NCBI GenBank assembly: GCA_018818925.1
Contig: JAHJQZ010000093.1
Span: forward strand, 1 to 56,615
Source of the DNA: Alphaproteobacteria bacterium
GTDB lineage: Bacteria; Pseudomonadota; Alphaproteobacteria; Rhizobiales; Devosiaceae
DNA: 56,615 bases
Reading direction: 5' to 3'
Shown here piece by piece: positions 1 through 56,615 of this stretch (its first letter is position 1; each line of letters begins with the position of its first letter). The position numbers and the translations under genes were made by a program. Under the pieces are notes generated by a model. The model was not told the DNA's origin and did not search any database. It was given only the letters and a program-made list of their open reading frames with translations.

Positions 1-1
1 C

Positions 2-661
2 AACATGGCGGCGCTGATCGCAGAGGCCGCCGAACGCGGCGGCGAGGTAGTTCGTCCCTGGTTCGGCGCCCATCTGCAGGAACTCGATGTCGACCTTGCC
101 CGCAATCTCAAGCTCGATGTGCCGCGCGGCGCCCTTGTCACCGATCTTGCCCCTGGCGGCCCGGCTGAAGCCGCGGGCTTCCAGCCCGGCGACGTCATCG
201 TCGGCATCGATGGCAAGTCGGTCGACGATGCCAAGGCCTTCAGCTATCGCCTAGCGACCAAGGCGCTCGGCGGCACGGCGCAGTTGACCGTCATGCGCAA
301 AGGCGCGGCGCAGACGCTCGAACTGGCGCTGATGGCGTCGCCGGCCGACGATCCGTCCCTGAGGACCACGATCACCGCCAACACGGTGTTTTCCGGCATC
401 ACCGCCGCCGAACTGATCCCGGCGCTCGCCGAGGAGCTCGGCCTGCCCTATGACGCCACCGGCGTGGTCGTGGTGGCGGTCGCCGAAAATTCCCGCGCCG
501 GCGCCGTCGGCTTCCGGGCCGGCGACATCATTCTCGGGCTCAACGGCAGTGAAATCCACTCCAAGGACGATTTCGCCCGGCTGGCCGCGGGCAACAGCCG
601 CAACTGGCAGATCGTTTTCCAGCGTGACGGCAACGTCAACAAGGCCTATCTCAGCGGCTGA
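2..661 (+). CDS. DegP/HtrA-type serine protease, C-terminal part (two PDZ domains), 5' truncated
   Basis: The window opens inside this gene, so only the last ~219 residues are visible. They contain two PDZ domains: the first begins at WFGAHLQEL and carries the GFQPGDVIVGIDG core, the second begins around FSGITAAEL and carries GFRAGDIILGLNG. Tandem PDZ domains at the C-terminus are the layout of periplasmic Do/DegP proteases, which degrade or refold misfolded envelope proteins; the trypsin-like domain would lie upstream of base 1. The stop codon overlaps the rarA start by one base (TGATG), implying co-transcription. The family call rests on the PDZ pair alone, so the exact paralogue (DegP, DegQ, DegS-like) cannot be fixed. 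Confidence 0.85.
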   Translation, partial: NMAALIAEAAERGGEVVRPWFGAHLQELDVDLARNLKLDVPRGALVTDLAPGGPAEAAGFQPGDVIVGIDGKSVDDAKAFSYRLATKALGGTAQLTVMRKGAAQTLELALMASPADDPSLRTTITANTVFSGITAAELIPALAEELGLPYDATGVVVVAVAENSRAGAVGFRAGDIILGLNGSEIHSKDDFARLAAGNSRNWQIVFQRDGNVNKAYLSG

Positions 662-2025
662 TGAGCGACCTTTTCGGCGGCAGCACCGACATGTCCGAAC
701 GGGCGAGGCCGGACGATCCGACCCGCCCGCTGGCCGATCGGCTGCGCCCGCAAGCGCTTGGCGAGGTCATCGGTCAGGACCATCTGCTCGGCCCCGAGGG
801 CACGCTGACCCGCATGCTCAAATCCGGCCGGCTCGGTTCGCTCGTGCTGTGGGGACCGCCCGGCACCGGCAAGACCACCGTCGCCCGGCTTCTCGCCGAT
901 GCCACCGGCTATCGCTTCGAACAGGTCTCGGCGGTGTTTTCCGGCGTCGCCGACCTCAAGAAGGTGTTCGAGCGCGCCCGCGACGCGCTCAGCGCCGGAA
1001 GGAAGTCGCTGCTGTTCGTCGACGAGATCCACCGCTTCAACCGCGCCCAGCAGGACAGTTTCCTGCCGGTCATGGAGGACGGGACGCTGGTGCTGGTCGG
1101 CGCCACCACCGAGAATCCGAGCTTCGAGCTCAACGCCGCCCTGTTGAGCCGGGCTCAGGTGTTGCGCTTCACCGCGCTCGATGGCGAAGCGCTCGATGCC
1201 CTGGCGCGACGGGCCGAAACCCTGATCGGCGCGCCGCTGCCGCTCGACGAGGCGGCCCGCATGACCATGATCGGCTTTGCCGACGGCGACGGTAGGGCGC
1301 TGCTCGGGCTCATGGAGGAGGTCTACGCGTCCGTTTCGGACGGCACGATGCTCGACCAGCCGGGCCTGCAAAGCCTCGTCCAGCGGCGTGCCCCGGTCTA
1401 TGACAAGGCCCAGGACGGCCACTACAACCTCATCTCCGCCCTGCACAAGACGATACGCGGCTCCGATCCGGACGCCGCGCTTTATTATCTCGCCCGCATG
1501 CTCGTGGCCGGCGAGGACCCGATGTTCATCGCAAGGCGGCTGATTCGCATGTCCGTCGAGGATATCGGCCTTGCCGATCCTCAGGCACTGCCGCAGGCGG
1601 TGGCGGCGCGCGACGCCTATGACATGCTCGGCAGCCCCGAGGGCGAGCTGGCACTGGCCCAGGCCGCCGTCTATCTCGCCACGGCACCCAAGTCGAACGC
1701 CGTCTATGCCGCCTTCAAGCAGGCGTCGTCGCTCGCCAAGACGTCCGGCTCGCCCATGCCGCCCATGACCATCCTCAACGCCCCGACCAAGCTCATGGGC
1801 GCCGAGGGCTACGGCGCCGGCTATGTCTACGATCACGACACGCCCGAGGGCTTTTCGGGACAGGACTATTTCCCCCAAGCGCTCGGCCGCCGCCAGTTCT
1901 ACCATCCGGTGCCGCGCGGCTTCGAACGCGAGATCGCCAAGCGCCTCGAGTACTGGCAGAAAATCAGGCAAAGCCGCGCAGGCCCGCCGCCGGCACTGGA
2001 CTCGGACGGCGACGACAAGGCATAG
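661..2025 (+). CDS. rarA: Replication-associated recombination protein RarA (MgsA) AAA+ ATPase
   Basis: 454-residue AAA+ protein of the RarA/MgsA/WRNIP1 family, which acts at stalled replication forks and is related to clamp loaders. Visible motifs: Walker A in [13 protein letters not shown] near residue 66, Walker B in [11 protein letters not shown] near residue 118, and the family-typical C-terminal half with [20 protein letters not shown] (about 260-280) and [11 protein letters not shown]-like helices. The length matches the family. ATG 661 shares its A with the stop of the upstream protease gene, so the start is well constrained. Fifteen or so residues at the C-terminus ([14 protein letters not shown]) are low complexity. 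The stop is followed immediately by a palindromic intergenic repeat. Confidence 0.96.
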
Positions 2026-2026
2026 A

Positions 2027-2073
2027 GCATCGTGAAAAAAGCGCGGTCGCCGCCCTTGCGCGAAAAACGATGC
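2027..2073. repeat. Short palindromic intergenic element between rarA and crcB
   Basis: GCATCGT at 2027-2033 is the exact inverse of ACGATGC at 2067-2073, enclosing A-rich arms (GAAAAAAGCGCG and CGCGAAAAA). This arrangement resembles the RIME-like palindromic units scattered through Rhizobiales intergenic regions. It starts two bases after the rarA stop codon and could fold into a stem-loop. Coding starts proposed inside this unit for crcB are therefore unlikely. Confidence 0.6.
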
Positions 2074-2127
2074 GGCCACCGCAACACCTATGCGAAACCT
2101 TGGCGGGCAAGTCCGCGTGGAGACGAC

Positions 2128-2508
2128 ATGCAGGCATATCTACTGGTGGGGCTGGGCGGTGGTGTCGGCGCCATGTGCCGCTACGGCTTCGGCGTGATGG
2201 TCGGCCGGCTCCATTCCGGCCTGTTTCCGCTCGGCACGTTCGGGGTCAACGTCATCGGTTCGCTGCTCATGGGCTTGCTGATCGGCTTTCTTGCGAGGAC
2301 CACGCCCGAATGGCAGCCCGAAGCACGCCTGCTGCTGGCGACGGGCCTGCTCGGCGGCTTCACCACCTTCTCGGCCTTTTCGCTCGACGTCGTCACCCTG
2401 ATCGAGCGCGGCAGCCTGATCACCGCCGCCCTTTATGCCGTCGCTTCGATGATCCTCGCCGTTCTGGCGCTGTTTATCGGCATGTGGCTGACAAGGAGCG
2501 TGTTTTGA
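2128..2508 (+). CDS. crcB: Fluoride ion channel/exporter CrcB (Fluc)
   Basis: 126-residue, four-helix membrane protein of the CrcB/Fluc family, which forms dual-topology dimers that expel fluoride. The family signature is clear: GGGVGAMCRYG near the N-terminus, GTFGVNVIGSLLMG around residues 35-48, and TGLLGGFTTFSAFSLD around residues 72-87. ATG 2128 is chosen because it begins directly with the first membrane helix and has GGAG upstream; the longer reading frame from 2032 would translate a palindromic repeat. I looked for a crcB-type fluoride riboswitch upstream and did not recognise one. The end overlaps the next gene by four bases. Confidence 0.95.
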   Translation: MQAYLLVGLGGGVGAMCRYGFGVMVGRLHSGLFPLGTFGVNVIGSLLMGLLIGFLARTTPEWQPEARLLLATGLLGGFTTFSAFSLDVVTLIERGSLITAALYAVASMILAVLALFIGMWLTRSVF

Positions 2509-3494
2509 GTGGGGTCGAGACGCTGAGCGTCGCCGAGGACGAGGACGGCATGCGCCTCGACCGCTGGTTCGCGGTGCACTATCCGGGCCTGCCCTTCGGC
2601 CATGTGCAAAAGCTGATCCGCACCGGCCAGGTGCGCGTCGACAAGGGCCGCGCCCAGACCAATACCAGGCTCGAAGCGGGCCAGCAGATCCGCGTGCCGC
2701 CGATCGAGGCGCCGCGCGAACGACCGGCCGGGCCACGTTTCGACGCCGCCGACGCCGACTTCCTCCGCGATCTCGTGCTTTATGAGGACGACGACGTCCT
2801 GGTCTTCAACAAGCCGCACGGGCTGGCGGTGCAGGGCGGCTCGGGCACCAAGCGCCATATCGACGGCATGCTCAAGAGCCTGCCCAATAACGACGGCGAG
2901 ACGCCGCGCCTCGTCCACCGGCTCGACCGCGACACCTCCGGCTGCCTGCTCGTCGCCAGGACGCGCGCCGCCGCCACCCATTTCGGCGCGGTCTTCCGCT
3001 CGCGCTCGGCGCGCAAGATCTACTGGGCCCTGACCGTCGGCGTGCCGGTGCCGCATCAAGGGCAGGCCTCGTGCTTTCTCAAGAAGCGGCAGACCCGCGA
3101 TGGCGAGCAGATGGTCGTCGCCGAACACGGCGACGACGGCGCCCAGCATTCGGTCTCGTATTTCTCGGTGATCGACCAGGCCGGCCCCCGCTTCGCCTGG
3201 GTCTCGCTCAAGCCGGTGACCGGCCGCACCCATCAATTGCGCGTCCACATGAACCTTCTCGGCACCCCAATTCTCGACGATCCGCGCTATTTCGACCGCG
3301 AAGGCTTCGAGAAGCCGGACGGAATGGGCGAGGGGCTGCACCTGCATGCTCGCCGTCTCGGCCTGCCGCTGCGCAGCGGCAAAAAGCTCGACATCTCGGC
3401 GCCTTTGCCGCCGCACATGGCGCAAAGCTTCGACATGCTCGGCTTCGAAGCCGGTCGCTACGACGCCCAGGACATGGACCCGGAGGAAGACTGA
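2505..3494 (+). CDS. RluC/RluD-family 23S rRNA pseudouridine synthase
   Basis: 329-residue RluA-superfamily enzyme. An S4 RNA-binding domain occupies about residues 15-65 (MRLDRWFAVHYPGLPFGHVQ), followed by the catalytic domain with the signature RLVHRLDRDTSGCLLV, whose aspartate is the catalytic residue, and later GRTHQLRVHM. The enzyme isomerises uridine to pseudouridine in large-subunit rRNA; sequence resemblance is closest to RluC but the exact sites cannot be read from sequence. The start is taken as TTG 2505 because AAGGAG lies six bases upstream (2493-2498) and TTGA overlaps the crcB stop by four bases, a translational-coupling arrangement. ATG 2550 is the alternative. Confidence 0.9.
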   Translation: MSGVETLSVAEDEDGMRLDRWFAVHYPGLPFGHVQKLIRTGQVRVDKGRAQTNTRLEAGQQIRVPPIEAPRERPAGPRFDAADADFLRDLVLYEDDDVLVFNKPHGLAVQGGSGTKRHIDGMLKSLPNNDGETPRLVHRLDRDTSGCLLVARTRAAATHFGAVFRSRSARKIYWALTVGVPVPHQGQASCFLKKRQTRDGEQMVVAEHGDDGAQHSVSYFSVIDQAGPRFAWVSLKPVTGRTHQLRVHMNLLGTPILDDPRYFDREGFEKPDGMGEGLHLHARRLGLPLRSGKKLDISAPLPPHMAQSFDMLGFEAGRYDAQDMDPEED

Positions 3495-4165
3495 TGCGCC
3501 TCGTCGTCTTCGATCTCGACGGCACGCTGGTGAATTCCGGCGCCCATATCGGCACGACGATGAGCGCGACCTTCGTCGAGGCGGGGCTGCCGGTGCCGAC
3601 GCCGCAGGATATCGCGCAGATTATCGGCCTGTCGCTCGAACTCGCCGTCGCCCGGCTGGGCGGCCTCGCCGGCACGGAAATCGACCGGGTCGCCGCCATC
3701 TATCGGCGCCTCTATCACCAGAGCATCGCCTCGGCCGGCAGCGAGCCGTTGTTCGAGGGCGTGCACGAGGTTCTCGACCGGCTGAGCGCCGAACCGGGCA
3801 CCTTGCTCGGCATCGCCACCGGCAAAGGCTTGCGCGGCGTCCGGCGGATCATCGAGCTTCATGGCCTTGGCAGCCGCTTCGTCACCATCCAGACACCCGA
3901 CGACAACCCCTCCAAGCCGCATCCGGGCATGCTCGACAGCGCCATGCGCGAGACCGGCATCGCGCCGGAGCGCACCGTCATGGTCGGCGACACCTCCTTC
4001 GACATGGAGATGGCGCGTGCCGCCGGCTGCTGCGCCCTCGGGGTCACCTGGGGTTCCCACACGCCGCGCATTTTGCGCACCACCGGTGCCCAAGCCATCG
4101 TCACCCGCGTCGGCAATCTCGACGCCGCCATCAATTCGCTGGTGAAGGCCGAGCAAGATGCGTGA
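3494..4165 (+). CDS. HAD-family hydrolase, phosphoglycolate phosphatase-like
   Basis: 223-residue haloacid dehalogenase superfamily phosphatase. Motif I VFDLDGTLVNSG is at the extreme N-terminus (nucleophile Asp then acid Asp), motif II is in LGIATGKG, motif III lysine is in KPHPGM, and motif IV is MVGDTSFDMEMA. An alpha-helical cap lies between motifs I and II, the arrangement of Gph-like enzymes. The substrate cannot be determined; general sugar-phosphate or phosphoglycolate repair is the usual annotation. ATG 3494 overlaps the stop of the pseudouridine synthase gene by one base, and its own end overlaps the ATP12 gene by eight bases. Confidence 0.92.
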   Translation: MRLVVFDLDGTLVNSGAHIGTTMSATFVEAGLPVPTPQDIAQIIGLSLELAVARLGGLAGTEIDRVAAIYRRLYHQSIASAGSEPLFEGVHEVLDRLSAEPGTLLGIATGKGLRGVRRIIELHGLGSRFVTIQTPDDNPSKPHPGMLDSAMRETGIAPERTVMVGDTSFDMEMARAAGCCALGVTWGSHTPRILRTTGAQAIVTRVGNLDAAINSLVKAEQDA

Positions 4166-4937
4166 GTTTCTCGAAGACGCCCTCGACCATCGCGACGACG
4201 GCTACGGGCGGACGCAAAGGGGGCTGAAGCGGCAGCTTCCGAAACGCTTCTACAAGCGCGCCACGTCCGGGGCGCTGGACGACGGCCACGCCGTGCTGCT
4301 CGACGGCCGCCCGACGCGCACGCCGGGCCGCGCGCCGGTCAGGGTGAAGCAGGCGGCGCTGGCCGAGAGCATGGCGGCAGAGTGGAACGCCCAGGGCGAG
4401 GTGATCGACGCCGAGACCATGCCGATCGTCCGCCTGGTCAATTCGGCGATCGAGGGCGGCGCAGCGGCACTGCCGGGGCTCAAAGCCGAAATCCTCAAAT
4501 ATGCCGGCTCCGACCTGATGTGCTACCGTACCGACAGCCCGGCCGAACTCCGCGAGGCGCAGGAGCGGCGCTGGGATGCGATCCTTGTCGCGCTATCTCG
4601 AAAATATGGTGTCGCTTTCGAAACGACATGCTCCATCCATCACGTTTCCCAGCCGCAACCGACTCTCGCCGCCATTCGAAAGGCGCTCGAGCCGAACAAT
4701 TCGTTCTCGGCGACGGCGCTGACGCTGATCACCGGCATTACCGGTTCGGCGCTCCTTGCCCTTGCGCTCCGCGACGGGCTCGTCTCGCCGGACGCGGCAT
4801 GGGCGGCGGCCCATGTCGACGAGCATCACAACATGCGGCTCTGGGGCGCCGATTCCGAAGCGCTCAAGCGCCTCGACAAGCGCCGCCGCGATTTCGACGC
4901 CGGCGTCGCGGTGCTCGGAATGGTCGGGAACGACTGA
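4158..4937 (+). CDS. ATP12-family F1-ATPase assembly chaperone
   Basis: 259-residue protein matching the ATP12 family, mitochondrial members of which bind the F1 alpha subunit before hexamer assembly. Characteristic stretches are LPKRFYKRATSGALDDGHAV near residue 30, a WNAQGEVIDAETMPIVRLVN core near 75-95, SDLMCYRTD near 120, and the C-terminal DEHHNMRLWGAD. In bacteria the family is essentially alphaproteobacterial, consistent with the origin of mitochondria. It is the last gene of the crcB-rluC-HAD-ATP12 run, starting within the HAD gene. No ATP synthase genes are present in the window, so the partner is inferred from the family only. Confidence 0.93.
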   Translation: MREFLEDALDHRDDGYGRTQRGLKRQLPKRFYKRATSGALDDGHAVLLDGRPTRTPGRAPVRVKQAALAESMAAEWNAQGEVIDAETMPIVRLVNSAIEGGAAALPGLKAEILKYAGSDLMCYRTDSPAELREAQERRWDAILVALSRKYGVAFETTCSIHHVSQPQPTLAAIRKALEPNNSFSATALTLITGITGSALLALALRDGLVSPDAAWAAAHVDEHHNMRLWGADSEALKRLDKRRRDFDAGVAVLGMVGND

Positions 4938-5045
4938 CCGTCACGAATCCTCCGACGCCGCTATTGCGAGACGCGAAGCGGCTAATCAATCCAGTGGCCA
5001 ATGGTACTTGCGAAGCCAGTTTTCTGGGTTGCCGCGTGCCCGCGG

Positions 5046-5531
5046 TCACTCGCACACGACCAAAAATTTATCGGATGAGCGCTTGCCGACCTTTCGCGCA
5101 TTTGCCTGTGCCACGATCCAGTCCGCCACCTCCGGCGCGATTTCCCTGAGCGGTCCGAGCACGAAGCCGCGCCCATGGGCGTAGGGGTGGGGCAGGGTGA
5201 GGCGCCCGGTCCTGAACACCAGACGCTCGTAGACCACGATGTCGATGTCGATGAGGCGCGGCCCCCAGCGTTCCGCCCGCACCCGGCCCATGGCTCTTTC
5301 GATGCCGAGGCAGGCATCGAGCAGCGCGGTCGGCGCCAGGCCCGTCTCGACTTGCGCCACCAGATTGATGAAATCCGGCTGGTCGGTCCGGCCCCAGGGC
5401 TTTGTCGCGATGGCGGTGGAGCGGGCTGCGACGGCAATTTCGGCATGCGCGTCGAGCCGCGCCAGCGCCGCCGCGATCTGCGCTGCCGGATCGCCGAGAT
5501 TGGCCCCGAGCGCCAAATAGGCCGTCGCCAT
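5046..5531 (-). CDS. folK: 2-amino-4-hydroxy-6-hydroxymethyldihydropteridine pyrophosphokinase (HPPK)
   Basis: 161-residue HPPK that pyrophosphorylates 6-hydroxymethyl-dihydropterin, the step before dihydropteroate synthase. The family signatures YLALGANLGDP at the N-terminus, KPWGRTDQPDFINLVAQVET near residues 45-65, and WGPRLIDIDIVVY with LPHPYAHGRGFVLGPL near 95-130 are all visible. ATG 5531 overlaps the folB stop by one base (TGATG); a GTG one codon upstream is also in frame. It is the last gene of the leftward folP-folB-folK run and is convergent with the ATP12 gene. Confidence 0.96.
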   Translation of the reverse strand: MATAYLALGANLGDPAAQIAAALARLDAHAEIAVAARSTAIATKPWGRTDQPDFINLVAQVETGLAPTALLDACLGIERAMGRVRAERWGPRLIDIDIVVYERLVFRTGRLTLPHPYAHGRGFVLGPLREIAPEVADWIVAQANARKVGKRSSDKFLVVCE

Positions 5532-5908
5532 CACGCGTCTCTGGTGCGGAAGATCTCGACGGCGAACTCGCCGACCACCGCCGGTATCGGCGCTTCGGGC
5601 TTGCGGATGCGAATGCGGATCCAGTCGAAGGGCGCAAAGGCCTCGAACAGCCGGTCGACGATATGCTGGGCCAGCGCCTCGATCAGCTTGTAGCGCGTCT
5701 CCTCGGTCGCCACCTTTACGAGATCGTAGATGTCGGCATAGGAAACGGTCGCCTCGACCAGGTCGTTATCGCCGGCGCGCCGCAGATCGATGCCGCATTC
5801 GAGATCGATGCGAAAGCGCTGGCCGAGCTTGTTCTCCTCCAGCATGACGCCGTGATAGCCGTAAAAGCCGAGATCGCTCAGGATGATCCGGTCCCTGGTC
5901 CCGCTCAT
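5531..5908 (-). CDS. folB: Dihydroneopterin aldolase
   Basis: 125-residue FolB, which cleaves 7,8-dihydroneopterin to 6-hydroxymethyl-7,8-dihydropterin and glycolaldehyde. Typical features are the N-terminal DRIILSDLGFYGYHGVMLEE, in which the glutamate of the YGYHGVxxEE motif contacts the pterin, a SYADIYDLV segment near residue 55, KLIEALAQHI near 75, and the terminal IRIRIRKPEAPIP. ATG 5908 is preferred over GTG 5917 because AGGAG lies eight bases upstream, overlapping the folP stop. It sits between folP and folK with overlaps on both sides. Confidence 0.95.
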   Translation of the reverse strand: MSGTRDRIILSDLGFYGYHGVMLEENKLGQRFRIDLECGIDLRRAGDNDLVEATVSYADIYDLVKVATEETRYKLIEALAQHIVDRLFEAFAPFDWIRIRIRKPEAPIPAVVGEFAVEIFRTRDA

Positions 5909-5913
5909 GCTGG

Positions 5914-6771
5914 TCACTCCTTTTCCGGCGGCCCGTAGAGGCAGGCCGCGGCGACGCGCAAGCCGTCGCGATTGGGCCGCACGTCGTGGACCCGGAAGAT
6001 ATGGGCGCCGCGCTCATAGGCCAGAACCGACGTCGCCACCGTTCCGGCCAGCCGTTCGTCCATCGCCCGGTCGAGCAGATTGCCGATCATGCGCTTGCGC
6101 GAGGTACCGCTGAGAATCGGCAGGCCGTATTCGGCCAATTCGCCGAGCCGCCGCAGGATTTCGTAATTCTCGGCGATGGATTTGGAAAAGCCGAAGCCGG
6201 GATCGACAATGAGCTTGCCGCGGCTGATGCCGGCCCGCGCGGCAATGTCGAAAGACCGGTCGAAGAACCGCTTCATCTCGGCGACAATGTCCTTGCCGCC
6301 ATCCCGCTCCCGGTCCCAATGCATGACGACGACCGGCACGTCGTAGGCGGCGGCGATGTCGGCAAGTTCCGGCTCGCCCTGCAATCCCTCGACGTCGTTG
6401 AGGATATGCGCGCCCGATTGCAGCGCCTGGTCGGCGGTGACGGTGTGGCGGGTGTCGATCGAGATGAAGGCGCCGAGCTCCGCCGCCGCGATGGCGTCGA
6501 GTGCCGGCATCACCCGGTCGAGTTCGGTCTGCACGTCGACCATGTCGCCGCCCGGCCGGGTGCTTTCCCCGCCGATATCGAGGATTTCGGCGCCGTCCTC
6601 GACCATCTGCCGCGCCGCGGCGAGGGCGTCGGCGGCCCGAAGATGCCTGCCGCCGTCGGAAAAACTGTCCGGCGTGGCGTTGACAATGCCCATGACGACC
6701 GGTTGCGGCCCGAGCGCCAGCACCCTTCCGGCCACGGCGATGTCGAAACGCCTGTGCAGGGCTTCGGCCAT
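5914..6771 (-). CDS. folP: Dihydropteroate synthase
   Basis: 285-residue FolP, a TIM-barrel enzyme that condenses 6-hydroxymethyl-dihydropterin pyrophosphate with p-aminobenzoate and is the sulfonamide target. Signature 1 VVMGIVNATPDSFSDGG is near residue 28, and signature 2 GAEILDIGGESTRPGG near residue 60. VVVMHWDRERDGG and LIVDPGFGFSKS are the later pterin-site segments, and GTSRKR supplies the conserved phosphate-binding Lys-Arg. ATG 6771 lies one base after the rimO stop codon; a longer frame from 6798 would overlap rimO. The gene leads the folP-folB-folK run and is probably read through from rimO. Confidence 0.96.
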   Translation of the reverse strand: MAEALHRRFDIAVAGRVLALGPQPVVMGIVNATPDSFSDGGRHLRAADALAAARQMVEDGAEILDIGGESTRPGGDMVDVQTELDRVMPALDAIAAAELGAFISIDTRHTVTADQALQSGAHILNDVEGLQGEPELADIAAAYDVPVVVMHWDRERDGGKDIVAEMKRFFDRSFDIAARAGISRGKLIVDPGFGFSKSIAENYEILRRLGELAEYGLPILSGTSRKRMIGNLLDRAMDERLAGTVATSVLAYERGAHIFRVHDVRPNRDGLRVAAACLYGPPEKE

Positions 6772-6772
6772 C

Positions 6773-8101
6773 TCAGTTGGCCGCCACCGGCCGGGCATAG
6801 AGATCGTATTCGTCGGAATCGGTCACAATGGCGGACAGCATCTGCCCCGGCGCGATTCCCCCGGCATCCGAGAGGATGACCGTGCCGTCGACCTCCGGCG
6901 CGTCCCATTTCGACCTTCCGATCGCCACATTGTCCGCCGGACGCACATCGTCGACGAGCACCTCGATCGTTTGCCCGACCTTCTGGGCGAGCCGCGCGGC
7001 GCTGACATCGCGCGCCACTTCCATCAGCCGTTCCCAGCGCTCGGTCTTGACCTCGTCCGGCACCGCGCCGGGCAGGTCGTTGGCCTTCGCTCCGCCGACC
7101 GGCTCGAATTCGAAACAGCCAGTCCGGTCGATCCCGGCCTCCTCGATCCAGTCGAGCAGCATCTCGAAATCCTCCTCCGTCTCGCCGGGAAAGCCGACGA
7201 TGAAGGTCGAACGGATGGCGAGTTCCGGACAGGTCCTGCGCCAGGACTTGATGCGGTCGAGGGTCTTTTCCTGGTTCGCCGGGCGGCGCATGGCCTTCAA
7301 AACCGACGGCGAGGCGTGCTGGAAGGGAATGTCGAGATAGGGCAGTACCTTGCCCTCTGCCATCAGCGCGATGACCGCATCGACATGCGGATAGGGATAG
7401 ACATAGTGCAGCCTGACCCAGGCACCGAGATCGCCGAGTTCCTTGGACAGCTCGTAGAATTTCGCCGGCACGTCGCGCCCGTGGAACTTGCTGGTGGCGT
7501 ATTTGAGATCGACGCCATAGGCGCTGGTGTCCTGCGAGATGACGAGCAGTTCCTTTGTGCCGGCTTTTACCAGCCGCTCGGCCTCATAAAGCACCGAAGC
7601 GACGGGCCGCGAGACCAGATCGCCGCGGATCGAGGGGATGATGCAGAACGAGCAGCGATTGTTGCAGCCCTCGGAAATCTTGAGATAGGCGTAGTGGCGC
7701 GGCGTCAGGCGCAGGCCCTGCGGCGGCACCAGATCGAGCTTGGGGTCATGCACCGGCGGCACCGCTGCGTGCACGGCGTTGACGACCGCCTCGTATTGAT
7801 GCGGTCCGGTCACCGCCAGCACCTTGGGATGGGTGTCGCGGATCAGCTTTTCCTCGACGCCCAGGCACCCGGTGACGATGACCCTGCCATTCTCGTTGAG
7901 CGCCTCGCCGATGGCGTCGAGGCTCTCCGCCTTGGCGCTGTCGAGAAAGCCGCAGGTGTTGACGATCACCACGTCGGCACCGTCATAATCGGGCGAGAAG
8001 GTGTAGCCCTGCGCCCTGAGCGTTGTCAGGATGCGTTCGCTGTCGACCAGCGCCTTGGGGCAGCCGAGACTGACCAATCCGATTTTCGGCGCACGCGCCA
8101 T
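6773..8101 (-). CDS. rimO: Ribosomal protein uS12 (S12) methylthiotransferase RimO
   Basis: 442-residue radical-SAM enzyme that adds a beta-methylthio group to the conserved aspartate of ribosomal protein S12. Three domains are visible in order: the UPF0004 domain with conserved cysteines in [23 protein letters not shown] and VTGCLGVEE; the radical-SAM core with [15 protein letters not shown] supplying the CxxxCxxC ligands of the SAM-binding cluster near residue 155; and a C-terminal TRAM domain from about residue 375. The RimO-typical [17 protein letters not shown] is present, distinguishing it from MiaB. GGAGG sits seven bases before ATG 8101. Confidence 0.96.
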
Positions 8102-8177
8102 GCCTTCGCCTCCGTGGCAGGGAAGGCGTGTTCATAGCGCTTCTCGCGCAAAGGTCAACGCGTCGGTGCGGCCCGGG

Positions 8178-8753
8178 TCAGCCTTCGCCGGCGCCGGCCT
8201 TCGATCCCGGGCTGCGCTTGGCGGTGCGTGGCGTCCGCTTGACCGGCGCCACAAGCGTCGTGGCAGGCTTGGCCGAACTCGCCTTGGCGGCGCTAGACTT
8301 GGCCGGCGCGCGCGCCTTGGCCGTTGCGGCAGACGTGTCGGCGACAGCGGGTCTGGCCGGCACCGCCGCCCTGGCCGGCGCCCGGGCCTCCTTGTCGTCC
8401 TCGCCGAGCTGTTCGATGGCGTCGCGCACCTCGTCGATCAGATTGACCGGGATGGCGGCGCGGCTGGCGGAGCGCATGGCATCCTTGTTGGCCTCGAAAT
8501 AAACGATCAGCGCCTCGCAGACGACGCGCAGCAGCCCCAGGCCGAACAGGCCGAACACGACGATTTCCAGAATGCCCCAGAGTCCGTCGCCGAAACCGGT
8601 GCGGAAAGTGGCGAAGAAATGGTTGAGGCCCCAGATCGCCGCCACGGCCAGGCCGAGCAGATAGACGAGCCGGACAATGCCGGGCCCGTTGATCCGGTCG
8701 AGGCTCAGAAGGAACGTGCGATTGAGGAACTTGGCGAAATCATCGAGTGTCAT
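8178..8753 (-). CDS. DUF4282-like membrane protein with Ala/Lys/Pro-rich tail
   Basis: 191-residue protein of unknown function. The first ~95 residues hold two hydrophobic segments (GIVRLVYLLGLAVAAIW and GILEIVVFGLFGLGLLR) followed by RVVCEALIVYFEANKDAM, a pattern I associate with DUF4282 membrane proteins (the CExLIVxFxxN motif). The last ~80 residues are low complexity, dominated by Ala, Lys, Pro and Arg, and presumably lie in the cytoplasm. GGGAGGG precedes ATG 8753. It lies 76 bases upstream of rimO on the same strand, so it may share its transcript. The domain assignment is by memory of the motif and is moderate in confidence; existence as a gene is firm. Confidence 0.75.
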   Translation of the reverse strand: MTLDDFAKFLNRTFLLSLDRINGPGIVRLVYLLGLAVAAIWGLNHFFATFRTGFGDGLWGILEIVVFGLFGLGLLRVVCEALIVYFEANKDAMRSASRAAIPVNLIDEVRDAIEQLGEDDKEARAPARAAVPARPAVADTSAATAKARAPAKSSAAKASSAKPATTLVAPVKRTPRTAKRSPGSKAGAGEG

Positions 8754-8806
8754 GCCGAACCCTCCCTGTGGGTCTGATCGAACTTAGCAGATTCTGCCGT
8801 TTGTAG

Positions 8807-9577
8807 CTAAGCTTGCGCGCCAACGCCGGGTATCGTGTCGTCAAGGGCGCCGAAGCGCGCGGCGAAGGCTGTTTTAAGGGCCATGTCGACCTCCGCCATC
8901 GACACGACCTGCCCGAGGTCCTCGAGACTTGTGACGCCGCGATCGGCGATGCCGCAGGGCACTATGCCGGCATAGTGGGACAGATCGGGCGCCACGTTGA
9001 TCGACAGGCCGTGAAAGCTCACCCATTTGGATACGCGTACGCCAATGGCCGCGATCTTGTCCTCGGCGCCGTCGCCGCGATCCGGGCGCCTGACCCAGAC
9101 GCCGACCCGCCCATCGCGCCGCTCGCCCCTGATGTTGAAAGAGGCGAGGGCGTCGATCACCACCTGTTCGAGGTTGGAGACGAAACAGCGGATGTCGCGG
9201 CCGCGTTCCCGCAGATCGAGCATGGCATAAGCAACGCGCTGGCCCGGCCCGTGATAGGTATATTGCCCGCCGCGCCCGGCCTCGTAGACCGGAAACCGCT
9301 CCGCCTGCAAAAGGTCGGCGGGCTTGGCCGAGGTGCCGGCGGTGTAGAGCGGCGGATGCTCGACCAGGAACACCGCTTCGCCAGCCGTGCCGGCGGCGAT
9401 CGCCGCCACCCGCTTTTTCATCGCGTCGAGCATGTCGGGATAGGAGCTCAGCCCGTCGAAGACCTGCCAGCCGCATGCGGCTGCGTCCGGTCGCCACATG
9501 CGCGGACAGGACTCCCCAGCGACGAGTTTGCCCGCTGTTAACGTTTCATTCACCAAATCGGGCGAAGCGTTGTCCAT
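8807..9577 (-). CDS. lipB: Lipoyl(octanoyl) transferase LipB
   Basis: 256-residue octanoyltransferase that moves octanoate from acyl carrier protein to lipoyl domains of dehydrogenases and the glycine cleavage H protein. Key stretches: [16 protein letters not shown] near residue 70, [20 protein letters not shown] near residue 100, the catalytic lysine in [12 protein letters not shown] near residue 165, and the catalytic cysteine in [13 protein letters not shown] near 210. ATG 9577 (MDNASPDL) is chosen; the open frame continues to 9811 but would run through the divergent fliN-like gene. Only 42 bases separate the two divergent starts. Confidence 0.95.
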
Positions 9578-9619
9578 GCGATTGCGCGCCTTTGTGAGTC
9601 TGCCCACAAGATAGGTTTC

Positions 9620-9853
9620 ATGAGTACGCTCGACCAGATCGAAGTCGATATCAGCGTGGAACTCGGCGCCGCCGTGATGCCGATCCACCATTTGCTGCGC
9701 ATGGGCCGCGGTGCCGTCATCGAACTCGATGCGACCGAACACGATCCCTTGCGCATCTATGCCAACCAGAAGCTCGTCGCGCTCGGCGAGGTCAAGGTCG
9801 AGGAGGGCCATCTGAGCATAGAGGTGCGTGAAAAGGTCATGCGCGAGGCTTGA
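9620..9853 (+). CDS. Short FliN-like SpoA-domain protein
   Basis: 77-residue protein that consists of little more than one SpoA domain, the surface-presentation domain of the flagellar switch protein FliN and type III secretion YscQ. Recognisable segments are [27 protein letters not shown], and [17 protein letters not shown] near residues 45-62, which align with FliN C-termini. Known FliN forms part of the C-ring and binds FliM and FliH. No other flagellar gene is present in the window. ATG 9620 is close to the lipB start on the other strand, so both promoters must share 42 bases plus coding DNA. A true FliN with an N-terminal extension elsewhere in the genome is possible. Confidence 0.85.
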
Positions 9854-9969
9854 CGCCGGACCGGATCGAACCGGACTTGCTCCAACAACACCGCATTCCG
9901 TCCGCCAAAGCGATGCGCGCCATGGCGCGTGCCGAAAGGCGCGTTTGTCGTTCCGCTATTTCGGAGAGA

Positions 9970-10056
9970 TGGTGCGGTCGAGAAGACTCGAACTTCCACG
10001 GGAGATACCCCACAGCGACCTCAACGCTGCGCGTCTACCAATTCCGCCACGACCGC
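9970..10056 (-). tRNA. tRNA-Leu(GAG)
   Basis: Reading the minus strand, the acceptor arms GCGGTCG (10056-10050) and CGACCGC (9980-9974) pair perfectly, followed by A and an encoded CCA at 9972-9970. The anticodon stem CAGCG/CGCTG encloses the seven-base loop TTGAGGT with anticodon GAG (complement of 10020-10022), reading CUC/CUU leucine codons. A long variable arm (TGGGGTATCTCCCGT) marks a class II tRNA, and the T arm contains GTTCGAGTC. All parts of a leucine tRNA are present, so it looks functional. Confidence 0.97.
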
Positions 10057-10311
10057 ACTGTCATGTGAACACCCGCCCTGCGGCGAAGCGGCCTAGCCTG
10101 TAGCAAATCATCCTGTCGCGCTCAAGCGCTTAGTTCGGCTTTCTTGTCGCGTCGGCCGGCGGCACTCGGCGCCACCATCGCAGGCCCGTTCCAGCCAAAA
10201 CCCCTTGAAAATCAAAAAACACGTTTCGCCCCGCCGGCGCCTCTGGCTTCGCCTGGCGACAAGCGCTACATACCGTCGGAGCGTCCGGCCCGAGCCTAGC
10301 GGGGGTAGCAG

Positions 10312-11727
10312 GTGACCGATATGCAGGAAATCGGCAGCGCGACGGCGGGCGGAACAGGCGAGTTGTTCCTGCGCAACGACGACGGGCGTCTCGACGCCGC
10401 CTGGCTCGACAATCTTGAAGCCCTGATCGAAGCCGGAGACGCGCACGACGTACGCGAGCTCATCGCGCCTCTGCACGCCGCCGATCTCGGCGACGTTCTC
10501 GAGGCGATCGACGCCTATGACCGACTGCGGCTGGTTTCGCTGCTCGGCGATACTTTCGACTTCGAATCCCTTACCGAAGTCGACGAGAACATCCGCCTCG
10601 AGCTCATGGAATTCCTGCCCAATGCCACGATTGCCCGTGGCGTGGCCGAGCTCGACAGCGACGACGCCGTCTTCCTGCTCGAGGACCTCGACGAACCCGA
10701 CCGCGAGGAAATCCTCTCGCGCATGCCGGCCTTCGAGCGGCTCAGCCTCAAGCGCTCGCTCGATTTTCCCGAGGAATCGGCTGGCCGGCGCATGCAGACC
10801 GAGTTCATCGCCATACCGCCCTTCTGGTCGGTGGGGCAGACGATCGACTATATGCGCGCCGAGGACGACCTGCCCGACGAGTTCTTCCAGGTCTATGTCG
10901 TCAATCCCGGCTACAACCTGCTCGGCACCGTGCCGCTCGACAAGCTGTTGAGGACCAAGCGGCTGGCCAAGATCGAAAAGATCATGAACACCAACGTGAT
11001 CGAGGTCGAGGCCACCGAGGACCAGGAGCACGCCGCCCGCGTCTTCGACCGCTACGATCTCGTCGAGGTCGCGGTCACCGACGAATCGGGCCGCATGGTC
11101 GGCGTCCTGACCGTCGACGACATCGTCGACATCATCCAGCAGGAAACCGACGAGGACTTCCGAGCGCTCGCCGGCGTCGGCGACGAAGAGATTTCCGACA
11201 ACGTCTTCGAGATCATGAAGAGCCGCCTGACCTGGCTGTTCGTCAATCTCGTCACCGCCGTGCTCGCCTCGACGGTCATCGGCTTTTTCGACGTGCCGAT
11301 CTCCAAGATGGTGGCGCTCGCGGTCCTCATGCCCATCGTCGCCTCGATGGGCGGCAATGCCGGCACCCAGACCATGACGGTGACGGTGCGCGCCATAGCA
11401 AGCCGCGAACTCGACCATTTCAACATGTCGCGCCTGATCGGCCGCGAGGCGCTGGTCGGACTGCTCAACGGCTTGGTCTTCGCCCTCGTCATGGGCGCCG
11501 TCGCCACTCTGTGGTTCGAGAATCTGCAGCTCGGCCTCGTCATCGGCGTTGCCATGATCGTCAACCTGATCGCTGCGGGCATAGCAGGTATTCTCATTCC
11601 GATTGGACTGGAAAGGATGAAGATCGACCCCGCCGTCGCCTCCAGCGCCTTCGTCACGACCGTGACGGATGTCGTTGGTTTCTTTGCGTTTTTGGGTCTC
11701 GCTGCCCTCTGGTTCCAGCTGTTTTAA
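10312..11727 (+). CDS. mgtE: Magnesium transporter MgtE
   Basis: 471-residue Mg2+ channel/transporter. Domains in order: MgtE N superhelical domain with repeated L(H/P)AADLGDVLE-type helices (about 40-150), a CBS pair (about 155-275) that senses cytosolic Mg2+, the plug helix, and a C-terminal five-helix membrane domain (about 300-470) containing VLMPIVASMGGNAGTQT, the family's pore signature. The sequence ends in a final hydrophobic helix FFAFLGLAALWFQLF. The start is GTG 10312 or ATG 10321 three codons later; a GGGGG tract upstream of 10312 favours the former. It stands alone on this strand, with the tRNA-Leu gene divergent upstream. Confidence 0.95.
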   Translation: MTDMQEIGSATAGGTGELFLRNDDGRLDAAWLDNLEALIEAGDAHDVRELIAPLHAADLGDVLEAIDAYDRLRLVSLLGDTFDFESLTEVDENIRLELMEFLPNATIARGVAELDSDDAVFLLEDLDEPDREEILSRMPAFERLSLKRSLDFPEESAGRRMQTEFIAIPPFWSVGQTIDYMRAEDDLPDEFFQVYVVNPGYNLLGTVPLDKLLRTKRLAKIEKIMNTNVIEVEATEDQEHAARVFDRYDLVEVAVTDESGRMVGVLTVDDIVDIIQQETDEDFRALAGVGDEEISDNVFEIMKSRLTWLFVNLVTAVLASTVIGFFDVPISKMVALAVLMPIVASMGGNAGTQTMTVTVRAIASRELDHFNMSRLIGREALVGLLNGLVFALVMGAVATLWFENLQLGLVIGVAMIVNLIAAGIAGILIPIGLERMKIDPAVASSAFVTTVTDVVGFFAFLGLAALWFQLF

Positions 11728-11777
11728 GCACGTTGGAGGAAAAGCGGTGCATGCGGCTTTGCGCCTCGCGCCGCCCC

Positions 11778-11806
11778 CTTGAGTTTCCCGCTTCTTGTGG
11801 TTAATG
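11778..11806 (+). promoter_or_regulatory. Candidate sigma-70 promoter for the microprotein transcript
   Basis: CTTGAG at 11778-11783 closely matches the alphaproteobacterial -35 consensus CTTGAC and is followed after 17 bases by TTAATG at 11801-11806, a poor -10. Predicted transcription would begin near 11812, just before the CAGGGCATC hairpin. This is inferred only from spacing and the -35 match. Confidence 0.3.
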
Positions 11807-11820
11807 AAGTCTTGCACGAA

Positions 11821-11846
11821 CAGGGCATCCAAAAAGAGATGCCCTG
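11821..11846 (+). other. Perfect 9-bp hairpin in the leader of the microprotein gene
   Basis: CAGGGCATC (11821-11829) and GATGCCCTG (11838-11846) form a perfect nine-base-pair stem with an eight-base A-rich loop. It lies 20 bases upstream of the AAGGAG ribosome binding site of the microprotein gene, so it would be part of a 5' leader. There is no T-run after it, so it is not an intrinsic terminator. Confidence 0.6.
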
Positions 11847-11878
11847 ACAGCGTGAGGCAACAGACTAAGGAGTTTGCA

Positions 11879-11980
11879 TTGCGCAGCCAAGCCAAGGCAG
11901 TGTGTTGGCGCGCCGCGAGTTGGACCTTCATTTCGCTCGTTGCGCTCGGGTTTGCAGTTTCGCTGGTCGCCGGCTTCTGA
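11879..11980 (+). CDS. 33-residue single-pass membrane microprotein
   Basis: A short frame beginning at TTG 11879, with AAGGAG at 11867-11872 exactly six bases upstream, a near-ideal Shine-Dalgarno arrangement. The product begins with a basic segment (RSQAKAVCWR) and continues into one hydrophobic helix (FISLVALGFAVSLVAGF) that ends the protein, so it would insert with the basic end in the cytoplasm. It is followed 28 bases later by a strong intrinsic terminator and preceded by a hairpin leader, giving a self-contained transcription unit. I do not recognise the family. The upstream in-frame ATG at 11804 would add residues encoded by the hairpin and is less likely. Confidence 0.55.
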   Translation: MRSQAKAVCWRAASWTFISLVALGFAVSLVAGF

Positions 11981-12006
11981 AAGCTGAACGCACCGCAATC
12001 ATTCCG

Positions 12007-12033
12007 AAGGGGCGCCTCAAGGCGCCCCTTTTT
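12007..12033 (+). terminator. Strong intrinsic terminator downstream of the microprotein gene
   Basis: GGGGCGCC (12009-12016), loop TCAA, GGCGCCCC (12021-12028), then TTTTT (12029-12033); A residues on the left also pair with the first Ts. It closes the microprotein transcript before the DUF1489 gene. Confidence 0.92.
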
Positions 12034-12073
12034 CCTTCCGGCCCGTCTTTTGCCGACACAAGGAGGCGATGAC

Positions 12074-12496
12074 ATGATCCACCTGATCAAGCTGTGTGTC
12101 GGCGTCGCAACGGTCGAGGAACTCGAGCAGTGGCGCGCCGAGCGGCGGGCACTGGGCCTCGGACGTTCGGATGGTTTCAACTATCACCGCACCCGCATGA
12201 CGCCTAGGCGCGCCGACGAGATCGTCGCGCAGGGCTCGCTCTACTGGGTGATTGGCGGCGAGATTCGCGGCCGCCAGAAGATCGTCGCCCTCGAGCAGTC
12301 CATGCGCGAGGACGGCGTGCCCGCCTGCGACATCGTCATGGAACCGGGCGTCATCCGCACCGTCCCGCAGCCGCGGCGACCATTCCAGGGCTGGCGCTAT
12401 CTCAGGCCGGAAGAGGCGCCAGCCGATCTCGGTCCCGGCATGGATCCGGGCGAATCGGCGATCATGGCCGAACTGGCGCGCCTCGGTCTCTTGTGA
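12074..12496 (+). CDS. DUF1489 family protein
   Basis: 140-residue protein of the alphaproteobacterial DUF1489 family, function unknown. Family-like stretches are the N-terminal MIHLIKLCVGVATVEELEQW, NYHRTRMTPRRADEI near residue 35, GSLYWVIGGEIRGRQKI near 55-70, PFQGWRYLRPEEAP near 105, and a C-terminal helix ending LARLGLL. The protein is soluble with no signal peptide. AAGGAGG at 12060-12065 places translation at ATG 12074; an upstream ATG at 12050 has no such site. An intrinsic terminator lies upstream, so it has its own promoter. Confidence 0.9.
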   Translation: MIHLIKLCVGVATVEELEQWRAERRALGLGRSDGFNYHRTRMTPRRADEIVAQGSLYWVIGGEIRGRQKIVALEQSMREDGVPACDIVMEPGVIRTVPQPRRPFQGWRYLRPEEAPADLGPGMDPGESAIMAELARLGLL

Positions 12497-12772
12497 GCCG
12501 CGCAATCCCCCGGTACAGTGTTTTCAGGCTTTGTTAAACAATTGAGCGTGCTCTTTGACACTGTTTCAAAGTGGCGAATCGCTCGCAAACGCAAGGATTT
12601 CCCATTCGGCCAGGACCGACAGAAACCATTTGAAACAAAGCGCGTAGCGGCGACGCGTGCCATTTTGTAACATGCTTCGGCTCGGCGACGCTCTCATGGC
12701 GGTGTCCGACGGACGAAGCGGAGGGGCACCGGGCGATCGCCGGACTGGCCGCCTGATTGGGGACGACCGAAT

Positions 12773-13660
12773 ATGAACGCGCATGTGATAGTTCTGGGGA
12801 ACGAGAAGGGTGGGTCGGGCAAGTCGACCACCGCCTTCCACCTTGCCATTCATCTGCTCTACGAAGGCTACAAGGTGGCCTCGGTCGACGTCGACAGCCG
12901 CCAGCAGACCTATACCCAATACGTCGTCAACCGCCGCAACTGGGCTCAGGCGCGGGGCCTCAGGATCCCGCACACCACTCATTATCACCTGCCCCTGAGC
13001 CGCGGCGATTCGCAGCGCGAGAACCAGAAGCTCGAATTCGACCTGTTCCGACAGGCCATAATGGATGTCGAATCCCATGCCGACTACATCATCGTGGACA
13101 CGCCAGGCTACGACACCAACCTGACCCGGCTGGCCCATTCGCTGGCCGATACGCTGGTCACCCCGCTCAACGACAGCCTGATCGATGTCGACGTGCTCGC
13201 CCATATCGACCCGGTCAGCGGCGAGCCGCGCGAGTTGAGCCATTACGCCCGCCTGGTGCAGCGCGCCCGCAAGGAGCGCCTCGCCATCGACGGGCGCACC
13301 ATCGACTGGGTGCTGGTCAGGAACCGCATTTCCATGCTGTCCTCGCGCAACATGCGGCTGGTGCAGTCCGGCCTCGACCAGATCGCCACGCGCCTCGGCT
13401 GCCGCGTCGCCGACGGCATCGCTGAACGCGTCATTTTCCGCTCGCTGTTTCCGCTCGGCCTGACCGTTTTCGACGAACTGGACGAGGAATTGCTCGGCGG
13501 CACGCCCACGACCTCGCACGAGGGCGCCCAGCAGGAATACCGCCAGTTGGTGCATGCGCTGAACCTGCCGATTTCCGATCGCGCCAGGGCGCGGCGCGAG
13601 TGGCTGGTGGCTTCGGCAACGCCACAGCCGAGCAGTCTTTTCGAACACGTCACAGCCTGA
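12773..13660 (+). CDS. mipZ: Division-plane positioning ATPase MipZ
   Basis: 295-residue deviant-Walker ParA/MinD-superfamily ATPase. The N-terminus has the MipZ form of the P-loop, NEKGGSGKSTTAFHL, with both signature lysines; SVDVDSRQQTYTQYV follows at about residue 40, and DYIIVDTPGYDTNLTRLAH near residue 110 contains switch II. In Caulobacter MipZ forms a bipolar gradient by interacting with ParB and DNA and inhibits FtsZ, placing the septum at mid-cell. The C-terminal extension (about 265-295) is variable. ATG 12773 begins right at the conserved N-terminus. The gene is convergent with the dacA-side genes, and 276 bases with no recognisable feature lie upstream. Confidence 0.95.
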   Translation: MNAHVIVLGNEKGGSGKSTTAFHLAIHLLYEGYKVASVDVDSRQQTYTQYVVNRRNWAQARGLRIPHTTHYHLPLSRGDSQRENQKLEFDLFRQAIMDVESHADYIIVDTPGYDTNLTRLAHSLADTLVTPLNDSLIDVDVLAHIDPVSGEPRELSHYARLVQRARKERLAIDGRTIDWVLVRNRISMLSSRNMRLVQSGLDQIATRLGCRVADGIAERVIFRSLFPLGLTVFDELDEELLGGTPTTSHEGAQQEYRQLVHALNLPISDRARARREWLVASATPQPSSLFEHVTA

Positions 13661-13710
13661 GCCGACGCGTCCCCGCCGGCACCTGGAGCCCGCTGTTTGG
13701 GTTGAACCGA

Positions 13711-13790
13711 ACGCGTGCTCTATCCTATTTTGGTCGCGGTGTTTTGCCAAAAGACCGGCAGCCACTTTTTGCGCACCGCTCTCGTGCCGG
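13711..13790. repeat. Degenerate Rhizobiales-type intergenic repeat
   Basis: On the minus strand the run GCGCAAAAAGTGGCTGCCGG, followed by TCTTTTGGCAAAAC and later AGGATAGAGCACGCG, resembles intergenic repeat copies common in Rhizobiales genomes (AAAAAGTGG...CCGGTTTTTTGC...ATAGAGC). It fills most of the 145-base space between the convergent mipZ and 92-aa genes. Recognition is from memory of the motif, so boundaries are approximate. Confidence 0.5.
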
Positions 13791-13805
13791 TACGGCCCGC
13801 CCGGA

Positions 13806-14084
13806 TCAGTCGAGGCGACGGTTGTGAACGACGACGGCGCGCCGGCCACTCGGCGTGAACACATCGAGATCGATGGCGACGCGCGGCTGAACCACCCGCC
13901 GCGTGCGCGCCGACAGCGCCAGCACCGCACCGAGCAGGTCGCTGGCGCGCCGTTGCAGCGGGCGCATGCCGATGCCGGCGCCGGAACCGTTGATTACCCG
14001 CTTGCGTGCCGCCTCGATTTCGCTGGCCACCGCCGACCTTCCGACCAGCGCCGCCAGTTCCCCCAGACTATCCGTTCCGCTCAT
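13806..14084 (-). CDS. 92-residue protein of unknown function downstream of dacA
   Basis: Small soluble protein with an acidic, helical first third (SLGELAALVGRSAVASEIEAA) and a basic C-terminus rich in Arg and Val (RRVVQPRVAIDLDVFTPSG, ending VVVHNRRLD). GGAG lies seven bases before ATG 14084, 57 bases after the dacA stop on the same strand, so it may be co-transcribed with dacA. Third-position GC on this strand is typical of the genome. I do not recognise a domain. A long open frame on the opposite strand (13824-15050) overlaps it but is the antisense shadow of dacA. Confidence 0.6.
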   Translation of the reverse strand: MSGTDSLGELAALVGRSAVASEIEAARKRVINGSGAGIGMRPLQRRASDLLGAVLALSARTRRVVQPRVAIDLDVFTPSGRRAVVVHNRRLD

Positions 14085-14141
14085 AACGCTACTCCATACA
14101 AACGCGTCAGTTGCGCCTTGCCGCCTTGGGTCCGCCCATGC

Positions 14142-15632
14142 CTATCCCTGCATGGCCAGACAGCTCATGTTCACCTGCTTGAGTGCCTCGCAGATCGCCC
14201 GCGCCTCCTCGCGGCCGGCAAATCCGGCGATGCGGGCGCGGAAAAACACCTGGCCGTTGCGCTCGAACCGCTCGACATAGCGCCGCAATTCGCCGATCCG
14301 GTCGTGTCGCGCCGCGTCGGCAAGCAGGGATTCCGCTCCGCTCTGGCTCGGCGCCGCGCCGATCTGGACGATCCAGCCGATCTCGCCTTCATCGGTCTGT
14401 TCGACTGCCGAGACCGCGCCACTGGTCAAAAGATCGATGGTGGTATTGGGTGCCTCGCCGACGGCCATGGGCGGCGTCGGTCCGCCGATCGCGGCCGGCG
14501 GCAATGGCGCGCCGGTATTGCCGTCGAACCTGAAAGACGTACCGACCCAGGCACCGATCACCTCGAACGGACGCGCACCCGCCGGCGAAGGCACGTCCGA
14601 CGCGGCGGCGACGGCATTGACGGCGGCGATGCCGGTCGGCGGCGTCAGCGGCTGCGGCAGCGGTGCCGCCGCCACGGCGAGCGTTGGCGCCGGCAGCGGC
14701 GCCGTTTCGTAGAGCCGCCTGAATTCGGGAATGGGTGCCGGCTGCGCCGCCGCGACGGCGATGCCGGCAGAGCCGGAGCCGGGAACGGGGATACGTGCCG
14801 TCGCCAGATAGGTGCCCGAGCGGGCCTTGGGCAGGTATTTCCTGACCAGCGCCTCGACCTTGGCATTGCGCGAGGTGCCGGTGTCGAAACCGAAACCGAC
14901 CACGACGATGTGGCGGTCGTCCTTGCGCGCCGCGGTCAGAAGGTTGTAGCCGGAGGCGCGGATATAGCCGGTCTTGATACCGTCGACGCCGGGCACGGCA
15001 CCCAGGAGCCGGTTGTGATTGCCATAGGTGTGGCCGCCATAGGTGAATGAGCGCGTCTGGAAATATTTGTAATAGTCAGGGAAGTGCTCGTAGATGGCGG
15101 CGCCGAGCCGCGCCTGGTCGCGCGCCGTCGTCACCTGGCCGCTGTCGGGCAGGCCGGAGGCGTTCTTGTAGGTGGTGCGGCTCATGCCGAGCGCCCGTGC
15201 CGTCTTGGTCATGCGCTCAGCGAAGGCGCTTTCCGTTCCCGAAATCGCCTCGGCGATGACGCGGGCGATGTCGTTGGCCGACAGCGTGACCAGCGCCTTG
15301 ATCGCATCCTCGACCGTGATCGTCTTGCCGGCGCCGAGCCCGAGCTTTGTCGGCACCGCCGCCGCCGCATGCTTGGACACGGTCATGCGCGAGCCGAGGG
15401 AAAGCCGCCCGGCCTTCATTTCCTCGAACAACACGTAAAGGGTCATCACCTTGGTGACGGAAGCCGGATAGCGCGACGCGTCGGCGGCGCTTTCGTACAG
15501 CGTCTTGCCGGACTTGGCATCGACGACAATGCCGGCATAAGCCCGCTCCGCCGCGAAGGCGGCCTGGCCGGTGCCAAGACCCAAACCGAGAATGACGAGG
15601 AAGGCGACGAGGACGGCGCGCAAGCGCAACAT
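14142..15632 (-). CDS. dacA: D-alanyl-D-alanine carboxypeptidase (DacA/PBP5-type) with C-terminal SPOR domain
   Basis: 496-residue peptidoglycan carboxypeptidase. A signal peptide (LRAVLVAFLVILGLGLGTGQAAFA) precedes the peptidase S11 domain with all three active-site motifs: Ser-Lys in YPASVTKVM near residue 60, SAND (SxN) near 118, and KTGYI (KTG) near 220. After a Pro/Ala-rich linker of about 130 residues the C-terminus (from about GEIGWIVQIGAAPSQSGAES) is a SPOR domain, which binds denuded septal glycan and would target the enzyme to the division site. ATG 15632 begins at the signal peptide but lacks a spaced ribosome site; GTG 15665, six bases after GGAG, is a good alternative adding eleven residues. 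Confidence 0.93.
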   Translation of the reverse strand: MLRLRAVLVAFLVILGLGLGTGQAAFAAERAYAGIVVDAKSGKTLYESAADASRYPASVTKVMTLYVLFEEMKAGRLSLGSRMTVSKHAAAAVPTKLGLGAGKTITVEDAIKALVTLSANDIARVIAEAISGTESAFAERMTKTARALGMSRTTYKNASGLPDSGQVTTARDQARLGAAIYEHFPDYYKYFQTRSFTYGGHTYGNHNRLLGAVPGVDGIKTGYIRASGYNLLTAARKDDRHIVVVGFGFDTGTSRNAKVEALVRKYLPKARSGTYLATARIPVPGSGSAGIAVAAAQPAPIPEFRRLYETAPLPAPTLAVAAAPLPQPLTPPTGIAAVNAVAAASDVPSPAGARPFEVIGAWVGTSFRFDGNTGAPLPPAAIGGPTPPMAVGEAPNTTIDLLTSGAVSAVEQTDEGEIGWIVQIGAAPSQSGAESLLADAARHDRIGELRRYVERFERNGQVFFRARIAGFAGREEARAICEALKQVNMSCLAMQG

Positions 15633-15935
15633 CCTCGAAAACTCGAACTCAACGGGGTTACGCACCCTGAACTCCAACTCAACTCTCGGGCGTTTGCCGC
15701 CCGTACTCACATTGGAACCGGTCCCCTCGTTCTCGACCGGTTCTGAACTCGCCGGCCCATCGTGCCTCGACGGGCGTTACGATTGGGTAAAATGCAACAC
15801 AAATGGTTTTGACGCGGAACCGGGCGCCGGGGACGAATTTCTCATCGGCCTGCCCCTTAACACCGGCCACAATTTGTTTACATAATACCTCCGGTCTGCG
15901 GTTGCGCGCGGACTGCAGGCGACAGGAAGGACTGC

Positions 15936-16352
15936 ATGACGACCTGCCCGAACCGGAACATCATCCACACCGGTGGTCTCGACCCGAAAACTGCGCTCGC
16001 GGGGCATAAGGGCGCACGACTTCAAAGCGGCGGGAAAGGCCGGTCCGACGACGGGGCGCCGGACGCCGGACTTGCCACCAAGACGCGGACCAAGGCCAAA
16101 AGGCCGAGCCTTTACCGTGTCTTGCTGCTCAACGACGACTACACGCCAATGGAATTCGTCGTCGCAATCCTGCGGGACGTGTTCAATCGCAATCAGGACG
16201 ATGCCATCCGCATCATGATGCTCGTCCACAATCACGGCGTCGGGGAATGCGGGGTCTACCCCTACGAGGTGGCCGAAACCAAGGTGACGCTCGTCATGGA
16301 CGCGGCGCGCAGGAACCAGCATCCACTGCAATGCGTCATGGAAAAACTATAG
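15936..16352 (+). CDS. clpS: ATP-dependent Clp protease adaptor ClpS
   Basis: 138-residue N-end-rule adaptor that delivers substrates with bulky hydrophobic N-termini to ClpAP. The conserved core occupies the C-terminal 85 residues: [17 protein letters not shown] contains the Asn-Asp pair of the N-degron pocket, [19 protein letters not shown] follows, and [19 protein letters not shown] closes the fold. The N-terminal 50 residues are longer than in E. coli ClpS and low in complexity, as is usual for the ClpA-entering extension. GGAAGGA precedes ATG 15936. The gene lies ten bases upstream of clpA. Confidence 0.96.
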
Positions 16353-16362
16353 GAACCCATTC

Positions 16363-18750
16363 ATGCCCTCATTCTCCCGCGGACTCGAAAAGGCCCTGCA
16401 CTCGGCGATGAACCTCGCCCGCGAGCGCGGCCATGAATTCGCCACGCTCGAGCACCTGCTCCTGGCGCTGACCGAGGACCGCGACACGGTCGCCGTCCTG
16501 ACCGGCTGCGATGTCGATATCGACGCCCTGAAGGCCGATCTCGAGGAATTCATCGACGAGGAACTCGACAGCCTCGTTGCGCCGAACGTCCAGGACGCGA
16601 GGCCGACCGCCGCCTTCCAGCGGGTCATCCAGCGCGCCGTCATCCATGTCCAGTCCTCAGGCCGCGAGGAGGTGACCGGCGCCAATGTGCTCGTCGCCAT
16701 CTTCGCCGAGCGCGAGAGCCACGCCGCCTATTTCCTCGAACAGCAGGACATGACGCGGCTCGACGCGGTCAATTTCATCTCGCACGGCATCTCCAAGTCC
16801 GGCGCCCGCGAGGAGCGCCCGCTGCGCGGTGCCGAATCGGGTTCGGAAAGCGGCGAAGGCGAGCGCGGCCAGCAGCGTGCCTCGGCCCTGCAGGATTATT
16901 GCGTCAACCTCAACGACAAGGCCCGTGCCGGCAAGATCGACCCGCTGATCGGCCGCGACGCCGAATTGCGGCGCACCATCCAGGTGCTGTGCCGGCGCTC
17001 CAAGAACAACCCGATCTATGTCGGCGACGCCGGCGTCGGCAAGACCGCCATCGCCGAAGGCCTGGCGCGCAAGATCACCGAAGGCACCGTGCCGGAGGTG
17101 CTCAAGGACACGGTGGTCTATGCGCTCGACATGGGCGCGCTTCTGGCCGGCACCCGCTACCGCGGCGATTTCGAGGAGCGGCTCAAGGCGGTGATGAAGG
17201 AGCTCGAAAAGCTTCCCAACTCCGTGCTGTTCATCGACGAAATCCATACCGTGATCGGCGCCGGCGCCACCTCGGGCGGAGCGCTCGACGCGTCCAACCT
17301 GTTGAAGCCGGCGCTGGCCTCGGGCACCATCCGCTGCATCGGATCGACCACCTACAAGGAATACCGCCAGTTCTTCGAGAAGGACCGGGCCCTGGTGCGG
17401 CGCTTCCAGAAGATCGATGTCCACGAGCCGAGCATTCCCGACGCCATCGAGATCCTGCGGGGCCTCAAGCCCTATTACGAGACCTACCACAAGCTCACCT
17501 ATACCGACGCGGCCCTGACCGCGGCGGTCGAATTGAGCTCGCGCTACATCAACGACCGCAAGCTGCCGGACAAGGCCATCGACGTCATCGACGAGACCGG
17601 GGCCTCGCAGATGCTGGTGGTCGAGGCCGAGCGCAAGAAGGTGATCGACGTCGCCGAGATCGAGACCACCATCGCCTCGATGGCGCGCATTCCGCCCAAG
17701 ACGGTGTCGAAATCCGACGGCGAACTGCTGGCCAATCTCGACACCAATCTCAAGCGTGTCGTCTTCGGCCAGGATTTGGCCATCGAAGCGCTCTCGTCCG
17801 CGATCAAGCTGGCCCGTGCTGGCCTCAGGGAACCGGAGAAGCCGATCGGCTCGTACCTGTTCACCGGCCCGACCGGCGTCGGCAAGACCGAGGTCGCCAA
17901 ACAGCTCGCCGACACGCTCGGTGTCGAGTTGTTGCGCTTCGACATGTCCGAATACATGGAGCGCCACACCGTCTCGCGGCTGATCGGCGCCCCGCCGGGC
18001 TATGTCGGCTTCGACCAGGGCGGTCTTCTGACCGACGGCGTCGACCAGAATCCGCATTGCGTCGTTTTGCTCGACGAGATCGAGAAGGCGCATCCGGACC
18101 TGTTCAACATCCTGTTGCAGGTCATGGACCACGGCAAGCTGACCGACCACAACGGCAAGCAGGTCGATTTCCGCAACGTCATCCTGATCATGACCTCCAA
18201 TGTCGGGGCGATGGAATTGCAGAAGGCCCCGATCGGCTTCGGCCGCACCCGTGAGTCCGGCGACGACGAGGAAGCGATCAACCGCACCTTCTCGCCCGAA
18301 TTCCGCAACCGGCTCGACGCCATCATCTCGTTTGCGCCGCTGCCGACCGATGTCGTGCGTCGCGTCGTCGAGAAATTCGTTCTGCAGCTTGAAATCCAGC
18401 TCGCCGAGCGCAACGTCACCATCACGCTGACGCCCGAGGCGGCCGACTGGCTTGCCGGACGCGGCTATGACGCGCGCATGGGCGCCAGGCCCCTGAGCCG
18501 CGTCATCCAGGAATTCGTCAAGAAACCCCTGGCCGACGAGGTTCTGTTCGGCCAGCTCCAGCACGGCGGCACAGTCACCGTGGCGGTTATCGGCGAAGGC
18601 GACGAGGCCCGGCTGGAACTGGTCGCGGCTCCGCCGGCGCCGGCACGGCCCAAGGCCATTTCCGGACCGAAAAAGACCGCGGTTCTCAAGGGCCCGGCCA
18701 AGCCGGCTGCCCGCAGGAAGACCAGCAAGGAAAGCGAACCGAAGTCCTGA
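16363..18750 (+). CDS. clpA: ATP-dependent Clp protease ATP-binding subunit ClpA
   Basis: 795-residue Hsp100 unfoldase. Two Clp N repeats fill residues 1-150, followed by AAA-1 with Walker [11 protein letters not shown] near residue 222 and AAA-2 with Walker [11 protein letters not shown] near residue 505 and Walker [14 protein letters not shown]. There is no long middle coiled coil, which separates it from ClpB. The ClpP-docking IGF-type loop is visible as APIGFGR near residue 625. The C-terminus ends in a Lys/Pro-rich tail of about 45 residues. It follows clpS by ten bases and is closed by an intrinsic terminator. Confidence 0.97.
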
Positions 18751-18777
18751 CGGACACGAGGTGTATAGTCAAAAATT

Positions 18778-18809
18778 AGGAAAAGCCGTCAACTTGCCGG
18801 CTTTTCCTT
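18778..18809 (+). terminator. Intrinsic terminator after clpA
   Basis: AGGAAAAGCCG (18778-18788) pairs with CGGCTTTTCCT (18798-18808) around a nine-base loop. The A-rich left arm and T-rich right arm let it work in both directions, serving clpA and the convergent HIT gene. Confidence 0.8.
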
Positions 18810-18838
18810 ATGTCATGCCTTTAAAAAGTCTGTGAAGC

Positions 18839-19258
18839 CTATAGGACTGCTGCGATCTTTTTCGCCTGTTCGGCCAGTTTGGCGTGGTCCGCGCCCTCAG
18901 CAGCGTGGCGCTTGAGCGGCACGCCGAGATAGGCGGGGATGATGTGGAAATGCAGATGAAACACCGTCTGCGCCGCCGCCGGCTCGTTGGCCTGGGCAAT
19001 CTGGAATCCGTCGGCACCCATCGCTTTCATGACGGCGCCGGCGAGCATCTGCACGCGTTTGATCGTTTCGGACAAAACATCCGGATCGGCGTCGAGCAGG
19101 TTGCGCGAGCCTTGCTTGGGCAGCACCAGCACATGGCCTTCGGCCTGGGGCATGATGTCCATCATGGCAAAAACCACCTCGTCCTCGTAGACCTTGTGGC
19201 TCGGGATTTCGCCACGGATGATCCTGGCGAACACATTGTCTTTGTCGAAGGACGTCAT
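18839..19258 (-). CDS. HIT family nucleotide-binding protein (HinT-like)
   Basis: 139-residue histidine-triad protein. The N-terminal FARIIRGEIPSHKVYEDE, the central DIMPQAEGHVLVLPKQ, and the C-terminal triad HLHFHIIP near residue 110 are the hallmarks of the HIT superfamily; members hydrolyse adenosine 5'-phosphoramidates or AMP-lysine-type substrates. The exact substrate cannot be assigned. ATG 19258 is chosen because it begins at the conserved N-terminus with GGAG ten bases upstream; a start at 19276 is possible. It is the last gene of a leftward run beginning with DUF3572-dinB-ridA, although a gap precedes it. Confidence 0.92.
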   Translation of the reverse strand: MTSFDKDNVFARIIRGEIPSHKVYEDEVVFAMMDIMPQAEGHVLVLPKQGSRNLLDADPDVLSETIKRVQMLAGAVMKAMGADGFQIAQANEPAAAQTVFHLHFHIIPAYLGVPLKRHAAEGADHAKLAEQAKKIAAVL

Positions 19259-19313
19259 CGAACCGGTCTCCATCAAGTCTTGGGAAAAGTGCTGGCATCG
19301 GCGTCGGCGCCTG

Positions 19314-20486
19314 TCAATCGTTGCCGTCGGTCCGCTCGCCGCGCCGGAACGGGGTGTAGCGGGAAAGCGCCTCCTTGCCGCGTGCCACGGCCTCGCGCTC
19401 CGCGATGAGGTAGTCGGCGACGGCGCGCCTCAGGCCGGGATGGGCGATGAAATGGATCGAGCGGGTAACGACCGGCTCGTAGCCGCGCATGAGCTTGTGC
19501 TCGCCCTGCGCCCCGGCTTCCACGGTCGCAAGGCCGTGGGCGATGGCGAAATCCATGGCCTGATAATAGCAGATCTCGAAATGAAGGAAGGGTATCTCGC
19601 GCGTCGCGCCCCAGTTGCGGCCGTAAAGCGTGTCCTTGCCGACAAGGTTGAGCGCTCCGGCGATGGGCGTATCGCCGTCATAGGCAAAGATCAGCACGAT
19701 CCGCTCGGCCATGGCCGCCGACAGCAGCGAAAAGAATGTCCGGTTGAGATAGGGTTGGCCCCATTTGCGGCTGCCGGTATCCAAGTAGAAGGCGAAGAAC
19801 GCGTCCCAGTGCGCCTCGGTGAGGTCGGAACCGGTGATCCATTCGACGCGTATACCATCGGCGAGGGCGTCGCGCCGCTCGCGGCGAATCATCTTGCGCT
19901 TGCGCGAAGCCAGCGAGTCAAGAAAGCCGTCGAAGCTGGCAAAGCCGCGGTTGTTCCAGTGGAACTGGGTGTCATGGCGGATGAGCCAGCCCGCCGCCTC
20001 GGCCAGGGCTTGCTCCTGTTCGGACACGAAGGTCGCATGCACGGACGAGGCGCCGAGCCGTGAGCAAATTTCAGCCGACACATCGAGCAGCCGCGCCTTG
20101 AGGTCGAGCGTTCCGGCATTGAGCTTGGGCGCCGGCACCGGCGTGAATGGCACCGCGCATTGCAGTTTCGGATAATAGCGCCCGCCGGCCCGATCGAAGG
20201 CGTCGGCCCAGCCCCAGTCGAAGACGTATTCGCCCTGCGAATGCGATTTCAGGAACATCGGCATCAGCCCGACCGCCACGCCGTCCCGTTCGATCAGCAC
20301 ATGCTGCGGCAGCCAGCCCGTCTCCGCCGTGGCGCATCCGGATTGCTCGAGGGCGAGAAAAAAGGCGTGATCGAGAAACGGGTTGTCGGGCCGGCCATCG
20401 CTGTTGGGAACAAGGGCGTTCCACACACCGGCATCGATGCCGGCAGTCTCGGAAACCACGCGCGCTGTCAGCTCCGACTCAGCCAA
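19314..20486 (-). CDS. GNAT/FemAB-like acyltransferase (PF04339-type)
   Basis: 390-residue protein of the family long labelled peptidogalycan biosynthesis/recognition (PF04339), with a double GNAT fold resembling FemAB aminoacyl transferases. Recognised stretches include NPFLDHAFFLALEQSG near residue 35, GEYVFDWGWADAFDRAGGRYYPKL near residue 85, HWNNRGFASFDGFLDSLASRKRK near 185, and LYGRNWGATREIPFLHFEICYYQAMDFAI near 300. The biochemical role is undefined; amide-bond formation or N-acylation is an inference from the fold. Its first bases overlap the end of the neighbouring phosphodiesterase gene, implying co-translation. Confidence 0.88.
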   Translation of the reverse strand: MAESELTARVVSETAGIDAGVWNALVPNSDGRPDNPFLDHAFFLALEQSGCATAETGWLPQHVLIERDGVAVGLMPMFLKSHSQGEYVFDWGWADAFDRAGGRYYPKLQCAVPFTPVPAPKLNAGTLDLKARLLDVSAEICSRLGASSVHATFVSEQEQALAEAAGWLIRHDTQFHWNNRGFASFDGFLDSLASRKRKMIRRERRDALADGIRVEWITGSDLTEAHWDAFFAFYLDTGSRKWGQPYLNRTFFSLLSAAMAERIVLIFAYDGDTPIAGALNLVGKDTLYGRNWGATREIPFLHFEICYYQAMDFAIAHGLATVEAGAQGEHKLMRGYEPVVTRSIHFIAHPGLRRAVADYLIAEREAVARGKEALSRYTPFRRGERTDGND

Positions 20487-21243
20487 TTTTCGGGCCGAAT
20501 CCCTCGAAAACGATCTGATCGGCGCGCTTGAGGGCTTGGCCCGCCTCCTCGGCGCTGCGCACCGTCCAGGCGGTTACCGGCAGGCCCAGGGCGCGCAGCA
20601 GCCGCACCATCGGCAGGTCGAGATCGGTCCTCATGCACGACATGAAGGAGAAGCGGGTCATGGGAAAGTGGAGCATATGACGCAAATAGGCCTCCGCAAG
20701 GAACCCTTTCGGGCCGCCGAACCGTCCGCTGTCGCGCATCAATATGATGCCGAGATGGCCGCGATAGCCGGCGGCGCGAATGAGCGTTAAAAGTCTCGGG
20801 TCGAAGCTTTCGACCACGACCGGCCCGGCATAATGGGCGAGGGCGCCGGCAACGGCCCTGGCGATCTCTTGCTGCCCCAAATCGCTGTGCTGGTGCTTGA
20901 CCTCGACGACGAGCAATTGCCGCCCCGCCACCTGCTCGAGCAGCGCCTCGAAGCGCTGCGGACAGTCGCCGGCGGCGCTGTCGATGAGGGGAATGCGCCC
21001 GAACTGGCCGGCACTGAGGGTCGAGACCATGCCCTTGTGCCCGGTCAGCCGTTCGAGACTGTCGTCGTGAAAGACCATCGGCTTGCCATCGCCGGTGAGT
21101 TGCACGTCGCATTCCATGGCGAAGCCTGCGGCAAGCGCCGCCGCAAAGGCCGAGGCGCTGTTCTCGATGACGCCCTTGCTCTTGTCGTGCAGTCCGCGAT
21201 GGGCGATGGGGCGGTCGAAATCGGGCAGGCGTTCCATGGTCAT
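20479..21243 (-). CDS. Glycerophosphodiester phosphodiesterase (GDPD) family protein
   Basis: 254-residue cytoplasmic GDPD-family TIM barrel. Catalytic elements are visible: IAHRGLHD near residue 13, SKGVIENSASAF with its metal-ligand glutamate, MECDVQLTGDGKPMVFHDD near residue 42 with Glu-x-Asp and the His-Asp pair. VVEVKHQ and VVVESFD line the barrel later. Such enzymes hydrolyse glycerophosphodiesters to glycerol-3-phosphate and an alcohol. There is no signal peptide. ATG 21243 or ATG 21237 two codons later begins the protein. It overlaps the downstream acyltransferase gene by eight bases. Confidence 0.93.
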   Translation of the reverse strand: MTMERLPDFDRPIAHRGLHDKSKGVIENSASAFAAALAAGFAMECDVQLTGDGKPMVFHDDSLERLTGHKGMVSTLSAGQFGRIPLIDSAAGDCPQRFEALLEQVAGRQLLVVEVKHQHSDLGQQEIARAVAGALAHYAGPVVVESFDPRLLTLIRAAGYRGHLGIILMRDSGRFGGPKGFLAEAYLRHMLHFPMTRFSFMSCMRTDLDLPMVRLLRALGLPVTAWTVRSAEEAGQALKRADQIVFEGFGPKIG

Positions 21244-21310
21244 GCTCTGAGTTTGCTGTGTTGGCGCGCCACTAGGCCGCGCCGATGACGGATCGATGAA
21301 CGCGCTGGCC

Positions 21311-21769
21311 CTATTCGCGGATTTCCGCCACGGCTTCGATCTCGACCGCCGCGCCGAGCGGCAGGGCCGCCACGCCGAAAGCGGCGCGCGCATGCCGACC
21401 GGCCTCGCCGAGAACCTCGACAAAAAGGTTCGAAGCGCCATTGGCGACCAGGTGCTGCTCGGAGAAGTCCGGCACCGAAGCCACGAGCACCGTCAGCTTG
21501 AGCAGCCGCACCTTCGAAAGATCGACGCCCGCCGAAAACTTTATCTGCGCCAGGATGTTGACGGCGCAGAGCGCCGCCGCCTTCTGCCCGGCTCCGGTGT
21601 CGAGCTCGCGCCCGAGATGACCCTTGACCAAACCGTCCGGGCCGGTCGAAATCTGGCCCGAAACGAAAAGCTGGTTGCCGGCGCGGGTCACCGGCACGTA
21701 ATTGGCGGCCGGGGCAGGGGGCGCGGAAAGCGCGTGGCCGAGCGCGGCCAGCTTGTCTTCGGGGGTCAT
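21311..21769 (-). CDS. RidA/YjgF family protein
   Basis: 152-residue protein of the RidA superfamily, trimeric enzymes or relatives that deaminate reactive enamine/imine intermediates. The typical FVSGQISTG near residue 35, AALCAVNILAQIKFSAGVDL near 68-88, and the C-terminal ARAAFGVAALPLGAAVEIEAV near residue 130 are present; the arginine in that last stretch corresponds to the substrate-binding Arg of RidA. It is about 25 residues longer than E. coli RidA, matching the longer alphaproteobacterial subfamily. ATG 21769 overlaps the dinB stop by four bases (ATGA). Confidence 0.92.
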   Translation of the reverse strand: MTPEDKLAALGHALSAPPAPAANYVPVTRAGNQLFVSGQISTGPDGLVKGHLGRELDTGAGQKAAALCAVNILAQIKFSAGVDLSKVRLLKLTVLVASVPDFSEQHLVANGASNLFVEVLGEAGRHARAAFGVAALPLGAAVEIEAVAEIRE

Positions 21770-23061
21770 GACTCGTCCTTTTCGTCAGGTTCCGGCGATC
21801 TATGATCATACAGGCGCCCCCTGACAAGGGCATCGCGGCCGAACCGGCCTCGCACCCGGTCGATGGCCCGCTCGGCGGCGGCCTTGCGCGCCACCTCCGG
21901 CGCCACCAGATCGGTCGGATCGGACCCGTCGGCGGCGCTCAGTCCGGTGAGGCCGACCCCGATCAGACGGTAGGCGGTGCCGTCGACCTCGCGGGCGAGA
22001 AGGGCGCTGGCATGCTCGAATATGGTGTGCGCCAGTTGCGTCGGCACGCTCAGGTGGCGGGCACGGGTCCTGATGCGGAACCCCGAGGATTTCAGCTTGA
22101 GCTGCACGGTGTCGCCGACCAGATCGTGCTTTTTCATCCGCTCCGAGACGTGTTCGGAAAGCGCCAGCAGCGGCTTGGCCAGCGCCTCGTATTCGCTGAT
22201 GTCGGTCAAAAAGGTCGTTTCGTGCGACACCGACTTGGCGCCGGAGACGCGATGGACGCCGCGCGCATCCTCGCCGCGCGACAGATGGCCGAGGCGCGCG
22301 CCCATTTCGCCATAGCGCCGGATCAGTTCCTGCGGTTGCATCTGCTGCAATTGCCCGATGCTGAGAATGCCGTCGCGCGCCAGCGTCTCGGTAAATACCT
22401 TGCCGACCCCGAAAATGATGCTGACCGGCTTTTCGGCCAGAAAGCTCAGCGTTTCCGCCTTGCCGATGATCGAAAAGCCGCGCGGCTTGTTGAGGTCCGA
22501 GGCGACCTTGGCGAGAAACTTGTTGTGCGAAAGCCCGACCGAGAGGGTGACGCCGATATCGGTCTCGATTTCCTTGGCGAAACGGGCCAGGACCATGGCG
22601 GGCTTGGCCCGGTGCACCTTTTCGGTGCCGTTCAGGTCCAAAAAGGCCTCGTCGATCGACAGCGGCTCGACCAGCGGCGTCAGCGCCTCCATGCGTTCGC
22701 GAATCTGCCTGGAGACCGCGACATATTTCCTCATGTCGGGCTTGACGAACACCGCGTCCGGGCACAGCCGCCGCGCCGTCGCCGACGGCATGGCCGAACG
22801 GACCCCGTATTGCCTTGCGATGTAGCAACAGGTCGAGACGACGCCGCGCTGGCCGCCGCCGACGATCACCGGCTTGTCGCGAAGCTCGGGATTGTCGCGT
22901 TTTTCCACCGAGGCGTAGAAGGCGTCGCAATCGACATGGGCGATCGACAGCGAAAACAATTCCGCATGCGCCAGCACGCGCGGCGAGCCGCAGGCCGGGC
23001 AACGATCCGGCGCCGCGCCGGCCGCGCCCGAGGCGAAGCAGTCGCGACACAAATAGTCCAT
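21766..23061 (-). CDS. dinB: DNA polymerase IV (DinB, Y family) with N-terminal zinc ribbon
   Basis: 431-residue translesion polymerase. It opens with an apparent zinc ribbon, CRDCFASG followed by RCPACGSPRV (four cysteines in the first 26 residues), then the Y-family palm with HVDCDAFYASVEKRDNP near residue 42 and the catalytic SIDEAFLDL near residue 135. Thumb (helix-hairpin-helix near IFGVGKVFTETLARDGI) and little-finger domains follow. It copies damaged DNA at low fidelity. ATG 23061 begins one base after the DUF3572 stop codon, so the genes are coupled; ridA overlaps its end. Confidence 0.95.
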   Translation of the reverse strand: MDYLCRDCFASGAAGAAPDRCPACGSPRVLAHAELFSLSIAHVDCDAFYASVEKRDNPELRDKPVIVGGGQRGVVSTCCYIARQYGVRSAMPSATARRLCPDAVFVKPDMRKYVAVSRQIRERMEALTPLVEPLSIDEAFLDLNGTEKVHRAKPAMVLARFAKEIETDIGVTLSVGLSHNKFLAKVASDLNKPRGFSIIGKAETLSFLAEKPVSIIFGVGKVFTETLARDGILSIGQLQQMQPQELIRRYGEMGARLGHLSRGEDARGVHRVSGAKSVSHETTFLTDISEYEALAKPLLALSEHVSERMKKHDLVGDTVQLKLKSSGFRIRTRARHLSVPTQLAHTIFEHASALLAREVDGTAYRLIGVGLTGLSAADGSDPTDLVAPEVARKAAAERAIDRVRGRFGRDALVRGRLYDHRSPEPDEKDES

Positions 23062-23062
23062 C

Positions 23063-23344
23063 TCAGTCCCGCCGGTTGAGCCGCTGCCAGACTTTGGTCA
23101 CTCGTTCCGGCCTGAGCCCGGCATTGGCGCACATGGCAAGGAGCAGCGGTTCGGAGCGCACGAAATACTCGATCATGCCCATGCCGAGACCCGGGGTGCC
23201 CAAGGCTTTCTCGATCGATTGCGGCGTGTAGCCGGATTCGGCCATGAAACGCTGCAGGTCCTCAGGGTTCTGCACCAAATGCGAAAAACAGGCCTCGGCT
23301 ATCGCCTCGGTTTCGCTTTCCAACGCCTTTTCTTCAGCGCGCAT
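23063..23344 (-). CDS. DUF3572 family protein
   Basis: 93-residue all-helical protein of the alphaproteobacterial DUF3572 family, function unknown. Family-like features are AEACFSHLVQNPEDLQRFMAESGYTP near residues 17-40, FVRSEPLLLAMCANAGL near residue 65, and a basic C-terminus. ATG 23344 is preferred over a longer frame because the upstream bases hold the divergent promoter region shared with divK. It is the first gene of the leftward DUF3572-dinB-ridA run and ends one base before the dinB start, suggesting a link to the DNA-damage polymerase, though that is inference from position only. Confidence 0.88.
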   Translation of the reverse strand: MRAEEKALESETEAIAEACFSHLVQNPEDLQRFMAESGYTPQSIEKALGTPGLGMGMIEYFVRSEPLLLAMCANAGLRPERVTKVWQRLNRRD

Positions 23345-23437
23345 GGCATAACCGTTTGAAGTTTCGTAACGTTGCGATAGTACGCTAATCCCTGGCCGCA
23401 GCGAAGCGCGCAACAGAATCGAAAACCGGCAGAAGCC

Positions 23438-23812
23438 ATGCCCAAGACCGTGATGATCGTCGAAGACAACGAGCTCAATATGAAGCTCTTCAACGATTTG
23501 CTGGAGTCACGCGGCTACGGCACCATCCAGACGCGCAATGGTTTCGAGGCACTCGACCTCGCTCGCGTCCACCATCCCGACCTTATCCTGATGGACATCC
23601 AGCTGCCCGAAGTGTCTGGGCTCGAAGTCACCAAATGGCTCAAGGAAGACGAGACGCTCGCCGACATTCCGGTGATCGCCGTCACCGCCTTCGCCATGAA
23701 AGGCGACGAGGAACGCATCCTGCAGGGCGGCTGCGAGGGCTATATCTCCAAACCCATTTCGGTATCACACTTTTTGGAAACGATTGAAGGCTACATTGGC
23801 GCCGCGCGCTAG
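23438..23812 (+). CDS. divK: Single-domain response regulator DivK
   Basis: 124-residue receiver domain with no output domain. The acidic pair Glu9-Asp10, phospho-acceptor Asp53 ([13 protein letters not shown]), conserved Thr in VIAVTAFAM near residue 83, and Lys in YISKPIS near 105 are all present. Sequence and linkage to pleD match DivK, the cell-polarity regulator controlled by PleC and DivJ that acts on DivL-CckA and hence CtrA. ATG 23438 has weak ribosome binding sequence. It is 40 bases upstream of pleD and divergent from DUF3572. I saw no clean TTAA-N7-TTAA CtrA box in the 93-base spacer. Confidence 0.96.
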
Positions 23813-23852
23813 CGTGCGTTTGTTGCGTTGAGTATTCCAAAGAGGCGGCACC

Positions 23853-25223
23853 ATGACAGCCCGCGTGCTGGTGGTTGACGACATTCCGACCAATGTCAAA
23901 CTGCTCGAAGCCCGTCTCGCGGCCGAGTATTTCCAGGTCACCCCGGCCTATTCCGGCGCCGAGGCGCTGGAATTTTGCCGGGGCGGCCATATCGACATCG
24001 TCCTGCTCGACGTGATGATGCCCGAAATGGACGGGTTCGAGGTCTGCCGTCGCCTGAAAGCCGATCCGCGCACCCATCACATTCCCGTCGTCATGGTCAC
24101 CGCGCTCGACCAGGTCTCCGACCGCGTTAAGGGCCTTGAGGCCGGTGCCGACGATTTCCTCAACAAGCCGGTCGACGACACCCAGCTCATGGCAAGGGTC
24201 AAGAGCCTGGTGCGTCTCAAGGTCCTGACCGACGAATTGCGCGCCCGCGCCGTCACCGGCCAGCAGATCGCCATCGAGGACGCGGCTCGCGTCATGGATT
24301 CGGTCAATAGCGACGGCGGCTCCATCCTTTTGATCGACACCGACAGCCGCCAGGCCGAACGGCTCGCCTCCTATCTCGAGCCGCTGCACAAGGTCACAAT
24401 TCTCACCGAACCGGCCGATCTGGCCTTTGTCGCCGGCGACGGCGGTTTCGAGCTGGCGCTGGTCAGTTCCGCCCTCGGCGACCACGATCCGCTGCGCGTC
24501 TGCTCGCAGCTCAGGACGCTCGAACAGACGCGGCTCATGCCGATCATCCTCGTCGCCGAACAGGCCGAACGCGACAAGATCGTGCGCGGCCTCGATCTCG
24601 GCGTCAACGATTTCATCTTAAGGCCGGTCGAGCGCCATGAGCTCGCCGCCCGCGTCAAGACCCAGATCAAGCGCCACCGCTACGCCATCGAACTGAGGGA
24701 AAGCGTTTCGAGCACCATGCAGCTCGCCGTCGTCGACGAGCTGACGGGCCTATACAACCGCCGCTATTTCGACCGGCATCTCAGCCTCATGTTCACCAAG
24801 GCGCAGCAGCAGGGCCGCCACATGGCGGTGATGATGCTCGATCTCGATTTCTTCAAGTCGATCAACGACAATCACGGGCACGGCGCCGGCGACGAGGTCT
24901 TGCGGGAATTCGCCTTGAGGCTGCAGCGCAACATCCGCGGCGTCGATCTCGCCTGCCGCTATGGCGGCGAGGAATTCGTCGTCCTGATGCCCGACACCGA
25001 CGCGGCCCTGGCCCGCAGCGTCGCCGAACGGGTGCGCGCCGCCGTCGCCGATCGCGAATTCGAGGTCGACGACGCGCCCGGCCTCACGATCACCGTCAGC
25101 GCCGGCCTCGCGGCCATCGAGAACGACGATGCCCATCCCGATGCCCTGCTCAAGCGCGCCGACACCGCGCTCTACCGGGCCAAGCATGCTGGCCGCAACC
25201 GCGTCGTCTCCGACGCCGCCTGA
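23853..25223 (+). CDS. pleD: Response regulator diguanylate cyclase PleD
   Basis: 456 residues in the order REC-REC-GGDEF. REC1 keeps the phospho-acceptor Asp53 in VLLDVMMPEMDG. REC2 (about 155-275) lacks an aspartate at that place (LALVSSALGDHD) and is the adaptor receiver known from PleD, used for dimerisation. The cyclase domain begins at DELTGLYNRRYF near 295; its active-site motif is GGEEF at 371-375, an active variant, and the RxxD inhibitory site is Arg362-Asp365, five residues before it, so product inhibition by c-di-GMP is expected. It makes cyclic di-GMP on phosphorylation and controls polar development in Caulobacter. Confidence 0.97.
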   Translation: MTARVLVVDDIPTNVKLLEARLAAEYFQVTPAYSGAEALEFCRGGHIDIVLLDVMMPEMDGFEVCRRLKADPRTHHIPVVMVTALDQVSDRVKGLEAGADDFLNKPVDDTQLMARVKSLVRLKVLTDELRARAVTGQQIAIEDAARVMDSVNSDGGSILLIDTDSRQAERLASYLEPLHKVTILTEPADLAFVAGDGGFELALVSSALGDHDPLRVCSQLRTLEQTRLMPIILVAEQAERDKIVRGLDLGVNDFILRPVERHELAARVKTQIKRHRYAIELRESVSSTMQLAVVDELTGLYNRRYFDRHLSLMFTKAQQQGRHMAVMMLDLDFFKSINDNHGHGAGDEVLREFALRLQRNIRGVDLACRYGGEEFVVLMPDTDAALARSVAERVRAAVADREFEVDDAPGLTITVSAGLAAIENDDAHPDALLKRADTALYRAKHAGRNRVVSDAA

Positions 25224-25345
25224 GCACACCCGCCGCCGTCCGTCGCCGAATAAAGCACCCTGTGCGGGGTCGAATGCGGCCGGGCACCGTTTACCCTTAA
25301 TAGTAATCGTTAATCGAGAGATCGGGCGCCGAAGGCACGGATACG

Positions 25346-25373
25346 CTTGTTTTTGCCCCGGTTCAGCCTATCT
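25346..25373 (+). promoter_or_regulatory. Sigma-70-type promoter of the ncRNA
   Basis: CTTGTT at 25346-25351 and CTATCT at 25368-25373, separated by 16 bases, match the alphaproteobacterial housekeeping consensus (CTTGAC, spacer 16-18, CTATAT) at five of six positions for the -10 and four for the -35. Transcription would begin near 25380. Confidence 0.6.
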
Positions 25374-25379
25374 TCCCGC

Positions 25380-25566
25380 CAGGTGATTTAGCCACCTGCC
25401 TCAGTGAATTCCCTACGGCTCTTCTCAGGTCCGCCGCAACTCCTGGGTCCGTAGGGAGGCTGGTCCGGCCGCGTAAGAGTGGCCTCTTCGAGGCGTGCCG
25501 GACCAGCCACCTCTCAGGTTCCGTCCGAACCGGAAAAGCCGTCGCCCCGAAAGGCGACGGTTTTTT
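25380..25566 (+). ncRNA. Structured small RNA with own promoter and intrinsic terminator, family not identified
   Basis: About 187 bases between pleD and rpmG with no open frame but dense secondary structure. Visible stems: AGGTG/CACCT (25381-25397); CCCTACGG/CCGTAGGG (25411-25418 with 25449-25456) enclosing CTCAGG/CCTGGG; an eleven-base perfect stem GGCTGGTCCGG/CCGGACCAGCC (25458-25468 with 25498-25508) capped by GCCTC-TTC-GAGGC; GGTTC/GAACC (25517-25531); and the terminator stem ending in six Ts. A promoter lies just upstream. Size resembles 6S RNA but two side-by-side hairpins do not fit 6S's single long hairpin with central bubble; it lacks SRP and tmRNA signatures. It may belong to one of the alpha-r small RNA families described in Sinorhizobium, but I cannot confirm that. 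Confidence 0.75.
25539..25566 (+). terminator. Intrinsic terminator of the ncRNA
   Basis: CCGTCGCC (25539-25546), loop CCGAAA, GGCGACGG (25553-25560), then six Ts (25561-25566). This is a textbook rho-independent terminator on the plus strand. Confidence 0.95.
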
Positions 25567-25583
25567 GTTGTGAAGGAGCCATG

Positions 25584-25604
25584 AAAAAACCCGCCATCGG
25601 CGGG
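25584..25604 (-). terminator. Intrinsic terminator of rpmG
   Basis: On the minus strand CCCGCC (25604-25599), loop GAT, GGCGGG (25595-25590) and six Ts (25589-25584). It lies 30 bases after the rpmG stop and 18 bases from the convergent ncRNA terminator. Confidence 0.9.
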
Positions 25605-25634
25605 TTCTTCAAAATGTGGCGCTGCGGCCCAGGA

Positions 25635-25802
25635 TCACTTGATCTTGGTTTCCTTGAAATCGACATGCTTGCGCACGACCGGGTCGTACTTCTTCATCGT
25701 CATCTTCTCGGTCATCGTCCGCGCGTTCTTCTTGGTCACGTAGAAAAAGCCGGTGTCGGCGGTCGACAGGAGCTTGATCTTGACGGTGTTTGCCTTGGCC
25801 AT
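25635..25802 (-). CDS. rpmG: 50S ribosomal protein bL33
   Basis: 55-residue ribosomal protein, translated [20 protein letters not shown] then [20 protein letters not shown] and [15 protein letters not shown]. This is the cysteine-free form of L33 typical of alphaproteobacteria, so it does not need zinc. L33 binds 23S rRNA near the E site. ATG 25802 is the only reasonable start. It is followed by its own terminator and is convergent with the small RNA gene. A frame in another register over the same bases is a shadow. Confidence 0.97.
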
Positions 25803-25907
25803 TGTCTTTGTCCCGAACTAAAAACCGCACGCGCGTCGACGTGCGGCTGGAATTTGCGCGCAACCTACGGAATTGCCGCTAAATGTCAAGCGATGGCGGC
25901 GCGCCTG

Positions 25908-26321
25908 CTATTGTTCCTCCGGCGACGCCGCATCGCGGCCGGAACCGAAGCCGTGCATGCGCTTGGCCCATTGCATGCCGACGACCATGCCCTTCAACGG
26001 TTGCAGCAGGGCGAGCGGCAGGACAATGCCGAGCGGCACCATGATCATCAGATAGGTCATCGGCGCGATGTGCCATACCATGTCGAGATGGATCATGACG
26101 CCGATGAGCAGATGCCCGACGACGAGAATGGCCAGATAGGGCGGCAGGTCGTCGGCGCGATGGTGATGCATTGGCGCGCCGCAGGCGTCGCACCTGTCGA
26201 CGGTCTTCAGGAAGCCCTTGAACAGACGCGCCTTGCCGCAGGCCGGGCACTTGCCGGCAAGCCCGTGCATTGCCGCGGGCAGCATCGGCCGCTCGTTCGC
26301 GTCGGTCAGGGTCACGGACAT
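25908..26321 (-). CDS. DUF983 family membrane protein
   Basis: 137 residues. The N-terminal third carries two CxxC pairs in a zinc-ribbon pattern, KCPACGKARLFKGFLK and RCDACGAPM, followed by two hydrophobic helices (YLAILVVGHLLIGVMIHL and LMIMVPLGIVLPLALL) and a short polar tail. This is the DUF983 layout; function is unknown, though some relatives sit near cytochrome oxidase genes. ATG 26321 is three bases after the rnr stop, and GAGGAGA within the rnr end supplies the ribosome site, so translation is probably coupled to rnr. Confidence 0.92.
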   Translation of the reverse strand: MSVTLTDANERPMLPAAMHGLAGKCPACGKARLFKGFLKTVDRCDACGAPMHHHRADDLPPYLAILVVGHLLIGVMIHLDMVWHIAPMTYLMIMVPLGIVLPLALLQPLKGMVVGMQWAKRMHGFGSGRDAASPEEQ

Positions 26322-26323
26322 GC

Positions 26324-28612
26324 CTATCTCCTCTTGTGGCGGTGATGCTGCGGGTGGCCGCGACCGCCCCGTTTTCCCGTCAGCTGCGTCTTCGGCCCCT
26401 CGCTGAGGATTTCGAACCGCAAGGCACCGGCCATCGGCGCCGCTTCCAGCAGCCTGACCTCGACCGGCAGACCAAGACCGAAGGTTTCTCCGGTGCGCTC
26501 GCCGACAAGGGCCTGCTTGTCTTCGATGTAGCGAAAGAATTCAAGCCCGAGGCTCGATGCCGGCACGAAGCCGTCGGCGCCGGTCTCGTCGAGCCTGACG
26601 AACAGGCCCGACTTGGTGACCCCGGAGATGCGCCCCATGAAGCGGGCGCCGATCCGGTCGGCCATGAAGCGGGCCAGAAGCCGGTCGTTAGTCTCGCGTT
26701 CCGCCATCAGGGCGCGCCGTTCGGTCGACGAGATGTGCTGGGAAATGCCGGCGAGCTTGGCCGCCTCGCTTTCGGTCAGCCCGTCGGCGCCAAGCCCGAG
26801 CTGGCGGATAAGCGCCCGGTGGACGATCAGGTCGGCATAGCGGCGGATCGGCGAGGTGAAATGGGCGTAGCGGTCGAGATTGAGGCCGAAATGGCCGTAA
26901 TTCTCGGGGGCATACTCGGCCTGCGCCTGGCTGCGCAGGACCATTTCCGCGACCTGGGCCTCGACGCCAGCCTCCACCGCCTTCTTGAGAACGCGGTTGA
27001 AATGGGCCGGCCGCACGCTTTCCGCTCCCGAAAACGGCAGTTTGAGGGCGTTGAGGAAGTCCTTGAGCGCCGCGAGCTTTTCACGCCCGGGCGAATCGTG
27101 GACGCGGTAGACGAGGGGGGTGCCGCCGCGTTCGAGCGTTTCGGCCGCCGCGACATTGGCCATGATCATCATTTCCTCGATCAGCCGGTGCGCCGCGAGC
27201 CGTTCGGGAATGTGAATGCCGGTGACGTTGCCGTTTTCATCAAGTTCGATCTTGCGCTCGGGCAGGTCGAGGGCCAGCGGTCCGCGCCGGTCCCGCGCTT
27301 CGGCCAATACGGCATAGGCGGCCCAGAGCGGCCTGAGGACGGGATCGAGCAGCGGCCCGGTGACATCGTCCGGCCGGCCGTCTATCGCCGCCTGCGCCTG
27401 GCCGTAGGCGAGCTTGCCGGCCGAGCGGATCGTCACCCGGTGGAAGGAGTGGGCGCGCTTGTGGCCGGTCCTGTCGAACACCATGCGCAAGCCGAGGGCG
27501 GGGCGGTTCTCGCCGCCCTTGAGCGAGCACAGGTCGTTGGAGATGCGCTCGGGCAGCATCGGCACCACCCGGTCGGGGAAATAGACCGAATTACCCCTAA
27601 TATAGGCCTCGCGGTCGAGCCCGGTGCCGGGCCGCACATAGGCGGCGACATCGGCAATGGCGACATAGACCACATGTCCGCCTTCATTGCCCTTGTCCGC
27701 GTCCGGTTCGGCAAAGACGGCGTCGTCGTGGTCCTTGGCGGTTTCGGGATCGATGGTGACAAAGGCAATGGCGCGCCAATCCTCGCGGCCTTCGATCCCG
27801 ATCTCTTCGGCCTCCGCCGCCTCGGCCAGAACGCTCGGGGAAAACCTGTAGGGGATTTCGAGGTTGTGCAGGGCGACCAGCGACACGGCGCCCTCGCTGT
27901 CGGGATTGCCGACAACCGCCGTCACCCTGGCCTTGGGCAGCATCAGCCGGCCGGCCGCGCGCACCTCGACCTCGACGAGATCGCCGTCCCTGGCATTGCC
28001 GAGATCGCCCGCTTCGATGCGCATCTCGCGCTGCTTGCGGTCGACCGGCACCAGACGGGCGCCCGTGTCGTCGCAGCGGACGATGCCGATCTGGGCCCGA
28101 CGCGGCTTGTCGAGGATCTTCATCGCCCGCGCCGAATAGACCGGCACCGGCCCGTCGCCGCGCTCAATGCGGGCAAGGATGCGATCGCCCGGACCGGGCA
28201 CGACACGGGCGCCGCGCGGCGTCTCGATGCGGATGTCCGGCCGCTCGCCGTCCGCCTCGTCCCAATTGGCCGGATGGGCGATCATGTCCTCCGGATCGGC
28301 GTCCGAGGCGATGTCGAGGACGGTGACCGACGGCAGTTCGGCGGCGCGTCGCAGCGTCTTGCGCGATCGGGCGATCAGGCCTTCTTCTTCCATTTCCCTG
28401 AGCAGCCCCTTGAACGGCACCCGCATGTCGCCGGCAATACCGAAAACGCGCACCAGATCGCGCTTAGAACTGCTGGTCGGCAGTTCGGCGAGTGCCTCGA
28501 GAATGTCCTCGCGGCTCGGCAACGCTCCCGCCGCCGGCCGCTTGACGGGCCGGCGAATCGACGGCGGCGCGCTGTCACGGAACCGTTTGGCCCCCGGAAT
28601 CTTGCGCGCCAT
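26324..28612 (-). CDS. rnr: Ribonuclease R
   Basis: 762-residue 3'-5' exoribonuclease that degrades structured RNA and acts in rRNA quality control. In order: a helix-turn-helix-like N-terminal region (about 25-85), cold-shock OB domains (about 100-230), the RNB catalytic domain with VTIDPETAKDHDDAVFA near residue 280 (metal-binding aspartates) and SIYFPDRVVPMLPE-type family core near residue 335, and an S1 domain near 635-725. The C-terminus is Arg/Gly/His-rich. ATG 28612 overlaps the topA stop by one base, so the two are co-transcribed leftward. Confidence 0.96.
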   Translation of the reverse strand: MARKIPGAKRFRDSAPPSIRRPVKRPAAGALPSREDILEALAELPTSSSKRDLVRVFGIAGDMRVPFKGLLREMEEEGLIARSRKTLRRAAELPSVTVLDIASDADPEDMIAHPANWDEADGERPDIRIETPRGARVVPGPGDRILARIERGDGPVPVYSARAMKILDKPRRAQIGIVRCDDTGARLVPVDRKQREMRIEAGDLGNARDGDLVEVEVRAAGRLMLPKARVTAVVGNPDSEGAVSLVALHNLEIPYRFSPSVLAEAAEAEEIGIEGREDWRAIAFVTIDPETAKDHDDAVFAEPDADKGNEGGHVVYVAIADVAAYVRPGTGLDREAYIRGNSVYFPDRVVPMLPERISNDLCSLKGGENRPALGLRMVFDRTGHKRAHSFHRVTIRSAGKLAYGQAQAAIDGRPDDVTGPLLDPVLRPLWAAYAVLAEARDRRGPLALDLPERKIELDENGNVTGIHIPERLAAHRLIEEMMIMANVAAAETLERGGTPLVYRVHDSPGREKLAALKDFLNALKLPFSGAESVRPAHFNRVLKKAVEAGVEAQVAEMVLRSQAQAEYAPENYGHFGLNLDRYAHFTSPIRRYADLIVHRALIRQLGLGADGLTESEAAKLAGISQHISSTERRALMAERETNDRLLARFMADRIGARFMGRISGVTKSGLFVRLDETGADGFVPASSLGLEFFRYIEDKQALVGERTGETFGLGLPVEVRLLEAAPMAGALRFEILSEGPKTQLTGKRGGRGHPQHHRHKRR

Positions 28613-31224
28613 CAGGCTTTGGCTTTGGCTTTGGGCTTGACGGCGGCCTTTGTCGTCTTGGGCTTTGTCGTCTTGGGCTTGGCGGTCATGGCCTTGGTCG
28701 TTCTGGATTTGCCGGATGCGCCGCCCTTGGCGGCGATCAGCTCGAGGGCCCGGTCGAGCGTCACGTCCTCGGGCTTCAGGTCCTTGGGCAGGGTAGCGTT
28801 GATCCTGCCGTGGTTGACATAGGGACCGTAGCGGCCGTCGCGCACCGTTATGGTCCCGCCGTCCGGATGCTCGCCGAGCGATTTGAGCGCCGCCGGCGCC
28901 GACCGCCCGCCGCGCCCGCCATTTGCCGCTTTGGCGGCGATGAGGTCGACGGCACGGTTGAGCCCGACCGAGAACACCTCCTCGATATCGGGCAGATTGG
29001 CATATTTGCCGTCATGCTGGACGAAGGGCCCGTAGCGCCCGAGCCCGGCGGTGATCGGCTTGCCGTCCTCCGGATGCGCCCCGACCGCGCGCGGCAGCGA
29101 CAACAGCCTCAGCGCCTGTTCGAAGCTCAGCACTGCCGGCTCCCAGCCCTTGGGCAGGCTCGAACGCTTGGCGTCCTTGCCGTCGCCGAGCTGCACATAG
29201 GGGCCGAAGCGCCCCGATTTCAGCCAGACTGTCTCTCCCGTCTGCGGGTCGATGCCGAGCTCACCGTCGCCATCAGGCGTCTCGGCCGCCTGGCCGGTGG
29301 CGCTGTCGGCAAGCTGGGCCGTGTGGCGGCATTCGGGATAGTTGGAACAGCCGATGAAACCGCCATATTTGCCGAGCTTCAGCGACAGCGTGCCGGTGCC
29401 GCAGGTCGGGCAGCGGCGCGGGTCCGAGCCGTCATCGCGGGAGGGGAAGATGTGATCGGCGAGGGTATCGTTGAGCGCATCAAGCACTTCGGAGACCCTG
29501 AGGTCCTTGATCTCGTCGACATGGGCGGAAAAATCCGTCCAGAAGCGCCGCAACACGTCCTTCCAGGCGATCTCGCCGGCCGAGACGCGGTCGAGATCCT
29601 CTTCGAGCCCGGCGGTGAAGCCGTATTCGACATATTTCGTGAAAAAGCTCTCGAGGAAGGCCGTGACGACGCGGCCGCGGTCCTCGGGAATGAGGGCGCG
29701 CTTGTCGAGCCGGACGTAACTGCGGTCCTGCAGCACCGAAAGGGTCGAGGCATAGGTCGAAGGCCGGCCGATGCCGAGCTCTTCCATCTTCTTGATCAGG
29801 CTCGCCTCGGAATAGCGCGGCGGCGGCTGGGTGAAATGCTGGTCGATCTGGCATTTTTCGAGCGTTGGCCTGTCGCCGGTCTTGAGCGGCGGCAGTTCGC
29901 GCTCGTTTTCGTCACCGTCCTCGCGCTCGTCATTGGCGACGACGCCGTAAAGCTTGAGGAAACCCGGAAAGGTGACGACCGATCCGACGGCCCTGAGCGT
30001 CACCGCCGGCGCCGACCCGGTCACGGCGATGTCGGCGGTGGTGCGCTCGATCTCGGCCGATTTCATCTGGCTGGCCAGTGTCCGCCGCCAGATCAGCTCG
30101 TAGAGCCTGAGCTGATCGTGATCGAGATGCTTGAGCTTGTCCGGCGTACCGAACATGTCGGTCGGTCGGATGGCTTCGTGCGCCTCCTGTGCGTTCTTGG
30201 CCTTGGTCTGATAGAGCCGTGGCTTTTCGGGCAGGTAGTCGTCGCCAAACTGCGCGGCGATCGCCCGTCGCGCCTGCTCGATGCCCTCGGGGGCCATCTG
30301 CACGGCGTCGGTACGCATATAGGTGATCAGGCCGACTGTCTCGCCATTGACCGTGACGCCTTCGTAGAGCCTATGCGCCACCTGCATGGTCCGCGCCGGC
30401 GAAAAGCCGAGCCGCGAACTCGCCTCCTGCTGCAGCGTCGAGGTGGTGAAGGGCGGATAGGGATTGCGCCTGGTCGGCTTCTTGTCGACGCTTTCGACAT
30501 GGAAGGCGCCGCTCTCGATGGCGCCCTTGAGCCTTTCCGCCTCGCCCTGATTGGCGATGGCCAGCTTGTCGGTCTTTGTGCCGTCGACGGCATAAAGACG
30601 GGCGAGGAACGGCTTGTCGGCCTCAATGAGCGTGGCTTCGACGCTCCAGTATTCCTGCGCGCGGAACCTCTCGATCTCGGCCTCGCGGTCGCAGACGAGT
30701 CTCAGGGCCACCGACTGCACCCGGCCGGCCGAACGCGAGCCGGGCAGCTTGCGCCAAAGGACTGGCGACAGGGTGAACCCGACGAGATAGTCGAGCGCCC
30801 GCCGCGCCAGATAGGCATCGACCAGCGGCACGTCGATGTCGCGCGGATGCGCCATCGCCTCGGTGACCGCCGACTTGGTGATGGCGTTGAAGACGACGCG
30901 CCGGACCGGCTGGCCCTTGATCACCTTTTTCTGCCGGAGCACGTCCAGAACGTGCCAGGAAATCGCCTCGCCCTCGCGATCGGGGTCGGTGGCGAGAATC
31001 ACCTCGTCGGCGTCCTTGACCGCCCTGGCGATGTCGGTCAGGCGCTTCTTGGAGGCGGCGTCGACCTCCCAAAGCATGGCGAAATCGGCCTCGGGATCGA
31101 CCGAGCCGTCCTTGGCCGGAAGGTCGCGCACATGGCCGAAACTGGCCAGGACCTCGTAGTCCTTGCCGAGGTATTTGTTGATGGTTTTGGCTTTTGCCGG
31201 ACTTTCGACGATAACCACTTTCAT
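28612..31224 (-). CDS. topA: DNA topoisomerase I (type IA, omega protein)
   Basis: 870-residue topoisomerase that relaxes negative supercoils. The TOPRIM domain begins at once (MKVVIVESPAKAKTINKYLG) with the acidic motif ATDPDREGEAISWHV near residue 110. The active-site tyrosine is in GLITYMRTDA near residue 300. Zinc-ribbon-like repeats follow (CPTCGTGTLSLKLGKYGGF-IGCSNYPEC near 585), then three weaker repeats with GRYGPYVQ/GPFVQHDG, and finally a Lys/Thr/Pro-rich tail of about 45 residues. ATG 31224 is at the conserved N-terminus; longer in-frame starts add unrelated residues. The end overlaps rnr. Confidence 0.96.
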   Translation of the reverse strand: MKVVIVESPAKAKTINKYLGKDYEVLASFGHVRDLPAKDGSVDPEADFAMLWEVDAASKKRLTDIARAVKDADEVILATDPDREGEAISWHVLDVLRQKKVIKGQPVRRVVFNAITKSAVTEAMAHPRDIDVPLVDAYLARRALDYLVGFTLSPVLWRKLPGSRSAGRVQSVALRLVCDREAEIERFRAQEYWSVEATLIEADKPFLARLYAVDGTKTDKLAIANQGEAERLKGAIESGAFHVESVDKKPTRRNPYPPFTTSTLQQEASSRLGFSPARTMQVAHRLYEGVTVNGETVGLITYMRTDAVQMAPEGIEQARRAIAAQFGDDYLPEKPRLYQTKAKNAQEAHEAIRPTDMFGTPDKLKHLDHDQLRLYELIWRRTLASQMKSAEIERTTADIAVTGSAPAVTLRAVGSVVTFPGFLKLYGVVANDEREDGDENERELPPLKTGDRPTLEKCQIDQHFTQPPPRYSEASLIKKMEELGIGRPSTYASTLSVLQDRSYVRLDKRALIPEDRGRVVTAFLESFFTKYVEYGFTAGLEEDLDRVSAGEIAWKDVLRRFWTDFSAHVDEIKDLRVSEVLDALNDTLADHIFPSRDDGSDPRRCPTCGTGTLSLKLGKYGGFIGCSNYPECRHTAQLADSATGQAAETPDGDGELGIDPQTGETVWLKSGRFGPYVQLGDGKDAKRSSLPKGWEPAVLSFEQALRLLSLPRAVGAHPEDGKPITAGLGRYGPFVQHDGKYANLPDIEEVFSVGLNRAVDLIAAKAANGGRGGRSAPAALKSLGEHPDGGTITVRDGRYGPYVNHGRINATLPKDLKPEDVTLDRALELIAAKGGASGKSRTTKAMTAKPKTTKPKTTKAAVKPKAKAKA

Positions 31225-31343
31225 GCCGGCAAGGCTCCAGTTGTGTCGGTGAGAGGTCCGGCCGGGCGGGCGCAACGCAGCGGCGCCGGATCGAGGCGCA
31301 AAATGGTCATTCGTGGTGCCGGTGTCAATGCGACCGGTCGCAA

Positions 31344-32477
31344 TCAGCTTTCGGGCCTGAGCGCGACGAGCTGGCCGCTGCCCCATTCGATGCGCCCGGC
31401 GATGTCGAGTTCCATGAGCATGACCTGCAGGAGTGCGGCATGCAGCCCGGTGTCCGCGACGAGCTGGTCGACGGTCACCGGCGTCATGCTCAGGGCCGAC
31501 AGCAGCCGGGCGCGGTCACTGTCCTGTGGCTCGGCGCCCGCTTCTGTGTCGGCGAAGAAGTCCGCCTCCGGCTCGAACAGGGGCAGACGGGCCGGGTCCG
31601 CCGTCGACAGCGCCTCGATGATGTCGGCGCCCGACGCGACCAGCATGGCGCCCTGCCGGATCAGGCCGTTGGCGCCCTCCGAACGCGGATCGAGCGGCGA
31701 GCCGGGCACGGCGAAGACCTCGCGGTTCTGTTCGAGCGCCAGCCGTGCCGTGATCAGCGAGCCGGAGCGTTTGGCCGCCTCGACCACCACCACGCCGAGC
31801 GACAGCCCAGAGACGATACGGTTGCGGCGCGGGAAATCGCGGGCCCGCGGCTCCCAGCCGAGCGGCATTTCGCTGACGAGCGCCCCGCCTTTTTCGACGA
31901 TTTCGGCGGCGAGCGGCGCATTCTGTTCGGGATAGACCCGGTCCATGCCGCCGGCCAGCACCGCCACGGTGCCGGTTTCGAGCGCCGCCCGATGCGCCGC
32001 CGCGTCGATGCCGCGCGCCAGGCCCGAAACCACGGCGTAGCCGGCGGCGCCGAGCGCTCCGGCCAGAAGCCGCGTCATGCGCTGTCCCGCCGTCGAAGCG
32101 TTGCGCGCCCCGACCATGCCGACGGTTTTCGTCCAGTCGAGCCGCGCCCCGCCCTTGACGGCGAGCATAGGCGGCCGCCCCGCAATGTGCCGCAGCAAAT
32201 CCGGGTATTCCGGCTCGGGCAGGGCCACGAAGCGGCCGCCCAGCCGGTCGAGCGCCGCGATCTCGTCCTCGATCTGGGCCGGCGAGGGGATGCGGAGCGC
32301 ATCGGCGCCGACCTTGCGGCCGAGCGCGGGCAGGGCAGCGAGCGCCGCCTGCGCCGAGCCGAAGCGGTTGATCAGGCGCGTAAAGCTCGCCGGCCCGACA
32401 TTGTCCGTGCGGATCAGTCGCAGCCAGTCGACGCGCTGGCTGTCCGAGAACACCGGATCGAGGCGCCGGCTTGTCAC
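31344..32477 (-). CDS. dprA: DNA-processing protein DprA
   Basis: 377-residue DprA/Smf, which binds single-stranded DNA and loads RecA during natural transformation. A SAM-like N-terminal region (RLIRTDNVGPASFTRLINRF) precedes the Rossmann-like core containing VGMVGARNASTAGQRMTRLL near residue 118, VSGLARGIDAAAHRAAL near 150, AVLAGGMDRVYPEQN, and FPRRNRIVSGLS near 215. A winged-helix domain ends the protein (LLSALSMTPVTVDQLVADTG). GTG 32477 is taken as start because GTGA overlaps the plsY stop by four bases; the open frame extends far upstream through plsY and is not coding there. Confidence 0.95.
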   Translation of the reverse strand: MTSRRLDPVFSDSQRVDWLRLIRTDNVGPASFTRLINRFGSAQAALAALPALGRKVGADALRIPSPAQIEDEIAALDRLGGRFVALPEPEYPDLLRHIAGRPPMLAVKGGARLDWTKTVGMVGARNASTAGQRMTRLLAGALGAAGYAVVSGLARGIDAAAHRAALETGTVAVLAGGMDRVYPEQNAPLAAEIVEKGGALVSEMPLGWEPRARDFPRRNRIVSGLSLGVVVVEAAKRSGSLITARLALEQNREVFAVPGSPLDPRSEGANGLIRQGAMLVASGADIIEALSTADPARLPLFEPEADFFADTEAGAEPQDSDRARLLSALSMTPVTVDQLVADTGLHAALLQVMLMELDIAGRIEWGSGQLVALRPES

Positions 32478-33094
32478 CCGTCGGCCTTCCTGTCGTCGCC
32501 GATCCTGGGTTCGGAGCCATCGATCAGCCGGCGGATATTGGCGCGGTGCTTGTAGATCAACAGGACCGACATCAGCGCCGCGCCGGTCGCCAGATGCACG
32601 CCGGACCACAAATAGGCAAAGATCGGCGCCGTCGCCGCCGCCGTCAGCGCCGCCAGCGAGGAATATTTGCGCGTCACGGCGACGATCAGCCACACGAGGC
32701 AGAAGATCAGCCCGACGATCCAGTTGATGCCGAGCATGGCGCCGATATAGGTCGCGACACCCTTGCCGCCCCTGAAGCCGAGCCAGACCGGGAAGAGGTG
32801 CCCGACAAAGGCCGCCATGCCGGCCAAGGAATAGGCGAGCGGCGGCGTGGGCACGACATAGCGGACGATCAGAACCGCCGCCGCCGCCTTGCCGGCATCG
32901 AGCAAAAGCGTTGCCGCCGCCAGCCCCCTGTTGCCGGTCCTCAGCACATTGGTGGCGCCGATATTGCCCGAGCCGATCTGGCGGATGTCGCCAAGTCCGG
33001 CCAGACGGGTGAGGATCAGCCCGAAGGGAATCGAGCCCATCAGATAGCCGAAAACCACGGCGATCAGGGTTTCGGGCGCCCAAAGCAGTTCCAT
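32474..33094 (-). CDS. plsY: Glycerol-3-phosphate acyltransferase PlsY
   Basis: 206-residue integral membrane acyltransferase that moves the acyl group from acyl-phosphate to glycerol-3-phosphate, the first step of phospholipid synthesis. The three PlsY loops are visible: GYLMGSIPFGLILTRL near residue 17, GSGNIGATNVLRTGNRGLA near 40-58, and GHLFPVWLGFRGGKGVATYIG near 95-115. Hydrophobic segments flank each. It lies between pyrC and dprA, seven bases after the former's stop codon, and overlaps dprA by four bases. Confidence 0.95.
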   Translation of the reverse strand: MELLWAPETLIAVVFGYLMGSIPFGLILTRLAGLGDIRQIGSGNIGATNVLRTGNRGLAAATLLLDAGKAAAAVLIVRYVVPTPPLAYSLAGMAAFVGHLFPVWLGFRGGKGVATYIGAMLGINWIVGLIFCLVWLIVAVTRKYSSLAALTAAATAPIFAYLWSGVHLATGAALMSVLLIYKHRANIRRLIDGSEPRIGDDRKADG

Positions 33095-33101
33095 GACGAT
33101 G

Positions 33102-34397
33102 CTACTCCCCGGTGTGGCGGAACACTTCGACGCCGCCCACGAATGTCGCCATCACCTTGCCAGAAAACCGCGCGCCTTCGAAAGCGGTGTTGCGTGCCCG
33201 CGAGCGGATCGCCGCTTCCGAGACGACCCAGGGATAATCCGGATCGACAAGGATCAGGTCGGCCGGCGCGCCCTTGGCGATGCGGCCGGCGCTGAGGCCG
33301 AGGATGCGCGCCGGACGACAGGTCATGGCGCCCAGAAGGTCCATCAGGCCGATCTCGTCGGCATGATGCAGCCTCAGGGCCGCCGCCAGCATGGTTTCGA
33401 GCCCGATGGCGCCGTTCGCCGCCTCGGCGAAGGGCTGGCGCTTGACTTCGGAATCCTGCGGGTCGTGATCGGAATGGATGACGTCGATCACCCCGGCGCC
33501 GAGCGCCGCGACCACCGCCTGCCGGTCGGTTTCCGAGCGCAGCGGCGGGTTGAGCTTGAAGAAGGTCTTGTAGGCGCCGACGTCGTTTTCATTGAGCGTC
33601 AGCGAGTTGATCGACACCCCGCACGAGATCATGGCGTTGCTTTTCTTGTGCCGCCGGACGATCTCGACCGATGCGGCGCAGGATATCTGCGCGGCGTGAT
33701 ACCTGACCCCGGTCAGCGCCGCCAGTTGCAGGTCGCGCTCGAGCGGGATGGTCTCGGCCTCGCGCGGAATGCCCTTGAGCCCGAGTCCGGTGGCGAACAG
33801 GCCCTCGTTCATCACCCCGTCGGCGACCAGCGCGGCATCGGCGACGTGGTGGACGACAGGCATGCCGAAATTGGCGGCATAGGTGAAGGCGGCCCGCAAC
33901 ACGGCGGTGTCGGCGACGGTGCGGCGACCATCGGTGAGGCAGATCGCCCCGGCCTCCTTCAACAGGCCGAATTCGGTGATGTCGGTGCCGGCAAGCCCCT
34001 TGGTCAGTGCCGCCGACGGCAACACGTTGACATTGGCGGTGTCGCGCGCCCGCCGCAGGACGAAATCGACCAGCGCCGCGTCGTCGATCACCGGATTGGC
34101 GTCCGGCATCATGACGAAGCTGGTGACGCCGCCCGCCGCCGCCGCCCGCGAGGCGCTCATCAGCGTTTCGCGGTATTCGAAACCCGGTTCGCCGGTGAAG
34201 ACGCGCATGTCGATAAGGCCCGGCGCGAGGATGAGGCCCCCGGCATCGACGCGCGTCACATTGGCCGGCGCCCCCGGTGCCGCGCCCGCGACGACGTCGA
34301 GGATCCGGCCGTCGTCGCAAAGCACCGCGCCGTTCATGTCGCGGCGGCTCGCCGGATCGAGGATGCGGGCGTTCTCGATGATGAGGGCCCGGGTCAT
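33102..34397 (-). CDS. Dihydroorotase-like protein (PyrC/PyrX type), metal-binding HxH motif missing
   Basis: 431-residue amidohydrolase-fold protein of the alphaproteobacterial PyrC group. Fold signatures are intact ([61 protein letters not shown]). At the place where catalytic dihydroorotases have DxHxHxREPG this protein has [11 protein letters not shown], so both metal-ligand histidines are absent. Known relatives such as PyrC' (PyrX) of Pseudomonas are inactive but are needed to stabilise aspartate carbamoyltransferase. ATG 34397 overlaps the pyrB stop by four bases, consistent with a stoichiometric partner. A second catalytic dihydroorotase should exist outside the window. Confidence 0.88.
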
Positions 34398-35359
34398 GGC
34401 GCCGCCTCCGCGCGATCGCCGATCAGCGCTTCGAGCACCGCCATGCGGACGGCGACGCCCATCTCGACCTGTTCGTTGATCACCGACTGCGCCCCGTCGG
34501 CGATGGCCGGATCGATCTCGACACCCCTGTTCATCGGTCCGGGATGCATGACCAGCGCATCGGGCCTTGCCAGTGCCAGCTTGTCGGCGTCGAGGCCGTA
34601 GAAGCGGAAATACTCCCTGACCGAGGGAATCATCCGCCCCGAAGCGCGCTCGTGCTGCAGCCTGAGCATCATCACCACGTCCGCGTCGATGAGTCCGTCG
34701 CGCATGTCGGTGAACACTTCGGCGCAGAGGCTCTCGATCCCCGACGGCAGCAGCGTGCGCGGCGCCACGACGCGGGTCCGCACATTCATGGTGTTCAAGA
34801 GCATGAGATTGGAGCGGGCGACGCGCGAATTGGCGATGTCGCCGCAGATCGCCACGGTCAGCCCGTCGAGCCTGCCCTTGTGGCGGCGGATGGTCAGGGC
34901 GTCGAGCAGCGCCTGGGTCGGGTGCTCGTGGGCGCCGTCGCCGGCATTGATCACCGAACAACCGACCTTTTGCGACAGGAGTTCCACCGCGCCCGCCGCC
35001 GAATGGCGGATGACGATGACATCGGGCTGCATGGCATTGAGCGTCGCGGCGGTGTCGATCAGCGTCTCGCCCTTGGCGACCGACGAGGTCTTGACCGACA
35101 TGTTGACGACAAGGGCGCCAAGCCGCTTGCCGGCGATCTCGAAGCTCGCCTGCGTGCGCGTCGAATTCTCGAAGAACAGGTTGATCTGGGTCTTGCCCGA
35201 GAGCGTCTTCAAGCTCTTTTTGGCCCGCGACACCGGGATCATTGCCTCGGCATGGTCGAGAAGACCGGTAATCTCCAACGGATCGAGATGGGCAATGCCG
35301 AGCAGATGCCGGTGGGCAAAGAGCGGGGTCGTCGCCTGGATTGCATCGAGCTCCGCCAT
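34394..35359 (-). CDS. pyrB: Aspartate carbamoyltransferase catalytic subunit
   Basis: 321-residue PyrB, which joins carbamoyl phosphate to aspartate in pyrimidine synthesis. The carbamoyl-phosphate motif [13 protein letters not shown] is near residue 62, [13 protein letters not shown] (with the active-site loop lysine) near 88, [13 protein letters not shown] near 116, and [21 protein letters not shown] near 136-156. The aspartate-site stretch [13 protein letters not shown] is near residue 275. No regulatory PyrI gene is nearby. The first gene of the pyrB-pyrC-plsY-dprA run, it is coupled to the pyrC-like gene by a four-base overlap. Confidence 0.97.
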
Positions 35360-35433
35360 CAGCGCCTTTTACCTCCCCGTCAACAGCGGTCTAGCCAAGG
35401 CGAGGGGCGGGAGCAAGAGCGGTTATCAGGCGA

Positions 35434-36378
35434 TCACGCCAAACCGGTGAATTGCATCGCCCACGCCAAAAACAGCGGCAGCGTCACGAAGGAGGCGAGC
35501 ACCTGTGCCGTCAGCGTCGCCGCGTAGAGTTCGGTATCACCGCCCATTTCGCGCGCCAGCACATAGCCGTTGACCGCCGTCGGCACCGCCGACGCCAAGA
35601 CGACGATGACGAAATCCATGCCCGTCAGCCCGATCGCCACGGCAAGGGCGATGGCGATGAGCGGCGTGACGATGAGCTTGACGAAGGTGCCGAGCACGAC
35701 CTCCCTGCCGGTGCGCCTGACCGCCCGCCAGCTGAGGCCGGCCCCCAGCGCCAGGAGCGACACGCCGAGCGCGCCATCGCCGGCGAGATCGAGCGTGGTC
35801 TTGACGACCTCTGGCAGGCCGAGGCCGGAAAACCGCAAGCCGAGGCCGATGATCAGCCCCCACATGATCGGGTTGCGGACGAGCGACTTGAGGATACGGT
35901 CGAGCGGGGCTGGCACGTCGCCGGCATAGGCGGCGAGCACCAGTATGCTCGAGGTGTTGAGCAGCGGCACCAGCACGGCGAAGGCGAGGGCGAGCAGCGC
36001 CAGTCCCGGATCGCCGAACAGCCGGCTTGCCACGGCCAGCGCGATGAAGCCATGCCAACGCGTCGTCGTCTGGAACAGGCTGGTAAAAGCCGGCCCCTCA
36101 ACGCCCATGAAATGCCGGAGCGGGCGTCGCGCCAGCCACATGGCGACCGACACGATCGAGGCGGTGAGCAAAACCGTAGCGGCGAAGGCGGTAGCCTGGC
36201 CGATTTCGAGCACGGCGTCGGCCAGAACGGTGATCAGCAGCGCCGGGATGAGGACCCAGTACGAGATCAGCTCGACGCCGCGCCAATGCTCCGCCGGCAC
36301 CAGTCCCGATTTCCTGAGCCCGAAACCGACGGCAATCACGATGAACACGGGTAAAAGACTGGCGAAGACGAGGATCAT
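35434..36378 (-). CDS. AEC family (auxin efflux carrier-like) transporter
   Basis: 314-residue membrane protein with about ten hydrophobic segments, of the Mem_trans/AEC family. The N-terminal LLPVFIVIAVGFGLRKSGLVPAE, the half-way NPIMWGLIIGLGLRFSGLGLPE near residue 190, and the C-terminal AVPTAVNGYVLAREMGGDTELYA near residue 275 are typical. In bacteria such carriers move small carboxylates, malonate or malate for example; the substrate here is unknown. ATG 36378 sits at the first helix. It is separated from pyrB by 74 bases and from ruvX by 57 bases, all on the minus strand. Confidence 0.9.
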   Translation of the reverse strand: MILVFASLLPVFIVIAVGFGLRKSGLVPAEHWRGVELISYWVLIPALLITVLADAVLEIGQATAFAATVLLTASIVSVAMWLARRPLRHFMGVEGPAFTSLFQTTTRWHGFIALAVASRLFGDPGLALLALAFAVLVPLLNTSSILVLAAYAGDVPAPLDRILKSLVRNPIMWGLIIGLGLRFSGLGLPEVVKTTLDLAGDGALGVSLLALGAGLSWRAVRRTGREVVLGTFVKLIVTPLIAIALAVAIGLTGMDFVIVVLASAVPTAVNGYVLAREMGGDTELYAATLTAQVLASFVTLPLFLAWAMQFTGLA

Positions 36379-36435
36379 GAGGTGACCGGACGGGAGGGGA
36401 TCAGCAGATCAGCCCGAAATAGGCGTTCCGACACG

Positions 36436-36903
36436 CTAGACCTTCCGGCGCAACCGGTCGAGCGCACCCTGAAGGATGTAGGCGGCTGCCAGCTTGTCGA
36501 CCACCGCGCTGCGCTTTTGCCGCGACATGTCTGCCTCGATGAGTGTCCGCGTCACCGCCGCCGTCGACAGCCTTTCGTCCCAGAAGGCGATGGGCAGGTC
36601 GGTCTTTTGCGAAAGATTGCGCGCGAAGGCGCGGGTCGACTGCACCCGAGGTCCTTCCGAGCCGTCCATGTTGAGCGGCAGGCCGATGACGATGCCCACG
36701 GCGGCGTTCTCGGCGATCAGCACGAGCAGCCGCTCGGCGTCGGCGGTGAACTTCACCCGACGGATCGTCTCGATCGGCGTTGCCGCCAGCCGTAGCCCGT
36801 CCGACACGGCGACGCCGATGGTCCTGGTGCCCAGATCGAGCCCCATGAGCTTGCCCACGGGCGGCAGGGCGGCGAGAGGGCTTTGATCGTTTTGTGTTGG
36901 CAT
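36436..36903 (-). CDS. ruvX: Putative pre-16S rRNA nuclease / Holliday junction resolvase YqgF (RuvX)
   Basis: 155-residue RNase H-fold nuclease. The N-terminal acidic strand [19 protein letters not shown] near residue 18, the central [25 protein letters not shown] near 70-95, and the C-terminal [36 protein letters not shown] with acidic residues complete the active-site pattern. E. coli YqgF processes the 5' end of 16S rRNA. ATG 36903 is used; ATG at residue 15 (before GLDLG) is an alternative. It is divergent from the MBL-like gene, with about 59 bases between the starts. Confidence 0.94.
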
Positions 36904-36962
36904 GAGGCCGTTTGACGCATATCGCAGGAGGGAATCAACAAGAATCGCGCGTGTCGTCTCCC

Positions 36963-37487
36963 ATGAAGATCACCTGGTTCGCCAAAACCTGCTTCCGCCT
37001 GCATGTCGGCGGCCAGATCATCGTCGTCGATCCGGAACTGGCTCCACCCGAAATCTCCACTGGCGAGCTCATTTCGGGAGCCGACCGGATCGTCAGGAAG
37101 GGCGAGGCGGGGCTGACCCAGTTCGATCCGTCCGGCTGGCACCGGCGCCGGCCCCTTCTCGCCGTGGACGGCGACGACGCACCGCCGCCCGCGCTCAGCC
37201 GTTTCGGTTCCGGCGGGCTGTTCGTCGACGCGCCCGGCGAAGCGCCGCTGATCGTTTGCGGCGACAAGGCGTTGTGGAACCGTTTCGCCGACGATGCCGT
37301 CATCGTTCTTGCCGGGCCCCTGGACCGGCTCGTCGCCGATATCTCCGCCATAGCCGCTTCGGCCCGTCCGCGGCTCGTGGCGCTGGCGTCGCATCAGATC
37401 GACGAGGCGCATTTTCCGGCCCTTGCCAATGCCGCCGCCGGCACGCCGCTGCAACTGCTCGAGCCGGGGCTCGCCCTCGAGGCCTGA
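36963..37487 (+). CDS. Degenerate MBL-fold (UPF0173-like) protein upstream of gatC
   Basis: 174 residues. The N-terminus [20 protein letters not shown] then VVDP matches the opening strands of UPF0173 metal-dependent hydrolases (MKITWFGHSxFxL). However, no HxHxDH metal motif follows, and the rest is low in histidines; the central His-rich region has been lost or replaced. It may be a non-catalytic relative kept for binding. ATG 36963 starts exactly at the conserved N-terminus. It precedes gatC by 76 bases on the same strand. Function unknown. Confidence 0.75.
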
Positions 37488-37563
37488 GCCGACGCTGAAG
37501 CCTTGCCTCGGGCCGTGCCCGCTTGCTAAATGCTGCGCATAGCCTTCGCTCCAGGAGCCTTCC

Positions 37564-37851
37564 ATGTCGGTCGACACCGAAACCGTCAAGCGCATCGCCC
37601 GTCTCGCCCGTATCCGCGTCACCGAGGCCGAACTCGCCGCCTATCAGGGCGAGCTCAACGCCATTCTCGGTTTCGTCGAGCAATTGAACGAGGTCGATGT
37701 CGATGGCGTCGTGCCGATGACCTCGGTCACGCCCATGGCCCTCCGGCTGCGCGAGGACAAGGTGACCGATGGTGGCTATGCCGAACGGATCGTCGCCAAC
37801 GCGCCGCTGAGCGAGGACAATTTTTTCATGGTGCCCAAGGTCGTCGAGTAA
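37564..37851 (+). CDS. gatC: Asp-tRNA(Asn)/Glu-tRNA(Gln) amidotransferase subunit GatC
   Basis: 95-residue GatC, the linker that wraps around GatA and GatB in the GatCAB transamidosome. The family pattern [20 protein letters not shown] near residue 7, [20 protein letters not shown] near residue 32, and the C-terminal [17 protein letters not shown] are all present at the usual length. The stop codon abuts the ATG of the following acetyltransferase gene. gatA follows 656 bases later, and gatB 3.7 kb beyond gatA. Confidence 0.97.
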
Positions 37852-38337
37852 ATGACCATTGCCATCGCCGTCGAGACGCCGCTTCAGGACGATGTCCGCG
37901 CGCTCGTTTCGGCGCTCAACGCTCATCTTCATCCACTGTCGCCGCCCGAGTTCCAGTTCCAGATGACGGTCGAGCAGATGGCCGGACCGGAAACGGCCCT
38001 GTTCGTCGCCCGCGACGCGACCGGCCGGGCGCTCGGCATGGGGGCGCTCTATGTGCACTCGGCCGAACTCGCCGAGGTCAAGCGCATGTTCACCCTGCCT
38101 GAAACCAGGGGCTCCGGCATCGGCAGGCTCATCCTCAACGCCATCGAAGCGCTGGCCCGCGACAAGGGCATCGTGGTGCTCAAGCTCGAAACCGGCGCCG
38201 TCAAGGGCTTCGCCCCGGCCTGGCGCCTGTACGAACGCGGCGGCTTCGCACGCTGCGCCGCCTTTGCCGACTATCCCGACAGCGGCTTTTCCGCCTTCTA
38301 CGAAAAGCTCTTGCAGCCTGCGCCAGCGCGCGCATGA
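37852..38337 (+). CDS. GNAT family N-acetyltransferase between gatC and gatA
   Basis: 161-residue GNAT fold protein. The acetyl-CoA pyrophosphate-binding motif A is clear: EVKRMFTLPETRGSGIGRLI near residue 78, followed by LNAIEALARDKGIVVLKLETG and the motif B segment YERGGFARCAAF. Substrate unknown. Its ATG directly follows the gatC stop. Its own stop codon lies in the terminal inverted repeat of an intergenic palindromic element, so the element may have set the present C-terminus. GNAT genes in this position occur in several Rhizobiales, as far as I recall. Confidence 0.93.
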   Translation: MTIAIAVETPLQDDVRALVSALNAHLHPLSPPEFQFQMTVEQMAGPETALFVARDATGRALGMGALYVHSAELAEVKRMFTLPETRGSGIGRLILNAIEALARDKGIVVLKLETGAVKGFAPAWRLYERGGFARCAAFADYPDSGFSAFYEKLLQPAPARA

Positions 38338-38376
38338 TCCCGAAAAATGGGAAACGGTTCTCGGACAGGATCATGC
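38332..38376. repeat. Rhizobiales-type palindromic repeat flanked by GCATGATC arms
   Basis: GCATGATC (38332-38339) and its exact inverse GATCATGC (38369-38376) bound a 45-base unit with internal CCGAAAAATGGGAAACGG and TTCTCGGACAGG. This closely resembles the abundant Rhizobiales repeat GATCCCGAAAAGTGG...CCGGTTTTCGGACAAGATCATGC. The left arm contains the TGA stop of the GNAT gene. Confidence 0.75.
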
Positions 38377-38507
38377 GAAAAAACGGCGCGGGATGATTTT
38401 GCCAAGCCATCGACGGACGCGGGACTTGATTTCCGCGTCTTCATGGGTTGAAACGCCGTGACGACCTTCCGGCTTTCCGCCGGCCCCGACCAGAAAGAAA
38501 CGCTCCC

Positions 38508-39992
38508 GTGACCGACCTGACGACAAAGAGCCTTGCCGAACTCCGCGACGGCCTGAAGAAACGCGAATTCTCCGCTCTCGAGGCCATGGACGCCTATCTC
38601 GATGCCATCGCCGCCGCCAATCCGCGCCTCAATGCCTATATCGTGGTGACCGCCGACAAGGCGCGGGAAATGGCAAGGGCGAGCGATGCAAGGCTCGCCA
38701 GGGGAGAGGGTGGGCCGCTCGAAGGCGTCCCGCTCGGCATCAAGGACCTGTTCGCCACAATCGGCGTCCACACCCAGGCGGCGAGCCACGTTCTCGACGG
38801 ATTCGCGCCCGAATACGAATCGACGGTAACGAGCCATTTGTGGCGCGACGGCGCCGTCATGCTGGGCAAGCTCAACATGGACGAATTCGCCATGGGCTCG
38901 TCCAACGAAACCTCCTATTACGGCCCGGTGATCAACCCCTGGCGGGCGGCAGGATCCAATCGCGACCTCGTGCCGGGCGGCTCGTCCGGCGGGTCCGCCG
39001 CCGCCGTTTCGGCCTGGCTCTGCGCCGGCGCCACGGCCACCGATACCGGCGGCTCCATCCGCCAGCCCGCCGCCTTTTCCGGCATTGTCGGGATCAAGCC
39101 GACCTATGGCCGCTGCTCGCGCTGGGGCATCGTCGCCTTCGCCTCGTCTCTCGACCAGGCCGGGCCGATCGCCCGCACCGTTACGGACACCGCGATCATG
39201 CTGACCTCCATGGCCGGCTTCGACAACAAGGACTCGACTTCGGTCGACCTGGCCGTGCCCGATTTCGCCGCCGCCGTCGAACGCGGGGTCAAGGGTCTCG
39301 TCATCGGCGTGCCGAGGGAATACCGCATGGACGGCATGCCCGAGGAGATCGAGACGCTCTGGACCAAGGGACTCGAATGGCTCAGGGCCGAAGGCGCGGT
39401 GATCAAGGACATCTCGCTGCCGCACACCAGATACGCCTTGCCGGCCTATTACATCGTCGCCCCGGCCGAGGCCTCGTCCAATCTTGCCCGCTATGATGGC
39501 GTCAAGTACGGGCTGAGGAAGACCGGCAAGGATATCACCGATCTTTATGAACTGACCCGCGCCGAAGGCTTCGGCCGCGAGGTCAAGCGCCGCGTCATGA
39601 TCGGCACCTATGTGCTTAGCGCCGGCTATTACGATGCCTATTACGTCAGGGCCCAGAAGGTCAGGACGCTGATCAAGCGCGACTTCGAGGACGCCTTCGA
39701 CCAGGGCGTCGACGCTATTCTGACGCCGGCCACGCCCTCGGCGGCCTTCGGCGTCGGCGACGAGGAAATGAATTCCGATCCGGTCAAGATGTATCTCAAC
39801 GACGTTTTCACCGTGACCGTGAACATGGCCGGCCTGCCCGGCCTTTCCGTGCCCGGCGGCAAGGATGCCAGCGGCTTGCCGCTCGGCCTGCAACTGATCG
39901 GCCGGCCCTTCGACGAGGAGACCCTGTTCGCCGCTGCCCGCGTCATCGAAAGGAACCGCGGCGAGGGATTCAGCCCGGAGAAGTGGTGGTAG
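38508..39992 (+). CDS. gatA: Asp-tRNA(Asn)/Glu-tRNA(Gln) amidotransferase subunit GatA
   Basis: 494-residue amidase-signature subunit that releases ammonia from glutamine for GatB. The catalytic triad region is visible: [13 protein letters not shown] with the lysine near residue 78, the cis-serine and nucleophile serine in [11 protein letters not shown] and [14 protein letters not shown] near residues 150-180. Further amidase signature [18 protein letters not shown] follows. GTG 38508 is taken as start because the product then begins at the standard [15 protein letters not shown]; the frame runs upstream to 38448. It ends 15 bases before the convergent PEP mutase-like gene. Confidence 0.96.
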
Positions 39993-40007
39993 CGGCAAAG
40001 ACCGCCG

Positions 40008-40817
40008 CTATACCCCCAAGAGCGAATCGACTTTGGGCAGCCCGGTGGTGAAGCCGAACGAGCCGCGTTCGCGGATCTCGTCGAGCGCGTCCGCAGCCGC
40101 TTTCATCGCCGCCGTATGGATGCCCGAGCCGAGGCTGACCCGGGCCACGCCGAGCCGGTGCATGTCGGCCATATCGAGCGCCGTATTGGACAGACCGAGC
40201 AGCACGTTGACCGGCTTGTCGACGGAATCGACCACGGCCTCGACCTGCTCACGCGTCCTGATCCCTGGCGCAAAGATCACGTCGGCGCCGGCCTCGGCAT
40301 AGGCCCGAAGCCGCTCGATCGTCGCATCGAGATCGGCATGGCCATAGAGCATGAACTCGCAACGTGCCGTCAGCGTGAACTTGAAGGGCAGGGCGGCGAC
40401 GGCGGCAACGGCGGCCCTGACCCGCGCGACCGCCACGTCGAACGCGTAGAATTCGCTCGGATTGCCCCAGATCGAATCCTCGATCGAGCCGCCGACGGCG
40501 CCGGCATCGGCCGCGAGCCTGATGGTTTCGGCGATGCCGTCCTCATCGCTTCCGAAGCAGTCTTCGAGGTCCACGGAGACCGGCAGCTCGGTCGCAGCGA
40601 CGATGTCGCGGGCGTTGGCGATAATCTGGTCGCGTCCCGCCGATCCCGAGCGAAGGCCGTGGACGTGATCGACGCCGGCCGAGGTCGTCGCCAGCGCCTC
40701 GAAGCCCTTGACCGCCATCATGCGGGCACTGCCCGCGTCCCACGGATTGGGAATGACAAAGGGCGCACCGCGCTGGTGCAGGGCGAGAAAGGCATCGCCT
40801 TTTTCGATCTGGTTCAT
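40008..40817 (-). CDS. Isocitrate lyase/PEP mutase superfamily protein
   Basis: 269-residue TIM-barrel protein of the ICL/PEPM superfamily. The N-terminal FLALHQRGAPFVIPNPWDAG near residue 9 and GFEALATTSAGV near 35 are standard; the metal-site region reads PVSVDLEDCFGSDEDG near 82, and GAVGGSIEDS near 108 continues the pattern. The catalytic loop cysteine of isocitrate lyase is not obvious, so a small-substrate lyase (2-methylisocitrate lyase or oxaloacetate decarboxylase-like) or unknown activity is more likely. GGAAGG precedes ATG 40817. It is convergent with gatA and the first gene of the stretch that separates gatA from gatB. Confidence 0.88.
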   Translation of the reverse strand: MNQIEKGDAFLALHQRGAPFVIPNPWDAGSARMMAVKGFEALATTSAGVDHVHGLRSGSAGRDQIIANARDIVAATELPVSVDLEDCFGSDEDGIAETIRLAADAGAVGGSIEDSIWGNPSEFYAFDVAVARVRAAVAAVAALPFKFTLTARCEFMLYGHADLDATIERLRAYAEAGADVIFAPGIRTREQVEAVVDSVDKPVNVLLGLSNTALDMADMHRLGVARVSLGSGIHTAAMKAAADALDEIRERGSFGFTTGLPKVDSLLGV

Positions 40818-40958
40818 TTTGTTCCTTCCGCGCATTCGCCTCGGCGCCGCGATCCGCGGCCACCCGGGCAGGTGTTTATCGATGTGTGTGGATATCCGAT
40901 TTCCACTCAACCCGAAATTGCTCTAGGGTCCCAGCAAAACAAATAACGACTCCAAAGA

Positions 40959-41270
40959 ATGCTCGAAATCATCACTTCATCCCTCGACCAGCCCGAACCG
41001 CCGCGCGACATGACCAAGCCTTTGCAGGCCCTGTGGTGGCTGAAAAAGGGTGGCTTCAGGGTCGGCCCCGAATGGGACCAGGCCCACAACATCTGCCAGA
41101 CGATGGAAGGCGTGAAGGCCTTCGACTGGGTTCACGCGCTGGCGCACTGGATCGAGGCCGATTTCGGCAATGCCGACTACTGGTATCGCCAGGCTGGCGA
41201 ACGCCGCACCAAGCCGAGCGTCGCCGAGGAATGGGCCCACATGGTCGACGTGCTGGGCAACAAGCCGTGA
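40959..41270 (+). CDS. Conserved 103-residue soluble protein, function unknown
   Basis: Small, tryptophan-rich protein with no signal peptide. The central region TKPLQALWWLKKGGFRVGPEWDQAHNIC (described in two parts: residues 19-33 and 34-46) is followed by FDWVHALAHWIEADFGNADYWYRQAG near residues 55-80. I have the impression of similar small proteins in other Rhizobiales, but no named domain comes to mind; the repeated helix pattern with Trp-His pairs suggests a TPR-like or helical-bundle fold, which is inference. ATG 40959 is divergent from the PEP mutase-like gene, 141 bases apart. Confidence 0.7.
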   Translation: MLEIITSSLDQPEPPRDMTKPLQALWWLKKGGFRVGPEWDQAHNICQTMEGVKAFDWVHALAHWIEADFGNADYWYRQAGERRTKPSVAEEWAHMVDVLGNKP

Positions 41271-41340
41271 CTCCGAGGGTCATCGCGTTGAAAACCATGT
41301 CGGCGGCGCCGACGCAGATCACAACCGGACCGATCGAAGC

Positions 41341-41625
41341 GTGCACGACGCCCTGACAAGATTCAGCGGCGTGCTGGTCATCGGCTGGGCAGCTGTCGGC
41401 TGGTATATCGCCATCCGCTTGGTCATGGTCGTGCATCGACTCGACCCCGACGGCAGGCATTTCGTCTACCGAAACAAATTCCCCTTCCCTCGGGACGCGA
41501 AGACCTGCCCGGGGGAGATTCTAGATGTCTACAGGCGCTGGAGGAATTTCTTCTTCGCATGGAGTGTTGCCATTCTGGGCATCATTGTTTGCGCCAACGT
41601 TCTTGACTGGGCGCTGTCGCGCTAG
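41341..41625 (+). CDS. Small two-helix membrane protein, unknown function
   Basis: 94 residues from GTG 41341. One hydrophobic helix lies at about 9-27 (VLVIGWAAVGWYIAIRLVMV), then a basic polar loop with HRLDPDGRHFVYRNKFPF and YRRWRNF, and a second helix near the C-terminus (FFFAWSVAILGIIVCANVL). The start is uncertain because no strong ribosome site is visible and the frame is open further upstream across the previous gene's end. Its TAG stop shares the CTAG tetranucleotide with the stop of the convergent yjhX gene. No family recognised. Confidence 0.5.
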   Translation: MHDALTRFSGVLVIGWAAVGWYIAIRLVMVVHRLDPDGRHFVYRNKFPFPRDAKTCPGEILDVYRRWRNFFFAWSVAILGIIVCANVLDWALSR

Positions 41626-41879
41626 CGGTTGCTGACTTCCGAGCGCACAAGTTCGAGCCCGCGCCTTGTGATGCGGTAGGGCCGCGACGCCTCGGAGCGG
41701 ATGGCCTTTTTGCGCCTGAGCTTGCTGAACAGCCACAGGGGGCAGTCGTTGAGCATCCAGCCGTCGCGATTGTAGCATTCGACCTCGACAATGCGGCCCT
41801 TGTCGTCCTTGAGCGCCAGGATGTGTCCGCCCTGCGCCAGCATATGCAGGATGCGTTGTTCCTGTCTGGAAATGTCCAT
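41622..41879 (-). CDS. UPF0386 protein, YjhX-type putative toxin
   Basis: 85-residue protein closely resembling E. coli YjhX: it opens MDISRQEQRILHMLAQGG, has VECYNRDGWMLNDC near residue 33, a FSKLRRKKAI helix near 50, and ends PYRITRRGLELVRSEV. YjhX has been described as the toxin of the YjhX-YjhQ pair, where YjhQ is a GNAT-like antitoxin. Here no gene lies directly upstream on the same strand, but two GNAT genes are 0.7-1.7 kb away on the other strand. ATG 41879 begins at the conserved N-terminus; the frame is open upstream through an inverted-repeat region that is not coding. It looks like a winged-helix fold, which is inference. Confidence 0.88.
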   Translation of the reverse strand: MDISRQEQRILHMLAQGGHILALKDDKGRIVEVECYNRDGWMLNDCPLWLFSKLRRKKAIRSEASRPYRITRRGLELVRSEVSNR

Positions 41880-42251
41880 GTGTGGAAAACCCGAATCGGA
41901 GCGGCGCGCAAGCGCCCGACGGGCCGCCCGGTTTGAGCGGTGCGGCCGGCTCGACGATGTGCCGGTTCCGAAAGAGCATGCCCGATACGGGCATGCGACC
42001 ACAAGGGTCGGGGAACCGGCGTCAGCGGGATTCCAGATGCCTAAACATGGATGCGCCTACTAGGCGAACCCGGATTTCGCCGCAAGCGGATCCCGCCCGC
42101 GCGCCGCTTGTCTTCGATCGAATGTTGCAATTGCGCAACGACCTCTGCCCTTGATGGCACCAAGTCCGGGCCGAAGGGAGTTGAAAGCAAAGAGGTGGAA
42201 TGCGAAGCTCGCCCAATGCCCGCCCGCAACGCAATAGAGGCCAGAATCGAC
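41880..42251. other. Intergenic region between divergent yjhX and chorismate mutase genes
   Basis: 372 bases without a convincing gene. It must hold the promoters of both neighbours. The main feature is a nested inverted repeat at 41961-42020. The right part (about 42140-42215) holds no clear -35/-10 pair that I could defend. Short open frames on both strands here lack ribosome sites and are inconsistent with each other. Confidence 0.6.
41961..42020. repeat. Nested inverted repeat upstream of yjhX
   Basis: Outer arms GCCGGTTCC (41961-41969) and GGAACCGGC (42012-42020) enclose inner arms GCATGCCCG (41976-41984) and CGGGCATGC (41988-41996) with a three-base ATA loop. Both pairs are perfect nine-base matches. 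No T-run follows on either strand. It lies 82 bases before the yjhX start codon and could be an operator, a structured leader or part of an intergenic repeat. Confidence 0.8.
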
Positions 42252-42566
42252 GTGAACACGCCTATCCCGCCCGCCGACTGCACGACCAAGGAGGCGGTGC
42301 GCAGTGAGCTCGATCGCATCGACACGGCGCTCGTGACCCTATTCGCCGAGCGCCACCAATACGTTACGCGCATGGCCGAGTTGAAGAACGATCCGCACGA
42401 GGCTTTCGATCACGACCGGATCGAGGCGATCATCAAAAGGATGCGCCAGCGGGCGCTGGCGCTCGATCTCGACGAGGACCAGGCCGAGCTGATCTGGCGT
42501 ACCCTGATCGACTGGAACATCAACTACGAAAAGGGCGTGATCGCCGCACGCAAGCACAGGGGATGA
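42252..42566 (+). CDS. Chorismate mutase (AroQ type)
   Basis: 104-residue all-helical AroQ-class mutase converting chorismate to prephenate in phenylalanine and tyrosine synthesis. The pattern VRSELDRIDTALVTLFAERHQYVTRMAELK near residues 17-45 carries the conserved Arg, Asp and Lys residues, then HDRIEAIIKRMRQRA and the terminal LIWRTLIDWNINYE complete the fold. GTG 42252 gives the common family length; ATG 42216 would add 12 residues and cannot be excluded. It is seven bases upstream of a GNAT gene on the same strand, so the two are probably co-transcribed. Confidence 0.9.
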   Translation: MNTPIPPADCTTKEAVRSELDRIDTALVTLFAERHQYVTRMAELKNDPHEAFDHDRIEAIIKRMRQRALALDLDEDQAELIWRTLIDWNINYEKGVIAARKHRG

Positions 42567-42573
42567 GGCACAC

Positions 42574-43089
42574 ATGCTCGACCGCGTGATCCTACGGCCG
42601 GCCGAACCGAACGACCTGAGCGACCTGGCCGAGCTGGCCTATCTGTCCTGGGAGGCGGGCATTCTGCCGCTGCTCGAGGACCGTCCCGGCCTGCGCGAGC
42701 GCGAGCGGCGGCGCTTTGCCGGCTATGTGTCCGAGGCCCTGCCGCGCATCGTCGTTGCCACCCATGACGACGAGATCGTCGGCTGGTGCTCACGCGGCGG
42801 ACGCGGGCGCGCCTATATTCCGTTCCTGTTCGTCGCACCCTATATGCAGCATGCCGGCATCGGCAGCGCCCTGCTGCGCCGCAACGAATCGGTCTTCGAG
42901 ATGATGGGTTTCGACCGCGTCGTGCTCGAAACCCCGGCCGATCATGTCGACGCCGTCAGCTTCTACCAGCACCAGGGCTATCGCATTCTCGCCATGCGGC
43001 CCGAAGGGCCGGGCGGTCCCGAGCCGCTGCAGTCGGTCCGGCTCGAAAAGAGCCTCAACCCCTATCGCGGCCCGGTCGAGGACGACTGA
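42574..43089 (+). CDS. GNAT family N-acetyltransferase
   Basis: 171 residues. Acceptor-side N-terminus VILRPAEPNDLSDLAELAYLSWE, then the acetyl-CoA motif near FLFVAPYMQHAGIGSALLRR (about residues 85-105; the Q/R-x-x-G-x-G/A pattern is AGIGSA), and the C-terminal ADHVDAVSFYQHQGYRILA. Substrate unknown. It follows the chorismate mutase gene by seven bases and a second GNAT gene by five bases, so the three form a small operon. YjhQ-type antitoxins are GNATs, but I see no specific match. Confidence 0.92.
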   Translation: MLDRVILRPAEPNDLSDLAELAYLSWEAGILPLLEDRPGLRERERRRFAGYVSEALPRIVVATHDDEIVGWCSRGGRGRAYIPFLFVAPYMQHAGIGSALLRRNESVFEMMGFDRVVLETPADHVDAVSFYQHQGYRILAMRPEGPGGPEPLQSVRLEKSLNPYRGPVEDD

Positions 43090-43094
43090 TCGTC

Positions 43095-43616
43095 ATGACC
43101 CGGCCGACATCGCGCGAGATTCCGGTTCTGACCACCGGGCGCCTTGTCCTGCGTCCGCCCGTTTTCGCCGATTTCGCGGCCTATGAACGGCTGATGGCTT
43201 CGCCGCGCGCCGTCTATATGAACGGCCCTTTGGACACCAAGGGCGCCTGGGCCTACTTCACCCACGACGTCGCCCTGTGGCACCTCATGGGCCATGGCGG
43301 ATTGATGATCGAGCTGAAGCGGAGCGGGACCTGCGTCGGCCAGGTCGGCATCAACCACGGCCCGCTCTTTCCCGAAAAGGAACTCGGCTGGTTCCTCTAC
43401 GACGGCTATGAGGGACATGGCTATGCCACCGAAGCCGCCGCGCGTCTCAGGGACTGGGCCTTCGCCGAGCACGGCCTGACCAGCCTTGTCAGCTATATCG
43501 ATCCCGACAACGCCGCCTCGATCGCCGTCGCCCGGCGTCTCGGCGCCACCCGCGACGACGCGGCACCGCGCGACCATCCCGCCGTTCTGGTGTTCCGCCA
43601 CACCCCGCCGGGCTGA
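43095..43616 (+). CDS. GNAT family N-acetyltransferase, RimJ/RimL-like
   Basis: 173 residues. Begins with the RimJ/RimL-type TTGRLVLRPPVFADFAAYERLM near residue 13 and ends with the hallmark YEGHGYATEAAARLRDWAF near 105-122 and SYIDPDNAASIAVARRLGA near residue 135. Known relatives acetylate ribosomal protein N-termini or antibiotics; the substrate here is unknown. ATG 43095 lies five bases after the preceding GNAT stop. The stop is 111 bases before gatB. Confidence 0.93.
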   Translation: MTRPTSREIPVLTTGRLVLRPPVFADFAAYERLMASPRAVYMNGPLDTKGAWAYFTHDVALWHLMGHGGLMIELKRSGTCVGQVGINHGPLFPEKELGWFLYDGYEGHGYATEAAARLRDWAFAEHGLTSLVSYIDPDNAASIAVARRLGATRDDAAPRDHPAVLVFRHTPPG

Positions 43617-43727
43617 GCCGTCGCCGCAGTGGCGCCGGTTGCGGCGCTGCGACGAAATCCGGTTGGACTTGTCCGAAACCATCGCTACAACAGGCCCGAA
43701 TTCCTTCCGTTTATCGCAAAGACCGCC

Positions 43728-45212
43728 ATGAGCATCGTCGACACCCGCACCCCGAACCCGAAATCCTTCATCCCGGGCGCCACTGGCGACTGGGAGGTCA
43801 TCATCGGCATGGAGGTCCATGCCCAGGTTCTCAGCGAATCCAAGCTCTTTTCCGGGTCCCCGACCGAGTTCGGCTGCCCGCCCAATGCCAATGTCAGCTT
43901 CGTCGACGCCGCCATGCCCGGCATGCTGCCGGTGATCAACGCCGAATGCGTGCGCCAGGCGGTCCGCACCGGTCTCGGGCTCAAGGCCAGGATCAACAAG
44001 CGCTCGATCTTCGATCGCAAGAACTATTTCTATCCCGACCTGCCGCAGGGCTATCAGATTTCGCAATATCTCGACCCGATCGTCGGGGAGGGCGTCGTCA
44101 AGCTCGACATGGCAGACAATGGCGAGATCGAGATCGGCATCGAGCGCCTGCATCTCGAACAGGACGCCGGCAAGTCGATCCACGACCAGCACCCGAACAT
44201 GAGTTTCGTCGATCTCAACCGTTCCGGCGTGGCGTTGATGGAAATCGTTTCCAAGCCCGATCTGCGCTCTTCCGAGGAGGCCAAGGCCTTCATTTCCAAG
44301 CTCAGAACGATCCTCAGATATCTCGGCACCTGCGACGGCAACATGGAAGAAGGCTCCATGCGGGCCGACGTCAACGTCTCCGTGCGCAAGCCCGGGGGCG
44401 CATTCGGCACGCGCTGCGAGATCAAGAACATGAACTCGATCCGCTTCATCGGCCAGGCCATAGAATACGAGGCGCGCCGGCAGATCGACATCATCGAGGA
44501 CGGCGGCACCATCGACCAGGAGACCCGGCTCTACGATCCCAAGACCGGCGAAACGCGCTCCATGCGCTCCAAGGAAGAGGCGCACGACTATCGCTACTTC
44601 CCCGATCCGGACCTGTTGCCGCTCGAATTCAGCGACGCCTTCGTCGCCGAACTGGCCGGGAACCTGCCCGAACTGCCCGACGAAAAGCACGATCGCCTGG
44701 TCCGGGACTACGGCATCACGCCCTATGACGCCTCGGTGCTGATCCTCGAACAGGCCCGCGCCGACTTCTTCGAGCAGGTTGCCAAGGGCCGCGACGGCAA
44801 GCAGAGCGCCAACTGGGTGATCAACGAGCTGCTCGGCCGCCTCGGCAAGGACGACAAGGACATCGAGGACACACCGATGAGCGCTGCCCAGCTCGGCACC
44901 ATCGTCGACCTGATCGGCAAGGGCGACATTTCCGGCAAGATCGCCAAGGATCTGTTCGAGATCGTCTGGACCGAGGGCGGCGACCCGGCCGAGATCGTCG
45001 AGACGCGCGCCATGAAGCAGGTGACCGATACCGGCGCCATCGAGAGGGTGGTCGACGAGATCATCGCAGCCAACCCGGACAAGGTCGAACAGGCGAGGGC
45101 CAAGCCGACCCTGCTCGGCTGGTTCGTCGGCCAGGTGATGAAGGCGTCGGGCGGCAAGGTCAATCCGCAGGCGGTCAACGAGATTTTGAAGGCGAAACTC
45201 GGCATCGAATAG
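43728..45212 (+). CDS. gatB: Asp-tRNA(Asn)/Glu-tRNA(Gln) amidotransferase subunit GatB
   Basis: 494-residue GatB, the tRNA-binding and kinase-transamidase subunit. The cradle domain begins [20 protein letters not shown] near residue 22; [14 protein letters not shown] near residue 105, [27 protein letters not shown] near 210, and [18 protein letters not shown] near 280 are standard, and the YqeY-like tail ends [12 protein letters not shown] 43728 is preferred over an upstream frame because it places the conserved region at the usual distance. With GatC and GatA it amidates mischarged Glu-tRNA(Gln) and/or Asp-tRNA(Asn). A 32-base palindrome follows. Confidence 0.97.
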
Positions 45213-45236
45213 AAGCAATTCCGGCTGCCGAATGCT

Positions 45237-45268
45237 GCGACCGCCCGCCCAATTGGGCGGGCGGTCGC
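45237..45268. terminator. Perfect 32-bp palindrome between convergent gatB and a DMT exporter gene
   Basis: GCGACCGCCCGCCC (45237-45250), AATT loop, GGGCGGGCGGTCGC (45255-45268): a perfect 14-base-pair stem. It lies 24 bases after the gatB stop and 6 bases before the stop of the convergent EamA gene, so it can terminate both, although neither strand has a T-run. Confidence 0.7.
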
Positions 45269-45274
45269 TTCGCA

Positions 45275-46177
45275 TCAGCCTTCGATGACCGGCCGGCGCG
45301 GCCGCAGCAGCTTCAGCACTCGCCCATCGATGGCGACGAGCCCGAGAAAGATCACGGCGATGCCGAAAAAATGCACGGGCATCAGGCTCTCGGACAGGAT
45401 GAAATAGCCAAGGATCAGCGCCGAGATCGGCGTGATGAAGGTATTGAGGGCGACATTGGTCGCGCCGACGCGCGGCAGGAGCCAGTAGAGCAGCAGCATC
45501 GAGAAGCTGGTCGACAGCGTGCCGATGCCGATCAGCGCCCACCAGGTCTCGGGCAGGGCGATGACCGGCGCCCCCGCCATCGTGAGGGCAAAGGGCGTGC
45601 TGGCGATGGCGGCACCAGTCAGGGACAGCGTTGCCACGCTGGCCGAGTCGATCGCGCGGAAGCGACGGGCGTAGTTGAGCGAAAAGGCGTAGCAGAAGGT
45701 GGCGGCGAGCGCGGCGAGCAGGGCCGGGATTTCCGCCGCGCCGCTTTCGGCGAAGGAAGGCGAGGCGAGGATGACCGCTCCGGCAAAGCCGATCGCCACG
45801 CCGGCCACCTTGTTCCACACCGCCTTTTCGCCGCCCGGCCAGAATTGCGAGACGATGACGGTCGACATCGGCGTCAGCCCGTTGATCACCCCGACAATGC
45901 CGCTCGGCACGTGCTCTTCGGCATAGGGAAAGAGCGCGAAGGGGATAGCGTAGTTGACGATGCCGAGCAGCAGGAGCTGCAGGTAGATCATCGGCTCGAC
46001 CGGCAGTTTGCGCCTTGTCGCCAGAAGATAGACCCAGCAGATCGAAGCGCCGATGATGACGCGCCCCGCCGACACCCAGAGCGGATCGATCTCGCGGATG
46101 AGGATCGCATTGAACATGAACGATCCGCCCCAGACGGCTCCGAGAAACAGCAGCAGTCCCCAATAGCGCAGCGGCAT
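45275..46177 (-). CDS. DMT superfamily (EamA) exporter
   Basis: 300-residue membrane protein with ten predicted hydrophobic helices arranged as two EamA repeats; the first begins WGLLLFLGAVWGGSFMFNAIL and the second near ALLAALAATFCYAFSLNYARRF. It ends with a short basic tail (LLRPRRPVIEG). Family members export amino acids, sugars or other metabolites; the substrate is not predictable here. ATG 46177 has GGAGAA-type sequence upstream. It is convergent with gatB and flanked upstream by the tautomerase gene on the same strand. Confidence 0.92.
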   Translation of the reverse strand: MPLRYWGLLLFLGAVWGGSFMFNAILIREIDPLWVSAGRVIIGASICWVYLLATRRKLPVEPMIYLQLLLLGIVNYAIPFALFPYAEEHVPSGIVGVINGLTPMSTVIVSQFWPGGEKAVWNKVAGVAIGFAGAVILASPSFAESGAAEIPALLAALAATFCYAFSLNYARRFRAIDSASVATLSLTGAAIASTPFALTMAGAPVIALPETWWALIGIGTLSTSFSMLLLYWLLPRVGATNVALNTFITPISALILGYFILSESLMPVHFFGIAVIFLGLVAIDGRVLKLLRPRRPVIEG

Positions 46178-46302
46178 GTACGTTCTCCTTTTGTACCGAT
46201 CCCTAGCACATGTCAGCGCACTGTCGAGCGGAAATTCAGGTTCGTTCGGGCGGGTTGTTCTCGCCGGGGGACGGAGCGAAAGATATCAGGAAGTCTTGCC
46301 GG

Positions 46303-46689
46303 TCATACCTCAATGGCGAAGCCGGGATCGACATCGCAAAGGGCGACGCCACGCGCGCCCCAGTTTTCCCGGCCTTCGTCGTGCAGGACGACAAAAATGT
46401 CCGCGTCCGGTACGCCGAGCGAGGCCAGATGCGCGGCGATTGCCGCATAGAGGCGGCGTTTTGCCGCGACGGAACGGCCGGCGAACAGTGAAATCTCGAT
46501 GATGGTGTAGCGCGGGCCACGGTCGGGCGGACAGGCGAAACTGCCTGCCGGGTATTCCATCAGGCGGATGCAGAGGTCAGTTTCGGGAATGCGGATAGCC
46601 TCGACCAGCGCCGCCTGCACGGCATCGATCAGCTCGCCCTGACGGCCGGCGAGCCAGCCCGACCGGGTTTCGATGCGGGTTGAGGGCAT
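46303..46689 (-). CDS. Tautomerase family protein
   Basis: 128 residues. With ATG 46689 the protein begins Met-Pro, which after methionine removal leaves the catalytic N-terminal proline of the tautomerase/MIF superfamily; AAAGGAC lies upstream at good spacing. The core includes TDLCIRLMEYPAGSFACPPD near residue 37, YTIIEISLFAGRSVAAKRRLYAAIAAHL near residues 61-88, and DIFVVLHDEGRENWGARGV near 97-115, a pattern of cis-CaaD-like or 4-oxalocrotonate tautomerase-like proteins. Substrate unknown. A longer frame from 46710 also begins Met-Pro but lacks a ribosome site. Confidence 0.88.
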   Translation of the reverse strand: MPSTRIETRSGWLAGRQGELIDAVQAALVEAIRIPETDLCIRLMEYPAGSFACPPDRGPRYTIIEISLFAGRSVAAKRRLYAAIAAHLASLGVPDADIFVVLHDEGRENWGARGVALCDVDPGFAIEV

Positions 46690-46784
46690 GGGAAGTCCTT
46701 TCGATGGCAAGGCTATTGCCCCGCGCCGAAGGCGTCGAACCGATTTTAACGATGCGAGGCATCACGCGCCGTTATGGGACAGCG

Positions 46785-47378
46785 CTACTGACCGGTCCAG
46801 GCGATTTCACCGCGCGCCACTTTGGCGAGGCAGTCGGCATAGAGCCGGTGTTCCTCGGCGAGGACCCGCGCCGCCAACGTCTCCGGCGTGTCCCCGGCAA
46901 GGACCGGCACGCGCGCCTGACCGACGATCGGGCCTTCGTCCATGCCGGCCGTGACGAAATGCACCGTGCAGCCGTGCTCGGCGACGCCGGCGGCGAGCGC
47001 GCGCGCATGCGTATCGAGGCCGGGGAACTCGGGAAGGAGGGCAGGGTGGATGTTGAGCACGCGCCCCTGCCAGGCGGTGCAGAACTCCGGTCCGAGCAGG
47101 CGCATGAAGCCGGCAAGGCAGACAAGATCGACCTGCCACTCGCGCAACCGCGCCGAGATCGCCGCGTCGGCCGCCGTCTTGTCGGAATGGTCCTTGAGGC
47201 GAATGACGGCGGTCGCGAGCCCCTCGGCCCGGGCCGTTTCGAGCCCCGCCGCGCTCGGCGTGTTGGAAATGACGCCGATGATTTCTGCCGGATAGTCGGA
47301 CGCCTTTGCGGCGGCGATCAGCGCCGCCATGTTGGAGCCGCGCCCGGAAATCAGGATGGCGACACGCTTCCTGTTCAT
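46785..47378 (-). CDS. purN: Phosphoribosylglycinamide formyltransferase
   Basis: 197-residue PurN, which uses 10-formyl-tetrahydrofolate to formylate GAR in purine synthesis. The N-terminal VAILISGRGSNMAALI near residue 6 binds the nucleotide; LAGFMRLLGPEFCTAW near residue 88 and the catalytic NIHPALLPEFPGLDTHARALAAG near 107-128 (Asn, His) are present, with GxGxTVHFV-type GCTVHFVTAGMDEGPIV near 135 including the catalytic Asp. ATG 47378 overlaps the purM stop by one base. Confidence 0.97.
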   Translation of the reverse strand: MNRKRVAILISGRGSNMAALIAAAKASDYPAEIIGVISNTPSAAGLETARAEGLATAVIRLKDHSDKTAADAAISARLREWQVDLVCLAGFMRLLGPEFCTAWQGRVLNIHPALLPEFPGLDTHARALAAGVAEHGCTVHFVTAGMDEGPIVGQARVPVLAGDTPETLAARVLAEEHRLYADCLAKVARGEIAWTGQ

Positions 47379-48454
47379 CAAAGAGCCAGCGTCCCGGAAA
47401 ACGTCACCGCATCGTCGCCGCGCGGCGTCAGCATGCCGATCCTGTAGGCGAATTCGCCCTCGGCGGCGAGTGCGGCGATCAGGGCATCGGCCTCGGCGGG
47501 CGCCAGGGCGGCGATCATGCCGATGCCGCAATTGAACGTTCGCAGCATCTCGGCCTGGCCGAGACCGCCGATCCGGGCCAGCCAGGAAAAGACCGGCGGC
47601 ACTGCCACCATGTCGAGATCGACATGAGCGGCAAGCGTTGCGGGCAAGACGCGCGGGATGTTGTCGACAAAGCCGCCGCCGGTGATATGGGCGAGCGCCT
47701 TGATGCCGATGCCGGCCCTGAGGGCGGCGAGGATCGGCTTGACATAGATGCGCGTCGGCACCAGCAGCGCCTCGCCGAGCGTTGCATCGGCATCGAAGGG
47801 CGCCGGAGCGTCGTAGCCGAGCCCGGACAGATCGACGAGCCTGCGCACCAGCGAGAAGCCGTTGGAATGGACCCCGGAGGAGGCGATGCCGATCAGCACG
47901 TCGCCCGCGCTTACGTCGCTGCGCGGCAAGAGCGTGCCACGTTCGGCGGCACCGACGGCGAACCCGGCGAGGTCGTAGTCGTTTTCGGCGTACATGCCGG
48001 GCATTTCCGCCGTCTCGCCGCCGATCAGGGCGCAGCCGGCCTGAAGGCAGCCCTCGGCGATACCCTCGACGATTTTGACCCCGGCCGCGACATCGAGCCT
48101 GCCGGTGGCGAAATAGTCGAGGAACAGCAGCGGTTCGGCACCCTGCACCACGAGGTCGTTGACGCACATGGCCACGAGGTCGATGCCGATCGTGTCGTTG
48201 ATGCCAGTCTCGATGGCGATCCTCAGCTTGGTGCCGACCCCGTCATTGGCCGCAACCAGCACCGGATCGGAGAACCCGGCGGCGCGCAAATCGAAAACCC
48301 CGCCAAAACCGCCGATTTCGCCGTCGGCCCCGGGCCGGCGCGTCGAACGCACCGCCGGCTTGATCGCTTCGACCAATGCGTTTCCGGCATCGATATCGAC
48401 CCCGGCCTGCTTGTATGACAGTCCGTTTGATGGCAGCTTTTCGGGATCGGGCAT
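47378..48454 (-). CDS. purM: Phosphoribosylformylglycinamidine cyclo-ligase
   Basis: 358-residue AIR synthase that closes the imidazole ring of purines. The N-terminus [20 protein letters not shown] near residue 10 is characteristic; [19 protein letters not shown] near 65-85 and [23 protein letters not shown] near 100 are the ATP-binding and metal regions; [16 protein letters not shown] near 140 and the C-terminal [18 protein letters not shown] near 250 complete the fold. ATG 48454 is at the start of the conserved region. purM-purN form a leftward pair, and the 125-base spacer upstream contains a 20-base palindrome that could be a regulatory site. Confidence 0.97.
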
Positions 48455-48525
48455 GGCGCTTCGTCTCGAATGCAATGAAATGGCGGCGCCCGCGCCCTTT
48501 TGTGAATGCATTCGGGTGCGAACGG

Positions 48526-48545
48526 CGTTATCAGCGCTGATAACG
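48526..48545. promoter_or_regulatory. Perfect 20-bp palindrome in the purM/permease divergent spacer
   Basis: CGTTATCAGCGCTGATAACG at 48526-48545 is an uninterrupted ten-plus-ten perfect palindrome, 34 bases upstream of the permease start and 71 bases upstream of purM. Its size and position are those of an operator for a homodimeric regulator. I do not recognise the binding motif. Confidence 0.6.
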
Positions 48546-48579
48546 GCTCCCACCAACCGACGCAAGGGTCGCGCGGATC

Positions 48580-49671
48580 ATGTCCCTGCAAAACCAGATC
48601 AAGATCTGGCTACTGCTCCTGGCGGTGATGATACTGGGACTCTGGGTATTCCGGGGCATCCTGTTGCCGTTCATCCTCGGCATGGCACTGGCCTATCTGC
48701 TCGATCCGGTCGCCGACCAGTTCGTGCGCTGGCGCTTCTCGCGCCTCTGGGCCTCGGTCGTCATCCTCGCCATCGCCATTTCGATTTTCGCCACCGCCTT
48801 CCTTCTGATCGTGCCGCTCGCCCTGCAGCAGGCGATCGGGCTCGCCTTCCGCCTGCCGGGCTATGTCAACCAGCTCCAGGATCTCGCCAACGAGCGCGTG
48901 CCGGAAATCTTCGCGGCGCTCGGCGAGGAACGGGTGGTCCAGTTCCAGAACACCCTGGCCGAACTGCTCAACCAGGGCATCGGCATCGTTGGTGGCCTGA
49001 TCGCCCAGGTCATGCAATCGGGCCTGACCCTGATCAACGCCCTTGGCGTCATCATCGTCACGCCGGTCGTCGCCTTCTACCTGCTGCTCGACTGGGATCG
49101 GCTGTCATTGACCTTCGATTCGCTGTTGCCGCGCCAGCATCGCGACGAAATCCGCGACGTCCTCGCCGATATCGATCAGGCCATGGCCGGCGTCATTCGC
49201 GGACAGGGCGCCGTCATGATCATCCTGTCGGTCTTTTACGGCGTGACGCTGAGCTTCGCCGGCCTCAACTACGGCGTCGCCATCGGCCTGACCACCGGTC
49301 TTTTGAGCTTTGTGCCCTATGTCGGATTCCTGACCGGTTTCGTGCTGTCGATGGGCGTCGGCATCGTCCAGTTCTGGCCCGACGGCATCATGCTCGCCGT
49401 CATCTTCGGCATCTTCGTCGTCGGCCAGTTCATCGAGGCCAACGTGCTCTATCCCAATTTCGTCGGCAATTCGATCGGCGTACATCCGGTCTGGCTGATG
49501 TTCGCGCTGTTCGCCTTCGGCCTGATCTTCGGCCTGATCGGCATCGTCCTGGCCGTGCCGATGATCGCCATCACCGGCGTCCTCGTCCGCTTCGCGGTCA
49601 GGAAGTACAAATCGAGCGCGCTTTATCTCGGCGTCGACGCCGAAGGCAAGCCGAATGAGCCGGAAGCCTGA
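48580..49671 (+). CDS. AI-2E family transporter (PerM-like permease)
   Basis: 363-residue membrane protein with about eight hydrophobic helices: a pair near the N-terminus (LLLLAVMILGLWVFRGILLPFILGMALAY, given in parts), a long soluble insert, and a C-terminal cluster with VVAFYLLLDWDRL, GFLTGFVLSMGVGI, and GVHPVWLMFALFAFGLIFGLIG near residue 310, the family signature. Relatives include TqsA and sodium-proton antiporter-like PerM; the real substrate is unknown. ATG 48580 follows the palindrome by 34 bases. The gene end overlaps hda by 17 bases, linking it to the hda-ppk-ppx run. Confidence 0.92.
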   Translation: MSLQNQIKIWLLLLAVMILGLWVFRGILLPFILGMALAYLLDPVADQFVRWRFSRLWASVVILAIAISIFATAFLLIVPLALQQAIGLAFRLPGYVNQLQDLANERVPEIFAALGEERVVQFQNTLAELLNQGIGIVGGLIAQVMQSGLTLINALGVIIVTPVVAFYLLLDWDRLSLTFDSLLPRQHRDEIRDVLADIDQAMAGVIRGQGAVMIILSVFYGVTLSFAGLNYGVAIGLTTGLLSFVPYVGFLTGFVLSMGVGIVQFWPDGIMLAVIFGIFVVGQFIEANVLYPNFVGNSIGVHPVWLMFALFAFGLIFGLIGIVLAVPMIAITGVLVRFAVRKYKSSALYLGVDAEGKPNEPEA

Positions 49672-50429
49672 TCCGTTGACCGAGGACGCCGAGCCCGGCC
49701 TGTGGCCCGAACACCGTCCCGCCGCCTCCCGCCAGCTGGTGCTCGATCTGGGGCATACGCCCTCGCATGCCGAGGCCGATTTCGTCACGGCGCCGGGCAA
49801 TGAAATGGCCTATCGCCACATCATGAGCTTTCCGGCATGGGCGACCCCCCTGACCCTGTTGCTCGGGCCGCCCAAATCGGGCAAGTCGCATCTCGCCGCC
49901 ATCTGGCTCATGCGCTCGGGTGCCCGCAAGGCGTCGCCAGGCGACCTCGAGGCACTGGCCGGCATCCCCGACCAGCGCCCCGTTCTGGTCGAGGACGCCG
50001 ATCGCGGCCGCTATCCCGAATCCGGCCTGTTCCATCTGTTGAACCAGTCGATCCATTCCGGCAGGCCGGTGCTGATGACGGCGCGCGACGCCCCGCAGCT
50101 CTGGCCGCTGCGGACCGATGACGCGCGCTCGCGCGTCCGTCTGGCCCTCGGCCTGACCCTTGCGCCGCCCGACGACACATTGCTGTCACTCTTGTTCGTG
50201 AAGCTTTTCTCCGACCGCCAGATTGCGGTCGAACCCGGACTCGTTTCTTATCTGGTCAAGCGCATGGAACGTGCGCCGAACGAAGCCGTGGCCCTGGTCG
50301 ACATCATGGACCGCCTGGCGCTGTCGCGCGGCAGCGCCGTGTCGCGCGCCGTCGCGGCCGAGGCCATTGTCCTGCGCGCCGCCGCCCGCCCGCCGGAGGC
50401 GGCCGACACTACGGAGACCAACGATCGCC

Positions 50430-50437
<8 letters not shown>
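49655..50437 (+). CDS. hda: DnaA regulatory inactivator Hda (HdaA)
   Basis: 260-residue DnaA-like AAA+ protein. Near the N-terminus QLVLDLG (residues 28-34) is the sliding-clamp-binding motif needed for regulatory inactivation of DnaA-ATP, followed by the P-loop [11 protein letters not shown] near residue 70 and [11 protein letters not shown] near 110. It lacks the DNA-binding domain IV of DnaA. With the beta clamp it stimulates ATP hydrolysis by DnaA and prevents re-initiation. It starts inside the preceding permease gene and ends eight bases inside ppk, so the genes are translationally coupled. Confidence 0.94.
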
Positions 50438-52601
<2,164 letters not shown>

Positions 52602-52609
52602 AGTGTAGC

Positions 52610-54145
52610 GTGTGGGGCACCGACCTTGACCCCTTGGCACAGGGACGACTGAAAGACGCCGACCCCGTCGCGGTGCTCGACATCGGCTCGAACTCGATTC
52701 GGCTCGTTGTCTATGAGCGGCACGGACGGGTCCTGACCCCACTCTACAACGAGAAATCGGCGGCCGGGCTTGGTCGCGGCATCGCCACCACCGGCAAACT
52801 GTCCGACCAGGCCGTCGAACGCGGCATCAGGGCAATCCGCCGTTTCGCCCTCGTCGTCCGGCTCATGCAGGTCTCGCGTTTTTACGTCCTCGCCACCTCG
52901 GCGACGCGCGAGGCGTCAAACGGCGCCGCCTTCACCGCGCAGGTCGAAGCGGTCACCGGCGTTGCCGTCAGGGTGCTGACCGGCATGCAGGAGGCCCATT
53001 TCTCGGCACTTGGCGTGCTTGCCGGCATCAACGCCTTTTCCGGCATCGTCGGTGATCTCGGCGGCGGCAGTCTCGAACTGGCCCGGCTCGAACCGAACGG
53101 CGAGACCGAGGGCGAGACCCATGCTCTTGGCGCCATCCGCATCCAGGACGACAGCGGCCTGTCGCTCGACCAGGCGGGACCGATCGTCCGGGAACGGATC
53201 GGCCGCTCTTCCATCGTCAAACACGCCGCCGGGCGCACATTCGCCGCCATCGGCGGCACCTGGCGGTCCTTTGCCAAGCTGCACCAGATCCGCTCGCACT
53301 ACCCGCTGCACATGGTACAGCACTACACAATCGCGGCCGCGGACGCGATCGAGCTGTGCGATCTCATCATCAGCGCCGCCAAGAACCGGCGGGCATTGAC
53401 CGGAATGCGCGAAATCAGCGCCAACCGCCGCGAGCTTCTGCCCTACGGTTCGGTGGTGCTCGGCGAACTCCTGCGCCAGGGCGAATTCAGCGAGGTTGTC
53501 TTTTCCGCTCTTGGCGTCCGCGAAGGCTATCTGTTCTCGCTGATGACCGAGGACGAACGCCATGCCGACCCGCTGCTGGTCGGGGCCGCCGAGATGGCGC
53601 AATTAAGGGCCCGCTCGCCGTTGCACGGCGCCGAACTCGTCGGCTTCAGCGACACTTTCTTTGCCGCCACCGGCATCGCCGAGACACCAACCGAGAACCG
53701 CCTCAGGATCGCGGCCTGCCACCTGTCCGACATCGGCTGGCGCGGCCATCCCGACTATCGCGGCGAACAAAGCGTCGATCTCATCGCCTTCGGCTCGATG
53801 ACCGGCATCGACCACAAGGAACGCGCCTTTCTCGCCGAGGTGCTGGCGGTGCGCTACATGGGCCTCAAGCACAAGTCCGGCAGCGCGCCGGTGATGAAAC
53901 TGGCCGGCGAGGTGGCCAGCCGCCGGGCGCGCCTGCTCGGCGCCGTGTTCCGCCTGGCCTATCCCCTGAGCGCCGGCATGCCCGGGGTGCTCGGCCGCCT
54001 CGGCTTCGACACCGTCGACGACCGGCTGGTGCTCGACGTGCCGCGCGAATGGGAATTCATCGCCGGCGAACGCGTGCGCGCGCGACTCAAGAACCTCGCC
54101 GACGAAGCCGGTTTCACCGGCTGCGGCATCAGCACCGATCCGTAG
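52610..54145 (+). CDS. ppx: Ppx/GppA family exopolyphosphatase
   Basis: 511-residue protein of the ASKHA phosphatase fold. Phosphate-1 AVLDIGSNSIRLVVYE is near residue 20, LATSATREASNG near 103, and GIVGDLGGGSLELARL near 145 is the phosphate-2 loop, with GGTWRSFAKLHQI near 220. The C-terminal half contains an HD-like region (CHLSDIGWRGHPDYRGEQ near 365), typical of larger Ppx proteins. Activity on polyphosphate versus pppGpp cannot be told apart from sequence; coupling to ppk favours polyphosphate. GTG 52610 is the apparent start. Confidence 0.94.
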   Translation: MWGTDLDPLAQGRLKDADPVAVLDIGSNSIRLVVYERHGRVLTPLYNEKSAAGLGRGIATTGKLSDQAVERGIRAIRRFALVVRLMQVSRFYVLATSATREASNGAAFTAQVEAVTGVAVRVLTGMQEAHFSALGVLAGINAFSGIVGDLGGGSLELARLEPNGETEGETHALGAIRIQDDSGLSLDQAGPIVRERIGRSSIVKHAAGRTFAAIGGTWRSFAKLHQIRSHYPLHMVQHYTIAAADAIELCDLIISAAKNRRALTGMREISANRRELLPYGSVVLGELLRQGEFSEVVFSALGVREGYLFSLMTEDERHADPLLVGAAEMAQLRARSPLHGAELVGFSDTFFAATGIAETPTENRLRIAACHLSDIGWRGHPDYRGEQSVDLIAFGSMTGIDHKERAFLAEVLAVRYMGLKHKSGSAPVMKLAGEVASRRARLLGAVFRLAYPLSAGMPGVLGRLGFDTVDDRLVLDVPREWEFIAGERVRARLKNLADEAGFTGCGISTDP

Positions 54146-54287
54146 ACCTTGTCCTGTCGCTTCATCGCGGAAGCGATCGCCATAGACGTATCGTCATTCC
54201 CGGTCGCGATCGGAAACGACGCAAAGGAGAAGGCGGGGCGTCGGCGCAAACCCGCGAAGTGACCGTTTCCGGCCCGGGCGGGTGCGT

Positions 54288-54393
54288 TAGAGCATTTCCA
54301 GGTGAAGTGGTCACCGGTTCGCCGTCCGGAAATGCGACAAACCAAGGACTTGGAGCTTTTCAGTGTTTCCATGAAACACTGAAAAGCTCTAGG
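54288..54393. repeat. Rhizobiales-type intergenic repeat with long hairpin between ppx and rnd
   Basis: Starts TAGAGCATTTCCAGGTGAAG and includes TGGTCACCGGTTCGCCGTCC and GGAAATGCGACAAACCAAGG, matching a sequence I know to recur in Rhizobiales genomes (AGAGCATTTCC...GGAAATGCGACAAA). It ends with a perfect 16-base-pair hairpin: GAGCTTTTCAGTGTTT (54353-54368), loop CCATG, AAACACTGAAAAGCTC (54374-54389). It lies between the convergent ends of ppx and rnd and may terminate both. Confidence 0.8.
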
Positions 54394-54404
54394 GAGCCAA
54401 TGGC

Positions 54405-55580
54405 TTACGGCTCGTCCTGGGCCATGCTTGCATCGATGGCGAACTCGACCACCCCATCCTCGGTCGCGGCCAGGCCGAGCCGGCCTTTCTTGATGGCCAG
54501 GGCCTTGTCCCCGAACACCCGGCGCCGCCAGCCCGTCAGGGCGGCGACATCGGCCTCGTCGTCGAGCACGATCTGGTCGATGTCGTCGCTGGTCGCGATA
54601 ATCCGCGCCGCCACGCCCTCGCGCTCGGCCACCGACTTGAGCAGCACGCGGATCAAATCGCCGATCGGACCCTTGGGGGACGGGCCGTTCGGACGCTGGG
54701 CCAGATGCGGCAACTCGCCTTTCGGGATTGCTTCGACCTCGGCGAGAACGGCGAGGATTTCCGTCCCCATCGCCGAACGCCCATAGCCCTTGGGCACCGC
54801 CCTCAGCTGGTCGAATTCGGCCGCCGACTTCGGTCGCTGCACCGCCAGCTCGGCGAGGGCGTCGTCCTTGAGCACGCGGCCGCGCGGCTGGTTGTTGTCC
54901 TGGGCGCGCTGCTCGCGCCACCTGGCAAGAGCCATGACCGCGGCCAGATCGCGCGGACGGTTGAGCCGGGCCTTGACCCGGCGCCAGGCGTCCTCGGGCT
55001 TGACGACATAGGTGTCGATGCTTTGCAGCGTGCGATTTTCGTCGGCTACCCATTCGGCACGACCGTTGCCGGCGATTTCCTCGACAAGCTTTTTGTAGAT
55101 GTCCCTGAGATAGGTCACGTCGGCAAGGGCATAGTCCATCTGCTTGTCGCTCAGAGGCCGCGCCGACCAGTCGGTGAAGCGCGACGACTTGTCGATCCGC
55201 TCCCCGACGATGGCATGGACCAGCGAATCGTAGGAAGCGCTGTCGCCATAACCGCAAACGCTCGCCGCGACCTGGGTGTCGAACAGGTTCTGCGGCACCC
55301 TGCCGGTCAGGTTGACGAAAATCTCGACATCCTGGCGCGCCGCATGGAACACCTTGACGATGGTCGGATCGTCAAGAAGCGCAAACAGCGGATCGAGCGA
55401 GATGCCGTTGGCGAGCGGATCGACCAGAATGGCATCGTCGTCCGTGGCGAGCTGGACGAGGCACAGTTTCGGCCAATAGGTCGTTTCGCGCAAAAACTCG
55501 GTATCGATGGTGACGAAGGGGTGGGAACGGGCCGCGACGCAGAACGCCGCGAGGTCGTTTGTTCGAACGACAGGTTTCAT
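54405..55580 (-). CDS. rnd: Ribonuclease D
   Basis: 391-residue 3'-5' exonuclease that trims tRNA and other small RNA 3' ends. The DEDD exonuclease domain has PFVTIDTEFLRETTYWPKLCL near residue 22 (motif I Asp-x-Glu), KVFHAARQDVEIF near residue 77 (motif II), and PLSDKQMDYALADVTYL near 148 (motif III Tyr-Ala-x-x-Asp). Two HRDC domains follow, at about 210-285 and 300-370. ATG 55580 matches the family N-terminus with GAAGAG at good spacing; ATG 55604 eight codons upstream is also possible. It is divergent from aspS. Confidence 0.95.
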   Translation of the reverse strand: MKPVVRTNDLAAFCVAARSHPFVTIDTEFLRETTYWPKLCLVQLATDDDAILVDPLANGISLDPLFALLDDPTIVKVFHAARQDVEIFVNLTGRVPQNLFDTQVAASVCGYGDSASYDSLVHAIVGERIDKSSRFTDWSARPLSDKQMDYALADVTYLRDIYKKLVEEIAGNGRAEWVADENRTLQSIDTYVVKPEDAWRRVKARLNRPRDLAAVMALARWREQRAQDNNQPRGRVLKDDALAELAVQRPKSAAEFDQLRAVPKGYGRSAMGTEILAVLAEVEAIPKGELPHLAQRPNGPSPKGPIGDLIRVLLKSVAEREGVAARIIATSDDIDQIVLDDEADVAALTGWRRRVFGDKALAIKKGRLGLAATEDGVVEFAIDASMAQDEP

Positions 55581-55757
55581 ATGGGACTCTTCGTTTTCTT
55601 TCATCCTGTCCTATCAGCACACCGGCCGGTCATAAAGGCTTGGCGACCCGGCGCGTGGCGAATTCGTGGGGTCGAGACGCCGCCTTGACTTTCTGAAGCG
55701 CCCATGCGCTTTTCCGCCCCGATTGTTTCGTGCCCGCACCTTGTCGAAGGCAATAAA

Positions 55758-56615
55758 ATGCACATCTACCGCACCCATACCTGTGGCGCGCTGTCCGCTG
55801 CCAATGCAGGCGAAACGGTTCGCCTCAGCGGTTGGGCCCACCGCATCCGCGATCACGGCGGCCTGCTGTTCGTCGACCTGCGCGATCATTACGGCATCAC
55901 CCAGTGCGTCGTCGATCCCGACTCGTCGGCTTTCGCCGACGTCGAGAAGCTGCGCGCCGAATGGGTTGTGCGGTTCGAGGGCGAGGTCAAGAAGCGCGAT
56001 CCCGATGCGATCAATCCCAACCTGCCGACCGGCGAGATCGAAGTGTTCATCCGATCGGTCGAGGTGCTCGGTCCGGCGCTCGACCTGCCGATGCCGGTCT
56101 TCGGCGAGCAGGACTATCCCGAGGACACGCGTATGCGCTACCGCTTTCTCGATCTGCGGCGCGAGCGGCTGCACCAGAACATCATGACGCGCTCGGCCAT
56201 CATCGCGGCGCTGAGGCGCCGCATGAATGCGGCCGGATTCACCGAATACAACACACCGATTCTGACCGCATCGAGTCCGGAAGGGGCACGCGATTTCCTC
56301 GTGCCCTCGCGCCTTCATGCCGGCAGGTTCTACGCCCTGCCGCAGGCGCCGCAAATGTTCAAGCAGATGCTTATGATCGCCGGCTTCGACCGCTATTTCC
56401 AAATCGCGCCCTGCTTCCGCGACGAAGACCCGCGCCACGACCGCGCCGGCGAATTCTACCAATGCGACGTCGAGATGAGCTTTGTCACCCAGGACGACAT
56501 CTTCGCGGCCTTCGAGCCGGTCATTCGCGGCATCTTCGAGGAATTCGGTGCGGGCAAACCGGTGACCGAAGTGCTGCCGCGCATTCCCTATGCCGAGGCG
56601 ATGCGCAAATACGGC
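55758..56615 (+). CDS. aspS: Aspartyl-tRNA synthetase, 3' truncated (probably non-discriminating AspRS)
   Basis: The first 286 residues of a bacterial-type class II AspRS; the gene runs off the window end. The OB-fold anticodon domain includes [20 protein letters not shown] (about 21-40); [12 protein letters not shown] near 130 is motif 1 context, and [10 protein letters not shown] near 220 is motif 2. His33 in RDHGG occupies the position that is leucine in E. coli and histidine in non-discriminating AspRS of Pseudomonas, which charges both tRNA(Asp) and tRNA(Asn). With GatCAB in the window this suggests Asn-tRNA is made by transamidation. ATG 55758 begins at the usual N-terminus. Confidence 0.95.

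Follow-up and report, generated by a model that had tools for sequence, protein, structure and literature searches.

An ecpR1 small RNA gene between pleD and rpmG in a Devosiaceae genome, with a lineage-specific loop letter and a predicted gcrA target site

The sequence at 25380-25566 of the window, by which we mean the whole stretch of 56,615 nucleotides that was analysed, is ecpR1, the gene of the trans-encoded small RNA (sRNA) EcpR1, with a probability of roughly 98%. An Rfam scan of the whole window, as proposed in the initial annotation, matched positions 25409-25513 to RF02500 (Atu_C6, i.e., EcpR1) at 84.3 bits, 24 bits above the gathering score of 60, with an alignment spanning model positions 1-113 of 113. 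Only one other match in the window exceeded its gathering score, a tRNA-Leu (anticodon GAG; 9970-10056, minus strand), which is also the sole tRNA of the window according to ARAGORN; RF02500 itself is present in a single copy in this genome. The same scan returned no match to 6S, SRP or tmRNA at gathering scores, in agreement with the initial annotation, and its proposal of an independent sRNA gene is substantiated by the RF02500 match together with a promoter-like site and a terminator. The novelty that it implied is absent, because the feature belongs to a named and experimentally studied family (RF02500, Atu_C6/EcpR1, formerly SmelC291). What is known is the EcpR1 family, and what is new is a Devosiaceae member with a lineage-specific loop letter. 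Very probably, this gene encodes an RNA with trans-acting antisense action, the loop of its first stem-loop (SL1) acting on the gcrA leader, and perhaps on dnaA, under stress.

EcpR1 of Sinorhizobium meliloti, also known as SmelC291, SmrC10 and Sra33 and filed in Rfam as RF02500 Atu_C6, is described as an Hfq-independent RNA that is induced through ppGpp by stress and in stationary phase and shortened by processing to about 101 nt; in stressed cells, it pairs with mRNAs of cell-cycle regulators and thereby slows the cycle (PMC4414408). By analogy, the suggestion that the feature could be a cell-cycle or growth-phase regulator would agree with this role. The features of the locus are as follows:

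23438-23812, plus strand: divK-like single-domain response regulator (PF00072, 94.9 bits; the name divK comes from position and literature)
23853-25223, plus strand: pleD, with two receiver domains and GGDEF (PF00072 in two stretches; PF00990, 175 bits)
25346-25374, plus strand: RpoD-like promoter, read directly (CTTGTT at 25346-25351, 17-nt spacer, TATCTT at 25369-25374)
25380-25566, plus strand: ecpR1, predicted full-length primary transcript of about 187 nt, its start inferred from the promoter
25380-25398, plus strand: 5' leader hairpin CAGGTG-ATTTAGC-CACCTG of the MFE structure, within the 29 nt that precede the Rfam core
25411-25456, plus strand: SL1, with outer stem 25411-25418/25449-25456 and inner stem 25424-25429/25442-25447 (RF02500 structure and MFE)
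25430-25441, plus strand: SL1 loop UCCGCCGCAACU, 12 nt, putative gcrA seed, unpaired in the MFE structure and the counterpart of S. meliloti UCCGCCGCAUCU
25458-25508, plus strand: SL2, with a 12-bp perfect stem (25458-25469/25497-25508) and an apical part containing AGAGTGGCCTCTTC
about 25517-25531, plus strand: small hairpin (MFE)
25534-25566, plus strand: intrinsic terminator of ecpR1 with six Ts, a 14-bp hairpin in the MFE structure
25584-25606, minus strand: probable intrinsic terminator of rpmG, AAAAAACCCGCC-ATC-GGCGGGTT read directly, its assignment to rpmG inferred
25635-25802, minus strand: rpmG, ribosomal protein L33, the convergent neighbour (PF00471, 59.2 bits)

The order divK-pleD-ecpR1-rpmG is that described for S. 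meliloti (PMC4414408), and the Pfam assignments of the neighbours agree with the adjacency to the cell-cycle genes divK-pleD that had been noted before. Further neighbours named by Pfam are DUF983, an RNB/S1 exoribonuclease, topoisomerase I, a Y-family polymerase and DUF3572. The neighbourhood was compared over 148 loci, made up of 30 family loci and 118 of the SL1-motif stretches found in species genomes, with L018 and L056 probably representing one genome. Among the matches listed, pleD lies upstream and rpmG downstream in 104 of the 148 loci, while 20 have only pleD despite room for rpmG, 5 have only rpmG despite room for pleD, and 19 end too near to judge the neighbours. The A/T-flanked GC hairpin at 25584-25606 stands back to back with the ecpR1 terminator.

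An RpoD-type promoter and an intrinsic terminator are present as predicted elements. The alphaproteobacterial promoter that had been placed at 25346-25373 reads CTTGTT-N17-TATCTT at 25346-25374, and the motif TTG-N17..20-TA[AGT]NNT is found 110 to 40 nt ahead of the SL1 motif in 41 of 51 family loci, which were not deduplicated, compared to 2.2 expected from mononucleotide shuffles. The terminator with six Ts was likewise recovered, as AAAAGCCGTCGCC-CCGAAA-GGCGACGGTTTTTT. A consensus scanner of the E. coli type listed no promoter between 24800 and 26200, and the ecpR1 terminator is also absent from its output for this region, presumably since the A tract, by pairing with the T tract, consumes the Ts. 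The region 25380-25570 folds with an MFE of -96.6 kcal/mol (z -5.91), and none of 200 dinucleotide shuffles was equally stable. Of the hairpins predicted by the initial annotation, "at least four" became five (25380-25398, SL1, SL2, about 25517-25531, and the terminator), and the perfect stem measures 12 bp instead of 11 bp. Its description of a region without an open frame needs qualification, as a 288-aa GTG frame (25479-26345, plus strand) overlaps the end of ecpR1; this frame, antisense to rpmG and the DUF983 gene, is taken to be mechanical.

A single band of 180-190 nt is too simple an expectation, as the dominant form described in S. meliloti is about 101 nt long, next to forms of 142 and 171 nt (PMC4414408). 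Two 5' ends lying 29 nt apart are described there as well, the shorter RNA being thought a cleavage product (PMC4414408), and the start inferred here precedes the Rfam core by 29 nt.

Both stem-loops of RF02500, SL1 and SL2, are borne out with covariation support. The underlying alignment (A1) comprises 43 distinct family cores after removal of identical ones; three loci lacking the search motif (L277, L282 and L287), whose loop letters are unchanged up to GCAAC and whose flanking stem letters are changed, were excluded before counting. Changes on both sides occur in 13 of 23 pairs, 97.6% of the 984 cells are paired, and 0 of 500 shuffles, which leave relatedness in place, reached any of five measures; sliding the partners abolishes the signal. 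The covariation sits in SL2 (11 of its 12 counted pairs) and in the outer SL1 stem (2 pairs), whereas the inner SL1 stem hardly changes, in part as a result of selecting rows with a motif that includes it, and is uninformative either way. A DNA-level or coding cause of the spacer conservation was rejected, since the aligned cores contain indels and SL2 changes in compensating pairs, which fits an RNA. At the tip of SL2, every position of the apical AGAGTGGCCTCTTC (25476-25489) is at least 90% conserved across the 43 family rows while the SL2 stem varies; this part may serve as a second site for pairing or as a binding site for a protein.

The 5' leader hairpin of ecpR1, which lies outside the Rfam model, is kept in structure across the family while its sequence changes. 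Among 46 distinct family loci, 32 leaders fold with z < -2 (mean -2.66), compared to 7 of 46 upstream controls (mean -0.83); at other EcpR1 loci, the numbers are 21 of 109 versus 7 of 109 in the control. The leader of this locus itself has a z of -1.9.

RF02500 was found in 120 of 121 Devosiaceae genomes and in 16 of 16 genera, own genome included, and 108 of the 121, again including this one, exceed the RF02500 cut-off. Its presence in relatives and the base-pair covariation exceed chance expectation; the initial annotation had suggested looking for both. Across the class, at least 10 of 385 genomes (own included) carry RF02500, a lower bound, since the filters were stricter and no more than 9 candidates per genome were scored. 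When species genomes were scanned with the SL1 motif, at least 118 stretches were obtained; going by their titles, those among the matches listed presumably belong to Hyphomicrobiales and to groups such as Rhodobiaceae, Parvibaculaceae and OCS116, and two are named merely Proteobacteria or Bacterium. EcpR1 has been described in Rhizobiales families including Hyphomicrobiaceae (PMC3927594) and is further covered in reviews and follow-ups (PMC7143759, PMC5928217). Our literature search found no paper naming both EcpR1 and Devosia, one review that, in its accessible text, mentions Devosia with small RNA and sRNA, and, under the name Atu_C6, unrelated plant papers only.

These results bear on two other explanations of the hairpins. 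They lie downstream of pleD on the same strand and could form the 3' end or a stabilising tail of the pleD mRNA, with no gene of their own; however, a promoter-like site lies in between and is kept in the 41 family loci counted above, and ecpR1 of S. meliloti is described as an independent unit on the basis of Northern blots and reporter fusions (PMC4414408), which makes a pleD tail very improbable. A new sRNA family that came to lie downstream of pleD by coincidence has in its favour the statement of the initial annotation that common signatures are absent, and nothing else. Against it stand the match over the whole 113-position model, well above the gathering score, and the same gene neighbours as for known EcpR1; with the occurrence of RF02500 across the family genomes, this possibility is refuted and its remaining probability is negligible.

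The SL1 loop UCCGCCGCAACU differs from the published UCCGCCGCAUCU by one letter (U to A). This A is common to all 30 family loci tallied and to 19 further family loci inspected, and among the matches listed, 35 of the 148 loci carry A and 113 carry T at the variable position. Five loci from named records have the A-type loop, and the titles listed include three Devosia and one Pelagibacterium. As the family loci are the 30 with the highest scores and those from named records were picked by the SL1 motif, the identity of SL1 within these sets is partly a matter of selection. A 2011 study of 23 members reportedly found SL1 positions C16-G36 identical throughout, with the loop UCCGCCGCAUCU; here, one letter of that stretch differs. 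This identity is an observation on 23 members and no rule of the RF02500 model, whose score the present locus reaches.

In S. meliloti, the SL1 loop is described as repressing gcrA via positions -109 to -95, as shown with compensatory mutations (PMC4414408). The counterpart of that site in this genome is UGUGGCGGACC at -108 to -98 of gcrA, which pairs over 11 bp (one G-U) with EcpR1 GGUCCGCCGCA (25428-25438). The predicted duplex has -21.7 kcal/mol and opening costs of 3.8 + 6.7, leaving a net -11.2 kcal/mol if the gcrA transcript is assumed to start near -140. It lies modestly above chance (p 0.047 versus 300 shuffles), and 1 of the 41 window ORFs that served as gene proxies gives a better score; among the control duplexes in the window, the strongest is located near 2079 on the minus strand, in an ORF without Pfam match.

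Across relatives, 26 of 29 family loci have GGCGGA between -135 and -60 of gcrA (no gcrA match was obtained in one of the 30 family genomes, and gene starts are approximate where the start codon was unrecognised), compared to 6 of 522 control windows further upstream. In other EcpR1-bearing genomes, it is present at these positions in 15 of 29, versus 15 of 522 control windows, and missing in 14. The best gcrA duplex over -200 to +100 reached p ≤ 0.05 versus shuffles in 19 of 29 family loci and in 11 of 26 others, where three loci were skipped as no start was found and some of the 11 lie away from -100. Distant RF02500-bearing genomes have GGCGGA between -160 and the gcrA start in 5 of 9 cases, at scattered places. 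Among 14 genomes with a gcrA match and without RF02500, 12 were inspected (one of them, G020, with an ambiguous gcrA start), and GGCGGA was found in 2, neither time within TG[CT]GGCGGAC. The exact GGCGGA is missing from three family gcrA leaders (G013, G009 and G012), in all of which RF02500 was found; G012 keeps a wobble version of the site. Judged by sequence complementarity, the EcpR1 loop matches the gcrA 5' leader here and the site is kept in relatives, and a direct action of EcpR1 on gcrA in Devosiaceae is probable.

The altered loop letter faces G in the family gcrA leaders, so that the pairing with gcrA loses one base relative to Ensifer, and it includes a G-U pair; with a T-type loop, the duplex with this gcrA would be stronger (-28.4 vs -24.7). 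Since A stands opposite G, nothing at gcrA compensates the loop change. Coevolution of the U-to-A change with a target was considered and rejected on this ground and because the dnaA match described next is unshared by 28 relatives.

EcpR1 of S. meliloti is also described as repressing dnaA via sites at the ribosome-binding site and start codon, again with compensatory mutations (PMC4414408). The dnaA gene of this genome carries, beginning at +9 of the putative start, AGTTGCGGC, a 9-bp perfect complement that uses the loop A (net -8.8 kcal/mol), and the best dnaA duplex, at -20.2, is beaten by at least 8 of the 41 gene proxies. In a motif listing, none of 28 other family dnaA loci has AGTTGCGGC at that place; G006 has AGTTGCGG elsewhere. 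An action of EcpR1 on dnaA in Devosiaceae is uncertain and less likely than not.

The RNA could also be an EcpR1 homologue that has other main targets in Devosiaceae, for instance via the SL2 apical AGAGUGGCCUCUUC, with gcrA control playing a minor part. The conservation of that apical motif throughout A1 and the changed SL1 letter speak for it, as does the retention of the SL1 loop in G013 and G009 although their gcrA leaders lost the site; moreover, the predicted targets of EcpR1 from Methylosinus sporium are described as having no consistent cell-cycle enrichment (PMC12403871). Against it stand the GGCGGA that 26 of 29 family gcrA loci retain between -135 and -60 and the 11-bp pairing between this sRNA and the gcrA of its own genome, in view of which we consider other main targets unlikely and retain gcrA as the probable target. 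As an observation in its own right, G013 (L160, L280) and G009 (L178, L277) combine a kept EcpR1 loop with a lost gcrA site.

The gcrA leader (in this genome, L149 2100-2166, minus strand) has a pattern of its own. Family gcrA leaders contain a very conserved block with arms CACGA/TCGTG, the site GGCGGACC and then TACGA-N4-TAG, which lies downstream of a promoter-like region, mostly with GATTC, a GANTC site. GANTC sites are linked to CcrM. In 26 family leaders, the CACGA and TCGTG arms scarcely vary, and further downstream there is a second block, TACGA-N4-T(A)G; as these leaders were anchored on GGCGGAC, the constancy of those letters results from the selection. Pairing of the letters that follow GGCGGA with G-rich letters upstream is possible as CGGG/CCCG, TGGG/CCCA, GTAGG/CCTAC or GTTGG/CCAAC, and here as GGGG/CCCC. 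In a helix test of this outer stem, which ignores relatedness, 1 of 2000 permutations was at least as good. RNAalifold on the 26 leaders returned the inner hairpin only, with one covarying pair, and in this genome, the inner hairpin has one G-G mismatch. The outer structure is absent from several single-sequence folds, including that of this genome, whose leader has no Rfam match up to E = 1; titles and opening parts of abstracts among the literature matches listed do not describe a structured gcrA leader element. In G013, the hairpin and outer stem stay and the rest of the block is largely intact, with the EcpR1 site gone.

The structure of the gcrA leader is a conjecture. It would make the Devosiaceae gcrA leader a conserved structured RNA (CACGA-nATn-TCGTG followed by GGCGGACC, whose last bases pair with an upstream GGG), which would form a two-RNA switch with EcpR1, the sRNA opening the outer stem by pairing. 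The element might also have a job of its own, since G013 keeps hairpin and outer stem without the EcpR1 site. We regard this picture as speculative and more likely wrong than right by a good distance.

Extrapolating from S. meliloti, ppGpp would raise ecpR1 transcription under stress and in stationary phase, cleavage would trim the primary transcript to a shorter core, and SL1 loop GGUCCGCCGCA would pair with the gcrA mRNA at -108 to -98. We propose that less GcrA would therefore be made and the cell cycle would slow; repression of dnaA by the same loop may be added, with weak support in this genome. EcpR1 would in this way tie stress to the cell cycle through gcrA and dnaA. EcpR1 is present in nearly every family genome searched, with the gcrA site kept and no common dnaA site found by motif, a distribution that would be consistent with gcrA being the older target and with control of dnaA having been added in rhizobia.

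CcnA of Caulobacter crescentus resembles EcpR1 as an sRNA acting on the gcrA 5' UTR, and also on ctrA, and is set apart by its description, with a CCCC loop acting on GGGG and a gene at the replication origin (PMC8959179). A putative EcpR1 of Methylosinus sporium 5 is known from transcriptome data, and the accessible text on it reports no gcrA site (PMC12403871), unlike the site predicted here. At -135 to -60 of gcrA, GGCGGA is absent from the genomes titled Methylocystis (G519) and Methylocapsa (G517), both of which we take to be relatives. From EcpR1 of S. meliloti, the present RNA differs in its loop (UCCGCCGCAACU here, UCCGCCGCAUCU there), a stable 5' leader hairpin, a predicted length of about 187 nt versus 171 nt, and the lack of a motif-detected dnaA site common to relatives; compared to the Ensifer copy (L066), the SL2 stem and apical part differ. 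It shares with EcpR1 of S. meliloti the place between divK-pleD and rpmG, SL1, SL2, a GC-rich loop and a terminator, as well as a site in the gcrA leader that precedes the start codon by about 100 nt, and the 29 nt from inferred start to Rfam core equal the gap between the two 5' ends described there.
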